42,068 nucleotides of DNA from SAR202 cluster bacterium (lineage in GTDB: Bacteria; Chloroflexota; Dehalococcoidia; Lucifugimonadales; GCA-2712585): positions 1 through 42,068 of the forward strand of contig VGZZ01000022.1 in assembly GCA_016872285.1 (NCBI GenBank), in the 5' to 3' direction. Made by a program: the position numbers and the translations under genes. Shown here piece by piece: positions 1 through 42,068 of this stretch (the first letter of the stretch is position 1; every line of letters starts with the position of its first letter). Under the pieces are notes generated by a model, which ran no database searches, had not been told where the DNA came from, and saw only the letters and a list, made by a program, of their open reading frames with translations.

Positions 1-121
1 TGAATACGAAGTCGATTTTGGCATCCAGTTCGCCTGTAGAGATGCGCTGCTGGACGAAGTCCAGCAGGCCGCGAGAGCCAGGGCCTCGGCCCGTCGAGAA
101 CCATCCCAAGGAGAGGGTCAT
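1..121 (-). CDS. Formyltransferase-like protein, N-terminal 40 residues only
   Basis: The reading frame starts at an ATG that overlaps the stop of the PHP gene by four bases (ATGA) and runs off the window after 40 codons. The visible residues begin MTLSLGWFSTGRGPGSRGLL and continue with a helix and a strand ending in KIDFVF. A first beta strand followed by a Gly/Ser-rich turn (G-R-G-P-G-S-R) and then a helix is what I expect at the start of the formyltransferase fold, as in phosphoribosylglycinamide formyltransferase (PurN) of purine synthesis, which transfers a formyl group from 10-formyl-tetrahydrofolate to GAR. The catalytic Asn/His/Asp region lies outside the window, so the substrate cannot be confirmed. 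The four-base overlap suggests translational coupling to the operon upstream. Confidence 0.55.
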   Translation of the reverse strand, partial: MTLSLGWFSTGRGPGSRGLLDFVQQRISTGELDAKIDFVF

Positions 122-774
122 ATCCAGCGCAGCTTTTTGCGGATTTTGGCGTAGGTGGGGGCGAGACGCAGGACGATACGCGTTTTTTTATAGACCAGGG
201 TTGATTGCTTGAGGGAGGCCATAAGGCCTTGGGGCGTGCCGTCGAAGTCAGGCATCTCCTGGTAGTTACGGCCCAGCTCGCGGGCGGTATGGGCGTCGCT
301 GACGACGGCGGGGGTGAGGTTGTGCCGCTGGGAGGCCTCGGCGGCGCGGCGGTCGTCGGCGTGGAAGAGATTGCGGGCGTTGAACACCTCGATGATGTCG
401 ATGAAGGGCAGAAGCTCTTCGAAGGCCCTGGCGGTGAGGGCGGAAGGGCGGACATGGTCGAAAGGGTGGGGCGCTAGCACCAGGCCGCCCTGGGCTTTGA
501 TAGCTTCGGCGGTCTCTTTGGGGGTCAGGCGGGGCGGCACGGCAGCCTTGAGGAAGAGGCCAATGATGTCGCCGCCAGCGGAGCGGATTTCATCGCCGAC
601 GATGACCTTAAAGGGCGCAATTGTCTGAAACTCCAGGGCGCCTTCGATGGTGTTGTGGTCGGTGAGGGCGATGCAGTTGATGCCGGTGCGGTTGGCCCAG
701 GCAATTAAGGACTGAAGGCTGGCGCCGGAGTCGTGGGAGTAGAGGCTGTGGACGTGGAGGTCGGCCCGCAGCAC
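118..774 (-). CDS. PHP-domain metal-dependent phosphoesterase
   Basis: A 218-residue protein of the polymerase-and-histidinol-phosphatase (PHP) fold, starting at GTG. Metal-ligand motifs are visible in the usual order: D-L-H-V-H-S (H7, H9), T-D-H-N (D39, H40), G-D-E (E62), A-P-H-P (H103) and S-D-A-H near residue 160. This matches stand-alone PHP proteins related to the 3',5'-nucleoside bisphosphate phosphatase/YciV group, which hydrolyse phosphoester bonds using two or three metal ions in the cytoplasm. The true substrate cannot be told from sequence. It sits one base after xseB and overlaps the next gene by four bases, so it is part of the aroQ-to-formyltransferase operon. Confidence 0.85.
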   Translation of the reverse strand: MLRADLHVHSLYSHDSGASLQSLIAWANRTGINCIALTDHNTIEGALEFQTIAPFKVIVGDEIRSAGGDIIGLFLKAAVPPRLTPKETAEAIKAQGGLVLAPHPFDHVRPSALTARAFEELLPFIDIIEVFNARNLFHADDRRAAEASQRHNLTPAVVSDAHTARELGRNYQEMPDFDGTPQGLMASLKQSTLVYKKTRIVLRLAPTYAKIRKKLRWI

Positions 775-775
775 G

Positions 776-1036
776 CTACGCCTCTTCCTCCTCGTCGGGC
801 TGGACGAAGGTTTGAGAGTTGCCGTTCTTAAGCTGGGTGATTTTCAATTCGGCCCTGGTCAGCAAGTCGTTGCAGACCTGGGCCAGCCTCATGCCCTGCT
901 CGTAGAGGGTGGTGGCGTCGCTGAGGCTGAGGCTGCCCTGCTCCAGGGCCTGGGCGGTCTCCTCCAGCTTGCGAAAGGCTTCCTCGAAGGAGGAGAACTG
1001 GGGCTCCGGCGTCTTGTTGTTTTTGGATGGCGACAT
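776..1036 (-). CDS. xseB: Exodeoxyribonuclease VII small subunit
   Basis: An 86-residue acidic, helical protein with the family pattern F-E-E-A-F-R-K-L-E-E near residue 17 and L-E-Q-G-S-L-S-L near residue 32, followed by the second helix containing Y-E-Q-G-M-R-L. It is the small subunit that binds the XseA large subunit to form exonuclease VII, which degrades single-stranded DNA to oligonucleotides. Length is typical for the family. A GGTGA stretch lies just before the ATG. It follows xseA by 8 bases and precedes the PHP gene by one base, the usual xseA-xseB arrangement. Confidence 0.95.
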   Translation of the reverse strand: MSPSKNNKTPEPQFSSFEEAFRKLEETAQALEQGSLSLSDATTLYEQGMRLAQVCNDLLTRAELKITQLKNGNSQTFVQPDEEEEA

Positions 1037-1044
1037 ATCGTCAC

Positions 1045-2283
1045 CTACTCGAATAGCCGCGCCCCGGCGGGGGCCGCCGATTTGCCGTTGGTTGCTTTCC
1101 TCACCGACGGGTTGGCGACGGCGGGGAAAGCGCCGTCGCTGAGGGTGACTTTAATCGAGTCGTTAGCCTTTAGTTGATGGATGCTGGATATGGCCTCGCC
1201 CGCCGGCTGTCGCTCGACGGCGGCGTAGCCTCGGCGGAGGGCGGACAGGGGGCTGAGGGCCTCCACCTGGCCGGAGAGGGCGGCGACGCGGTTTTTTAGG
1301 TCGACAACAAGGCGGCTGGTCGAGGTGTGGGTCTCCTGCAGCAGTTCGTCCACCTGTCGGCGCCAGAGGGCGATATCGGGGGCTGAACGATGGAGGCGGG
1401 CCAGGGTATCGTCCAGGCTGGCGCGGCATTTTTCGGACAGGCCGCGCAGCGCCGAGTTTGAACGCTCCACTAGAGAGGCGACACCAGCCATAAGCTCTCT
1501 TCGGTCCGGCGCTATCATTTCGGTAGCGGCGGAGGGTGTGGGAGCCCGGACGTCGGCGACAAAGTCGGCGATGGTGTAGTCGGTCTCGTGGCCGATGGCG
1601 CTGACCACAGGAATGGGGCAGGCGAAGATGGTACGCGCCACGGCCTCCTCGTTGAAGGCCCAAAGGTCTTCCAGGGAACCGCCGCCCCGGGCGAGGATGA
1701 TGACTTCGGCGCGGCCGTCGGCGCAGATGGTCTGGACGGCGCTGATGATGCCGGGGACGGCTTCGGGGCCTTGCACCAGGGTGGGGGCCAGGAGGACTTG
1801 AGCCAGGGGATAACGGCGCGACAGGATTTTGAGGATGTCCTGAAGGGCCGCGCCAGTGGGCGAGGTGACGAGGCCGATGACCTTAGGGAACTGGGGCAAG
1901 GGGCGCTTGCGGGAAGGCTCAAAGAGACCTTCTTTCTCCAGCTTGGTCTTGAGCCGCTCGAACTCCAGGGATAGGGGGCCGGCGCCTTCAGCCATCACGA
2001 TGTCGGCGACGAAGTCGAGGCTGCCGCGGGCCTCATACAGCGACACGCGGCCATGGGCCACAATGGCTGCGCCGTCGGCGATAAGCTCGATGCCGTTTCC
2101 CTTGCTGAACATGATGCATCTAAGCTGGGCCGAGGCATCTTTCAGGGTGAAATAGACGTGGCCGGTCTGGGAGGGACGGCCGTTGGAGACCTCGCCGCTG
2201 ATCCACAGGTCGGATATCAGCGGGTCCTGGGCCAGGAGCTGCTTAATATAGTGGGAGACCTGGGTTACGGAATAGACGGCCAC
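1045..2283 (-). CDS. xseA: Exodeoxyribonuclease VII large subunit
   Basis: A 412-residue protein, the catalytic large subunit of exonuclease VII. The N-terminal OB-fold segment (about residues 3-100, with L-W-I-S-G-E-V-S-N and G-H-V-Y-F-T-L-K-D) binds DNA. The core (about 120-315) carries the family signatures G-L-V-T-S-P-T-G-A-A, R-G-G-G-S-L-E-D-L-W-A-F-N, and G-H-E-T-D-Y-T-I-A-D-F-V-A-D-x-R-A-P-T-P. A long helical region follows. The GTG start directly abuts the efp stop (no intergenic base), with a weak GGAG inside the end of efp, so it is probably translated by coupling. Length and motif set are complete. Confidence 0.96.
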   Translation of the reverse strand: MAVYSVTQVSHYIKQLLAQDPLISDLWISGEVSNGRPSQTGHVYFTLKDASAQLRCIMFSKGNGIELIADGAAIVAHGRVSLYEARGSLDFVADIVMAEGAGPLSLEFERLKTKLEKEGLFEPSRKRPLPQFPKVIGLVTSPTGAALQDILKILSRRYPLAQVLLAPTLVQGPEAVPGIISAVQTICADGRAEVIILARGGGSLEDLWAFNEEAVARTIFACPIPVVSAIGHETDYTIADFVADVRAPTPSAATEMIAPDRRELMAGVASLVERSNSALRGLSEKCRASLDDTLARLHRSAPDIALWRRQVDELLQETHTSTSRLVVDLKNRVAALSGQVEALSPLSALRRGYAAVERQPAGEAISSIHQLKANDSIKVTLSDGAFPAVANPSVRKATNGKSAAPAGARLFE

Positions 2284-2850
2284 CTAGGTGACGCGCTCCA
2301 CATATTCTCCTGTTCTAGTATCAACTTTTATTACCTGGCCCTCGCTGATAAAGAGGGGCACGTTGAGGGTGAGGCCTGTCTCCAGGGTGGCGGGCTTAGT
2401 ACCGCCCTGGGCGGTGTCTCCCTTGAGGCCGGGCGGGCTGGTGGCGACTTTTAGCTCGACGAAGGTGGGCACTTTGACCGCGATGACCTGGCCCTTGTAG
2501 TAAACGACCTCGACGTTCATCTCCTCCTTGAGGAAGCTGAGGACATCGCCAATCTTATCCTTGGTGATGGGGAACTGGTCGTAGGTCTCCAGGTCCATGA
2601 GGTAATAGAATTCGCCGTCGGTGTAGAGGTACTGGCAGGGCTTGGTCTCCACGTCGGCCAGCTTGAAGGTGTTCTCAGAGCCAGGGAAGGACCGTTCCGA
2701 CACCGCGCCGCTGAGGAGGTTGCGCACCTTGATCCGGGTTACGGGCGCGCGCTGCTGCATCCTCTGACGCGCGTACTCCACCACCTCGTAAGGCTGGCCG
2801 TCTATCTCCAAGGTGACGCCCCTGCGCAGGTCGCCGAAGCTGATGGTCAT
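2284..2850 (-). CDS. efp: Translation elongation factor P
   Basis: A 188-residue three-domain EF-P. It relieves ribosome stalling at polyproline by entering the E/P site. The KOW-like domain I begins with F-G-D-L-R-R-G, and the OB domains carry the family stretches S-F-P-G-S-E-N-T-F-K-L-A-D and Y-L-Y-T-D-G-E-F-Y-Y-L-M-D; the C-terminal motif is I-K-V-D-T-R-T-G-E-Y-V-E-R-V. The unusual part is the domain I loop. Where E. coli has K-P-G-K34-G-Q, this protein reads R-M-Q-Q-R-A (residues 30-35), so the residue aligned to the modified Lys34 is Gln33, next to Arg34. No EpmA/EpmB or EarP homologue is visible in the window. It lies 16 bases after the peptidase gene and abuts xseA. Confidence 0.96.
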   Translation of the reverse strand: MTISFGDLRRGVTLEIDGQPYEVVEYARQRMQQRAPVTRIKVRNLLSGAVSERSFPGSENTFKLADVETKPCQYLYTDGEFYYLMDLETYDQFPITKDKIGDVLSFLKEEMNVEVVYYKGQVIAVKVPTFVELKVATSPPGLKGDTAQGGTKPATLETGLTLNVPLFISEGQVIKVDTRTGEYVERVT

Positions 2851-2866
2851 GTTAGTGCCGACACTC

Positions 2867-3934
2867 CTACTTTCTAGCTTTGCTTAATACCCGGGCGCCG
2901 CTGGATTCCAGGGCCACCAGGTCTTCGATGCGCACGCCGCCCCAGCCTGTGATGTATATGCCCGGCTCCACGCTGAAGACCATGTTCTCTTCCAGGACGT
3001 TGGCGGCGTTGGGACCGACCCAGGGAGACTCGTGGACCGCCAGCCCGATGCCGTGGCCCAGGCTGTGGCCGAAGGTCTCGCCGTGGCCGGCCTTGTCGAT
3101 GACCTGGCGGGCCATGCCGTCGCCCTCGCCGCCGGTCATGCCGGGTTTGATGGTGGCGATGGCGGTAAGCTGAGCGCCGAGGACATAATCGTAAATCTTG
3201 CGGAACATCTCGTCAGGCTCGCCGACGCAGATAGTGCGGGTGATGTCGCTGCAGTAGCCGTTGAGGCGCGCGCCCATGTCTATAACCACTGGCTCGCCGG
3301 CCTGGACGGGGCGGTCCGAGGGGCGATGGTGGGGCATAGCGCCGTTGGGGCCGGCGGCGACGATGGTATCGAAGCTGGGAGCGTCGGCGCCGAACTCGCG
3401 CATGGCCTTCTCCAGCCGCCACGCGATCTCTCGCTCGGTCTCGCCAGGCTTGATGGTGGGCACGATGACCTTGAGGGCCTTGTCCGAAATATCGATGGCC
3501 CTTTGCAGCAGCATCAACTCGCCGGGCTCTTTGACGGCCCGCAGGGTCTCGATGACGCCGCTGGTGGCGATGAGGCTGGGCTTGTTGGCCTGGTCGGATG
3601 CCTGAAGGGCCTCAATGAGGGCGTTGTATGAAGATACGGTCACGTTCTGGCCCTCGAAGCCGACTTTGTTGAAGGCCATGGCCTGGGACTGCTCCAGGAA
3701 CCAGTTCCAGTTTCGGCCCACTCGAATCACCTGAAAGTCCGGCGACTGGCCGGTAGCCTGCTCGATGTATCGGAAATCGGTGGCCAGGAGGGCTTGGGCC
3801 TGGGTCACCAGGAGGTAGCCGGCGGAGCCGGTGAAGCCGGAGACGTAGCGCCGGTTCTCGGGAGTGGATACCAGGAAAGCGTCCAGGTCTTTCTCCGCCA
3901 TAACCTGCCGCAGTCGTCGCAGACGGTTGTTCAC
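2867..3934 (-). CDS. M24-family Xaa-Pro aminopeptidase/dipeptidase
   Basis: A 355-residue M24 metallopeptidase removing N-terminal residues next to proline. The creatinase-like N-terminal domain (residues 1-130) starts R-L-R-R-L-R-Q-V-M. The pita-bread catalytic domain shows all five metal ligands in context: D-M-G-A-R-L-N-G-Y-C-S-D (two Asp), G-H-S-L-G-H-G-I-G-L (His), F-S-V-E-P-G-I-Y (Glu) and V-R-I-E-D-L (Glu). Start is GTG, chosen because a strong GGAGGTG ribosome site formed by the last codons of aroQ lies just before it. Its place between aroQ and efp matches the pepQ (yqhT) position in Bacillus, so PepQ/PepP-like is the best label; substrate length preference cannot be read. Confidence 0.92.
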   Translation of the reverse strand: MNNRLRRLRQVMAEKDLDAFLVSTPENRRYVSGFTGSAGYLLVTQAQALLATDFRYIEQATGQSPDFQVIRVGRNWNWFLEQSQAMAFNKVGFEGQNVTVSSYNALIEALQASDQANKPSLIATSGVIETLRAVKEPGELMLLQRAIDISDKALKVIVPTIKPGETEREIAWRLEKAMREFGADAPSFDTIVAAGPNGAMPHHRPSDRPVQAGEPVVIDMGARLNGYCSDITRTICVGEPDEMFRKIYDYVLGAQLTAIATIKPGMTGGEGDGMARQVIDKAGHGETFGHSLGHGIGLAVHESPWVGPNAANVLEENMVFSVEPGIYITGWGGVRIEDLVALESSGARVLSKARK

Positions 3935-3935
3935 G

Positions 3936-4379
3936 CTACACCTCCTTTTTGTTGAGGGCCACCAGATATTCGAGGGCCGCCAGGTAGCCCACCCATCGCA
4001 GGCCGCTAACGGTGGCGTTGGCGACTCGCGAGAAGATAGAGTCGGCGCGCCACGCCTCTCGGCGGTGGATGTTGCTGAGGTGGACTTCCACCACCGGCAG
4101 GCCTGAATCGATGCAGGCGTCCAGCAGAGAGTAGCCCACGCGAGTCAGCCCTGCTGGGTTAATTATAATACCTTTGGCCTTGGGGGCGTTGAGGTGGATA
4201 AAGTTGACGAGTTCGCCCTCAAAGCTTGACTGGGTAAAGAGAACATCCACGCCTAGAGATTTGGCGCGTTCTTTGATCTTGGATTCCAGTTGTGAGAGGG
4301 TCATGGAGCCGTACTGGCCGGGGTCGCGTTTGCCCAGGGTGTTGAGGTTGGGGCCGTTGATGATTAGGTGGGTGTCCAT
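3936..4379 (-). CDS. aroQ: Type II 3-dehydroquinate dehydratase
   Basis: A 147-residue protein of the type II dehydroquinase family, which dehydrates 3-dehydroquinate in the shikimate pathway, usually as a dodecamer. Visible family motifs are I-N-G-P-N-L-N (8-13), G-K-R-D-P-G-Q-Y-G with the base Tyr23 and Arg18, I-I-I-N-P (Asn74), and V-E-V-H-L-S-N-I-H-R-R-E with Glu98, His100 and Arg107, plus Arg111. Two usually conserved places differ: the substrate-binding stretch normally like T-H-T-S reads T-R-V-G (Arg80 for His), and the usual Q-S-N-x-E-G-E reads Q-S-S-F-E-G-E. It is first in the operon. The substitutions may alter affinity, but catalytic residues remain. Confidence 0.9.
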   Translation of the reverse strand: MDTHLIINGPNLNTLGKRDPGQYGSMTLSQLESKIKERAKSLGVDVLFTQSSFEGELVNFIHLNAPKAKGIIINPAGLTRVGYSLLDACIDSGLPVVEVHLSNIHRREAWRADSIFSRVANATVSGLRWVGYLAALEYLVALNKKEV

Positions 4380-4531
4380 AGCGCGCCCTCTACGTGGCAG
4401 AAACCATGTCCATAATAGTGGGCGACTTTAATGCGGTATGGAATACCATCCCCTGGCACCTTTCCCGACTGCATCGGGACTGAGTACAGCCTGCTGGAAG
4501 GGGAAGAGGAAGTAGGATCACCTCATCATCC

Positions 4532-4555
4532 CCCTTCGACAAGCTCAGGGCAGGC
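4532..4555. repeat. Dispersed intergenic repeat motif (CCCTTCGACAAGCTCAGGG-type)
   Basis: The motif CCCTTCGACAAGCTCAGGG followed by CAGGCT is present once here. From memory, this short imperfect palindrome occurs in many copies between genes in assorted bacterial genomes, and its translation (P-A-L-S-L-S-K-G) recurs in spurious predicted proteins. Only one copy is visible in this window, so repetitiveness is knowledge, not observation. Confidence 0.5.
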
Positions 4556-4560
4556 TCTAA

Positions 4561-4595
4561 CCCCTTCTTCTCCTTTGCAATAGGAGAAGAAGGGG
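4561..4595. repeat. Perfect 14-bp inverted repeat (hairpin)
   Basis: Bases 4561-4574 (C-rich, ending TTCTCCT) are perfectly complementary to 4582-4595, with a 7-base loop TTGCAAT. No T-tract follows on the minus strand, so it is not a classic intrinsic terminator. It is probably a mobile palindromic element or an mRNA-stabilising or terminating hairpin between the xerC and aroQ operons. Confidence 0.75.
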
Positions 4596-4711
4596 GACCG
4601 GAAGGGAGAATCCAACCCTTGTCTCGGAGAAATAGGGCTTGGCTGTCGCCGCATATCATGTAAGGCGGCAGGGCATCTCCGCGATCGCATTGATAGAGGG
4701 TAGAACCCATG

Positions 4712-5650
4712 TTACGGTTTATCGCTGTCAGGCCGGGGGGTGGCGCGGGGGTGGGTAGTCATGTAGACCTCTTTGGCCTGGGTCTTGGTGACGTGAGTGT
4801 ATATCTGGGTGGTGGCGGGGCTGGCGTGGCCTAGGAGGGACTGGACGACTCGCAGGTCTGCGCCGCCTTCCAGGAGGTGGGTGGCGAAGGTGTGGCGGAG
4901 GGTGTGGGTGTGGACGCCGGGGCGGACGGCGGCCTGCGCGGCGGCGTCGGCAACGATTTTTTCGATGCTTCGGCGGGAGAGCCGCGCGCCGTATCGGTTG
5001 AGGAACAAGGCGGGAATGGGCCGCTGCTCCAACGACGGACGCGCGTCTTTGATGTAGCGCTCCAGCGCATGGGCGGCGGGCTGGCCGATGAGGACTACCC
5101 GCTCTTTGGAGCCTTTGCCCCGCACCTTGATCTCCCGTGCCGCCAGGTCTACCTCGTTGACGTCCATGGCGGCCAATTCCGAGAGGCGGACGCCGGAAGA
5201 GTAGAGGAGTTCAAGGAGAGCAAGGTCTCGCAATCCCAGTTCTTTGTCTGTGTCTGGCGTTGAGATAACCCGCTGGACTTCCGAGACGTCGAGGAACACC
5301 GGCAGGCGTTTTTCGACCTTCATGCGCAGGGCCCGGCCTTTGGGCACGGGGTTCTTATCGATGACGCCTTCCCCAGCGAGGAATTTGTAGAAGGAGCGCA
5401 GGACCACGAGTTTGCGGGCGACGCTCACGCGTGCGTAGGCGTGGCGGCCATTGTCGCCCATAGAAAGCCAGGAAAGGTATGCCCGTAAGGACTGTCGGTC
5501 CAGCTTTTCGGGCGGCAGCTTTTTCTCTTCCAAGAACTGTTGGAAGCTCTGCAAGTCCTCCAGGTAAACACGGACGGTGTTGGCGGAGCGGCCCCTGGAG
5601 CCGGCCATGTGCCGGCCATATCGATTTATGAGTTCTGGGAGGTCGGCCAC
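4712..5650 (-). CDS. xerC: Tyrosine recombinase XerC/XerD
   Basis: A 312-residue tyrosine recombinase of the Xer type, which resolves chromosome dimers at dif. The N-terminal SAM-like core-binding domain covers about residues 1-95 and the catalytic domain about 115-295. All catalytic residues are seen: Arg155 in S-S-G-V-R-L-S-E-L, Lys179 in R-G-K-G-S-K-E-R, His249 and Arg252 in H-T-L-R-H-T-F-A-T-H, His275 in L-L-G-H-A-S, and the nucleophile Tyr284 in Q-I-Y-T-H-V. Length is typical of Xer and short for phage integrases. It begins 3 bases after topA in the order dprA-topA-xerC, known from Bacillus (smf-topA-xerC/codV), which favours XerC over XerD. Confidence 0.92.
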   Translation of the reverse strand: MADLPELINRYGRHMAGSRGRSANTVRVYLEDLQSFQQFLEEKKLPPEKLDRQSLRAYLSWLSMGDNGRHAYARVSVARKLVVLRSFYKFLAGEGVIDKNPVPKGRALRMKVEKRLPVFLDVSEVQRVISTPDTDKELGLRDLALLELLYSSGVRLSELAAMDVNEVDLAAREIKVRGKGSKERVVLIGQPAAHALERYIKDARPSLEQRPIPALFLNRYGARLSRRSIEKIVADAAAQAAVRPGVHTHTLRHTFATHLLEGGADLRVVQSLLGHASPATTQIYTHVTKTQAKEVYMTTHPRATPRPDSDKP

Positions 5651-5653
5651 AGC

Positions 5654-7861
5654 TTAGACCCCGGCAGGGACTTTGTCTTCCTGGGGCTGCTCTTCCTGGC
5701 CCTGAGGCTCGCCCTGCCAGGCGCACTTAGTGCACTTGGCGCGGTTCCGCCCCGCGGCTACCATTAAGCCGCCGCATTCCGGGCAGGCTTCGGGAAGGGG
5801 CCGCTGCACCACTGAGAAGTCGCATTTGGGATAGTTGGCGCAGCCATAGAAGAGACGGCCCTTGCCCCGGGAGCGGCGCTCCACCAGGTCGCCGCCGCAC
5901 TTGGGACATGCGACGCCGGTGCGCTTGAGGATGGGCTTGGTGTTGCGGCACTCGGGGAAGCCGGAGCAGGCCATGAAGCGGCCAAACCTGCCGGTCTTGA
6001 TGACCATGGGCTTGCCGCACTTATCGCACTTCTCATCGGTAGGCTCTTCGATTTTCACCCTGGGCATGGCCTCGTGGGCGGCGTCCAGGGTCTCTTTGAA
6101 GGGCTTGTAGAACTCCTCCAGCATGGGCACCCATTTCATCTCGCCGCGGGCGATTTCGTCCAGCTCATCCTCCAGGTGGGCGGTGAAGCCCACGTCCATA
6201 ACGCGAGGGAAGAACTGGATGAGGAGGTCGCAGACGCTGGTTCCCAGGGCGGTAGGCTTGAGGCGGCCCTGCTCCTTCAGGACGTAGTTGCGGTCCGTGA
6301 GAGTGGAGAGGATGGGAGCGTAGGTGCTGGGCCGGCCGATGCCCTTCTCCTCCAGGAGCTTGATAAGGCTAGCCTCGGTGAACCGGGGGGGCGGCTCGGT
6401 GAAGTGCTGCGCGGTCTTGAGGCCGAGGAATCGGAGCAGGTCGCCGGCGGTCATCGACGGCAGGGCTGACCCGCCGTCCTCCGCGGTGTCGTCGGCGCCT
6501 TCCATGTACAGGATGACGAAGCCCGGGAATTTAGTCTGGGTGCCCGTGGCGCGGAAGACGTAGGTCTCCTTCTGCTGCGGCGCGTGGGCGTCGATGTTTA
6601 CGGTGGTGGCGTCATAGACGCTGTCGGCCATCTGGCAGGCCACCATGCGCCGCCATATGAGATCGTAGAGGCGCTGCTGCTCGCGGTTGAGGTGGGCTTT
6701 GAGGGAGTCCGGAGTGCGCAGCGTGGAGGTGGGCCGGATAGCCTCGTGGGCTTCCTGGGCGGCCTTGGCCTTGGTCTTATACACCCGGGCGTGGGGCGGC
6801 ACGTATTCGGCGCCGTACTTCTGACTTATGTAGCCGCGAGTCTCCTCAATGGCCGAGTGGGCCAGGTGGTTAGAGTCAGTGCGCATGTATGTGATGAGGC
6901 CAACCGATGCCCCGTCGCCCAGTGGCAGGCCTTCGTAAAGCTGCTGGGCGACTGCCATAGTCTTCTTGGCGGAGAACCGCAGCTTGCGCCAGGCCTCTTG
7001 CTGGAGGGTGCTGGTGGTAAAGGGCGGCGATGGGCGGCGGTGCTTTTCCTCGGTCTTGACGCTGTCGACTTTGTAGGCCGCGCCCTGGAGGTGCTTCTCC
7101 AAATCACGGGCGGCGGCCTCGTTGGGTATCTCGATTTTCTTCTTTTCGCCCTTGAGGGAGTGGAGGGCGGCGACGAAGGAGGCGTCGCCTTTGGCGAGGG
7201 TGGCCTCGATGCTCCAGTACTCACGTGGCACAAAGGCGTCGATTTCGCGCTCGCGCTCGACGACCAGGCGCAGGGCAACGGACTGAACGCGCCCCGCCGA
7301 AAGGCCCCGTTGCACCTTGCGCCACAGTAGAGGGCTAAGCTGGTATCCAACGAGACGGTCAAGAATGCGGCGGGCCTGCTGAGCGTCGATAAGGTCATGG
7401 TCCAGGTCACGGGGGTGCTTCAGGGCGTCCTTGATGGCCTGTTCGGTGATTTCGTGGAAGACAACACGCCGCAGGTCCTTGGAGTCCTTGTCCCAGCCGG
7501 CGGCCTTGACGATGTGCCAGGATATAGCCTCGCCCTCCCGGTCCGGGTCGGTGGCGAGATAGACGGCGGAGGCGTTCTGGCCCAGGTCCTTGAGCTCTTT
7601 GATAACCGAAGACTTGCCCTTGAGCACGGCGTACTGGGGCCGGAAGGCCTTTTCGATTTCGATGCCCAGCTTGCCCTCGGGGAGGTCGCGGACGTGGCCC
7701 AGGGAGGCGATGGTCTGGTATTCACGCCCCAGGATGCGTCCAATAGTCTTGGCCTTGGCCGGCGATTCCACCACCACCAGGTTCCTGCCGCCGTTTCGGG
7801 CGGCGCCGTTCTGGCTCTTTTTGGTTGTCGATTTTGTTGTAGTCTTTTTTCTAGTCGCCAT
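5654..7861 (-). CDS. topA: DNA topoisomerase I
   Basis: A 735-residue type IA topoisomerase that relaxes negative supercoils. A Lys/Thr-rich tail (residues 1-27) precedes the TOPRIM domain with V-V-V-E-S-P-A-K-A-K (Glu32) and D-P-D-R-E-G-E (105-111). The active-site tyrosine is Tyr325 in G-L-I-T-Y-M-R-T-D-S. The C-terminus carries three Cys4 zinc-finger repeats (about residues 625-725), each starting C-x-x-C-G and used in DNA and RNA polymerase contacts in other bacteria. The third finger is followed by a Gln/Glu-rich tail. The ATG start overlaps the end of dprA by 11 bases, so the two are translationally coupled. Confidence 0.97.
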   Translation of the reverse strand: MATRKKTTTKSTTKKSQNGAARNGGRNLVVVESPAKAKTIGRILGREYQTIASLGHVRDLPEGKLGIEIEKAFRPQYAVLKGKSSVIKELKDLGQNASAVYLATDPDREGEAISWHIVKAAGWDKDSKDLRRVVFHEITEQAIKDALKHPRDLDHDLIDAQQARRILDRLVGYQLSPLLWRKVQRGLSAGRVQSVALRLVVEREREIDAFVPREYWSIEATLAKGDASFVAALHSLKGEKKKIEIPNEAAARDLEKHLQGAAYKVDSVKTEEKHRRPSPPFTTSTLQQEAWRKLRFSAKKTMAVAQQLYEGLPLGDGASVGLITYMRTDSNHLAHSAIEETRGYISQKYGAEYVPPHARVYKTKAKAAQEAHEAIRPTSTLRTPDSLKAHLNREQQRLYDLIWRRMVACQMADSVYDATTVNIDAHAPQQKETYVFRATGTQTKFPGFVILYMEGADDTAEDGGSALPSMTAGDLLRFLGLKTAQHFTEPPPRFTEASLIKLLEEKGIGRPSTYAPILSTLTDRNYVLKEQGRLKPTALGTSVCDLLIQFFPRVMDVGFTAHLEDELDEIARGEMKWVPMLEEFYKPFKETLDAAHEAMPRVKIEEPTDEKCDKCGKPMVIKTGRFGRFMACSGFPECRNTKPILKRTGVACPKCGGDLVERRSRGKGRLFYGCANYPKCDFSVVQRPLPEACPECGGLMVAAGRNRAKCTKCAWQGEPQGQEEQPQEDKVPAGV

Positions 7862-8969
7862 ATCTGGCTGCTGTCTCTCTAGTACGAATGTAGTTCATGC
7901 CGCCTACCTGCTTTACCAGGCCTTTAAGCTCCATAAGAGTAAGGGCGCTGCTGACCTGATGAACAGGCAGGCTGGCGCCCCGGCATATCGCGTCGATATG
8001 CACAGGTTCGATGCCGATGTGTTTTAGCAAGCCTTGCTCCTCGCCGTTGACGGCCAGGGGCGCGGCGGCCATCGGCATCTCTGTTTGGGAGGCTATGCTT
8101 GTAAGGTTCAACTCTTCCAGGATATCACGATAGTCTATAACCAGTTTGGCGCCTTCCTGAATAAGCAGGTTTGTGCCCCAACTGGCGGGGGAGAAGATGC
8201 TGCCCGGAACGCAGAAGACCTCCCGGTTCTGTTCCAGCGCGTGACGCACGGTCCATAGGGTGCCGCTGCCCTTGCCCGCCTCCACCACCAGAGTGCCCAG
8301 CGTCATGCCGCTCATGAGACGATTGCGGCGGGGGAAGAGCTGCGGGTTTGGGCGCTCGCCTAGAGGCTGCTCCGAAATGACGGCCCCTTTTTCAGCGATC
8401 TCCTTGAACAGGGGCGCGTTCTCGGGCGGGTAAATGATGTCCAGGCCGTTAGCGAGGACAGCAATGGTGCGGCCTCCGGCGTCCAGGGCGGCTTTGTGGG
8501 CCACCGAGTCTATTCCGCGGGCCATGCCGCTAACGATGGTGATGCTGTTCTTGGCCAGGTCTGAAGTCAGCTCGTGGGCGGCCTCGCGCCCATAGGCGGT
8601 GGCTTTTCGCGTGCCGACGACGGCAATGGAGCGTTCATCGATGGCTTCGATACGGCCTTTGACAAAGAGGACCGGCGGTGGGTCGGGTATCTCCTTGAGG
8701 CGCTTGGGGTAGGAATCATCGTGCCAGGTCAGGGCGTCGATGCCGGCTTTGGCCAGGGCGTCCATCTCGGCGTCGGGGTCGATTTGCCTTCGGTCGGTGG
8801 CGACTACCGAGGCGGCCTTGGGCTCCAGGCCGGCGCGTACCAAGTCGGCCTCGGACGCCTGCCAGGCCTCCTCCATGGAGGCGAAGGCGCGTTCCAGCAG
8901 GCGCAGGCGCGCTGTCCCCACGGGCCGCACCCGGGCAAAGGCCACTCGATATTTCAGGTCGGAAATCAT
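7851..8969 (-). CDS. dprA: DNA-processing protein DprA/Smf
   Basis: DprA binds incoming single-stranded DNA and loads RecA during natural transformation. I start it at the ATG giving M-I-S-D-L-K-Y-R-V-A-F (372 residues), as this is where family similarity begins; an upstream TTG at 9008 would add 13 residues. An N-terminal helix-hairpin-like region precedes the Rossmann-like core with I-A-V-V-G-T-R-K-A-T-A-Y-G, S-G-M-A-R-G-I-D-S-V-A-H, F-P-R-R-N-R-L-M-S-G and G-S-G-T-L-W-T. The C-terminal 70 residues look like the winged-helix DprA domain. It overlaps topA by 11 bases. Its presence alone does not prove competence. Confidence 0.95.
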   Translation of the reverse strand: MISDLKYRVAFARVRPVGTARLRLLERAFASMEEAWQASEADLVRAGLEPKAASVVATDRRQIDPDAEMDALAKAGIDALTWHDDSYPKRLKEIPDPPPVLFVKGRIEAIDERSIAVVGTRKATAYGREAAHELTSDLAKNSITIVSGMARGIDSVAHKAALDAGGRTIAVLANGLDIIYPPENAPLFKEIAEKGAVISEQPLGERPNPQLFPRRNRLMSGMTLGTLVVEAGKGSGTLWTVRHALEQNREVFCVPGSIFSPASWGTNLLIQEGAKLVIDYRDILEELNLTSIASQTEMPMAAAPLAVNGEEQGLLKHIGIEPVHIDAICRGASLPVHQVSSALTLMELKGLVKQVGGMNYIRTRETAARYGD

Positions 8970-9032
8970 GGAAGCGTAGGATAGCACACAAGGATGCGAA
9001 AGGGGCAAGGAGGAAACGAGACTAAAGGGCAG

Positions 9033-9428
9033 TTAACCGGTGAAAACGGTGGCCTGGTCGACAAAGCATAGCGGGTTGCCAAAGGGGTCCTTGCAGTAGA
9101 AGCTCCGCTCGCCCCAGGGCCGCTTGGCGATGGGGCCTAACTCGCGGCAGCCGGCCTCTTTAGCGCGGCGATGGACAGCCTCCAGGTCGTCGACAGACAG
9201 ATAGACGTGGTCCGGGTTGGGACGGGTGTCGAAGTCGTCGCCGTCGGCGCGGGGATCGAAGCAGGCGAGGATGACGCCGCCGCAGTCGAAGTAGTGGCGG
9301 CCCGTGGAGACGCGCTGTCCCCGGACGCCTAGAAGGGTTGTGTAAAAGTTGCCCGCGCTCTCAATGTTGGAGACGGGGAGGATGACGCGGAAGAGTCGTG
9401 GGGCGTTGAGCTGGCGCGGCTTGGGCAT
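9033..9428 (-). CDS. VOC (glyoxalase/bleomycin-resistance) superfamily protein
   Basis: A 131-residue single-module VOC protein starting at the ATG encoding M-P-K-P-R-Q-L. An open frame extends far upstream, but that part is a frame shadow of the DUF1801 gene. Typical betaalphabetabetabeta features are seen: L-F-R-V-I-L-P-V-S-N at the first strand, F-Y-T-T-L-L-G near 28, H-V-Y-L-S-V-D-D-L-E in the second half, and the ending F-Y-C-K-D-P-F-G-N-P-L-C-F-V-D. Members include glyoxalases, dioxygenases and drug-binding proteins; which one is not decidable. It starts two bases after the DUF1801 stop and is probably cotranscribed. Confidence 0.85.
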   Translation of the reverse strand: MPKPRQLNAPRLFRVILPVSNIESAGNFYTTLLGVRGQRVSTGRHYFDCGGVILACFDPRADGDDFDTRPNPDHVYLSVDDLEAVHRRAKEAGCRELGPIAKRPWGERSFYCKDPFGNPLCFVDQATVFTG

Positions 9429-9430
9429 GG

Positions 9431-9892
9431 TCACCGGCCAGCGCGAGTGTTTTTTCGAGAGGCTTCGTAGAGGCGGATAAACTCGTCTACCGGTGTATGA
9501 GCGACGGCCTCTCCGATGAGTCCCAGGGGCAGGTCCTCCAGCTTTTTGAATCGCAGGCAGGACTTGCCCATATCCAGCTTCTTGCCGCTGGCCTTGTAAC
9601 GCTCCGCAAACCAGGCCTCGGTCTCTTTGTCGCAGTAGATATTCATCAGGTACACGGCCATGTAGTTCTTCTGGGAGGCAAGGGCGACGATGCCGAGAGG
9701 CTGGCCGTTGTAGGTCACGGGGTACCTCTTGAGCGGAATATAGTAGCCGATCATGCCGTACTGCATCCCCTCCTCGTAGCCCTTGGGGAGGTTGGCGAGG
9801 ATGACCTTGCGGATGGCGCGGAGGGCCTTTTCGCGTTCCGGAGGAAGGGATGCCAGGTACTCTTCGACGGTGTTGGCGGCGCTTTTGACCAC
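9431..9892 (-). CDS. DUF1801 (YdhG-like) protein
   Basis: A 153-residue protein with the DUF1801 pattern: T-V-E-E-Y-L-A-S-L-P near the start, A-I-R-K-V-I-L, G-Y-E-E-G-M-Q-Y-G-M-I-G-Y, and K-L-D-M-G-K-S-C-L-R-F-K-K-L-E-D-L-P. The family has an iron-chaperone frataxin-like fold in some members, but its role is unproven. I choose the GTG at 9892 because GGGAG lies eight bases before it and it gives the usual N-terminus; a GTG at 9931 would add 13 residues. It lies just upstream of the VOC gene. Confidence 0.85.
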   Translation of the reverse strand: MVKSAANTVEEYLASLPPEREKALRAIRKVILANLPKGYEEGMQYGMIGYYIPLKRYPVTYNGQPLGIVALASQKNYMAVYLMNIYCDKETEAWFAERYKASGKKLDMGKSCLRFKKLEDLPLGLIGEAVAHTPVDEFIRLYEASRKNTRAGR

Positions 9893-9999
9893 TAAAACTG
9901 CTCCCTGGTAGGTCTGGGCAGAGTGTAGCACCTCGTCCCATCATGACGTAAGACTTACACCGTACCGATATGGTCGTTTTAGCCTAGTGATAAGAGTGA

Positions 10000-10027
10000 T
10001 TGACATAACGCAAGCCTGTAACATAGT
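10000..10027 (+). promoter_or_regulatory. Sigma-70-type promoter for the GlcG-like gene
   Basis: A perfect TTGACA (10000-10005) is followed 16 bases later by CATAGT (10022-10027, four of six matches to TATAAT). It lies about 50 bases before the start of the secreted GlcG/HbpS-like gene, with no other gene in between. Confidence 0.5.
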
Positions 10028-10075
10028 CTCGCCCTCTGCGTTTGCCCGGAAAGGGCAGACTAAAGGGAGGTCCCC

Positions 10076-10816
10076 ATGCGATGGACTCTAAGGGTGGTTG
10101 CAATTCTCATGGTGGTGGCGGGGCTTGCTGTCGTCGCTATGGCGGCGACATCGGCGGCTAGTTCTTCCAAGTGTAAGGACTTACCAAGCGAAGCGCAGCT
10201 AAAAGCGCACCTCCAGGCGGCGCCTGCCGCCGGCGGCTCGGCGGGAGGGCTGTTCGAGGGCGAGCGGATGTGGGGGGCTGTCGTCAATCGCGCCGGCGAG
10301 CTGTGCGCCTTCACCACCTCCACCGACGATCCGACCCAGGTGTGGCCCGGCAGCGAGGCCATCTCCAAGGCCAAGGCCTACACCGCCAACGCCTTCAGCC
10401 TGGACGACCTGGCGCTTTCGACGGCCATGCTATACACCTTCGTCCAGCCCGGCCATAGCCTTTTCGGCCTGAACAACTCCAACCCCTTCAACCCCGATTT
10501 TCTTGGGAAGTCCATGAATGAAGGGCAAAACAAGGTAGCCGGCGACGTTATCACCTTTGGCGGCGGCACTGCACTGTACAAGAACGGCAAGATCATCGGC
10601 GGCCTCGGTATCAGCGGCGACACCGCCTGCGCCGACCACGAGATCTCCAAGCGGGTCCGCAACCTGGCCGGCCTGAACCCACCGGGCGGCCCGCTGGCGG
10701 ACGACATTGTGTACTCTCCCCCTGAACCGCCCAGCGTTTTTGCGCATCCTAAGTGCGTGAACACCTGGAAGAACGGCGTGTTCATCGGCAACGAGACGCT
10801 CGCGACGTACCCCTAG
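10076..10816 (+). CDS. Secreted GlcG/HbpS (DUF336)-family protein
   Basis: A 246-residue protein with an N-terminal signal peptide (Arg-containing n-region, hydrophobic residues 7-24, likely cleavage near A-T-S-A-A-S). The mature part resembles the GlcG/HbpS fold: G-A-V-V-N-R-A-G-E-L-C-A-F near 67, S-K-A-K-A-Y-T-A-N-A-F-S near 98, F-G-G-G-T-A-L-Y near 162, and G-G-L-G-I-S-G-D-T-A-C-A-D-H-E near 177. Family members bind haem or act as accessory subunits; HbpS of Streptomyces is an extracellular haem-binding stress sensor. Four or more Cys residues in the mature part may form disulfides. A strong GGGAGG ribosome site precedes the ATG. It is monocistronic, with its own promoter and a downstream hairpin. 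Confidence 0.8.
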   Translation: MRWTLRVVAILMVVAGLAVVAMAATSAASSSKCKDLPSEAQLKAHLQAAPAAGGSAGGLFEGERMWGAVVNRAGELCAFTTSTDDPTQVWPGSEAISKAKAYTANAFSLDDLALSTAMLYTFVQPGHSLFGLNNSNPFNPDFLGKSMNEGQNKVAGDVITFGGGTALYKNGKIIGGLGISGDTACADHEISKRVRNLAGLNPPGGPLADDIVYSPPEPPSVFAHPKCVNTWKNGVFIGNETLATYP

Positions 10817-10870
10817 ATGCGATAATTGGCGCTTGCTTTGCGGCCCAGCGAATTGACAGGGCGAAGAACC

Positions 10871-10899
10871 ATGAGGGCTGCCAATTTGGCAGCCCTCAT
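10871..10899. terminator. Long hairpin between convergent genes
   Basis: ATGAGGGCTGCCAA is followed, after one T, by its exact reverse complement. This gives a stem of at least 12 bp between the ends of two convergent genes (10816 plus, 10922 minus). No T-tract follows on either strand, so it may stop transcription in both directions only partly, or protect the 3' ends. Confidence 0.65.
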
Positions 10900-10921
10900 C
10901 TATTAGCGCGGGCAGGTTTCC

Positions 10922-11470
10922 CTATTTTGAGCTTTTTAGGATTGCAGCTATCGTATTCCAATTGCGAGTTGTCACTTTTTTACCAAATGTCTTGTCCAGC
11001 ATACCCATCAAGTCGGTGCTCTTTGTGTTTGGCGTAAGGGTAAGAACGCTAAAGACCGCGCCGTTCGCTATTTGTAGAATTCGATAATGCTTTTCTGGGG
11101 ATTCGACAGGAGTTTTTATGGCGGTTCCGGGTTTATCCGGCAGGAAGGTGACATAGAGCCTGGTCTGCGGGGTGACGGCGATGCCTTTGAAAGGGTCCAA
11201 ATCGACTACGTCCTGGATTTCCGCGATGGAGCGAAGCGTCACGCCTACGTCAAATCCGAAGCTCTTTTTAAGCTGCGCCTGAATGGCGCCGGCCAGGGTG
11301 GCGGATGGCTTTTCGGTCTCGAAGATCACGTTGCCGCTGGCGAGGATGGTCTTTACGTTTTGGAGGCCAAGGGATTCGAAGGCCCTTCGCAAGTCTTCCA
11401 TCTTTATTATCTTGTTGCCGCCGACGTTGATACCGCGGAGGAAGGCGACATAGGACTTTAGCTTAGCCAT
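10922..11470 (-). CDS. DUF1697 protein
   Basis: A 182-residue protein of the DUF1697 family, recognised by Y-V-A-F-L-R-G-I-N-V-G-G at the N-terminus, M-E-D-L-R-R-A-F-E-S-L-G, V-K-T-I-L-A-S-G-N-V-I-F, and the C-terminal T-T-R-N-W-N-T-I. The family is widespread in soil and gut bacteria and has no established function. Its ATG overlaps by eight bases the original stop codon of the interrupted YdeI-like gene upstream, in the pattern ATGGCTAA, so the two were once translationally coupled. Confidence 0.9.
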   Translation of the reverse strand: MAKLKSYVAFLRGINVGGNKIIKMEDLRRAFESLGLQNVKTILASGNVIFETEKPSATLAGAIQAQLKKSFGFDVGVTLRSIAEIQDVVDLDPFKGIAVTPQTRLYVTFLPDKPGTAIKTPVESPEKHYRILQIANGAVFSVLTLTPNTKSTDLMGMLDKTFGKKVTTRNWNTIAAILKSSK

Positions 11471-12044
11471 AAAGCTTCCTGCCTTCTGCCAGCATTGATA
11501 AGATATCGCGCATTCGCTTTGCCCTGGTCTCAGGTCTCTTGGCTGTCTGGAGCCGCCAGGCGATGGCGTAGGCGTTGGTCTTGTTCAAGACCTTGAACAA
11601 GACCAACGCCTACATATTTTGGGAAAGCGCTTTGAGGAAATCTTCCGGGATGGCCATCTTGCTCGGCGAGTCGTAGGCGGCGCTCCACCGTCCGTCGGCC
11701 TTCGCCGCCTCGACCTCCTTCAGCCCCGCCGGCCGCATTTTAGCGGCCCTGGTCAGCCGCTCGACGTGCTGGGTATTGATTTTCGACCAGACGCTTTTGG
11801 GACGACGCGGAGTGAATTTTTGCAGCCATGACCGTTCGTCATAGGTCTTCTTCTGGCCGTCAATCCACCCGTAGCAGAGGGCGCCGTCCAGCGCCTCAGG
11901 GTAGGTGATGGAGGCCTCACCCGACGCCTTTTTGAAGATGCGCAGCCAGAGGCCGCTGGCGACACTATGATTTTTCGCCAGCCAGTTTTCCCACTCGCCT
12001 GGAGATGGGAAGGAGACAACTGGCAGGTCGGCCTGAGACGCCAT
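11463..12044 (-). pseudogene. YdeI/OmdA-like gene interrupted by a stop in a palindrome
   Basis: The first 143 codons encode a YdeI-family (bacteriocin-protection/OmdA-like) protein: W-L-R-I-F-K-K, Y-P-E-A-L-D-G-A-L-C-Y-G-W-I-D-G, F-T-P-R-R-P-K-S-V-W-S-K-I-N, and A-A-Y-D-S-P-S-K. The frame then hits TAG (11610-11612). Reading on in the same frame gives F-K-V-L-N-K-T-N-A-Y-A-I-A-W-R-L and then A-K-R-P-E-T-R-A-K-R, the normal C-terminus, to a TAA at 11463-11465. Total length is 193 codons plus stop, the normal family size. The stop lies inside a perfect inverted repeat (11568-11613), where about seven native codons seem to have been replaced by an inverted copy of adjacent sequence. It was probably translated together with DUF1905 (one-base gap) and DUF1697. 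Confidence 0.8.
11568..11613. repeat. Perfect 22-bp inverted repeat with a 2-base loop
   Basis: Bases 11568-11589 are the exact reverse complement of 11592-11613, separated by AC. The left arm, read on the minus strand, is the native coding sequence for L-N-K-T-N-A-Y in the YdeI-like gene; the right arm is its inverted copy and introduces TAG. This is the product expected from hairpin template-switching or a fold-back chimera. Confidence 0.9.
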
Positions 12045-12045
12045 G

Positions 12046-12366
12046 CTACGCTTTTATCTTCACCGCAAAAGTGATGACGTCGCCGACCTTTATCCCCTCT
12101 CTGGCCCGAACATCGGCCTTCAGCGGCAGCAAGTACGCTCCGGACTCCCGGTCAGGGAATATAGAGGTATCCCAGGTCGTTTTTCCTATGGTGACCGCCA
12201 CCGGGAGAGAACCCCAGCCTCTTTTGACTAAGTTGAACCGCGCTTTGATTTCAGATGACTGCTCTTTGGGAAGCGTGACAAAATGCCAGCCGCTTGGCCC
12301 TGCATAGAGCCAGACTTTGGCCCTCATCTTGTGTTGACGGGTCTGTGTATTATCCTTCGGGGGCAT
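12046..12366 (-). CDS. DUF1905 protein
   Basis: A 106-residue small beta-rich protein of the DUF1905 family: V-W-L-Y-A-G-P-S-G-W-H-F-V-T-L-P near 18, R-G-W-G-S-L-P-V near 49, T-I-G-K-T-T-W-D-T-S-I-F-P near 59, and L-P-L-K-A-D-V-R near 80. In many genomes this domain is fused to or next to a YdeI-like domain, as here (one-base gap to the next gene). Its function is not established. A start at the internal Met14 is also possible, as neither start has a clear ribosome site. Confidence 0.85.
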   Translation of the reverse strand: MPPKDNTQTRQHKMRAKVWLYAGPSGWHFVTLPKEQSSEIKARFNLVKRGWGSLPVAVTIGKTTWDTSIFPDRESGAYLLPLKADVRAREGIKVGDVITFAVKIKA

Positions 12367-12374
12367 GAGTTAAT

Positions 12375-12872
12375 TTATTTTTGCGCGTAGGCCTTCTTCA
12401 AACCATCGATATCGATTTTCTTCATCTGAAGCATCGCCTTCATAGCCCGTTCAGCCTTCTTGGGATCCTTGTCTTGCAGTATCTCGGTTAAAATTGTGGG
12501 AACAATCTGCCATGACAGGCCATACTTGTCTTTGACCCATCCGCATGGCCCTTCCTCTCCGCCCTCCGACAGCTTCTTCCAGAACTCGTCCACTTCCTCC
12601 TGGGTCTTGCAGTCCACGATGAACGATACGGCCTCGGTGAACTTGAACTGCGGCCCGCCGTTTAACGCCATGAACTCTTGCCCGTCGAGTTGGAAGGTCA
12701 TGGTCATTACCGTTCCTTTTGGCATCCCTGAGACCTTGGCTCCTTCTTCGCCATAGCGAGCAACGTCTAAAACTTTTGAACTTCTGCCTCTGGCTGAAAA
12801 GACAGAGACATAAAAATTCACGGCTTCCTCCGCTTGATTATCGAACCACAGGCATGGCGTAATTTTTCGCAT
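12375..12872 (-). CDS. PhnB-type VOC protein (3-demethylubiquinone methyltransferase-like fold)
   Basis: A 165-residue protein of the PhnB/YjdN-like VOC group: I-T-P-C-L-W-F-D-N-Q-A-E-E-A at the N-terminus, F-Q-L-D-G-Q-E-F-M-A-L-N-G-G-P near 66, E-E-V-D-E-F-W-K-K-L-S near 92, and W-V-K-D-K-Y-G-L-S-W-Q-I-V-P near 110. These are often labelled 3-demethylubiquinone-9 3-methyltransferase, but that activity is not expected from this fold. It is the first gene of the four-gene accessory run PhnB - DUF1905 - YdeI - DUF1697, eight bases from the next start. Confidence 0.88.
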   Translation of the reverse strand: MRKITPCLWFDNQAEEAVNFYVSVFSARGRSSKVLDVARYGEEGAKVSGMPKGTVMTMTFQLDGQEFMALNGGPQFKFTEAVSFIVDCKTQEEVDEFWKKLSEGGEEGPCGWVKDKYGLSWQIVPTILTEILQDKDPKKAERAMKAMLQMKKIDIDGLKKAYAQK

Positions 12873-12990
12873 GTTATTTTCTTTCTTCGCAGCTTATTTT
12901 CGAGAAAGCCGATTGTTAGCCTATTAGGAATTCAAAAGCGATGGTCTTATATAACGCGAAATGGCAGGGAAGTTACAAAGCCAATGAAAG

Positions 12991-13082
12991 TGGCGGAGAG
13001 GGCGAGATTCGAACTCGCGAGGCCAGTTACCCAGCCTACACGCTTTCCAGGCGTGCCTATTAGTCCACTCTAGCACCTCTCC
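12991..13082 (-). tRNA. tRNA-Ser (anticodon GGA)
   Basis: On the minus strand the 7-bp acceptor GGAGAGG pairs with CCTCTCC, with discriminator G and an encoded CCA. The anticodon loop is CTGGAAA, giving GGA (Ser). A long variable arm, as in all bacterial tRNA-Ser, and the T-arm GTTCGAATC are present. Length with CCA is 92 bases. Confidence 0.95.
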
Positions 13083-13121
13083 TGCAATGGGCAAAGCGGA
13101 GAAAACTTGCCCCAAATAGCT

Positions 13122-13150
13122 ATTTTCCTATCACAGCACGCCTGTGTCAA
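13122..13150 (-). promoter_or_regulatory. Promoter of tRNA-Ser(GGA)
   Basis: On the minus strand a perfect TTGACA (13145-13150) is followed by a 17-base spacer and GAAAAT (13122-13127; four of six matches). It lies 40 bases upstream of the tRNA 5' end. Confidence 0.55.
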
Positions 13151-13209
13151 CGCATTCTGAAGCCTGGGAACACTCAAGAAATGGTCTAAACGCCGGCAGG
13201 CATTCCTGC

Positions 13210-13671
13210 TCACTTCAGCCAGCGTCTCAACAAGCCGGACATCTCCTCCACCGACCGCTGCGGCGTCATCATGGGGCTGACAAGATTCAGGCCGTCCGCG
13301 GGATGCAGACCAATGACGCGGCCGCTCTCGTCAAAGTCAGGAGTGTATACGTGGAAGGTCAGCCCGTTGGTAGCCAGGGCGGCTAGAGATAGGCGGGGAT
13401 TCCGGGCGCGGGCCTCGGAGACGCCCAGGCGCAGGCCCGCGTTGGGGTCGCCCCAGCGCTGGTGCATATCACGCCGGTATTCGATGACCAGATTGTCGCA
13501 CAGGCCGCAGGCGGGGCTGGCGGCCTGGGAGAAGGGGTTGGGAAGCTTTCTCCGCTCAAGGCCCGGCAGCGCGACGCAGAGGTCTGAGAACAAAGCCCAC
13601 CATTCGCCAGGCGTAGCCGCGCCGCGCACTCGTTCTAGATAACGGGCCAGGCCCTCCTCAGCCGCTGCCAT
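13210..13671 (-). CDS. Hypothetical protein with a CGLCDN motif
   Basis: A 153-residue protein I do not recognise. It has an N-terminal helical part (W-W-A-L-F-S-D-L-C-V-A), a Cys pair in A-C-G-L-C-D-N-L-V-I-E-Y near residues 54-64, and a C-terminal half with N-P-R-L-S-L-A-A-L-A-T-N-G and V-Y-T-P-D-F-D-E-S-G-R-V. No signal peptide or membrane helix is apparent. The Cys pair might bind metal or be redox active. It ends 10 bases before the coding end of the HtrA-like upstream gene and could be cotranscribed with it. Confidence 0.65.
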   Translation of the reverse strand: MAAAEEGLARYLERVRGAATPGEWWALFSDLCVALPGLERRKLPNPFSQAASPACGLCDNLVIEYRRDMHQRWGDPNAGLRLGVSEARARNPRLSLAALATNGLTFHVYTPDFDESGRVIGLHPADGLNLVSPMMTPQRSVEEMSGLLRRWLK

Positions 13672-13681
13672 TAATAGGCGG

Positions 13682-14806
13682 CTAACGAGGCCGCTGAGCC
13701 AGAGTGACGTTGAACTTCATCCGCTGCGTTCCCCGCACCACCTCCACCTCCACAGTTGTGCCGGCCCGGTTTTCAATGAGGATGCGGTCCAGTTCCGCCA
13801 CGTTATTGACGGGCCTGCCGGCTAAGGAAACGATGATGTCGCCGGCGCGAATCCCCGCGGCCTGGGCCGGCGCGTCCGCGGATACGGCGGTAACGGCGAC
13901 GCCGCTCTTCACGCTCAGGTTGAAGTTGGCGGCCAGGCTGGGCGTCACAGTTACTATGGAAACGCCAAGGAAGCCGCGGTCAATGCTGCCTTTTTGAATA
14001 AGCTCCTGAATCAGCGGCTTCACAGGGTCAATGGCGATAGCGAAGCCGACGCCCTGGGCGTCCGGCAGGCGGGCGGTGTTGATGCCAATAAGCTGGCCCA
14101 CGCTGTTTACCAGAGGGCCGCCGCTGTTGCCCGGGTTGATGGCGGCGTCTGTCTGTATGAGGTGCTGAATGGTGGTGTTCTGGTCGATATCTATGGAGCG
14201 GTCCAGGGCGCTGACAAGGCCGCCGGTGACGGTGGGGCCGCCGACCAAATTCAGGGCGTGTCCGATGGCGATGACCCTATCGCCGACTTGCATGGACGAG
14301 GACTGTCCGATAGGAATAGGGGTGAGGCCGCCGGCTTCGATTTTGAGCACCGCCAGGTCCAACTGCGCGTCGCCGCCGATAATTCTCGCCTCGAAGGGGC
14401 GGCCGTCGCTCAGGGTCACGATAACGCGCTGGGCGCCTTCCACGACGTGATTGTTGGTCAGAACGTGCCCGCTGGTATCCAGAATCTCGCCGGTGCCGAC
14501 GCCGGCGGAGGGCACGGGCCGGTTTAATGAGTCGAGACGCACAGCCTCGGTCTGGATGTGCACCACGGAAGGCTTGAGCCGCTGAACAATTTCCGGCACA
14601 CTAAGTTCCTGCGAGGACACGCTGACCGGAGCGGCGGCTGGAACAGTGGCGGTAGGTATTGGAGTGCCTTGAGAGGTGGCGGTAGAGCCTGGAGTGGGGG
14701 TTACGGTGTCGGTCTCAAAAGGACTTTTATCGCAGGCGGATAAGAGCAGAGCGAGAAGGAGGAGCATAAGAGGAAAAAACAGTATTTTCCTTGCCTTGAT
14801 TGACAT
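13682..14806 (-). CDS. HtrA/DegP-type serine protease, predicted lipoprotein
   Basis: A 374-residue S1C trypsin-like protease for quality control outside the membrane. The signal ends in a lipobox L-S-A-C (22-25), predicting lipid attachment at Cys25, and a Thr/Pro-rich linker (about 30-60) follows. The catalytic triad is His120 (L-T-N-N-H-V-V-E-G), Asp150 (A-Q-L-D-L-A-V-L-K) and Ser228 (N-P-G-N-S-G-G-P-L). One C-terminal PDZ domain (about 275-370) has G-F-L-G-V-S-I and A-G-I-R-A-G-D-I-I-V-S-L. The one-PDZ layout is like DegS or Gram-positive HtrA. The upstream gap is short and no clear regulator site is seen. Confidence 0.93.
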   Translation of the reverse strand: MSIKARKILFFPLMLLLLALLLSACDKSPFETDTVTPTPGSTATSQGTPIPTATVPAAAPVSVSSQELSVPEIVQRLKPSVVHIQTEAVRLDSLNRPVPSAGVGTGEILDTSGHVLTNNHVVEGAQRVIVTLSDGRPFEARIIGGDAQLDLAVLKIEAGGLTPIPIGQSSSMQVGDRVIAIGHALNLVGGPTVTGGLVSALDRSIDIDQNTTIQHLIQTDAAINPGNSGGPLVNSVGQLIGINTARLPDAQGVGFAIAIDPVKPLIQELIQKGSIDRGFLGVSIVTVTPSLAANFNLSVKSGVAVTAVSADAPAQAAGIRAGDIIVSLAGRPVNNVAELDRILIENRAGTTVEVEVVRGTQRMKFNVTLAQRPR

Positions 14807-14853
14807 GGGACTTCCTTAATTTAAAACTTGGCCCTATTTATATAGTAAGACCA

Positions 14854-15624
14854 TTAGCGTCCGCCGTTAACAGATAGGGTCTGGCCGGTTATCCAAGAGG
14901 AGTAATCAGACACCAGGAACATGACGGCGTTGGCGATGTCCTCAGGCTTGCCGGGCCGTTTTATGGCGAAGGCGTCCAGCAGCCGCTTTTGGCCTTCCGC
15001 GCCCATGGCCTCCCACTGGCGCTCGGTGGACGGGTTGGAGCGGATGAAGCCTGGGGCCACGCTATTGACGTTGATTCCAAAGGGGCCAAGCTCATGAGCG
15101 AACTGCCGCACCAGCCCAATCTGCCCCGCCTTGGCGGCGGCGTAGGCCTGGATGCCCGTAAGACTAACACCCAGGCCCGCTCCGCTGGATATGAATAGGA
15201 TTTTGCCATAGCCGGCCTTCTTCATAGCGGGGGTCACGGCCTGAGCAAAGAGGAATGCTCCCTTTAGGTTGACATCGAAGATGGCCTGCCACTGGCTCTC
15301 CGTTACCTTCTCCAAAGGCTGCCCGGTCTGGCCGATCACCCCTCCCGCTACGTGGACCAGGATGTCCACTCGACCGGTAGACTTAGACGCTTCGGCGGCC
15401 AGGCGGTCTACCGCGGCCTTGCTGGTGACATCTGTGACCGAGGTATGTATTCTGGTCTTGGCCTTGGCACCGGCGGCGTCGCGGGCGCGCTCCAGGCCTG
15501 GTTTATCGATATCGCAGGCCCAAACTACGGCGCCGTGCTCGGCGAGGCCGTGGGTGATGGCCCGGCCAATGCCCTGGGCCGCGCCTGTAACAATAGCGGT
15601 CTTGCCCTGAAACTGGACTTCCAT
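14854..15624 (-). CDS. Short-chain dehydrogenase/reductase
   Basis: A 256-residue classical SDR using NAD(P)H. The cofactor motif T-G-A-A-Q-G-I-G-R-A begins at residue 14, an acidic C-D-I-D after beta 2 suggests NAD preference, and H-V-A-G-G-V-I-G replaces the usual N-N-A-G. The active site is Ser in F-I-S-S-G-A-G and Tyr/Lys in Q-A-Y-A-A-A-K-A-G, followed by I-N-V-N-S-V-A-P-G-F. The C-terminal Y-S-S-W-I-T-G-Q-T-L-S-V-N-G-G-R is standard. The substrate is unknown. It starts just downstream of the asparaginase gene (10 bases) and is probably in the same transcript. Confidence 0.92.
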   Translation of the reverse strand: MEVQFQGKTAIVTGAAQGIGRAITHGLAEHGAVVWACDIDKPGLERARDAAGAKAKTRIHTSVTDVTSKAAVDRLAAEASKSTGRVDILVHVAGGVIGQTGQPLEKVTESQWQAIFDVNLKGAFLFAQAVTPAMKKAGYGKILFISSGAGLGVSLTGIQAYAAAKAGQIGLVRQFAHELGPFGINVNSVAPGFIRSNPSTERQWEAMGAEGQKRLLDAFAIKRPGKPEDIANAVMFLVSDYSSWITGQTLSVNGGR

Positions 15625-15634
15625 ATCTCCTCCT

Positions 15635-16561
15635 TTATTGCAGCGGGACCACAGTGCGAAGTGTCTCTTTGTGCCTGTCCATATCCTCAGTCTGGTACAC
15701 GTAGGCCGCGCCGGCGGTTCCGGTGAAGGCGGCGTGATTGCCGTCCTTGTCCATGCAGACGATGTTCATAAACGTGCCGAAGGGGTCAGTCAGGGGCTTG
15801 AGGTCATTCATGGCCTTCCTTCCCGCCTCTTTAATCGACAGGCCCATTTCTAGATACATGACAACTGAGCGGGCGGTGGCGGCCCGGACGGCCAGCTCGC
15901 CGCGGCCGGTGCAGGCTGCGGCGCCGAAGCGGTCGTCGGCGTAGTTGCCCGCGCCGATGATAGGCGAGTCGCCGACGCGGCCCGGGTACTTCCAGGCCAG
16001 GCCGCTGGTGGACACGGCGACGGCCATGTTCCCCTGCCTGTCGCGGGCGATGAAATTGACGGTGCCGCTGTGCTGCGGCAGGGGCGTTTTGTGGGAAAAG
16101 CGGCGCAGGGAGGCCAGGTATCTGCGTCGGTCATCGGCGCCTTCGGCCCGCTGGTCCAGGCCCTCGCGCCATCGGCGGCGGGTCTCGGCGGTCATTAGGT
16201 CGCGCTGCTTGAAGCCCATCTCCTTAGCGAATCGCGCCGCGCCCCGGTCGGCTAAAAGGACGTGAGGCAGCTCCTCCATAACCTTCCGAGCTATGGATAT
16301 GGGATGCTCGTAGTTGCGAAGGGCCGCCACGGCCCCCGCCCGCCGCGTCGCGCCGTCCATAATCGAGGCGTCCAGCTCAATTTGGCCCAGGAGGTTCGGG
16401 AGGCCCGCCCGTCCTACCGAGTGGTCGTGGATGTTGCTTTCCACCTCGCGCGTACCTGCTTCAACGGCGTCCAGGGCTGAGCCGCCGCGTTGCAGCACGG
16501 CCATGCTGGCGCTCATGCCGACGCTACCGTTGGCGGAGGCTATGACGATAGGCTTGGACAT
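15635..16561 (-). CDS. Family T2 Ntn-hydrolase (glycosylasparaginase/isoaspartyl peptidase)
   Basis: A 308-residue member of the asparaginase-2 family, made as a precursor that cleaves itself before a Thr nucleophile. The start is the ATG encoding M-S-K-P-I-V (16561), preceded by GAGGA; the longer open frame has no family similarity. Visible motifs are G-G-S-A-L-D-A-V-E-A-G (26-36), D-H-S-V-G-R-A-G-L-P-N, the likely cleavage/nucleophile site H-S-G-T-V-N-F (Thr167), and A-V-S-T-S-G-L-A-W-K-Y-P-G-R-V-G-D-S-P with G-A-G-N-Y-A-D-D. The pattern is nearer to glycosylasparaginase than to plant-type asparaginase. Substrate specificity is not readable. Confidence 0.9.
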   Translation of the reverse strand: MSKPIVIASANGSVGMSASMAVLQRGGSALDAVEAGTREVESNIHDHSVGRAGLPNLLGQIELDASIMDGATRRAGAVAALRNYEHPISIARKVMEELPHVLLADRGAARFAKEMGFKQRDLMTAETRRRWREGLDQRAEGADDRRRYLASLRRFSHKTPLPQHSGTVNFIARDRQGNMAVAVSTSGLAWKYPGRVGDSPIIGAGNYADDRFGAAACTGRGELAVRAATARSVVMYLEMGLSIKEAGRKAMNDLKPLTDPFGTFMNIVCMDKDGNHAAFTGTAGAAYVYQTEDMDRHKETLRTVVPLQ

Positions 16562-16771
16562 ACGCTTTTCCTCGCTGGTCTGTCTTAGCTTGAGTGTTAG
16601 ACAGCTTATTAAACAGTAACCAGGCAGCCTGGTAAAGCTGATTTTGATTCTACGGCACAAAAATATAGAGATTGTGAAGTTAGTCCTTATGAGCGGGGAA
16701 GCGTGCAGCCACTGTACATAAAGTATTAATCAAGAGCCATCAAGCGCTTGACCTAATAGTGAAGAGTTAAC

Positions 16772-17752
16772 GTGGCGAACACGTACATCGGCACCTGTTC
16801 ATGGACGGACGCGAGCCTGCTGAAGGCTGCGACCTTTTATCCTGGCCGGGCCGCTACCGCAGATGAGAGACTTCGTTTTTACAGCGCGGTCTTTCCCATT
16901 GTGGAAGTAGACTCGTCATACTATGCCCTGCCCAGCGCGGCCAACGCTCGATTGTGGTCGGAACGCACGCCGCCGGGGTTTAAGTTCCATATTAAGGCCT
17001 TCAGGCTGTTTACTTTCCACTGGACGGAGGTCAAGTCGCTGCCCAAGGACCTCAAGTCCATCGCGCCGCTGGAGAAGGACAGGTTTTATTTCAGGGACGC
17101 TTCCAATGAGCTTAGGAACGAATTGATGAACAGGTTCAGCAGGGCAATCGCGCCGCTCTCCGAGACGGGAAAACTGGGGATAGTTTTGCTCCAGTTTCCC
17201 AAGTGGGTGACGCCTCGTCCAGATGCTTTCGACCACATACTGCGGATGCAGTCGGCGCTGCGGCCCCACCAGGTGGCGGTGGAGTTCCGAAACAAGGCCT
17301 GGCTAACGGAACAGCGAGGCAAGGAAACCTTGCGATGGCTGGAGGACAACAAGCTGGCCTTTGTGTGCGTCGATGAGCCGCAGGGCTTCGTGTCCAGCGT
17401 GCCGCCCGTGGCGGCGGCCACCACCGACATCGCCTACGCGCGGTTCCACGGCCGCAACCAGGGGAACTGGGAGAAGCCCGGGCAGTCGGTCATCGACCGC
17501 TTCGACTGGTATTACAAGGACGAGGAGCTGCGGGAATGGCTTCCTAAGATTCGCACGCTGCAGGAGGAAGCTCGGGAGGTCCACCTGCTGTTCAACACCA
17601 ACAAGGGCGACCAGGGGCCGTTCAACGCCATTAAGCTAGGCCGAATGCTGGGTGAGGGACTTGGGGACGAAGAGGCGGTGAGGTCGGTGGAGCCGAGACT
17701 GGGGCTTGTGGGGGAGCAGTTGGAGTTGGGCGCCGGGGTTGGACGAGCCTAG
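16772..17752 (+). CDS. DUF72 (YecE-like) protein
   Basis: A 326-residue protein starting at GTG, of the DUF72 family with a TIM-barrel-like fold and no proven function. Motifs: Y-I-G-T-C-S-W-T near the start, F-Y-P-G-R near 23, V-E-V-D-S-S-Y-Y-A-L-P near 44, F-K-F-H-I-K-A near 70, L-G-I-V-L-L-Q-F-P near 133, V-A-V-E-F-R-N-K-A-W near 167, and A-Y-A-R-F-H-G-R-N near 220. The last 35 residues are an unconserved tail. It is divergent from the asparaginase gene and stands alone on its strand. Confidence 0.9.
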   Translation: MANTYIGTCSWTDASLLKAATFYPGRAATADERLRFYSAVFPIVEVDSSYYALPSAANARLWSERTPPGFKFHIKAFRLFTFHWTEVKSLPKDLKSIAPLEKDRFYFRDASNELRNELMNRFSRAIAPLSETGKLGIVLLQFPKWVTPRPDAFDHILRMQSALRPHQVAVEFRNKAWLTEQRGKETLRWLEDNKLAFVCVDEPQGFVSSVPPVAAATTDIAYARFHGRNQGNWEKPGQSVIDRFDWYYKDEELREWLPKIRTLQEEAREVHLLFNTNKGDQGPFNAIKLGRMLGEGLGDEEAVRSVEPRLGLVGEQLELGAGVGRA

Positions 17753-17894
17753 CCGATGACGTTGGTTGAAACCAGCATGGCCGCTTAGGGTGCTAACTTA
17801 ATCTGTAACCTCCATCCGCGGGTTCCACGCTATCCCCCATAAAAGGCTGTCGGGGTCCGAATAGAGCCTGTTGGCGGCCCCAGTTGAGAATCTG

Positions 17895-17903
17895 TGTTAT
17901 AAT
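17895..17903 (+). promoter_or_regulatory. Extended -10 promoter of the HEAT-repeat gene
   Basis: The sequence TGTTATAAT is a perfect extended -10 (TG-N-TATAAT). There is no good -35 at the right spacing, which extended -10 promoters do not need. It lies about 70 bases before the preferred start of the HEAT-repeat gene. Confidence 0.5.
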
Positions 17904-17974
17904 GCCTTGTCCGTTGGCGCCTCTCCGAGCTAATGGGGAGCCCGGGCCACGGGAAGATAGCCAGTAGGGGTCGC

Positions 17975-19672
17975 ATGCTCATGGTGTGGATTGTGGTGGT
18001 GGGGATCGCAAGCCTCCTCGCCGGCTTGGGGCTGGCCTTGGGAATCTGGCATTCTAGGAACCGTCAGAAACTTAACCTTACCCTGGACCAGATTGGCACT
18101 CTAGCCCGGTTGACTAAAGAGACCGGTGGCATCCGCTCAGAAGTAAAAGCCTTTCTCACTTCTTCCGCCGTCTTCCCTCGACTGTTGGAGATGCTCCAGT
18201 CCCGGCAGTTGTCCATCAAGTTGAACGCCATGAAGACCCTTAGCAGCATTGATGGTCCCGCGGTTGTGGAGCCGCTGCTCTCCCAACTGTTCCAGTCAGA
18301 CCCGGCCATTAGAGATGCGGCGGTCGCGAGTCTGACCTCCTTGGAGGACCCGTCTGCCCTGGACCTGATTTTGTCGCGTTGGAGTGACTACCCCATGGAT
18401 CTGGTGGCCGAGGCACTTTCGCGAAAGGGCCCGGGCGTCGTTCCCAAGGTCGGGCCTCTGGTTACCCATGCCTCAGCCAGTGTCCGGGCTTATTCGGTGG
18501 AGGTGCTCAGACGCATCAAGTCCACTGAATCGGCGCGGTTTATCGCAGACGCTCTGCGGGACCCTCAACCTGCGGTGAGGGCCAACGCTGCAGCTGCTCT
18601 AGGCGAAGCTCATGCTGGCTATGTGGGGCCGCTGGTGCAGTCACTCTTTTCGGACCCGGCGCCGGAGGTCCGATGCCAGGCGTCTCTGAGTTTGGGGAAA
18701 CTCGGGAGTCCCGACGCCGCTCAAGCCCTTTCAAAAGCGTTTGTTGGCTTGGGTGATGTTTTCCTTCCGTGGGACTCGACTGTTCTTCTTTGGAAGGCTT
18801 ATAAGAATAGCCTGGAGGAGATGGGAGCGCTGGACAGTACGTTGAGGTCTATCGCTGACCTCAAACCGGATGGACTGGACCGATGGTTCCGCATTGCCGT
18901 AACTGCCGGAGACATGGATGTTGTGTTCAGAGCTGTTGAAGCGGCCCCCCAAACCGCCGAAAAAGGAAGGGAGAGTCTGGTACAGGCCGTGCTCTTGCAC
19001 GGCGAGGATTTCGTTTTCCAGCGCCTCGTGTCGGCGTTGAGCGGTCACCCTCCCCACTTGATGGGGGCTCGAACGGCAATGCAAGGCATGCGCTGGTCCA
19101 AGGCCAATGAGGACCGACTGGCCGCCGAGTTCAAGGGCGTTTTGGACGGTCCTGGCAGGCCTGTATGGGACAGTGGGACCGCTGTAACAAGGGAAAGGCA
19201 GGGTTCAGGATCCACGATCAATAACCCAGAAGTGAAAGCTAAGGCTGAGGCGCCAGTTACCGCGCCGTCACGGCCTGAAAACCTCGAATCGCTGAACCTC
19301 ATCACCATGGGGCCTGTTCTCGTAATGGATGAGGAGCCGCGCCGCCGGCATATGACGCGAACTCAACTGGAACGGCAAGGCCTTGCCGTTCTGGGAGAGG
19401 CTGGAGATCCCCAAGAAGTCAATTCCATGTTAGAGAGTCTCCCGGCCCATACTGTTGTGATTTGCTCTGCCAGCTTTCCGGGCGCCCTCTGGATCTTAAG
19501 GGATTTGATGCTGATCTTTCCGGAGGTTGGCGTGGTGTTGGTCAGTAATAACAAAATAGACGTCAAACTTTTTCAATCGGCCCTTCCCCGGGAGCCGCGA
19601 CTCATTTCTGATACGCAGGACAACCGCGTCGTCATGGAGGCAATCTCCGGTGTCACCCGCAGAAGCCTCTAG
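17975..19672 (+). CDS. Membrane-anchored HEAT-repeat protein with C-terminal degenerate receiver-like domain
   Basis: I start at the ATG before C-T-C ATG (565 residues), which has AGGGG just upstream; an ATG at 17933 would add 14 residues. One membrane helix lies at the N-terminus (V-W-I-V-V-V-G-I-A-S-L-L-A-G-L), then basic residues, so the bulk is probably cytoplasmic. Several HEAT-like helical repeats follow to about residue 275, with typical cores V-V-E-P-L-L-S-Q-L, A-I-R-D-A-A-V-A-S-L and A-V-R-A-N-A-A-A-A-L-G-E-A. A less clear helical segment and a Ser/Pro-rich linker follow. The last 115 residues look like a CheY-like receiver (V-L-V-M-D-E-E-P, then V-V-I-C-S-A-S-F), but the phospho-acceptor Asp after beta 3 is replaced, so it is a pseudo-receiver. 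The next gene is a PilZ-tailed glycosyltransferase, for which it may be a scaffold. Confidence 0.75.
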   Translation: MLMVWIVVVGIASLLAGLGLALGIWHSRNRQKLNLTLDQIGTLARLTKETGGIRSEVKAFLTSSAVFPRLLEMLQSRQLSIKLNAMKTLSSIDGPAVVEPLLSQLFQSDPAIRDAAVASLTSLEDPSALDLILSRWSDYPMDLVAEALSRKGPGVVPKVGPLVTHASASVRAYSVEVLRRIKSTESARFIADALRDPQPAVRANAAAALGEAHAGYVGPLVQSLFSDPAPEVRCQASLSLGKLGSPDAAQALSKAFVGLGDVFLPWDSTVLLWKAYKNSLEEMGALDSTLRSIADLKPDGLDRWFRIAVTAGDMDVVFRAVEAAPQTAEKGRESLVQAVLLHGEDFVFQRLVSALSGHPPHLMGARTAMQGMRWSKANEDRLAAEFKGVLDGPGRPVWDSGTAVTRERQGSGSTINNPEVKAKAEAPVTAPSRPENLESLNLITMGPVLVMDEEPRRRHMTRTQLERQGLAVLGEAGDPQEVNSMLESLPAHTVVICSASFPGALWILRDLMLIFPEVGVVLVSNNKIDVKLFQSALPREPRLISDTQDNRVVMEAISGVTRRSL

Positions 19673-19785
19673 GCCCCCTTTTTTCGACATTATCTCCGCT
19701 TTTGACAAGGGCGGAGCCATATCTCTGAGGGCCACGGGATGCTGGGCGGCGATTTGTGACGATTAACAGACCGCGGTGTTCCTGA

Positions 19786-21840
19786 ATGCCGACTGGCACC
19801 CTTGGTATCTGGGCGATGGTGATTAGTGTGGCCGTGGTGACTGGTGTAGCCGTGCTATCGCTTCGCCAAAAGTCAGGCAAAAGGGTCCGCTGGCTGTTGG
19901 CCGCGGTTGCTCTGGCCCTGGCGGCGAGATACCTAATATGGCGCGGCCTGTCCGGGCTCAATCTTTCGTCGCCCGACGTTTTCATCTCGTTGCCGCTTTT
20001 TGTCGCGGAGGTTTACTTCGGCATCCAATTGAGTCTTTTTGTACTTCAGGCTCTACGTGTCCCGCCCCGACGATCCGAACCCTTGCCGCCGGCCAAGTCG
20101 CCTTGGGTGGACGTTTTCATAGCGACCTATAACGAGCCTCTGGATATCATCCGTCGTACTGTTGTGGCCTGTTCCGAACTGGAGTACTCCAAGAAAACGA
20201 TCTATCTGCTGGATGACGGCAACCGGCCCCAGGTGAAAGCCATGGCGGAGGCCCTGGGAATCCGCTATCTGACCAGGCCAGATAACCTAGGGGCTAAGGG
20301 GGGCAACATAAACGCCGCGTTAAATCGCACGGACGGTGAATTCGTAGTAATGTTTGATGCTGACCATATCCCAGTCCGTACCTTCCTGACGGAGACCCTA
20401 GGGTTCTTCAGTGACCCGAAGGTTGCCTTTGTTCAGACGGTCCAACATTTTTATAACTCCGATCCTTTTCAGCGCAACTTACGCCTTGGGGACAGGATCC
20501 CCCATGAACAGAGCCTGTTTTTCGACGTGATAATGCCGGGAAAAGATGCCTACGGTGCTGCATTCTGGACTGGGACTGGTGCAGTATTCCGCAGGGAGGC
20601 CCTGGAGGAGTTGGGTGGGGTGCTTAGCCCTACGGTCACCGAGGACTTCCACACCAGCCTTGAGCTTAATAGGCGCGGTTGGAGGTCGGTGCATCTCAAC
20701 CGACCCCTGTCGGCGGGCCTAGCGCCCGAGAGCTTCGCGGGCTACTTGAGTCAGCGGCTCCGTTGGACCCATGGCATGTTTAGTGTGTGGTGGAAGTCTA
20801 ATCCCCTGATCACTTCAGGACTCACACTGGGCCAACGACTCTGTCACGTGGCGGCCGTTTACTACTTTATGTATGGCCTGGCGAGGCTGCCGTTCCTGGC
20901 TGCTCCCCTGACCTTCCTGTTTTGGGGTCTAGAGCCTGTCGACGCCACCATAGGAGAGTTTCTGGCTTACTATGTCCCGGCATACGTTTCCTTATTTGTA
21001 ATATTCCCCGTCATATCAAATGGGAAACGAATGACGCTGGCGTCGGAAGTTTACGAAACGGCCACGTGTCTGGTCCAGGCCCCTGCTGCGCTGATTGCTC
21101 TGGCCGTACCTCGTCGCCGCGCCTTCAAAGTAACACCTAAGGGCCTGGAGCATTCCAGTCCTCGACTTAACATATTGCTGGCAGCGCCCCAGGCGTGTGT
21201 CCTGGGACTTTGTGTGGCAGGTTTGTTGAAAGGAACCCTGGACTTGAGCAGAGGCCTACCGCAGCCGCAGATGGACGCCACCATTATTAATATGGTGTGG
21301 ACTTTCTATAACGCCTTCCTGTGTCTGGCGGCCGTAGCCATAGCACGCGAACAGCCTCAGGCTAGAGGAGTTTTCTCACGAAAACTTCGATTAAACTGCC
21401 ATTTCCAGCTGGATACTTCAGTCCTCTCTGGGGAGGTCGTGTCTATGAATACCCATGGCGCGACGCTCATGACCGTCTGGAGCGGCCCATTGCCGGGACT
21501 GTTCAGCCTGAAGATATTTGGCAAGGACGGAGAGACCATCGAGCTCACGGCCCAGCGTGTGGCAGCCCGGATGGTTGGGAATTCCGGGACTTCGCTTCAG
21601 AAGGTAGAAGTCCGGTTCCTGTTAGGCTCCGCATCGAAGTACACCGAAGTTGACAGGTTCCTGTTTCACAGCCCCTGGGCGTGGGAAGATGAGCCCACGC
21701 CAACCCGACAGGTCTGGCGTGGGCTGGCTGCACTGATGATGGCCCCGCTGATAGTGTGGATACCCCAAATCCGGAGGCCCAGAAAAGTTTCTATTGCTCG
21801 GCCGAGGGTCTCGCCTCGCCCCGCTATGGTCGACGGCTAG
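19786..21840 (+). CDS. Cellulose-synthase-like family 2 glycosyltransferase with PilZ-like tail
   Basis: A 684-residue integral-membrane processive glycosyltransferase resembling BcsA. Two N-terminal membrane helices precede the GT2 domain with L-L-D-D-G (143-145), F-D-A-D (191-193), T-E-D (285-287) and Q-R-L-R-W (323-327), the complete D,D,D,QxxRW set. About five more membrane helices follow, then a beta-rich C-terminal PilZ-like domain (about 520-630), which in BcsA binds c-di-GMP. Here the RxxxR and D/NxSxxG signatures are not cleanly kept (R-G-V-F-S-R, then S-M-N-T-H-G). The polymer could be cellulose or another beta-glucan. No BcsB, BcsZ or BcsC homologue is nearby. It follows the HEAT-receiver gene by 113 bases and may share its promoter. 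Confidence 0.85.
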   Translation: MPTGTLGIWAMVISVAVVTGVAVLSLRQKSGKRVRWLLAAVALALAARYLIWRGLSGLNLSSPDVFISLPLFVAEVYFGIQLSLFVLQALRVPPRRSEPLPPAKSPWVDVFIATYNEPLDIIRRTVVACSELEYSKKTIYLLDDGNRPQVKAMAEALGIRYLTRPDNLGAKGGNINAALNRTDGEFVVMFDADHIPVRTFLTETLGFFSDPKVAFVQTVQHFYNSDPFQRNLRLGDRIPHEQSLFFDVIMPGKDAYGAAFWTGTGAVFRREALEELGGVLSPTVTEDFHTSLELNRRGWRSVHLNRPLSAGLAPESFAGYLSQRLRWTHGMFSVWWKSNPLITSGLTLGQRLCHVAAVYYFMYGLARLPFLAAPLTFLFWGLEPVDATIGEFLAYYVPAYVSLFVIFPVISNGKRMTLASEVYETATCLVQAPAALIALAVPRRRAFKVTPKGLEHSSPRLNILLAAPQACVLGLCVAGLLKGTLDLSRGLPQPQMDATIINMVWTFYNAFLCLAAVAIAREQPQARGVFSRKLRLNCHFQLDTSVLSGEVVSMNTHGATLMTVWSGPLPGLFSLKIFGKDGETIELTAQRVAARMVGNSGTSLQKVEVRFLLGSASKYTEVDRFLFHSPWAWEDEPTPTRQVWRGLAALMMAPLIVWIPQIRRPRKVSIARPRVSPRPAMVDG

Positions 21841-22007
21841 TCATGCCTTCCAAGGCCTTCTTCTCTCTCGGTTAGTCGGTTCCACACCATACCTTCGGGC
21901 CGCGTGTCACCCTCCCATTCGCTTCGGTTCTATTCGCTTCAGCGTGTTTACTTGCCTAAACCAAGCCTGAGGGCAGCCGCTATCACCCTCAAAAGAATAA
22001 TACCCAA

Positions 22008-22187
22008 GGGGTTCATCCCAAAGTTGTCAGCGAACGTCTCGGTCATGCCAACATACAGATAACCCTCGATATCTACAGCCACGTTCTTCCTGGGATCCAA
22101 GAGGCTGCCGCCCTAAGGTTCGAGGAAGGCTTAATAGAAGCTCAAAGAACTAGCAGACCAGAACCCGCTCGGGCAGCGGCGGATTAG
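22008..22187 (+). pseudogene. C-terminal relic of a phage-type tyrosine integrase
   Basis: Reading plus-strand codons from about 22008 gives G-V-H-P-K-V-V-S-E-R-L-G-H-A-N-I-Q-I-T-L-D and then I-Y-S-H-V-L-P-G-I-Q-E-A-A, ending at TAG (22185-22187). This is the box II end of a phage-type integrase, with the His (L-G-H) and the nucleophile Tyr (I-Y-S-H-V) intact. Upstream the similarity disappears: there is no H-x-L-R-H motif and no start codon in frame. It is the last 58 codons of a lost integrase, next to tRNA-Ser(CGA), a typical integration target. It must have been active once for a mobile element now gone. Confidence 0.8.
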
Positions 22188-22216
22188 CAAAAGATTAGCA
22201 AAGTTGACATAACATA

Positions 22217-22250
22217 GGCCCCTGGCAACTTACCAGGGGCCTTAATTTTT
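22217..22250 (+). terminator. Rho-independent terminator
   Basis: GGCCCCTGG (22217-22225), a 7-base loop CAACTTA, and CCAGGGGCC (22233-22241) form a perfect 9-bp stem followed by TTAATTTTT. It follows the integrase relic and would also end any transcript from the glycosyltransferase gene, shielding the tRNA-Ser gene on the opposite strand. Confidence 0.9.
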
Positions 22251-22269
22251 GCCGATTTTGTATCTAAAC

Positions 22270-22361
22270 TGGCGGAGAGGGCGGGATTCGAACCCGCGAT
22301 CCCAGGAACCCAGGATACCGCTTTTCGAGAGCGGCGCTTTCAACCACTCAGCCACCTCTCC
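22270..22361 (-). tRNA. tRNA-Ser (anticodon CGA)
   Basis: On the minus strand the acceptor GGAGAGG pairs with CCTCTCC, with discriminator G and encoded CCA. The anticodon loop CTCGAAA gives CGA (Ser). A long variable arm and T-arm GTTCGAATC are present. Length is 92 bases with CCA. It differs from the tRNA-Ser(GGA) at 12991 mainly in the D, anticodon and variable arms. Confidence 0.95.
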
Positions 22362-22369
22362 ACACAAAT

Positions 22370-22398
22370 AGCATAGGGCTACACAAAGGGGTTTTCAA
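22370..22398 (-). promoter_or_regulatory. Promoter of tRNA-Ser(CGA)
   Basis: On the minus strand TTGAAA (22393-22398) is followed by a 17-base spacer and TATGCT (22370-22375). Transcription would begin within a few bases of the tRNA 5' end. Confidence 0.5.
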
Positions 22399-22411
22399 GC
22401 CTGCTTGGAGC

Positions 22412-23599
22412 CTATTTGCTGACCGGCGCAGGCGGCTGGGGGATGACCCGCAGCTTGCCCAACCTGCGGCCCACGGTGGACAGCACGCGGATTCGCAGGC
22501 CGTTCAGCGAGATCTCGTCCCCCATTTGGGGTATCTTCCCCAGCTTGCTGTAGACCAGCCCGCCGATGGTGTCCACATCCATCTCGTCGGCGGAGAGGGG
22601 CAGGTACTCCTCAAGGTCGTAGAGGGAGACGCGGGCGTCGACGATGAGGTCGCCGTTATCGGCGCGCATGACGCGGGGCGTAGTGGCGGGGGAATATTCG
22701 TCTTCGATCTCGCCGACGATCTCCTCCAGCAGGTCCTCCAGCGTCACCAGGCCGGCGATACCGCCATGCTCATCCACCACCAGGGCCATCTGCACGCGCA
22801 GCTTCTGGAAGTCCGCCAGAAGCCGGTCCAGGCGTTTGGAGTCGGGCACAAAGTAAGCCTGACGCCATAGCTTCTCCAGGGGCGGCGCGGGAGTGGCGGA
22901 TACTAGCAGAGACATCAGGTCTCGCGAGTGGACAATGCCAACGATGTTATCGATGGTCTCCTGGTACACGGGCAGGCGGCTGTGGCCTTTGTCCTGCATA
23001 AGCCTGGCCACGTCGGCGACGCTGTCACTGGCCTCCACCGCCACAATGTCGACGCGCGGCACCATGATGTCGCGGGCGGTATATTCGTCCAGCTCCAGGA
23101 TGGATCGGATCATGGAGCGCTCCCGCTGGTCCAGTTCCACGGGCTGGTCGGCCACAATAACCAGGTCCTCTTCCTCATCGCCCACCTTGGGAGCGATTTC
23201 CTGGATTGGCGCCCGGATATCTGAGGTCTGCAAATCGCCGCCGTTGGCCTCCTGCTTGCGCTGGGCTGCCTGACGCCAGAAATAGGCCAGGGCCAGAGCC
23301 TTCCGGGGATAGCGATGGACAAACCTGCTCACGCCCAGATTCATAGCGGCGACCAGCGCCAAAATACCTACGAATAGCACCGACGCGACGGGCCATGACA
23401 TCCAGTCGAAGGAGTAGAAGAACAAGGCGGCGGAAGCGGCAACCGCTATAAGAGCAGCAGTCTTGAGGGCGGCGGATAAATCGGCGTGGCGCGCCCTATC
23501 GCTCTTGCCGCCGGGAGCGGCCTCCACGAGTCTGGCGTAGGCCAGAACCAGGAGCGAAATAACAAGGGCTATGCCCGATGATAAACCGCTATCGTCCAC
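22412..23599 (-). CDS. CorC/HlyC (CNNM-like) membrane CBS-domain protein
   Basis: A 395-residue protein with about three N-terminal membrane helices (within residues 8-105, a reduced DUF21-like region), a charged linker, a CBS pair (about 175-300) with Y-T-A-R-D-I-M-V-P-R-V-D-I-V and G-H-S-R-L-P-V-Y, and a C-terminal CorC/HlyC (TerC-associated) domain containing D-V-D-T-I-G-G-L-V and L-R-V-I-P. The motif V-V-D-E-H-G-G-I-A-G-L-V-T-L-E-D-L-L-E-E-I-V-G-E-I is the family hallmark. Members are linked to Mg or Co efflux in the cytoplasmic membrane. It follows glmU by 28 bases. Confidence 0.92.
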   Translation of the reverse strand: MDDSGLSSGIALVISLLVLAYARLVEAAPGGKSDRARHADLSAALKTAALIAVAASAALFFYSFDWMSWPVASVLFVGILALVAAMNLGVSRFVHRYPRKALALAYFWRQAAQRKQEANGGDLQTSDIRAPIQEIAPKVGDEEEDLVIVADQPVELDQRERSMIRSILELDEYTARDIMVPRVDIVAVEASDSVADVARLMQDKGHSRLPVYQETIDNIVGIVHSRDLMSLLVSATPAPPLEKLWRQAYFVPDSKRLDRLLADFQKLRVQMALVVDEHGGIAGLVTLEDLLEEIVGEIEDEYSPATTPRVMRADNGDLIVDARVSLYDLEEYLPLSADEMDVDTIGGLVYSKLGKIPQMGDEISLNGLRIRVLSTVGRRLGKLRVIPQPPAPVSK

Positions 23600-23627
23600 T
23601 TCACCTGATCTCTGTGCTGAAGAAACA

Positions 23628-24974
23628 CTAGGAGCTTTTCTCTAAGATTCTAGCAGGAACACCCACCGCTAGTCTATTCTTTGGCACGTCTTTAGTGACA
23701 ACCGAGCCTGCGCCGGTGGACGCGCCGTCCCCCACTTTTACAGGCGCCACCAGCATAGTGTCGGAGCCGATGAAAGCGTTGTCGCCAATCTCGGTGCGGT
23801 GCTTGTCCACGCCGTCGTAGTTGCAGGTCACGAGGCCTGCCCCCAGGTTGGTGTTGGCGCCCACCGATGCGTCGCCGACGTAGCCGAAGTGACCCATCTT
23901 CACGCCCCGCTTCAGCCTGCTCTCCTTGACCTCTGCGAAGTTGCCGATGTGGACTTGGGATTCGATATGGGTGCGCTGGCGGAGGTGGCTGAAGGGGCCT
24001 ACGTCCACGTCCGGCTCCAGGGTAGACTCCTCGATAAACGACGCGGTGACGCGGCACCTGTCGCCAATGGTTGAGGCGCGGACGAAGCTGTTGGGGCCGA
24101 TGGTACAGTCTCGCCCGATGCGCGCCGCGCCCTGGATAATGGTGTTGGGCAGGATGACGGTGTCCTGTCCAATGACCGCCTCGGCGTCGATATAGGTGGC
24201 GGCCGGGTCCGTGATGGTGACGCCCTGGCGCATCCACTTCTCGCAGATGCGGCGTCGAAGGGCGGCCTCAGCCTGGGCTAGCTGTACACGGTCGTTAACG
24301 CCCATACCCTCGTTGGGGTCCTTTGAGACCATTGATTCCACGGTTTTTTTCTCCTTGACGGCCATAGATATAAGGTCGGTCAGGTAATACTCGCCCCGGG
24401 GGCTTTTCTTGAGCCGGGACAGGTTGGGCCAGAGCCATGAAGCGTCGAAGCAGTAGACGCCGACGTTGACCTCCATGGCCTCCTCATTCATGGCGGCGTC
24501 TGAGGCTTCGACAATGCCCGTTACGCGGCCACGGGCGTCGCGCCGTATGCGCCCCATGTCGGGTTGCAGAGCGCCGGTGGTGGTGAGGAGGGTAATGGCG
24601 GCGGACGACTGGATGTGCTTGGATACGAGGGCCTGAAGCGTTTCCGCGCGTATTAACGGCGAGTCGCCGCCCATGACGATAACGCGCTGGGCCTTGCCTT
24701 CCAGCGCCGTCGCGCACTGCAGCAGAGCGTGGCCGGTGCCCAGGGGTTCGGGTTGCTCCACATATCGGACGGTATCGCCCAGGAGGCCGCGAAGGCCCTG
24801 AGCGCCGCTGGGGGATACCACCAGGGTCACGTCGTCGATGCCGGACTGGCGCAAGGCCTCGACGGCGTAGGCGATCATGGGCTTGCCGCCCACGGGGTGC
24901 AGCACCTTGGGGACGCTGGACTTCATACGCTGGCCCTGGCCCGCGGCCAGTATCACGCCTGCCCAGTCTTTCAT
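23628..24974 (-). CDS. glmU: Bifunctional GlcNAc-1-P uridyltransferase/GlcN-1-P acetyltransferase
   Basis: A 448-residue GlmU making UDP-GlcNAc for envelope polymers. The ATG encoding M-K-D-W-A-G-V (24974) is chosen because GGGAGGT lies just before it; a TTG at 24995 would add seven residues. The N-terminal pyrophosphorylase domain shows L-A-A-G-Q-G-Q-R-M-K-S-S-V-P-K-V-L-H and the E-Q-P-E-P-L-G-T-G-H-A region. The C-terminal left-handed beta-helix has A-E-V-K-E-S, N-L-G-A-G, C-N-Y-D-G-V-D-K-H-R-T and A-F-I-G-S. All hallmark motifs are present. It suggests the cell makes aminosugar-containing envelope material, relevant to the sortase locus nearby. Confidence 0.95.
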   Translation of the reverse strand: MKDWAGVILAAGQGQRMKSSVPKVLHPVGGKPMIAYAVEALRQSGIDDVTLVVSPSGAQGLRGLLGDTVRYVEQPEPLGTGHALLQCATALEGKAQRVIVMGGDSPLIRAETLQALVSKHIQSSAAITLLTTTGALQPDMGRIRRDARGRVTGIVEASDAAMNEEAMEVNVGVYCFDASWLWPNLSRLKKSPRGEYYLTDLISMAVKEKKTVESMVSKDPNEGMGVNDRVQLAQAEAALRRRICEKWMRQGVTITDPAATYIDAEAVIGQDTVILPNTIIQGAARIGRDCTIGPNSFVRASTIGDRCRVTASFIEESTLEPDVDVGPFSHLRQRTHIESQVHIGNFAEVKESRLKRGVKMGHFGYVGDASVGANTNLGAGLVTCNYDGVDKHRTEIGDNAFIGSDTMLVAPVKVGDGASTGAGSVVTKDVPKNRLAVGVPARILEKSS

Positions 24975-25143
24975 GGACACCTCCCGCCCGGCCAATGGCA
25001 GCCGGGGCTCCCGACTCCATGCTATTTTAACAGGGGCTTACATCCAAGGGTGAGTTCTATCTCTGGAGCGGAGGAGGTATGGGGTTCAAGGCTAACTATC
25101 TATGCGGACGAGTCGAGTAGTCCTAAGCGAAGACTTACTTTAC

Positions 25144-26070
25144 CTATAACTCAGCCACGCCAATAAGCTCGGCGGTCATCAGAAATCGATGGGTGGGCTT
25201 GTTGGGCGGGACGCAGGTGACAAGGACTATCTCCGCCTTTGGGGCGTAAAGGTTCTTATGAAAGTACCCGCTGTCCATCTCAACGGACGTAAGGATCACA
25301 GGCTTGCCGTAAGCGCGGTATAAGTAGGCGCTGCCCCCAGCGAATAAGATCACGTCCACGGGCTCACCATTTGTTATCTTGTCCATTACAGAGGGAAGCT
25401 GCTCGAATTTTTCGTCGCTGGGGCCGGAACTGCGAATGTGCCCGAAGTACCAGCCTCGCGCGCCTTCGCCAGGGTTGCCGGCAGTCTCGATTCGGCCTAT
25501 GGACCCCTTGGGCTGCTGGTAGTACAACTTGTTGTCCTCATCCTTAATGAGGTCGAGGGTATTCACCGGGGCGTCCACGTCTATGGAGGGAACAAGAATC
25601 CGTTCAGCAGGAGGCAGAGCGCCCAGGCTTGGCAGAGTGTCTTGGAGGGACTCGAAGATATAGGTTTTGCCAAAGGCGTTGACGCTTATCTTTTCTTTGG
25701 CAGGCGGTTTCGGGGTGGCGGTGGGAATGGGGGCAGGGGAGGTGTACGCCGGGTCAACGCGGGGTTCTGGCGACGGTGCCGGCTCTTGCGACGCGGCGAT
25801 GGGAGTCCCAGGCGCTGCCGGGTTGGGAGGTGTCGGCAGGTCAATGGCGATGGAATCGTTTTCTGAGGGCAGCGGGAGGTAGGAGGGTGTGTCCTGGAGC
25901 GAGGCGACCTGGGCGGTAAGCTGGGTGAGGAACCGGTCTGCGCTCTGGTCCTGCCGCCAGTAGAAGAGTGGCATCCCCGCGGCCACGCCCAGGCCTGACA
26001 GGACCAGAAGCCAGGCGGCTATAACGGCGGCGCGTCTGGTCTTTAATCGAGCTGTCAACCTTTTGAGCAT
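25144..26070 (-). CDS. Sortase family transpeptidase
   Basis: A 308-residue membrane-anchored sortase. A basic N-terminus and one membrane helix (about 14-33) are followed by a long Pro/Ala/Thr-rich stalk (about 60-125) and the sortase beta-barrel (about 150-305). Catalytic residues are visible: His211 in W-Y-F-G-H-I-R-S-S-G, Cys286 in I-V-L-V-T-C-V-P-P and Arg295 in T-H-R-F-L-M. It would cleave a C-terminal sorting signal and join the surface protein to an acceptor. It starts 21 bases after the NicO-like gene, the last gene of the DUF4331 cluster. The subclass is not assignable by eye; D, E or F is plausible. The likely substrate is the DUF4331 protein four genes upstream. Confidence 0.88.
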   Translation of the reverse strand: MLKRLTARLKTRRAAVIAAWLLVLSGLGVAAGMPLFYWRQDQSADRFLTQLTAQVASLQDTPSYLPLPSENDSIAIDLPTPPNPAAPGTPIAASQEPAPSPEPRVDPAYTSPAPIPTATPKPPAKEKISVNAFGKTYIFESLQDTLPSLGALPPAERILVPSIDVDAPVNTLDLIKDEDNKLYYQQPKGSIGRIETAGNPGEGARGWYFGHIRSSGPSDEKFEQLPSVMDKITNGEPVDVILFAGGSAYLYRAYGKPVILTSVEMDSGYFHKNLYAPKAEIVLVTCVPPNKPTHRFLMTAELIGVAEL

Positions 26071-26091
26071 GTCGTGAGCCTCAAGCCGTTC

Positions 26092-27000
26092 TTAGAAGTT
26101 GGACGTGGCTTTTAGGATAATGATCAGGCCGGCTGCGGAAATCACGGCGGCGCTGCCCACAGGGAAAAACCTCATAGCTGCTTCTCCCACTTTTGACATT
26201 GCGCCATGCTGATGGCCGGTGAAGCGGAACAGCAGCTTTCGGCCATAGAGGAAGAGAAGGGCTACGGCGGTCAGCGTGCCCGCCAGCCCAAGGCTGAAGG
26301 CCACCACCAGAAAGAGGCCAAACCCGATGCGATGCAGGGCTATGGCGCTGAGCATGATAACGACGGCGGAGGGGCAAGGCAGAAGGCCGCCTGTCACGCC
26401 CACGGTCATCAGGCTCTTCCAGTTCACATCTCCACCGTGAGGGATGTGCTGATGGCTGTGCGGGTGATCGCGTTCAGCTTTGTCATCGGCGCGTTCATGG
26501 CCGTGGGAATGGGGGTGGTGGAGCCTGGATACGAGGCCAAAGGCGGGAAGCCGCGTCTTCAGCCACGAAGTGTCGCCCAGCAGCGCCCGCAGCCGCGACT
26601 GCAGGAGCCAAAGCCCCAGGCCAATCACTAGAATGCCGGAGGTAAGCTCAATCCAGGGGAACAGGTCTTCAGCCAGGATGTATTGAGACGCGAGAAGCGT
26701 TACCAGGCCCAGGGCGAAGACGGTGATGGTGTGAGTGACGGTCACAGGAATGCCGATGAGGAAGGCGTGTTTGAAGCTGGCCCTGGAACCCACCAGGTAG
26801 GCCGCTACGATGGTCTTGCCGTGGCCGGGCGAGAGGGCATGCAAAGCGCCCCATAGCATGGCCGCCAGGGCGGAGAAAAGCAGCACCGGCAGAGTCAGGC
26901 TTTCGGTGGTAATAAGGGAGGTGAAGCCTCCGCCCTTGTCGGTAGACGGAGAGGGCGCCGACGGGAGAAGCGCCGGCGGAGGCCGCGAGGGCGTCCGCAA
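26092..27000 (-). CDS. NicO-type nickel/cobalt transporter-like domain (C-terminal half of a frameshifted gene)
   Basis: This open frame carries the C-terminal membrane domain of a NicO/RcnA-like protein: G-A-L-H-A-L-S-P-G-H-G-K-T (family hallmark), a His-rich cytoplasmic loop with H-P-H-S-H-G-H-E and H-P-H-S-H-Q-H, and G-G-L-L-P-C-P-S-A. About six membrane helices are present. The family moves Ni2+ or Co2+ across the cytoplasmic membrane. The first 25 residues (start TTG at 27000) are a Pro/Ser-rich linker with no ribosome site. The N-terminal half of the same family protein is the gene ending in the overlapping frame upstream, so the pair is most likely one gene split by a single-base frameshift or a sequencing error near 26930-27005. 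A functional half-transporter cannot be ruled out. Confidence 0.75.
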   Translation of the reverse strand: MRTPSRPPPALLPSAPSPSTDKGGGFTSLITTESLTLPVLLFSALAAMLWGALHALSPGHGKTIVAAYLVGSRASFKHAFLIGIPVTVTHTITVFALGLVTLLASQYILAEDLFPWIELTSGILVIGLGLWLLQSRLRALLGDTSWLKTRLPAFGLVSRLHHPHSHGHERADDKAERDHPHSHQHIPHGGDVNWKSLMTVGVTGGLLPCPSAVVIMLSAIALHRIGFGLFLVVAFSLGLAGTLTAVALLFLYGRKLLFRFTGHQHGAMSKVGEAAMRFFPVGSAAVISAAGLIIILKATSNF

Positions 27001-27649
27001 TCGTAAAGCCTAGCTCCACCCTGCGAGTCTCCAGCGGGCTTTGCAGCAGGTTCTCAGGATACGCGGTAAGCTCCTGGCTCAGGTCGGAGGAGGGGGCCGG
27101 GCCTTGTATCTCGACCCCCGGGGCCGGGCGCACCACTATCTCCTTCCAACCCAATCGATTGGGGTGGTTGCCATCGCTGTACGATATCTGATAAGCCCGG
27201 CCCTCAGTGTATGGAAACTGTGCCTCAAACCACGCCGCCAATCGAAGGGTCTGAAGTCCGGCCTCGCCTGGTGATTGGATAAACTCGGCGTTTTGAGGCG
27301 ACGCCAGAAGATTAAGCTCCTCGCCTGCTACGGAGAGTTTGAGGTTCTTGGCTAGCTCGATAACTTCCTTTTGCAGATAGGCCCGGGACTCAGCCTGGTC
27401 CACCTGGCCGTCTTTATTGGCATCTATCTCCTGGGTCTCCTGGAAGGCTGGAATCTCAGCCATGTCTATGACGTATCTGACCCTGATTACGCCCGCGTAT
27501 ATCTCCATCCTGCTGTATTGGTTAATGGTAAAGTTTCCCAGTGGGTGGGCCTCAGCGTTGTTGGGCCGTATTAGGCCTGACAGTGCGCCTACGATAGCCA
27601 GGGCTACGACTAATAGTGCGACGCGGCGGCAGAAGATACGCCCGGTCAT
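26669..27649 (-). CDS. HPLGNF-type N-terminal domain of a NicO-like protein (frameshifted)
   Basis: The first about 217 codons encode a secreted domain: signal peptide to A-E-A, then H-P-L-G-N-F-T-I-N-Q-Y-S-R (His35 would be the mature N-terminus), and a canonical calcium-type EF-hand loop D76-x-N78-x-D80-G-x-x-D84-x-x-E87. In known relatives this domain is followed by a NicO membrane domain. Here the frame after about residue 217-240 (27,001-26,930) stops looking like protein and is only a shadow of the NicO frame (26092-27000), one base out. ATG (27647-27649) overlaps the TPR gene stop by four bases. Probable single 519-codon gene if the shift is corrected. Confidence 0.75.
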   Translation of the reverse strand: MTGRIFCRRVALLVVALAIVGALSGLIRPNNAEAHPLGNFTINQYSRMEIYAGVIRVRYVIDMAEIPAFQETQEIDANKDGQVDQAESRAYLQKEVIELAKNLKLSVAGEELNLLASPQNAEFIQSPGEAGLQTLRLAAWFEAQFPYTEGRAYQISYSDGNHPNRLGWKEIVVRPAPGVEIQGPAPSSDLSQELTAYPENLLQSPLETRRVELGFTIADALAASAGASPVGALSVYRQGRRLHLPYYHRKPDSAGAAFLRPGGHAMGRFACPLARPRQDHRSGLPGGFQGQLQTRLPHRHSCDRHSHHHRLRPGPGNASRVSIHPG

Positions 27650-28992
27650 GGCTTAGGGGCACCGTTGGCAGATATCTCTCGCAGGATTTCCTCCGCCCGG
27701 CTTTTGTGGATGAGAGAGAAAAAGGGATTGATATCCAGGGCTTCGGTCAGAAGCGTCCGCGCTTCCTGTTCGAGGCCAAGGGAGTGGCTGATGGCGCCGG
27801 CGTGGAAGAGCATCAGCGCGTCCTTGGTGCCAAGCTTTAGGGCCTCGCGGGAGTAGCCCAACGCCTCCTGCGAGCGGCCGTTTTTGAAGAACGCCCAGGC
27901 CAGGGCGTCGGCGGCGTGGACGCTAGGGCGACGCTGGTATTCCAGTGTCGCTCTGTCCAGGGCCGAGGACGGGTTGTTTCCAAGGTCGGCGTCGAAAAGC
28001 ACCATTTCCAAATCCGTGTTCACCCCGCTCTGCTGGTACAACCTTGTCTGGAGGTTCACCAGTTCCACGGCCCGCGACGCCTCCTCAAGGTTGCCGGCGG
28101 CGATGTGCGTCTCCGTCAGAAGGATGGCGTATTCAGGCGCGGGATACCGTTCTACAACCTTTTCATGGGCGGCGATGGCTTTTGGAAAGTCGCCGCTGGC
28201 CGCGTAGATTCGGGCCAGGGCGGCCTCGGCGGGGATATAGTCCGCGTATAAGTCCAGGGCCTTGAGGTACTCGAGTTGGGCGGCGGCAAGGTCGCCGGTC
28301 TTGAAATAGAGGTGGCCTAGCTGCACCAGCGTCCATGACGTGCCTTCGGAAGCGCGTCCCCCCGCTTCAACGGCCTGCCGCATGGCCTGTATGGCCCCCG
28401 GCATGTCGCCCTGGAGCTCGCGGGCGTAGGAGACTCTTGAGTAGGAGCTCAGGTCCGGCCTCAGGTCCACCATCCGCTGGAAGGTCTCCCAGGCCTGGCT
28501 GTACTGGCCCAACTCGAGATAAGCGTCGCCGATGACCCCTTGCGCGGCGCTGCTGTAGGGGTTGATGGATGCCGCCTGCCGCCCATAGTCGAGGGCTTCC
28601 TGGAACTGGTGGCGGGACAACGCCAGAGCGCCCAGGCCTATTAGCGCGTCGGCGTGGCGGGAGTCCAGGGCTAAGGATTTTTCGAAAGCCCTTTGGGCCA
28701 TGGAATAGTAGCTGGGATTGCTGGTGTCCCTGGCCTTTTGCAAGTACGCGCCGCCCAGGCTGGCGTAGGCTTGAGGGCTCTCAGCGCCGGAAGAGAGCCT
28801 GTCCTGGAGCGTCTGTATGAGCCGGTCCGTGGACGCCGCGCCGCCCAGACCGGAAGGGGCGGTATTGGCAGGGGAGGCGTCGGGGGCTATGGCCTGCCTG
28901 ATTACCAGCGTTACCGCGGCTGCCAGGAGGGCGACAAATAAGAGAGCAATGACGCTGTATCCGTTTTTCTTTGTTATGGCAGCTTGTCTCAT
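27646..28992 (-). CDS. Membrane-anchored tetratricopeptide-repeat protein
   Basis: A 448-residue TPR protein starting at the ATG encoding M-R-Q-A-A-I-T-K-K; the open frame upstream (to 29055) lacks family character. A short basic N-terminus and one membrane helix (V-I-A-L-L-F-V-A-L-L-A-A-A-V) anchor it. About ten TPR units follow, seen as repeats of the type A-x-x-x-L-G and A-L-A-x-x-x-x-x, for example L-G-A-L-A-L-S-R-H-Q-F-Q-E-A-L-D and L-A-A-A-Q-L-E-Y-L-K-A-L-D. It probably scaffolds partner proteins at the membrane. It overlaps the NicO-like gene by four bases and follows the DUF4331 gene by 95 bases. Confidence 0.88.
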   Translation of the reverse strand: MRQAAITKKNGYSVIALLFVALLAAAVTLVIRQAIAPDASPANTAPSGLGGAASTDRLIQTLQDRLSSGAESPQAYASLGGAYLQKARDTSNPSYYSMAQRAFEKSLALDSRHADALIGLGALALSRHQFQEALDYGRQAASINPYSSAAQGVIGDAYLELGQYSQAWETFQRMVDLRPDLSSYSRVSYARELQGDMPGAIQAMRQAVEAGGRASEGTSWTLVQLGHLYFKTGDLAAAQLEYLKALDLYADYIPAEAALARIYAASGDFPKAIAAHEKVVERYPAPEYAILLTETHIAAGNLEEASRAVELVNLQTRLYQQSGVNTDLEMVLFDADLGNNPSSALDRATLEYQRRPSVHAADALAWAFFKNGRSQEALGYSREALKLGTKDALMLFHAGAISHSLGLEQEARTLLTEALDINPFFSLIHKSRAEEILREISANGAPKP

Positions 28993-29025
28993 TTGAACTC
29001 GCGCCTTGTAAGTCTTAGGACTGCT

Positions 29026-29059
29026 GGCGGTGGGTCCGAAAGGGCACAGACCCACCGCC
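29026..29059 (-). promoter_or_regulatory. Intra-operon hairpin between DUF4331 and TPR genes
   Basis: GGCGGTGGGTC (29026-29036) is the exact reverse complement of 29049-29059, with a 12-base loop. There is no T-tract on the minus strand, so a partial terminator or an mRNA processing/stability stem is more likely than a full stop. It could make the first gene more abundant than the following three. Confidence 0.55.
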
Positions 29060-29087
29060 TCAGGTTAAGCCTAGCTATGAGGGAGCC

Positions 29088-30635
29088 TTAAACAGCTACC
29101 TGCGTAACTCTTCTGGCGCGGTAGAGGACCAGGCCGCCAGCCGCGAAAGCGGCCAGGCCTGCTCCTACAAACCACCAGAGGGAGGTAGACTGGCTGCCGG
29201 TATCGGGTGCGCCAACCTTGCCGTGGGGAACACTCTGGAAGCCTTGCCACGGATGGGCCAGGTAGGGGAACTTGTCGTGGAACTCAGCATCGTTTTCATC
29301 CACGCCGTCGCCCAACTTAACGCCGGTAGCGTCCGGGGTAAAGTCTGGATGGAACAAGGGGTAGGCCGCGCCAGCCACAGCTCGCAGCGAGATGTCGGTA
29401 ACGTCGTCGGCCAGGCGGCGGCCATTGGGATAGCCCGCCAAGTCCCCACCCAGGACTCCCATGGCGTTGGGGTCGTCGCTGGGCGGTACGGCCACGTTCA
29501 GCCTCAACTGCTCGGAGGGCACCACGTCCTTAGGCATGGTGAGGCCCTCAATGCCGGTGAGGAAGATGGCGATAAGGTCATCCCGCTGGTCCGCGCTGCC
29601 AAAGGCCCCCTGGGGCGGCGCCTCAATGCCATAGAGGGCCTTCAGGAGCTTGCCAAGCTCAGGGTCAGTGACGTAGTTGGCGAACTGAGCGTCATCGGCG
29701 GGCACGGAGGCGTTCCACTTGTCCTTATCACCCAAGGGAATGACAACCTCGTTCACTAGAGGAGCGCCCAGCCGGGACACCTGCACCCAGTCGCCGGAGG
29801 TTTCCGGCGTGTCGCCCATATCGGAAAGCACCTTGGTGGCCATTCGAGACGAAGTGCCCCAGACGCCAATGACGGCATTTTCGTCAGTGGGGTCGTCGGG
29901 CATGGCTCCGTCCTTGGTGAGGTGCTTTATGGGAACCTGGATAGCGATGGAGTGGACGTTGTAGCCTTGCAGTCCGTCCACGCCGCCGCCCTTGTTGCCT
30001 GGGAGCTTGCGAATGGTAAGGAGGTCGAATATGGCGCCCAGGTCGACGAAGAAGGCATCGTCAGTGGGGCCGGCAAAAACTTTGTATCCGTCGCCCACAG
30101 ATCTGACGGCGGCCCATGCCAGGGCCTCATAGTCTGGGGTGGACTTGGGGCCGATGTTGGCCGGGGCCACGGGTAGATCGGAGGCCAGCACCGTGGAACT
30201 ACTGCCCTTAACTCTGGTAACGCTATAGGTCTGGCGTATGTTCCAGTCCGTGTCTGTGAGGGAAGTAATGGGCCCAGTGTTGTAGAGGAAGGTGTCAGGG
30301 TTCATGATGTGAGTCTTGAACCTGAACTGGTAGGAGATGTCCTCAACAGCCGACCCGTCGTTGTCGATTTTGATCTCGTAGAGGACATCATCGCCAAAGT
30401 GGTGGAAGTTGGGACCTCCGGCGGGCTCCTCCATGGGATTGACGGACATGATCAAAGTCACGGTGTCCGGCTTGTCCGGGCTGACAAAGGCGTAGACGTC
30501 GGTGGTGTCAGCCTGAGGATCACTGGAGATTAGCGGGGCCTCCCTGTGGCTGGAGGCCGAGGTGATGAACGGGATCACTAAAAGGACCATGGATACTGCC
30601 GCCAGTATCACAATGGAAAGTTTGGTTCTCTGCAT
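29088..30635 (-). CDS. DUF4331 surface protein with sorting-signal-like C-terminus
   Basis: A 515-residue exported protein. The ATG at 30635 is chosen (AGGAGAG before it); the open frame to 30698 has no family similarity. The signal peptide ends near S-A-S-S, followed by the DUF4331 hallmark H-R-E-A-P-L-I-S-S-D-P and A-D-T-T-D-V-Y-A-F. Further motifs include F-H-H-F-G-D-D-V-L-Y and D-A-F-F-V-D-L-G-A-I-F. The C-terminus reads A-P-D-T-G (476-480), a hydrophobic segment (486-505) and R-A-R-R (506-509), the order of a cell-wall sorting signal. The function of DUF4331 is unknown. It is the first gene of the cluster with TPR, NicO-like and sortase genes. Confidence 0.9.
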   Translation of the reverse strand: MQRTKLSIVILAAVSMVLLVIPFITSASSHREAPLISSDPQADTTDVYAFVSPDKPDTVTLIMSVNPMEEPAGGPNFHHFGDDVLYEIKIDNDGSAVEDISYQFRFKTHIMNPDTFLYNTGPITSLTDTDWNIRQTYSVTRVKGSSSTVLASDLPVAPANIGPKSTPDYEALAWAAVRSVGDGYKVFAGPTDDAFFVDLGAIFDLLTIRKLPGNKGGGVDGLQGYNVHSIAIQVPIKHLTKDGAMPDDPTDENAVIGVWGTSSRMATKVLSDMGDTPETSGDWVQVSRLGAPLVNEVVIPLGDKDKWNASVPADDAQFANYVTDPELGKLLKALYGIEAPPQGAFGSADQRDDLIAIFLTGIEGLTMPKDVVPSEQLRLNVAVPPSDDPNAMGVLGGDLAGYPNGRRLADDVTDISLRAVAGAAYPLFHPDFTPDATGVKLGDGVDENDAEFHDKFPYLAHPWQGFQSVPHGKVGAPDTGSQSTSLWWFVGAGLAAFAAGGLVLYRARRVTQVAV

Positions 30636-30758
30636 GGGACTCTCTCCTTGTAAGTAGTTATTGGGTCGCGCTTGCCCTTTTAGAGGCCTAACCAACACGC
30701 ACTAATCCAGGTTATCTCGATTGAGTATTTTTCGGAATACATTCAAAGGGATTAGTCG

Positions 30759-30774
30759 TAAGCACCTGTGCTTA
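30759..30774. promoter_or_regulatory. Palindromic operator candidate upstream of DUF4331
   Basis: TAAGCAC-CT-GTGCTTA is a perfect 7-bp inverted repeat with a two-base centre, about 125 bases before the DUF4331 start. Two TTAGTC direct repeats flank it (30752 and 30772). The size and symmetry fit a dimeric regulator, which is not identified here. Confidence 0.4.
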
Positions 30775-31089
30775 GTCCATATGATTACGTTATCCTCTCT
30801 AAACACTGCCTCATATTAATGATTGCGAAATAAAATCCTCCACGGATCACCGCCCTTTTGGAAGCGGGATTTTTAATGCAAAAAGCCGACAAAATTTCTT
30901 TGTGGGATAAACTTTGCGGACTAGTAAGCGCTAGCTCTACCTAACCATGAGCCGGCGTGGTACAGACTAGTCCCGTGGCTTCTTCTTTGACTCCGTGAAC
31001 GCAGATCGCTCTTTGTTTGTCTGACCTCTTAAAACGTATCGCGTGCTGAGACCTCTGTTGAGCCGGGATAAAACGCCAGGGCGCAATTA

Positions 31090-31118
31090 TTGAGAGGCGT
31101 GTCCTGGAAGGGTATACT
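31090..31118 (+). promoter_or_regulatory. Promoter of tRNA-Arg/tRNA-Pro
   Basis: TTGAGA (31090-31095), a 17-base spacer, and TATACT (31113-31118) form a near-consensus sigma-70 promoter. The predicted start is about 3 bases before the tRNA-Arg gene. Confidence 0.8.
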
Positions 31119-31127
31119 TGGAAGGAT

Positions 31128-31202
31128 GCCCCTGTAGCTCAGCGGATAGAGCACCGGCCTCCGGAGCCGGGTGCGGGTGTTCGATTCACCCCAGGGGCGC
31201 CA
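31128..31202 (+). tRNA. tRNA-Arg (anticodon CCG)
   Basis: The acceptor GCCCCTG pairs with CAGGGGC, with discriminator G and encoded CCA. The anticodon loop CTCCGGA gives CCG. The T-arm reads GTTCGATTC. 75 bases with CCA. Confidence 0.95.
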
Positions 31203-31229
31203 CCTGTTTCCAGTACAGCTTTGTCGTAT

Positions 31230-31304
31230 CGGGGCGTGGCGCAGCGGTAGCGCGCATGGTTTGGGACCATGAGGCCGTGGGTTCGATCCCCACCGCCCCG
31301 ACCA
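31230..31304 (+). tRNA. tRNA-Pro (anticodon TGG)
   Basis: The acceptor CGGGGCG pairs with CGCCCCG, with discriminator A and encoded CCA. The anticodon loop TTTGGGA gives TGG. It follows tRNA-Arg by 27 bases and probably shares its transcript. Confidence 0.95.
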
Positions 31305-31346
31305 TCTTTTGCCGCCCGATTTTTTACCGGAGGAGTTAAGACCCTC

Positions 31347-31493
31347 ATGACAGGCAGAGCCAACTGGTACTACAATCATCCCCCCACCTGCACCTGTGTC
31401 GATTGCAACGAGCGGCGGTTGGGACGCAAGAAGGATAAAGGCAAGAGTTCCTGGTTAAAGAAGTTATGGCCCTTCTCTAAGAACAAGGACTAG
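31347..31493 (+). CDS. Small basic protein with a CTCVDC motif
   Basis: A 48-residue protein starting at ATG with GGAGG a few bases before. The sequence has N-W-Y-Y-N-H-P-P-T-C-T-C-V-D-C-N-E-R-R, then a Lys-rich stretch and W-L-K-K-L-W-P-F. The C-x-C-x-x-C cluster could bind zinc or another metal. A longer frame from 31269 overlaps tRNA-Pro and lacks a ribosome site. It lies 10 bases before the RraA-like gene and may be cotranscribed. I do not recognise a family. Confidence 0.65.
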   Translation: MTGRANWYYNHPPTCTCVDCNERRLGRKKDKGKSSWLKKLWPFSKNKD

Positions 31494-31503
31494 GAGGCGC
31501 GCG

Positions 31504-32247
31504 GTGGCTACGCAAGTCGTTTCTCAAAAAGAGCAAGATGTCCTGAAAATGCTGCGCTCCATACCACTGGGGCCGGTCATCGACGAGATGAACAAGATGG
31601 GCTACCACTGGATGTTGATGGAAGGCGTGCGCTCTCGAACGCCGGGGCGGCGGCTGGCGGGCCGGGCGGTGACCCTTCGATACCTGCCGCCTCGTCCCGA
31701 TGTCCATCAGGAGGTTCGATACGGCACCAAGGACTCGCCCGAATACCGCGCCTACGAGCTGTGCGGCCCGGGCACGGTGCTGGTCATCGACGCCTATGGG
31801 CGCATCGACGAGCGTGGCATTGTGGGCGGGGACGTGAAGTTCCACCGCCTCAAGCGCCGCGGCTGCGAGGGCCTGGTGACCGACGGCTCGGTGCGGGACA
31901 TCAACGAGATGCGGCCCTACGGCTTCGCCATTTTTACTCAGCAGACCTCCCTGGCCGCCGGCCCCACCATACCCTTCGCCTATGGCGTCAACGAAGTCGT
32001 TCAGTGCGGCGGCGTGCTGGTGAGGCCCGGCGACTACATCGTCGGCGAGGACGACGGCGTGGTGGTGATACCGGCGTCGATAATCGAGAAGGTGGTCGAA
32101 GAGGCCTCGGAGCACGACCGGCTGGAGAAGCTGCTGAAGGCGATGATGGACCAGGGCGACTTCTCGCCCGGCCAGTACTACCCCCTGAGCGAGGACAACC
32201 GGCGTCGGCTCAAGGAGGCGGCGGCCAAGAAGGGTATGAAAGCCTAA
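31504..32247 (+). CDS. RraA-like/HMG-aldolase-family protein
   Basis: A 247-residue protein, starting at GTG, of the RraA-like fold. Members are divalent-metal aldolases (4-hydroxy-4-methyl-2-oxoglutarate or 4-carboxy-4-hydroxy-2-oxoadipate) or inhibitors of RNase E. The family motif is visible as G-P-G-T-V-L-V-I-D, G-G-D-V-K-F-H-R-L-K-R-R-G-C-E-G, V-T-D-G-S-V-R-D-I-N-E-M and C-G-G-V-L-V-R-P-G-D-Y-I-V-G-E-D-D-G-V-V-V-I-P. The RD pair and Gly-Asp loop suggest an aldolase. Followed by a terminator, then transport and dehydrogenase genes, so it belongs near a carboxylic-acid pathway. Confidence 0.85.
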   Translation: MATQVVSQKEQDVLKMLRSIPLGPVIDEMNKMGYHWMLMEGVRSRTPGRRLAGRAVTLRYLPPRPDVHQEVRYGTKDSPEYRAYELCGPGTVLVIDAYGRIDERGIVGGDVKFHRLKRRGCEGLVTDGSVRDINEMRPYGFAIFTQQTSLAAGPTIPFAYGVNEVVQCGGVLVRPGDYIVGEDDGVVVIPASIIEKVVEEASEHDRLEKLLKAMMDQGDFSPGQYYPLSEDNRRRLKEAAAKKGMKA

Positions 32248-32269
32248 AGGATTTGTGTTAACCTTTCGT

Positions 32270-32311
32270 CCCGTCCAGATGACCGTTAGGCATCGGGGCG
32301 GGTCTTCTTTT
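32270..32311 (+). terminator. Rho-independent terminator after the RraA-like gene
   Basis: CCCGTCCAGATG (32270-32281) pairs with CATCGGGGCGGG (32291-32302) with one wobble and one mismatch, then TCTTCTTTT. It lies between the RraA-like gene and the first MFS gene, so the latter probably has its own promoter. Confidence 0.75.
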
Positions 32312-32340
32312 GCCCTGGTGGCCGCAATAGCAAGGCTTCT

Positions 32341-33561
32341 TTGAAAAAACTCCACGAATACGCCGCCCTCCGTTCCCTCAAATACCCCGCCTTCCGATAT
32401 CTGTGGCTATCCGTCTTCCTGTGGGCAGCGGCCAACTGGATGCAGCGGCTGGCGGTGAGCTGGCTTGTGCTGAAAGAGACTGAGAGTCCCATAGCCGTGT
32501 CCATGGTCTATGCCTTCAACTTCATGCCCAACCTGTTCCTGGGGCCTTTCGCCGGCGTTATCCTGGACAGGGTCAACCGCAAGCACATGCTGGTGGTCAT
32601 CCAGTTAGCGGCGGGGCTGTCGTGTCTCGCCATCGCTGTCGCGGCGCTGATGGGCAGCGCCCACACGTGGTTTATTTTAACGATGTCCGGCGTTTTCGGC
32701 GTGTCAGTAGCTTTCAACATCCCGACGGTGCCCAGTATGGTCTTCGACATCGTCGAGCCGCAGGACGCGCTAAACGCCAACGCCCTGCGGACCATTGCCT
32801 TCCGCATCATGGGCATCATCGGCTCCGCCGTGGGTGGCGTACTGGTGGCGGTCATCGGCGTCGGTGGGACAGTGCTGACCTCCAGCGTCATCTTTGGCCT
32901 GGCGGCTTTTAACACCGCGCTGATCAGGTACCAGGGGCCGAAGCGGGAGGTCGCCAGAAAGTCGGTGATGCGGGAGATGTGGGAGGGATTTCGTTATTTC
33001 AGCCGCAACGGCGCTGTGGGGAGCATGATCGTCGCGGCCATGTTCGCCGAAGCCTTTGGCTTCGGAATGCTGGCCCTGGTGCCGTTCTTTGCCAACGAGG
33101 GGTTTTTGGACGTGGGGTCGGAGGGGCTGGGAGTGATGCAGGGCATGGTGGGCCTGGGCGGCGGCATCGCGGGCGTGTTCCTGGCCACGTATGGCAAGCA
33201 GGGGCGGCGAGGCTGGCTCCTAGTCATCGGCTTTGTTTTCTACAGCGTTTTCGTCGGCATCTTCGGCGCGTCCAACATATTCGCGCTGTCTATGGCGATG
33301 CTGCTGGGGTTTGGCCTGGCGGCGGGCCTTTTCGACATGACCATCGTGGTGCTATTGCAGGCCAACGTGCCCCAGGAGATGCGAGGACGCGTAATGGGGG
33401 CGTGGACGCTGGCCCTGGGCTTTGGGCCGGTGGGGGCGCTGCTGCTGGGCCTGTGGGGGGAGCTGTGGGGCGTCCGCGTGGCGCTGTACATCGGCTCGGC
33501 GATACTGGCGGCGGCGGCTGTGGCCCTAATCGCGACGCCCTGGGTGCGACGGCTGGCCTAG
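32341..33561 (+). CDS. MFS transporter (DHA3-like), first of a tandem pair
   Basis: A 406-residue, about 12-helix transporter of the major facilitator superfamily in the EntS/DHA3-like group, starting at TTG. The N-terminus has Y-P-A-F-R-Y-L-W-L-S and A-A-A-N-W-M-Q-R-L-A-V-S-W-L-V-L-K. The loop 2-3 motif is G-V-I-L-D-R-V-N-R-K-H. The C-terminus has M-R-G-R-V-M-G-A-W. The substrate is unknown; export of a metabolite is likely. The next gene is a close paralogue, clearly more than half identical over the first 60 residues. Confidence 0.88.
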   Translation: MKKLHEYAALRSLKYPAFRYLWLSVFLWAAANWMQRLAVSWLVLKETESPIAVSMVYAFNFMPNLFLGPFAGVILDRVNRKHMLVVIQLAAGLSCLAIAVAALMGSAHTWFILTMSGVFGVSVAFNIPTVPSMVFDIVEPQDALNANALRTIAFRIMGIIGSAVGGVLVAVIGVGGTVLTSSVIFGLAAFNTALIRYQGPKREVARKSVMREMWEGFRYFSRNGAVGSMIVAAMFAEAFGFGMLALVPFFANEGFLDVGSEGLGVMQGMVGLGGGIAGVFLATYGKQGRRGWLLVIGFVFYSVFVGIFGASNIFALSMAMLLGFGLAAGLFDMTIVVLLQANVPQEMRGRVMGAWTLALGFGPVGALLLGLWGELWGVRVALYIGSAILAAAAVALIATPWVRRLA

Positions 33562-33615
33562 CTTTGGCTGTATAATCCAACCCATGCCTAAAAGACACCC
33601 TGGCCTGGACTAGCC

Positions 33616-34839
33616 GTGGCCCGCGGCCCCCGAATCCACGCCCTACGCTCCTTTCAGTACCCGGCTTTCCGTTACCTTTGGGTCTCAGCCTTCCTGTGGG
33701 CCGCCGCCAACTGGATGCAGCGGCTGGCAGTAAGCTGGCTGGTCTTGAAGGTCACAGGCAGCCCCTTTGCCGTCGCGTTGGTCTTCGCCCTGAACCACCT
33801 GCCCATCCTTCTGCTTGGCCCCTTTGTCGGCATCCTGATGGACCGGGTCAATCGAAAGCATCTGCTGATGGCCAACCAGGTAGCCGCGACGCTGACCTGC
33901 ATAGTCATCGCCCTGGTAGCCTACTCCGACAACCCCCAGGTGTGGCTTGTCATGGTCCTGTCCTTTGTCTTCGGCGTGTCTATGGCCTTCAACGGCCCTC
34001 TTATCAACACCCTGATGTTCGACATCGTGGACGCCAAGGACGCTTTGAACGCCAACGCCCTGCGGTCCATAGGCCAGCGCTCCATGAGCATTGTCGGAGC
34101 GACGCTGGGCGGGGTGCTGACGGACGTGGTGGGCGTCGGCACCGCGGTGATGGTGTCGGCGGGAATACTGCTGGTGGCCCTGGGCAACACGGCGTTGATG
34201 AAATACCAGCGCCTCGTGGTGCAGTGGGCCAAGGCCGGGGTCTTTCGCCAGTTGGCGGAAGGCGTCCGGCACTTCAGGCACAACCCTCCTGTGAAAACCA
34301 TGCTGCTGGGGACTATGGTGGCGGAGGGCTTCGGCTACGGCTCCCTGTCCCTGCTGCCCCTCTTCGCCGACGAAGGGGTCCTGGACGTCGGCTCCAAGGG
34401 CCTGGGCGTTATGCAGGGTGCCATAGGCATGGGCGGGGCTGTCGCAGGTTTTATCTGGGCCGGCTTCAGCCAGCACAAGCGTCGAGGCCTGGTGCTGGCC
34501 CTGGCCTTTGTGTGCTACGGCGTGGCGATGGCAGGCTTCTCCGTCTCCGACGTGTTTCTCCTGTCCCTGGCGGCGCTGTTGCTCTTCGGCATAGCCGCCG
34601 GCACCTATGACATGACCATTGTGGTGCTGCTGCAGGGGAACGTGCCGACGGAGATGCGGGGCCGAGTTATGGGGGCGTGGAGCTTCGCCATTGGCATCCA
34701 GCCGCTGGGGGCCATGGTGCTGGGCGCGCTGGCAGAGGCCTTCGGGGTCAGGGTTGCCATGGCGTCGGCGGCGGGCATACTGGTGGTCACATCCTTGTTT
34801 TCTATGCTGGCGGTACCTCACGTGCGCCGCCTGGCTTAA
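33616..34839 (+). CDS. MFS transporter (DHA3-like), second of a tandem pair
   Basis: A 407-residue MFS transporter starting at GTG, 54 bases after its paralogue. It shares Y-P-A-F-R-Y-L-W, W-M-Q-R-L-A-V-S-W-L-V-L-K, D-R-V-N-R-K-H and E-M-R-G-R-V-M-G-A-W with the preceding protein, and also G-S-K-G-L-G-V-M-Q-G versus G-S-E-G-L-G-V-M-Q-G. A TATAAT (33571-33576) in the short gap is a possible internal promoter, without a clear -35. Tandem duplication is the simplest origin. Divergence outside the motifs suggests different substrates or partners. Confidence 0.88.
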   Translation: MARGPRIHALRSFQYPAFRYLWVSAFLWAAANWMQRLAVSWLVLKVTGSPFAVALVFALNHLPILLLGPFVGILMDRVNRKHLLMANQVAATLTCIVIALVAYSDNPQVWLVMVLSFVFGVSMAFNGPLINTLMFDIVDAKDALNANALRSIGQRSMSIVGATLGGVLTDVVGVGTAVMVSAGILLVALGNTALMKYQRLVVQWAKAGVFRQLAEGVRHFRHNPPVKTMLLGTMVAEGFGYGSLSLLPLFADEGVLDVGSKGLGVMQGAIGMGGAVAGFIWAGFSQHKRRGLVLALAFVCYGVAMAGFSVSDVFLLSLAALLLFGIAAGTYDMTIVVLLQGNVPTEMRGRVMGAWSFAIGIQPLGAMVLGALAEAFGVRVAMASAAGILVVTSLFSMLAVPHVRRLA

Positions 34840-34910
34840 CGGTTGCTCACGGGCCGTTCATGGGCTAGTCTATGGGCGCATTCACTTCAAATCTATAGGA
34901 GACCAACTCC

Positions 34911-35696
34911 ATGCCCCAGGGAAAGTCCCGTCTTGAAGGTAAGGTAGCCATTGTCACCGGCGCCGGCGCGCGAGGCAGGGTCATGGGCAACGGCAAGGCC
35001 GCGGCCATACTCTTCGCCCGCGAAGGGGCAAAGGTGGTGGCTATGGACGTGTCCGAGGAGCGCCTGGCCGACACCATCGCCGTCATCCGAGAGGACGGCG
35101 GCGACGCCATACCCTTCGTCGGTGATGTCACCAAGTCCGGCGACTGCAAGGCGATGGTTAAGGCGGCGGTGTCCAAGTATGGGAAGTTGGACATCCTTCA
35201 TAACAACGTCGGCATCAACGGCCCGGGCAGCGTGGTGGACGTCACCGAGGATGACTGGGACATGGTGATGTCCGTGAACCTGACGAGTATGGTATTGACG
35301 AGCAAATTCGCCATTCCCGAGATGATAAAGAGCGGCGGCGGCGCCATTGTCAACATTTCATCTATATCGGCCATACGCCCTCGTGGCATGACCTCATATA
35401 CGGTGTCCAAAGCGGGCGTGGTGGCCCTGACCAAGGCCATGGCTCTGGACTACGCCCCGCAGAGGATTCGCGTCAACTGCCTGCTGCCCGGCCCGGCCTA
35501 CACGTCCATGGTGGCGGGCGGTATGTCGGAGGAGATGCGGGACCTGCGGCGGCAGGCGTCGCCCCTGGGCATTGAGGGCAGCTCCTGGGACATCGCCTAC
35601 GCTGCGTTGTATCTAGCCAGCGACGAGGCGCGATGGGTCACGGGGGCGGAGATTGTTGTCGACGGCGGCGTAAGCCTCGTCAATGCCAAGCGGTAG
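34911..35696 (+). CDS. Short-chain dehydrogenase/reductase
   Basis: A 261-residue SDR. The cofactor loop reads T-G-A-G-A-R-G-R-V-M-G-N-G-K-A, an extended form of the usual T-G-x-x-x-G-I-G. Then come N-N-V-G-I-N-G, Ser in N-I-S-S-I-S, and Tyr/Lys in T-S-Y-T-V-S-K-A-G. The C-terminal W-V-T-G-A-E-I-V-V-D-G-G-V-S is standard. Asp after beta 2 (M-D-V-S) suggests NAD. It is followed by the Ldh-family gene with a 20-base gap, so both may oxidise hydroxy acids of one pathway. Confidence 0.92.
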   Translation: MPQGKSRLEGKVAIVTGAGARGRVMGNGKAAAILFAREGAKVVAMDVSEERLADTIAVIREDGGDAIPFVGDVTKSGDCKAMVKAAVSKYGKLDILHNNVGINGPGSVVDVTEDDWDMVMSVNLTSMVLTSKFAIPEMIKSGGGAIVNISSISAIRPRGMTSYTVSKAGVVALTKAMALDYAPQRIRVNCLLPGPAYTSMVAGGMSEEMRDLRRQASPLGIEGSSWDIAYAALYLASDEARWVTGAEIVVDGGVSLVNAKR

Positions 35697-35716
35697 ATTC
35701 GCAGAAGGAGGCGGAC

Positions 35717-36802
35717 ATGGTGGAGCAGTTTAAGCTCAAGCCGGAGGAGTCGGTGCGGGTCAGCGAGAAGGCCCTGCGTGCTACCGTCCAGGCCATGTTC
35801 CAGAAGGTGGGACTGGGGCGTGACGACGCCGCGCTGGCCACCGACGTGCTGGTCACTGCCGATCTGCGGGGCGTAGATACTCATGGCGTCTCCAACCTCC
35901 TCCGTCTATATCTAGAGCGATACCAGAATGGCAACATCAATGCCAAGCCCAACTGGCGCATTCTTCGCGAGTCCCCTACCACCGCAACCATTGATTCGGA
36001 CACGGGCCACGGCATCATCATCACGCCCAAGGCTATGGAAATCGCCGTTGAGAAAGCTAGAAAGACCGGCGTGGGTATGGTGACCGTCACCAACGCGCGG
36101 CACCTGGCTATGGCGTCGTACCATGCCATGGTCGCGCTGAAGCACGACATGATCGGCGTATGCATGACCAGCAGCCCGCCGACGGTGGTGCCCACCTTCG
36201 CCGGCAAGCCTCTGCTGGGCACCAACCCCATCGCCTTCGCCGCGCCGGCGGACAAGGAGCCGCCCTTTGTTTTCGACGCAGCCACCAGCGTCATCCCCGA
36301 CAACAAGGTGCACATCGCGCGTCGCCTGGGCATCCCGCTCCTACCCGGCTGGTTGGCCGACGACGAGGGCCGCCCCATCATGGAGCCGACGCCCGCGCCG
36401 GAGTTCGGCAAGCACAAGTTGGTCCCACTGGGCAGCGTGCGCGAGATGGGATCCCACAAAGGCTACGGCCTGGGCGCGATTGTCGACATCCTGTGCGCGG
36501 TGTTATCCAATAGCGGCTTCGGCGCTATGCGGCCTCGAATGACCTTCGCCCACTACGTTGCCGCCTACAACGTCGAAGCCTTTACCGACCTGCCGCGGTT
36601 CAAGTCGATGATGGATGAGTTCCTGCGCACCCTGAAGTCCACGCCGACCGCCCCGGGCCACGACCGTGTGCTGGTGGCGGGGCAGCTGGAGTGGGAGACT
36701 ACGCAAGACCGTCTAAAGAACGGCATACCTCTCCATCAAGAGGTCATCGATTGGTTTAAGAAGGCCTGCGGCGATATGGGCATCGCGTATAACTTGACCT
36801 AG
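35717..36802 (+). CDS. Malate/L-lactate/ureidoglycolate dehydrogenase family (Ldh_2) protein
   Basis: A 361-residue NAD(P)-dependent 2-hydroxyacid dehydrogenase of the Ldh_2 family (malate, L-lactate, L-sulfolactate, ureidoglycolate enzymes). The ATG at 35717 follows GGAGG. Motifs: A-D-L-R-G-V-D-T-H-G-V-S-N-L with the catalytic His near 56, G-V-G-M-V-T-V-T-N-A-R-H near 117, G-T-N-P-I-A-F-A-A-P near 174, and G-S-H-K-G-Y-G-L near 250. Substrate is not readable. Gene order with the upstream SDR and transporters suggests catabolism of a hydroxycarboxylic acid. Confidence 0.92.
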   Translation: MVEQFKLKPEESVRVSEKALRATVQAMFQKVGLGRDDAALATDVLVTADLRGVDTHGVSNLLRLYLERYQNGNINAKPNWRILRESPTTATIDSDTGHGIIITPKAMEIAVEKARKTGVGMVTVTNARHLAMASYHAMVALKHDMIGVCMTSSPPTVVPTFAGKPLLGTNPIAFAAPADKEPPFVFDAATSVIPDNKVHIARRLGIPLLPGWLADDEGRPIMEPTPAPEFGKHKLVPLGSVREMGSHKGYGLGAIVDILCAVLSNSGFGAMRPRMTFAHYVAAYNVEAFTDLPRFKSMMDEFLRTLKSTPTAPGHDRVLVAGQLEWETTQDRLKNGIPLHQEVIDWFKKACGDMGIAYNLT

Positions 36803-36902
36803 ACCCGGGGCCCAAAGTATCGAGGCGTTTGCCTTTAGCCCCTAAGTCCGAGGGTGTAGAATGGTATGACGACTTTCGTAGCATAGGTATTAAGAAACAG
36901 CA

Positions 36903-37568
36903 ATGCTGATTGAGCCAGCCAGTTCGGTTACAGACGCAGTCCTGGCGCTGGCGGCGCTGTTCGCGGCCTCCAGCCTGAGCGGCGAGGGGAAGACCTACAC
37001 CCGCTGGCGCTGGGCCTTTGTGTTCATCGGCGCCGCCGCGCTCCTCGGGGCGGTCCATCACGGATTCCTGGAGGAAACGCCTTCCGTCGCGCGGCATACC
37101 TGGGCGGCCATTACCATCCTGGTCGCCATCAGCATATCCTTCGTGCTGTCGGCGACAATATCCACAGTCTTGGGCGAAGGCCGGGGGAAAATACTGCTGG
37201 CCGTGCGCACAGTGAGCCTGGCGGTCTTCATCGTTCTCGCCGTCATGGGACACGCCACCATGTCCACCCTGATGATCAGCGAGGGCGGCACTATGCTAAT
37301 CATCCTGGGGCTGTGGGCCACGGCGCTGTGGAAGAGGACGCCTGTTGTGACGTTTATAATCGCTTCCATTGTTATAAGCGGGGCCGGAGGCGTTGTGCGG
37401 AGCCTGCCCGTTGGCGTGGACATAGGGGGCTGGCACTTCGGCGGGGCGGCCTGGTTCCATATCATGCAGACGTTAGGGATTGTCCTGCTATTCTTTGGTG
37501 TGGAGCGATGGGGATATAGACGGGTTGAAGCCAGAAAAATCAGGAGAGGCGGGACCTGGGTGACGTAG
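36903..37568 (+). CDS. Polytopic membrane protein, His in helices
   Basis: A 221-residue protein with about seven membrane helices. Helices include A-V-L-A-L-A-A-L-F-A-A-S-S, W-A-F-V-F-I-G-A-A-A-L-L-G-A, and T-L-G-I-V-L-L-F-F-G-V-E. Histidines occur in or near helices (A-V-H-H-G-F, A-A-W-F-H-I-M-Q). I recall DUF6962-like membrane proteins of similar layout, but do not claim membership. There is no obvious ribosome site, and the gene is separate from the Ldh gene by 100 bases. Function unknown. Confidence 0.7.
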   Translation: MLIEPASSVTDAVLALAALFAASSLSGEGKTYTRWRWAFVFIGAAALLGAVHHGFLEETPSVARHTWAAITILVAISISFVLSATISTVLGEGRGKILLAVRTVSLAVFIVLAVMGHATMSTLMISEGGTMLIILGLWATALWKRTPVVTFIIASIVISGAGGVVRSLPVGVDIGGWHFGGAAWFHIMQTLGIVLLFFGVERWGYRRVEARKIRRGGTWVT

Positions 37569-37660
37569 CCGAGTTTCGCGCCGCTGGACGCGCAGCGGAC
37601 ACAGATGCCCACCCCGGACTGGGCCGGCGACTAGCCTGGTCTAGGGTTTAGAGGCGCGAC

Positions 37661-38062
37661 ATGGCGGATATCAAGTGGAAGACGCTGACGGATATCAAGC
37701 CAGACCAGGAATACCTGGTCATGGCATCCTTCCTGCCATTGAGGGGTCTGTGGCGCGTGCCCAGGTTTCTTTTCTACACCGCGGACATACAAAAACAGCT
37801 TAACCAGACCAGGGGAGTCGTCGGATATGGGCTGAGGGCGCTTTTGCTCAAGCGTCGCTTTTACACGCTGTCGGCGTGGGAGAGCCAGGAGGCGCTAAGC
37901 GAGTTCAACAGGGCCATGCCCCATAGCGAGATTGCGATGCGTCTGAAGCGGCGCATGGGCAAGTCCAAGTTCGTGTTCTGGAAGGCCAAGGGGAGCGGAC
38001 TGCCGCCGACATGGGATCAGGCTTTTAGCAGACTCGCGATGCCGAAGGAGCCTAAGGGTTAG
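37661..38062 (+). CDS. Small protein with dimeric alpha/beta-barrel-like pattern
   Basis: A 133-residue basic protein with L-V-M-A-S-F-L-P-L-R-G-L-W-R-V-P, G-V-V-G-Y-G-L-R-A, and F-Y-T-L-S-A-W-E-S-Q-E-A-L-S-E-F near 67-82, a pattern like monooxygenase or DUF3291-type dimeric barrels. It may act on or bind small molecules; no catalytic residues can be assigned. Its stop overlaps the stop of the convergent threonine-synthase-like gene by 4 bases. Confidence 0.7.
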   Translation: MADIKWKTLTDIKPDQEYLVMASFLPLRGLWRVPRFLFYTADIQKQLNQTRGVVGYGLRALLLKRRFYTLSAWESQEALSEFNRAMPHSEIAMRLKRRMGKSKFVFWKAKGSGLPPTWDQAFSRLAMPKEPKG

Positions 38063-39126
38063 CCCGCCGGTATCCTGTCCTTAAATCCAAACCCCGTCAG
38101 CGGCGCCAGCACCACCTCGTCCCGCCCAATGGCCCCCGCCCGCACCAGCGCCTCCAACCCCGCCAGCGCCGCCGCCGAAGTCGGCTCCGCCAGCAGACCT
38201 TCCTCGCTCGCTAGCAGCGATTGCCATAGCAGAATCGACTCCTCAGACACCGCCACCGCTTGGCCGCCGCTGTCGTTGATTACTTGAAGGCATTGTTGAA
38301 GCCTCGGCGGGCGTTCCACGGCGATGCCGCCCGCCACCGTAGCCACGCCCCCGCTGGGCCGCCACGCGTCGCCTCGATATGCCGACGCTAGCGGCTGGCA
38401 GGCTTCGGTCTGGACGGCGTGAAGCCTTGGCATGGACTTGGCCCTGCCATCCTTCATAGCCTCCACCCAACCCTTCCACGCGCCAATGAGCAGCGACCCG
38501 TTGCCGACAGGGAAGAGGACGTGTCGGGGCGGCGGGTCCATCTGGGTAATGACCTCTTGAGCAAAACTTTTAGTGCCCTCGATAAAGTAGGGACTGAGGT
38601 TATGAGAGGCATAGACTACGCCCTGCTCTCGGCAGTAGCGCTGGCAGGCCTCCGTCACCGCCTGCCGTCCGCCCTCGACCTTCACAATCTCGGCGCCGTA
38701 AAAGGCGATCTGCGACAGCTTCATGGCGGGCGCTGAGGCCGGGACAAAGATGGTGGCCTTGATGCCGGCGCGGGCTGAGTATGCAGCCATGGCCGCCCCG
38801 GCGTTCCCTGACGAGTCCTCGGCCACTCGCGATACGCCGTGGTCTTTGAGCATGGACACCAGCATGGCCGCGCCACGGTCCTTGAAAGAGCCAGTGGGGT
38901 TGCGGTACTCCAGCTTGGCGTAGAGGCGGCGCAGGCCCAGCCGCCGACCGATGGCGTCAAGTTGCACGACAGGGGTGTGACCCTCGCTCATGGTCACGGC
39001 CAGGGGGCTGGTGATAGGTGTGGAGGGGTCCACGTCCACGGGTGCGCCGCAGTCCTCGCAGGCCAGGAGGTTGGGCGAGGCCGGATGGGGCTTGTGGCAC
39101 TGGGCGCAGACAAACTTTGTATCCAT
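38059..39126 (-). CDS. thrC: Threonine synthase-like PLP enzyme
   Basis: A 355-residue fold-type II PLP enzyme. The N-terminal zinc ribbon has Cys7, Cys10, Cys23 and Cys26. The PLP lysine is Lys82 in N-P-T-G-S-F-K-D-R-G. Then come E-D-S-S-G-N-A-G-A-A-M-A-A-Y, and the phosphate loop F-P-V-G-N-G-S-L-L. This matches threonine synthase (phosphohomoserine to threonine). Related cysteate or dehydratase enzymes share the core, so thrC is probable, not certain. No threonine-pathway gene is nearby. Confidence 0.85.
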   Translation of the reverse strand: MDTKFVCAQCHKPHPASPNLLACEDCGAPVDVDPSTPITSPLAVTMSEGHTPVVQLDAIGRRLGLRRLYAKLEYRNPTGSFKDRGAAMLVSMLKDHGVSRVAEDSSGNAGAAMAAYSARAGIKATIFVPASAPAMKLSQIAFYGAEIVKVEGGRQAVTEACQRYCREQGVVYASHNLSPYFIEGTKSFAQEVITQMDPPPRHVLFPVGNGSLLIGAWKGWVEAMKDGRAKSMPRLHAVQTEACQPLASAYRGDAWRPSGGVATVAGGIAVERPPRLQQCLQVINDSGGQAVAVSEESILLWQSLLASEEGLLAEPTSAAALAGLEALVRAGAIGRDEVVLAPLTGFGFKDRIPAG

Positions 39127-39231
39127 GGGGACACTATACTACCCTGCCGTGGGCCTTGCTAAGTATCACTGATAGCTATATCGTTGTCGGCTATTGCGCT
39201 CGGTTTGATTACTGAGCGAGGGTTGAAACTT

Positions 39232-40140
39232 ATGGCGCTGCCGCCCTACCGAGTTGACTACAGTCCTATCATAGACCGGCCAAGGATCGTCTGGCCTGGC
39301 GGAGCTCGTGTGGCCCTGTGGGTGTCGCCCAACGTGGAGCATTACGAGTACCTGCCTGCCGCCAGGGACAGCCGGAACCCATGGCCTCGGACGCCCCACC
39401 CGGACGTGCAGCAGTATTCGTACAAAGACTACGGCAACCGGGTCGGCTTCTGGCGGATGCTGGAGGCGCTGGACGAGTTCAAGATTCGATGCACGCCGTC
39501 GCTGAACCTGGCGGTGCTGGACCACTACCCTCAGATTCGGGACGCCATGGTGGAGCGCGACTGGGACTACATGTCCCATGGCATCTACAACACCCAGTTC
39601 CTCAGCTCGTATACCGAGGAGCAGGAGCGCGAGTTTTATCAGGACTCCATTGAGACGCTGAAGCGGCACACGGGGAAGCGGCTCAAGGGGATGTTGGGGC
39701 CTGGAATTTCGGCCACGGAGCGCACGCCGGACCTTATGGCCGAGGCCGGGCTTATCTACCACGCCGACTGGTGGCACGACGACCAGCCCGTCCCCATCAA
39801 GGTCAAGAAGGGCCGACTCATATCCATGCCCTACACCATCGAGCTAAACGACGGCATCCTCTTTCGCAACCACTTTGAGGGCGAACACTTCATCGAGATA
39901 TGCAAGGCCCAGTTCGACCAGCTCTACGAGGAAGGCGCCGAGAACGGCCGCGTCATGTGCATTGCCCTGCATCCCTTCGCCACCGGCCAGCCCCACCGGT
40001 CGCGATACCTGTACAAGGTCTTCGAGTACATCCTCAAGCACTCCGGCGTGTGGCAGACCACCGCCGACGAAATCGCGGAACACTACCTGGCCCGCTGCTA
40101 CGACAACGCCGTCGAGTCTGCCCGGCGGACGAGCCGCTAG
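39232..40140 (+). CDS. Polysaccharide deacetylase-family (PuuE-like) protein, first of a pair
   Basis: A 302-residue protein of the CE4/NodB-like fold, nearer the allantoinase/PuuE type than classical chitin deacetylases. The ATG at 39232 is preferred (GAGGG-like sequence upstream); a TTG at 39184 would add 16 residues. Motifs: V-S-P-N-V-E-H-Y-E-Y near 36, Y-M-S-H-G-I-Y near 115, L-G-P-G-I-S-A-T-E-R-T-P-D near 154, and A-L-H-P-F-A-T-G-Q-P-H-R near 244. Both His in the last motif are kept. It is separated by one base from a paralogue and may hydrolyse C-N bonds of cyclic or linear amides. Confidence 0.85.
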   Translation: MALPPYRVDYSPIIDRPRIVWPGGARVALWVSPNVEHYEYLPAARDSRNPWPRTPHPDVQQYSYKDYGNRVGFWRMLEALDEFKIRCTPSLNLAVLDHYPQIRDAMVERDWDYMSHGIYNTQFLSSYTEEQEREFYQDSIETLKRHTGKRLKGMLGPGISATERTPDLMAEAGLIYHADWWHDDQPVPIKVKKGRLISMPYTIELNDGILFRNHFEGEHFIEICKAQFDQLYEEGAENGRVMCIALHPFATGQPHRSRYLYKVFEYILKHSGVWQTTADEIAEHYLARCYDNAVESARRTSR

Positions 40141-40141
40141 C

Positions 40142-41080
40142 ATGAGCATCCGGTGCCGTCCCGGCATGGACCACCCCCACTACGACTACTCGCCGATCGT
40201 CGAAAGGCCGTCGCTGAAGTGGCCTGACGGCGCGCGGGTGGCGGTCATGGTTATCATCAATCTGGAACATATGGAGTGGCGACCCCCGGAGGGCAGCTAC
40301 CAGCCGCCGTCCCTGACGGCGGGGATTGTGGGCGGCAGCGGCGGTACGCGGCCCTTCCCGGACTACAGCCGCTTCTCGCATCGAGAGTACGGCCACCGCG
40401 TTGGCGTCTTTCGGCTCCTGGCTATGCTTAAAAGACATAACATACCTGCCACCATCGCCATGGACGCCCTCACCGCCAAACACTATCCCTATCTGGTGCG
40501 GCATTGCCTGGAGCAGGGCTGCGAAATCATCGGCCACGGTATTTCGGCCAGCCGGATGATAACCAGCCGCATGTCGGAGGATGAGGAGCGCCGGTACATC
40601 AAAGAGTCGTTGGAGGCGCTAAAGAAGGCCGCAGGCCAGTCGCCAAATGGGTGGTTTGGCCCCGAGTACGGCGAGTCGCAACGCACGCCGTCGCTTCTGG
40701 CCGAGGCCGGTGTCCGGTACGTGTGCGACTGGGCCAACGACGAGCAGCCCTACGCCATGAAAGTATCCAAGGGCCAGCTTTATGCCCTGCCCATCGCCTT
40801 TGAACTGGACGATGTGAATGCCATGTTTGTGCGCACGGTGCCTATAACTCGCTACGTGAAAATGGTGAAGGACACCTTCGATGTCCTCTATAAGGACAGC
40901 GCGGCTAGCGGGCGGCTGCTGGTTATCAACCTACGCCCTTGGTTCAGCGGCCAGCCCTTCAGGGCGCGATTGTTAGACCAGGCCTTCGCCCACATCGCGT
41001 CGCGCCGCGGCGTTTGGGCGGCCACGGGGTCCAGGATAGTCGATTGGTTTAGAGGCCAGGACTCGTCCAGGCGCCGCTAG
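40142..41080 (+). CDS. Polysaccharide deacetylase-family protein, second of a pair, lacking conserved His
   Basis: A 312-residue paralogue of the gene before it. Shared motifs are D-Y-S-P-I-V-E-R-P, I-I-N-L-E-H-M-E-W, I-I-G-H-G-I-S, W-F-G-P-E-Y-G-E-S-Q-R-T-P-S and G-Q-P-F-R. The last motif reads L-R-P-W-F-S-G-Q-P-F-R where the first gene has L-H-P-F-A-T-G-Q-P-H-R, so two His are replaced (Arg, Phe). The catalytic His may be absent, so it could be a regulatory or heteromer partner. It starts at ATG one base after the first gene's stop. Confidence 0.82.
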   Translation: MSIRCRPGMDHPHYDYSPIVERPSLKWPDGARVAVMVIINLEHMEWRPPEGSYQPPSLTAGIVGGSGGTRPFPDYSRFSHREYGHRVGVFRLLAMLKRHNIPATIAMDALTAKHYPYLVRHCLEQGCEIIGHGISASRMITSRMSEDEERRYIKESLEALKKAAGQSPNGWFGPEYGESQRTPSLLAEAGVRYVCDWANDEQPYAMKVSKGQLYALPIAFELDDVNAMFVRTVPITRYVKMVKDTFDVLYKDSAASGRLLVINLRPWFSGQPFRARLLDQAFAHIASRRGVWAATGSRIVDWFRGQDSSRRR

Positions 41081-41302
41081 CGGTTGCGGGGCGGTGCGGG
41101 TCGACTAGGTCTTTGCGCTTAGTACGTTTAACAAAGCGGCAGAATCTCTTTGTGCGATATTTATCCAAAGGCAGAGGCCGTAGGATTATTACGGCTCGTT
41201 GGATGGCAGGAAGTCTTGCTATGTCAACCTAGTTGCGGCAGTCATAGGGCAAGAAAGGACGTTTTCAGCGTCTAAAATCTTCCAATGGGCTGAGGTGGCT
41301 CT

Positions 41303-42068
41303 ATGCGCATCAGGGTTTTGACTTCGCGCGTGAGTGCCGGCGAGCGGGGCCAGATGGCTATAGCCATACTCCTGGCCATTCCTCTGGTGTTTATGTTTTT
41401 TGCCCTGGCTCTGGACGCTGGAATGTGGTTCTTCGACCATCGCAGGGCCCAGAACCAGGCCGACGCCGCCGCGCTGGCCGCCGTGCAGGAGCTTCCTTAC
41501 GCCTCGACGGCGGTGGCTAGGGATGCGGCGCTGGACTGGCTTGAGAAGAACGGCGCGGCACGCGAATCAGTCTGCGACTCCGACAACTCCTCTGACGACT
41601 GGACGTTCTTTGACGGCGGCGTGGCCTTCCAAAATCGAGGCGGCGGCACGGGTTATTTCGACACCGTTCGCGTTTGCGTGAGGAGGGATTCTTTGATCCT
41701 TTTCAGCGCCCTGTCCGGCGTGGCAGGCATCAAAGTTAGCGCCGCGGGGGCGGCCGGCATCATCACTCAGAGCACATACTACGCTATCTTTGCCAATCGG
41801 GCCTGCGTCAATATTATACCTAGCCTAGATTTTCCTGGGTCCAACGCAACGGTCATAGGCGGAATGCATTCGAATTGCAACTTAAAGGTCGGCGGAAGCA
41901 ACAATACCTTTGCCGGCCTCATGACCTATGCCCACGCTCTGGAAGTTTCCGGCTCTAACAACCACTGCAATGGCAGTCCCTGCATCTCTGACGCAGACAG
42001 CACACCTGTTATACCCATGCCCATCAATTACACATATGATGACGTTCCCTGCACTTACACCGGCGTAT
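41303..42068 (+). CDS. Tad_N/TadG-like envelope protein, N-terminal part
   Basis: A reading frame of at least 255 codons that runs off the window end. It starts at ATG with GAGGTG before. The N-terminal signature G-E-R-G-Q-M-A-I-A-I-L-L-A-I-P and L-A-L-D-A-G-M-W-F-F-D-H-R-R, then A-Q-N-Q-A-D-A-A-A-L-A-A, matches the Tad_N domain of TadE/TadG-like proteins associated with Flp/Tad pili. It has one membrane helix, then an extracellular region rich in Gly, Ser, Asn and Cys, including S-N-C-N-L-K-V-G-G-S-N-N-T and V-S-G-S-N-N-H-C-N-G. No other tad gene is visible inside the window; the rest could follow downstream. Confidence 0.85.
   Translation, partial: MRIRVLTSRVSAGERGQMAIAILLAIPLVFMFFALALDAGMWFFDHRRAQNQADAAALAAVQELPYASTAVARDAALDWLEKNGAARESVCDSDNSSDDWTFFDGGVAFQNRGGGTGYFDTVRVCVRRDSLILFSALSGVAGIKVSAAGAAGIITQSTYYAIFANRACVNIIPSLDFPGSNATVIGGMHSNCNLKVGGSNNTFAGLMTYAHALEVSGSNNHCNGSPCISDADSTPVIPMPINYTYDDVPCTYTGV

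Follow-up and report, generated by a model that had tools for sequence, protein, structure and literature searches.

A minus-strand DUF4331 locus in a SAR202 cluster bacterium: a putative exported metalloprotein encoded with a TPR protein, an anglerase-like transporter and a sortase

DUF4331 proteins are widespread among soil and marine bacteria, and our literature search found no described function for them, nor any paper mentioning DUF4331 or PF14224. What such a protein does, and what its neighbors contribute, is the question raised by a locus on contig VGZZ01000022.1 (GenBank assembly GCA_016872285.1) of a SAR202 cluster bacterium (Chloroflexota), the whole 42,068-nucleotide stretch of which was analyzed here as the window. 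Four minus-strand coding regions occupy positions 25144–30635, separated by 95, −4 and 21 bases. A first-pass annotation had described the same row and spacing; the third gene, read there as one HPLGNF-plus-NicO protein, is however not a single open frame. The four-gene locus is real, and its NicO gene is frameshifted. Its features are as follows.

29088–30635, minus strand: 515-aa DUF4331 protein carrying a signal peptide (PF14224, 520 bits; AlphaFold2 pLDDT 85.8, pTM 0.86)
30546–30554, minus strand: codons for Ser-Ser-His (NH2-X-X-His), predicted to start the mature protein, just after FITSA (−3/−1 rule, invariant His)
29196–29210, minus strand: APDTG, candidate sortase recognition motif (APVTG in L038, LPPTG in L131; best anchor match of the genome by E-value)
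29109–29180, minus strand: hydrophobic stretch followed by RARR, anchor tail (from sequence; PF00746 match at 29109–29207)
27646–28992, minus strand: membrane-anchored TPR protein with N-terminal hydrophobic segment, ATG at 28992 (TPR_2, 75 bits)
26669–27649, minus strand: open frame encoding the transporter's HPLGNF half, with the final ~100 codons out of frame (open reading frames, alignment of relatives)
27005–27547, minus strand: anglerase-like ectodomain starting His-Pro-Leu-Gly-Asn-Phe past a signal peptide (AlphaFold2 pLDDT 93.2; 9GCE match)
26900–26985, minus strand: linker with the reading-frame break between ectodomain and NicO domain (relatives continuous in one frame)
26092–27000, minus strand: open frame encoding the NicO (RcnA-like) membrane domain with its His-rich loop (PF03824, 51.9 bits)
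25144–26070, minus strand: 308-aa sortase with a TM segment at its N-terminus; His211, Cys286, Arg295 (PF04203, 31.4 bits)

The gene set and its distribution

The conserved core of this arrangement is DUF4331–TPR–metal transporter, present in at least five phyla; occurrences in other phyla were drawn from one scan of genome contigs and plasmid records. The window locus is the Chloroflexota copy of this widespread, undescribed gene set for an exported protein, a helper and a metal transporter. The first-pass annotation suggested conserved but undescribed counterparts in Actinobacteria, and these were found there and beyond. In the neighborhood count that it proposed, a TPR gene lies near secreted long-branch DUF4331 in 40/44 loci, a sortase in only 4/44.

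The DUF4331 protein matches its profile over the full length (cut-off 27 bits), and its nearest relative, L038, is 73% identical. Among 247 genomes of the order, a full-length DUF4331 occurs in just one, which suggests that the gene was recently gained or mostly lost; the composition of the locus gave no trace of recent transfer (GC 0.607 vs 0.605). A search for anti-phage defence returned a weak generic TPR match and nothing else. No sequence relative of DUF4331 was found in the PDB. The structural model, for which four plasmid-derived rows were left out of the alignment, gave no Foldseek match under E 0.001. Its best VIA match, the CBM74 of Sas6 (Z 7.8 over 187 residues, rmsd 4.0, against an antibody background of 5.7), was too weak to name the fold.

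The mature N-terminus and two export routes

In every DUF4331 protein with a readable start, comprising 114 long-branch and about 30 short-branch sequences, a His lies exactly two residues past the predicted mature N-terminus, at mature position 3. This His is preceded at −3 by Ala in the secreted long forms (n=56), 55 of which satisfy the signal-peptidase −3/−1 rule, and by the start codon at exactly −3 in the cytosolic long forms (n=58). Overall, the mature ends are SSH or ADH after a signal-peptidase Ala or Gly, and SSH, ADH or SHH after initiator Met; the readable short forms have ADH after Ala or Gly, SDH after Ala, and ADH, SDH, SNH or SHH after Met. This NH2-X-X-His pattern is that of the ATCUN motif for Cu(II)/Ni(II) and, by sequence and cleavage rules, a free one begins all readable members. 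The exposed front end of DUF4331 looks built to grip a metal, perhaps a copper- or nickel-like one. In the long branch, residues 4–7 (Arg-Glu-Ala-Pro) are as invariant as His3, giving an unvarying SHREAP over six residues; this exceeds the needs of a bare ATCUN site, so the N-terminal motif may instead be structural. Between the long and short branches, only His3 is common (XDH, XNH or XHH in the latter).

The partner genes change with the export route. Signal-peptide forms adjoin TPR genes, and often NicO genes too, whereas TPR genes are near none of 54 Tat-form loci. Conversely, a small Tat-signal protein is encoded upstream of 56/58 signal-less long forms and of 0/54 signal-peptide forms. 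The short branch repeats this division, with TPR genes in 9/10 secreted forms and a Tat-signal protein in 12/13 forms starting Met-ADH. Tat co-export (hitchhiker) pairs are known, e.g. NiFe hydrogenase subunits, and the layout of a signal-less protein beside a twin-arginine partner is the one seen in these relatives. The Tat protein of the short-form clade is unrelated to that of the long forms (no detectable mature domain in common when the two were compared), so the swap occurred two or more times; on trees, too, the two cytosolic clades stand apart. Within the long branch the Sec-to-Tat change is a single switch, and the long-branch counts therefore amount to one event. Nine loci encoding cytosolic short forms lack a Tat partner, and a transporter is nearby in 1/54 Tat-form loci, L150 having a NicO gene close by. 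Both routes would yield the same mature N-terminus.

The transporter ectodomain and the sorting tail

The two halves of the transporter gene lie in different frames, while 14/14 aligned relatives carry both in one; two further relatives, L106 and L080, look broken. The break in the window stems either from an error in the sequence or from a genuine lesion, and metagenome assemblies often contain single-base errors. The ectodomain is predicted to be an Ang-like β-sandwich resembling copper-bound Ang-1 (PDB 9GCE; Foldseek E 1.1e-4; VIA Z 9.3, 133 residues, rmsd 3.5), a match that came from the fold search only, the sequence profile having missed 9GCE. Moreover, its His stands right past the signal peptide, with NAEA directly before HPLGNF, and Ala immediately precedes this His in 32/34 HPLG-type proteins. 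His1 is invariant in 29 sequences and is the sole invariant His, which rejects a canonical two-His brace; only a mono-histidine brace would fit. Ang-1 binds Ni as well as Cu, the latter with a Kd of about 74 nM (PMC12537917). The proposed role of anglerases is to capture metal and pass it to permeases, in uptake and not export, with the HupE/UreJ-2 domains called nickel permeases; DUF4331, NicO and TPR are absent from that text (PMC12537917).

The permease attached here is NicO, whose best NCBIfam match is a nickel/cobalt efflux transporter family (114 bits, cut-off 195). HupE/UreJ genes occupy its place in Gram-negatives, and transporters of both families have a His start after Ala. The first-pass annotation had tied the locus to a divalent metal through an EF-hand, which falls away: the match scores 12.6 bits against a cut-off of 25.9, and the loop is absent from several relatives. 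The metal link itself emerges stronger than claimed, through the N-termini and the anglerase-like ectodomain.

The sortase exceeds its profile cut-off (26.6 bits) and has its catalytic His211, Cys286 and Arg295 at the places and in the order first reported. It is 30–40% identical to sortases of which genomes of its order have roughly one each, and scores 14 bits against the class F profile NF033748 (cut-off 166). The tail of the DUF4331 protein likewise has the reported order of APDTG, 20 mostly hydrophobic residues and RARR, an LPXTG-type layout of P-x-T-G, hydrophobic stretch and basic end that L038 shares (AAPVTG-TM-ARR). It scores below the curated cut-offs (PF00746, Gram_pos_anchor, 15.9 bits, or 18.8 in the genome scan, vs 20; TIGR01167, 13.1 vs 15.9), though by E-value it is the best anchor match in the 2.6 Mb genome. 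Another protein of this genome ends VPPSTG-TM-RRNRR, and there is a second sortase as well.

Among relatives, sortases were identified by profile search. In Chloroflexota G054, DUF4331, a class F sortase, a TPR gene and a nickel transporter follow in that order, and the DUF4331 ends ALPPTGE-TM-RRR. Streptomycetaceae NBC_01309 has exactly these four genes in the same order. In Streptomyces CA-256286 and Streptomyces NBC 01759, it is a second DUF4331 that has a sortase beside it. Retention of the motif in L038, together with the pairing of tail and sortase in separate lineages, supports anchoring, and in the window the adjacent sortase probably attaches the DUF4331 protein to the cell wall via APDTG. 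A P-x-T-G tail is absent from most DUF4331 proteins, and the Streptomyces tails are membrane anchors lacking T-G. The locus does not appear self-contained around its sortase: sortases accompany few secreted forms and none of 54 Tat forms, and Gram-negatives carry the three-gene core without one. The window sortase is a late, lineage-specific add-on of the order's own kind, not class F.

A candidate mechanism, its rivals and known systems

The explanation that we favor, with somewhat less than even confidence, is that DUF4331 is an extracytoplasmic metalloprotein that the anglerase-like transporter serves and that, in this genome, the sortase anchors via APDTG. The exposed NH2-Ser-Ser-His would provide a Cu(II)/Ni(II)-type site. 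Exported unfolded by Sec, the protein would be handled outside by two dedicated partners: the membrane-tethered TPR protein, in assembly or docking, and the transporter, in which an N-terminal-His metal-binding outer domain is fused to an RcnA-like NicO permease. Attachment to the wall would be the final step in this genome. The signal-less forms, which have no TPR genes, would instead be exported folded, riding on the small Tat-signal partner. This would fit acquisition of metal beyond the membrane for the Sec form and in the cytoplasm for the Tat form. Support comes from His3 throughout the family, the TPR and Tat partner counts, the 9GCE-like ectodomain and His-start transporters in two families. 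Against this explanation count the Arg-Glu-Ala-Pro invariance, the single long-branch switch, the nine short loci without a Tat partner, the NicO gene of L150, the preference of the anglerase authors for uptake, the frameshift, the sub-cut-off anchor scores and a search of the genome for urease or NiFe hydrogenase, which found none that convinced. A family-wide version is more tentative still: DUF4331 may be a new class of extracytoplasmic metalloprotein with a functional NH2-X-X-His, in which Sec (TPR, anglerase-type transporter, loading outside) and Tat (unrelated carriers recruited at least twice, loading inside) converge on the same kind of N-terminus.

The same parts could run in the opposite direction, with DUF4331, whether secreted or on the surface, as a receptor for metal (a "metal fisher") that hands it to the ectodomain for import by NicO. 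The capture role proposed for anglerases, the HupE/UreJ permeases of Gram-negatives and a receptor anchored on the surface all suit this arrangement, which we nevertheless consider rather unlikely: the NicO half is nearest an efflux family, a pure receptor would need a transporter that Tat-form loci almost always lack, and no classical Ni enzyme was found in the genome. A metal-free account, in which the N-terminal motif serves as a structural plug, DUF4331 as a ligand-binding β-sandwich of the CBM9/CBM74 kind and the transporter is an incidental neighbor, is unlikely. It draws on the six-residue SHREAP and on weak structural likeness, to CBM74 and to CBM9 (1i82, second by Foldseek at E 0.08), but a Z below 8 may reflect only a common arrangement; moreover, the short branch has only His3 of the motif in common with the long one, and the transporter partner recurs across phyla in two families.

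That sortase-based display of a DUF4331 substrate is the essence of the locus, as first proposed, is improbable. The paired tails and sortases of the window and G054, and the Streptomycetaceae sets, speak for it; their rarity among secreted loci, the sortase-free Gram-negative core, the Streptomyces tails and a LysM tail in place of a sorting tail on the DUF4331 of L159 speak against it. Finally, the frameshift and the single full-length DUF4331 in the order could indicate a decaying copy, with a transporter genuinely disrupted in this strain and a locus that no longer functions. We consider this very improbable, as all other frames are intact and the frameshift could be an assembly error.

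New here are the His3 rule in DUF4331, the TPR/Tat partner swap and the His-start, anglerase-like ectodomain of the transporter. Together, the X-X-His end, the anglerase-like partner and the exchange of Sec/TPR/NicO for Tat turn DUF4331 into a specific metalloprotein hypothesis. If it holds, the family offers a natural experiment on the site of metallation, outside after Sec or inside before Tat, and because the partner swap tracks the export route, the compartment of metallation is directly testable. The anglerase idea, put forward in 2025 for HupE/UreJ-2, would also extend to NicO transporters.

Each part of the locus has a known counterpart from which it departs. The transporter family shares with Ang-1/Ang-2 (PMC12537917, PDB 9GCE) a His right at the cleavage site, the predicted β-sandwich and fusion to a metal permease; it differs in its NicO/RcnA-like rather than HupE/UreJ-2 permease, its HPLGNF signature and its encoding with DUF4331 and TPR. 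With RcnA and the NicO nickel-cobalt transporters (PF03824, NF007454) it has in common the membrane domain and His-rich loop, but it adds a 180-residue outer domain, and the window protein and its relatives score 114–133 bits against the NF007454 cut-off of 195. DUF4331 has the NH2-X-X-His of the ATCUN sites of albumin and histatins (PMC7701195), although its own, recognized from sequence, sits inside a longer invariant motif. The window resembles LPXTG-type sorting in combining a His-Cys-Arg sortase with a P-x-T-G, hydrophobic and basic tail on a neighboring protein; unlike the established systems, its sortase falls in no curated class, its tail scores below cut-off and most relatives have neither. 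Lastly, DUF4331 relatives, though not the window copy, resemble Tat hitchhiker pairs in that a signal-less protein is encoded beside a small twin-arginine partner, yet DUF4331 and its two Tat partners match none of the known pairs with which they would presumably share co-export.

A DUF4331 locus with a core shared across phyla

In the 2.6 Mb Chloroflexota genome that hosts the window, all four coding regions proposed by the first-pass annotation were confirmed at the spacing it gave, and the sortase residues H211, C286 and R295 lie where it had placed them. Pfam scores were 520 bits for DUF4331, 51.9 bits for NicO and 31.4 bits for the sortase, and the TPR protein was also matched. The proposed HPLGNF-plus-NicO protein stands in part; both halves are encoded, but the gene is split across two frames. 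The ectodomain and NicO domain share one frame in 14 aligned relatives, and the break, which falls within a variable linker of this alignment, is either an assembly error or a genuine lesion. Two further HPLGNF-NicO genes, from Streptomyces tuirus (L106:10951-12779) and an actinobacterial MAG (L080:5343-7601), also appear interrupted.

Just past the DUF4331 gene lie two tRNA genes:
31128-31202, plus strand, tRNA-Arg(ccg)
31230-31304, plus strand, tRNA-Pro(tgg)
The pair is overlain by an ORF (31029-31379) that is probably spurious. Full-length DUF4331 is rare in the window's order (1 of 247 genomes), and this, combined with the tRNAs, makes an insertion site beside the DUF4331 gene possible; GC content at the locus shows no difference to support it.

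The core of the system is DUF4331, a TPR protein and a metal transporter. Annotated examples comprise DUF4331-TPR-nickel transporter on Streptomyces plasmids, DUF4331-(small protein)-hypothetical or TPR-like-HupE/UreJ on Marinobacter, Pseudoalteromonas, Comamonadaceae and Lichenicola plasmids, and DUF4331-TPR on Bacteroidota and Miltoncostaea plasmids; Nostoc carries DUF4331-TPR-NicO. Profile searches recovered the same core (80 genome loci plus Chloroflexota loci), and no sortase gene was found near the Gram-negative core loci. On a Rhizobium plasmid (L170:1-6679), a short DUF4331 gene (Met followed by SHH) adjoins HupE/UreJ, and genes for a DUF4242 protein and a cyclase are close by; the published nickel-binding protein SCO4226 of S. 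coelicolor has been aligned with a DUF4242 protein (PMC4186839).

A predicted common N-terminus and two proposed export arrangements

Long-branch DUF4331 proteins occur with and without a signal peptide. In the secreted forms, Ala lies three residues ahead of the SSHREAP His in 56/56 (the -3 rule also holds in 55/56), and in all 58 signal-less forms the start codon lies exactly three residues ahead of that His. Initiator Met can be removed when the second residue is Ser, Thr or Ala. Loss of the signal peptide or initiator Met would thus leave both forms with NH2-Ser/Thr/Ala-Ser-His. The short branch repeats this pattern, with ADH after Ala or Gly, SDH after Ala, and ADH, SDH, SNH or SHH after Met; His3 is the sole residue of the motif common to both branches. 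NH2-X-X-His is the ATCUN motif, a ligand of Cu(II) and Ni(II) (PMC12509749; PMC7701195). DUF4331 very probably acts outside the cytoplasm with this end free, and binding of Cu or Ni there is reasonably likely. The Arg-Glu-Ala-Pro following His3 is invariant in the long-branch alignment, so the motif may also have a structural role.

The two long forms keep different neighbors: a TPR gene lies near 40/44 secreted forms vs 0/54 signal-less forms, and a gene for a ~100-residue twin-arginine-signal protein lies directly upstream in 56/58 signal-less loci vs 0/54 secreted, although these counts are not independent because the tree places a single switch between export forms. Two families of Tat-signal partner were distinguished:
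L059:7643-7957, L142:8460-8792 and ~60 similar ORFs, family 1, ~100 residues, almost always upstream of signal-less DUF4331
L156:6767-7333 and L244:3151-3651, family 2, downstream of short Met-ADH DUF4331 genes, unrelated to family 1
Family 1 ends in EPLVAHVRDxxTGEIxVMVGxREVxxRDPxLVxRLLxAAR and matched no Pfam family above cut-off other than Tat-signal types, with one of five tested partners reaching the TAT_signal cut-off. In Pfam, family 2 matched Tat-signal types only below threshold, its one other match being weak and attributable to chance, and no mature domain common to the families was detectable. Family 2 directly follows the gene in 12/13 members of the short Met-ADH clade, which is separate from the long signal-less clade. 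Secreted short forms have a TPR gene in 9/10 cases, the remaining one being cut by a contig end. No Tat partner was found for nine short forms (Met-SDH, SHH, SNH and one ADH), including L245, which has a weak TPR match. From these sequences we infer that Tat co-export, with folded DUF4331 leaving the cell, may have arisen at least twice.

Sortases and surface tethering

The co-occurrence of DUF4331 with sortases is above chance, but only in some lineages: 4/44 secreted-form loci (the window, L131, L138 and L159) and 0/54 signal-less loci have a sortase no more than 6.5 kb away, against our chance estimate of ~1% per locus, which assumes 1-5 sortases per genome. Streptomycetaceae NBC_01309 is annotated as DUF4331-class F sortase-TPR-nickel transporter, an order matched in Chloroflexota genome G054, whose DUF4331 ends ALPPTGE-TM-RRR. 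PxTG tails are present in the window, L038 (APVTG) and L131; the Streptomyces tail is a plain membrane anchor, and the majority of DUF4331 proteins have no tethering tail. At L159 (5407-7299), a DUF4331 with a C-terminal LysM domain, an alternative wall tether, sits beside a class F-like sortase. Surface tethering thus seems to have been gained repeatedly, by local means.

The window sortase groups with those of its order-mates, which have ~1 per genome, and the window's own genome encodes a second. That genome also encodes a second sortase-substrate-like protein of 391 residues ending VPPSTG-TM-RRNRR (L178, minus strand; G000:C60:10078-10182). In the window's genome, the window sortase probably processes DUF4331.

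An anglerase-like transporter and a proposed mechanism

Partner transporters, whether NicO or HupE/UreJ, nearly all carry His directly after the signal-peptidase Ala. The predicted structure of the window ectodomain (pLDDT 93.2) retrieved a sole PDB match at E < 0.001, 9GCE, the structure of Ang-1, a HupE/UreJ-2 protein domain, with copper bound (PMC12537917), at Z 9.3 vs 7.7 for the next match, the zinc protein ZrgA. ZrgA (8F1B) is likewise the closest structural match given for Ang-1, for which Cu binding (Kd ~74 nM), significant Ni binding and a mono-histidine brace with Asn41 are reported (Nat Commun 2025, PMC12537917); that paper makes no mention of DUF4331, NicO or TPR. The window permease half is closest to the Ni/Co efflux family.

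The most likely reading of the whole, albeit a tentative one, is that DUF4331 is an extracytoplasmic metalloprotein whose Sec form would be loaded or serviced with metal outside by the TPR protein and the anglerase-like NicO. The Tat form would be loaded inside the cell, which would explain why it can do without the TPR protein and NicO, and the window DUF4331 would then be wall-anchored by the sortase. Between outward delivery of metal and its uptake the call is close to even, with outward delivery slightly short of it. Every part has a known relative, but the literature searched, with subscription journals mostly outside its coverage, contained no description of the DUF4331 system, its N-terminal rule or its two paired export arrangements.
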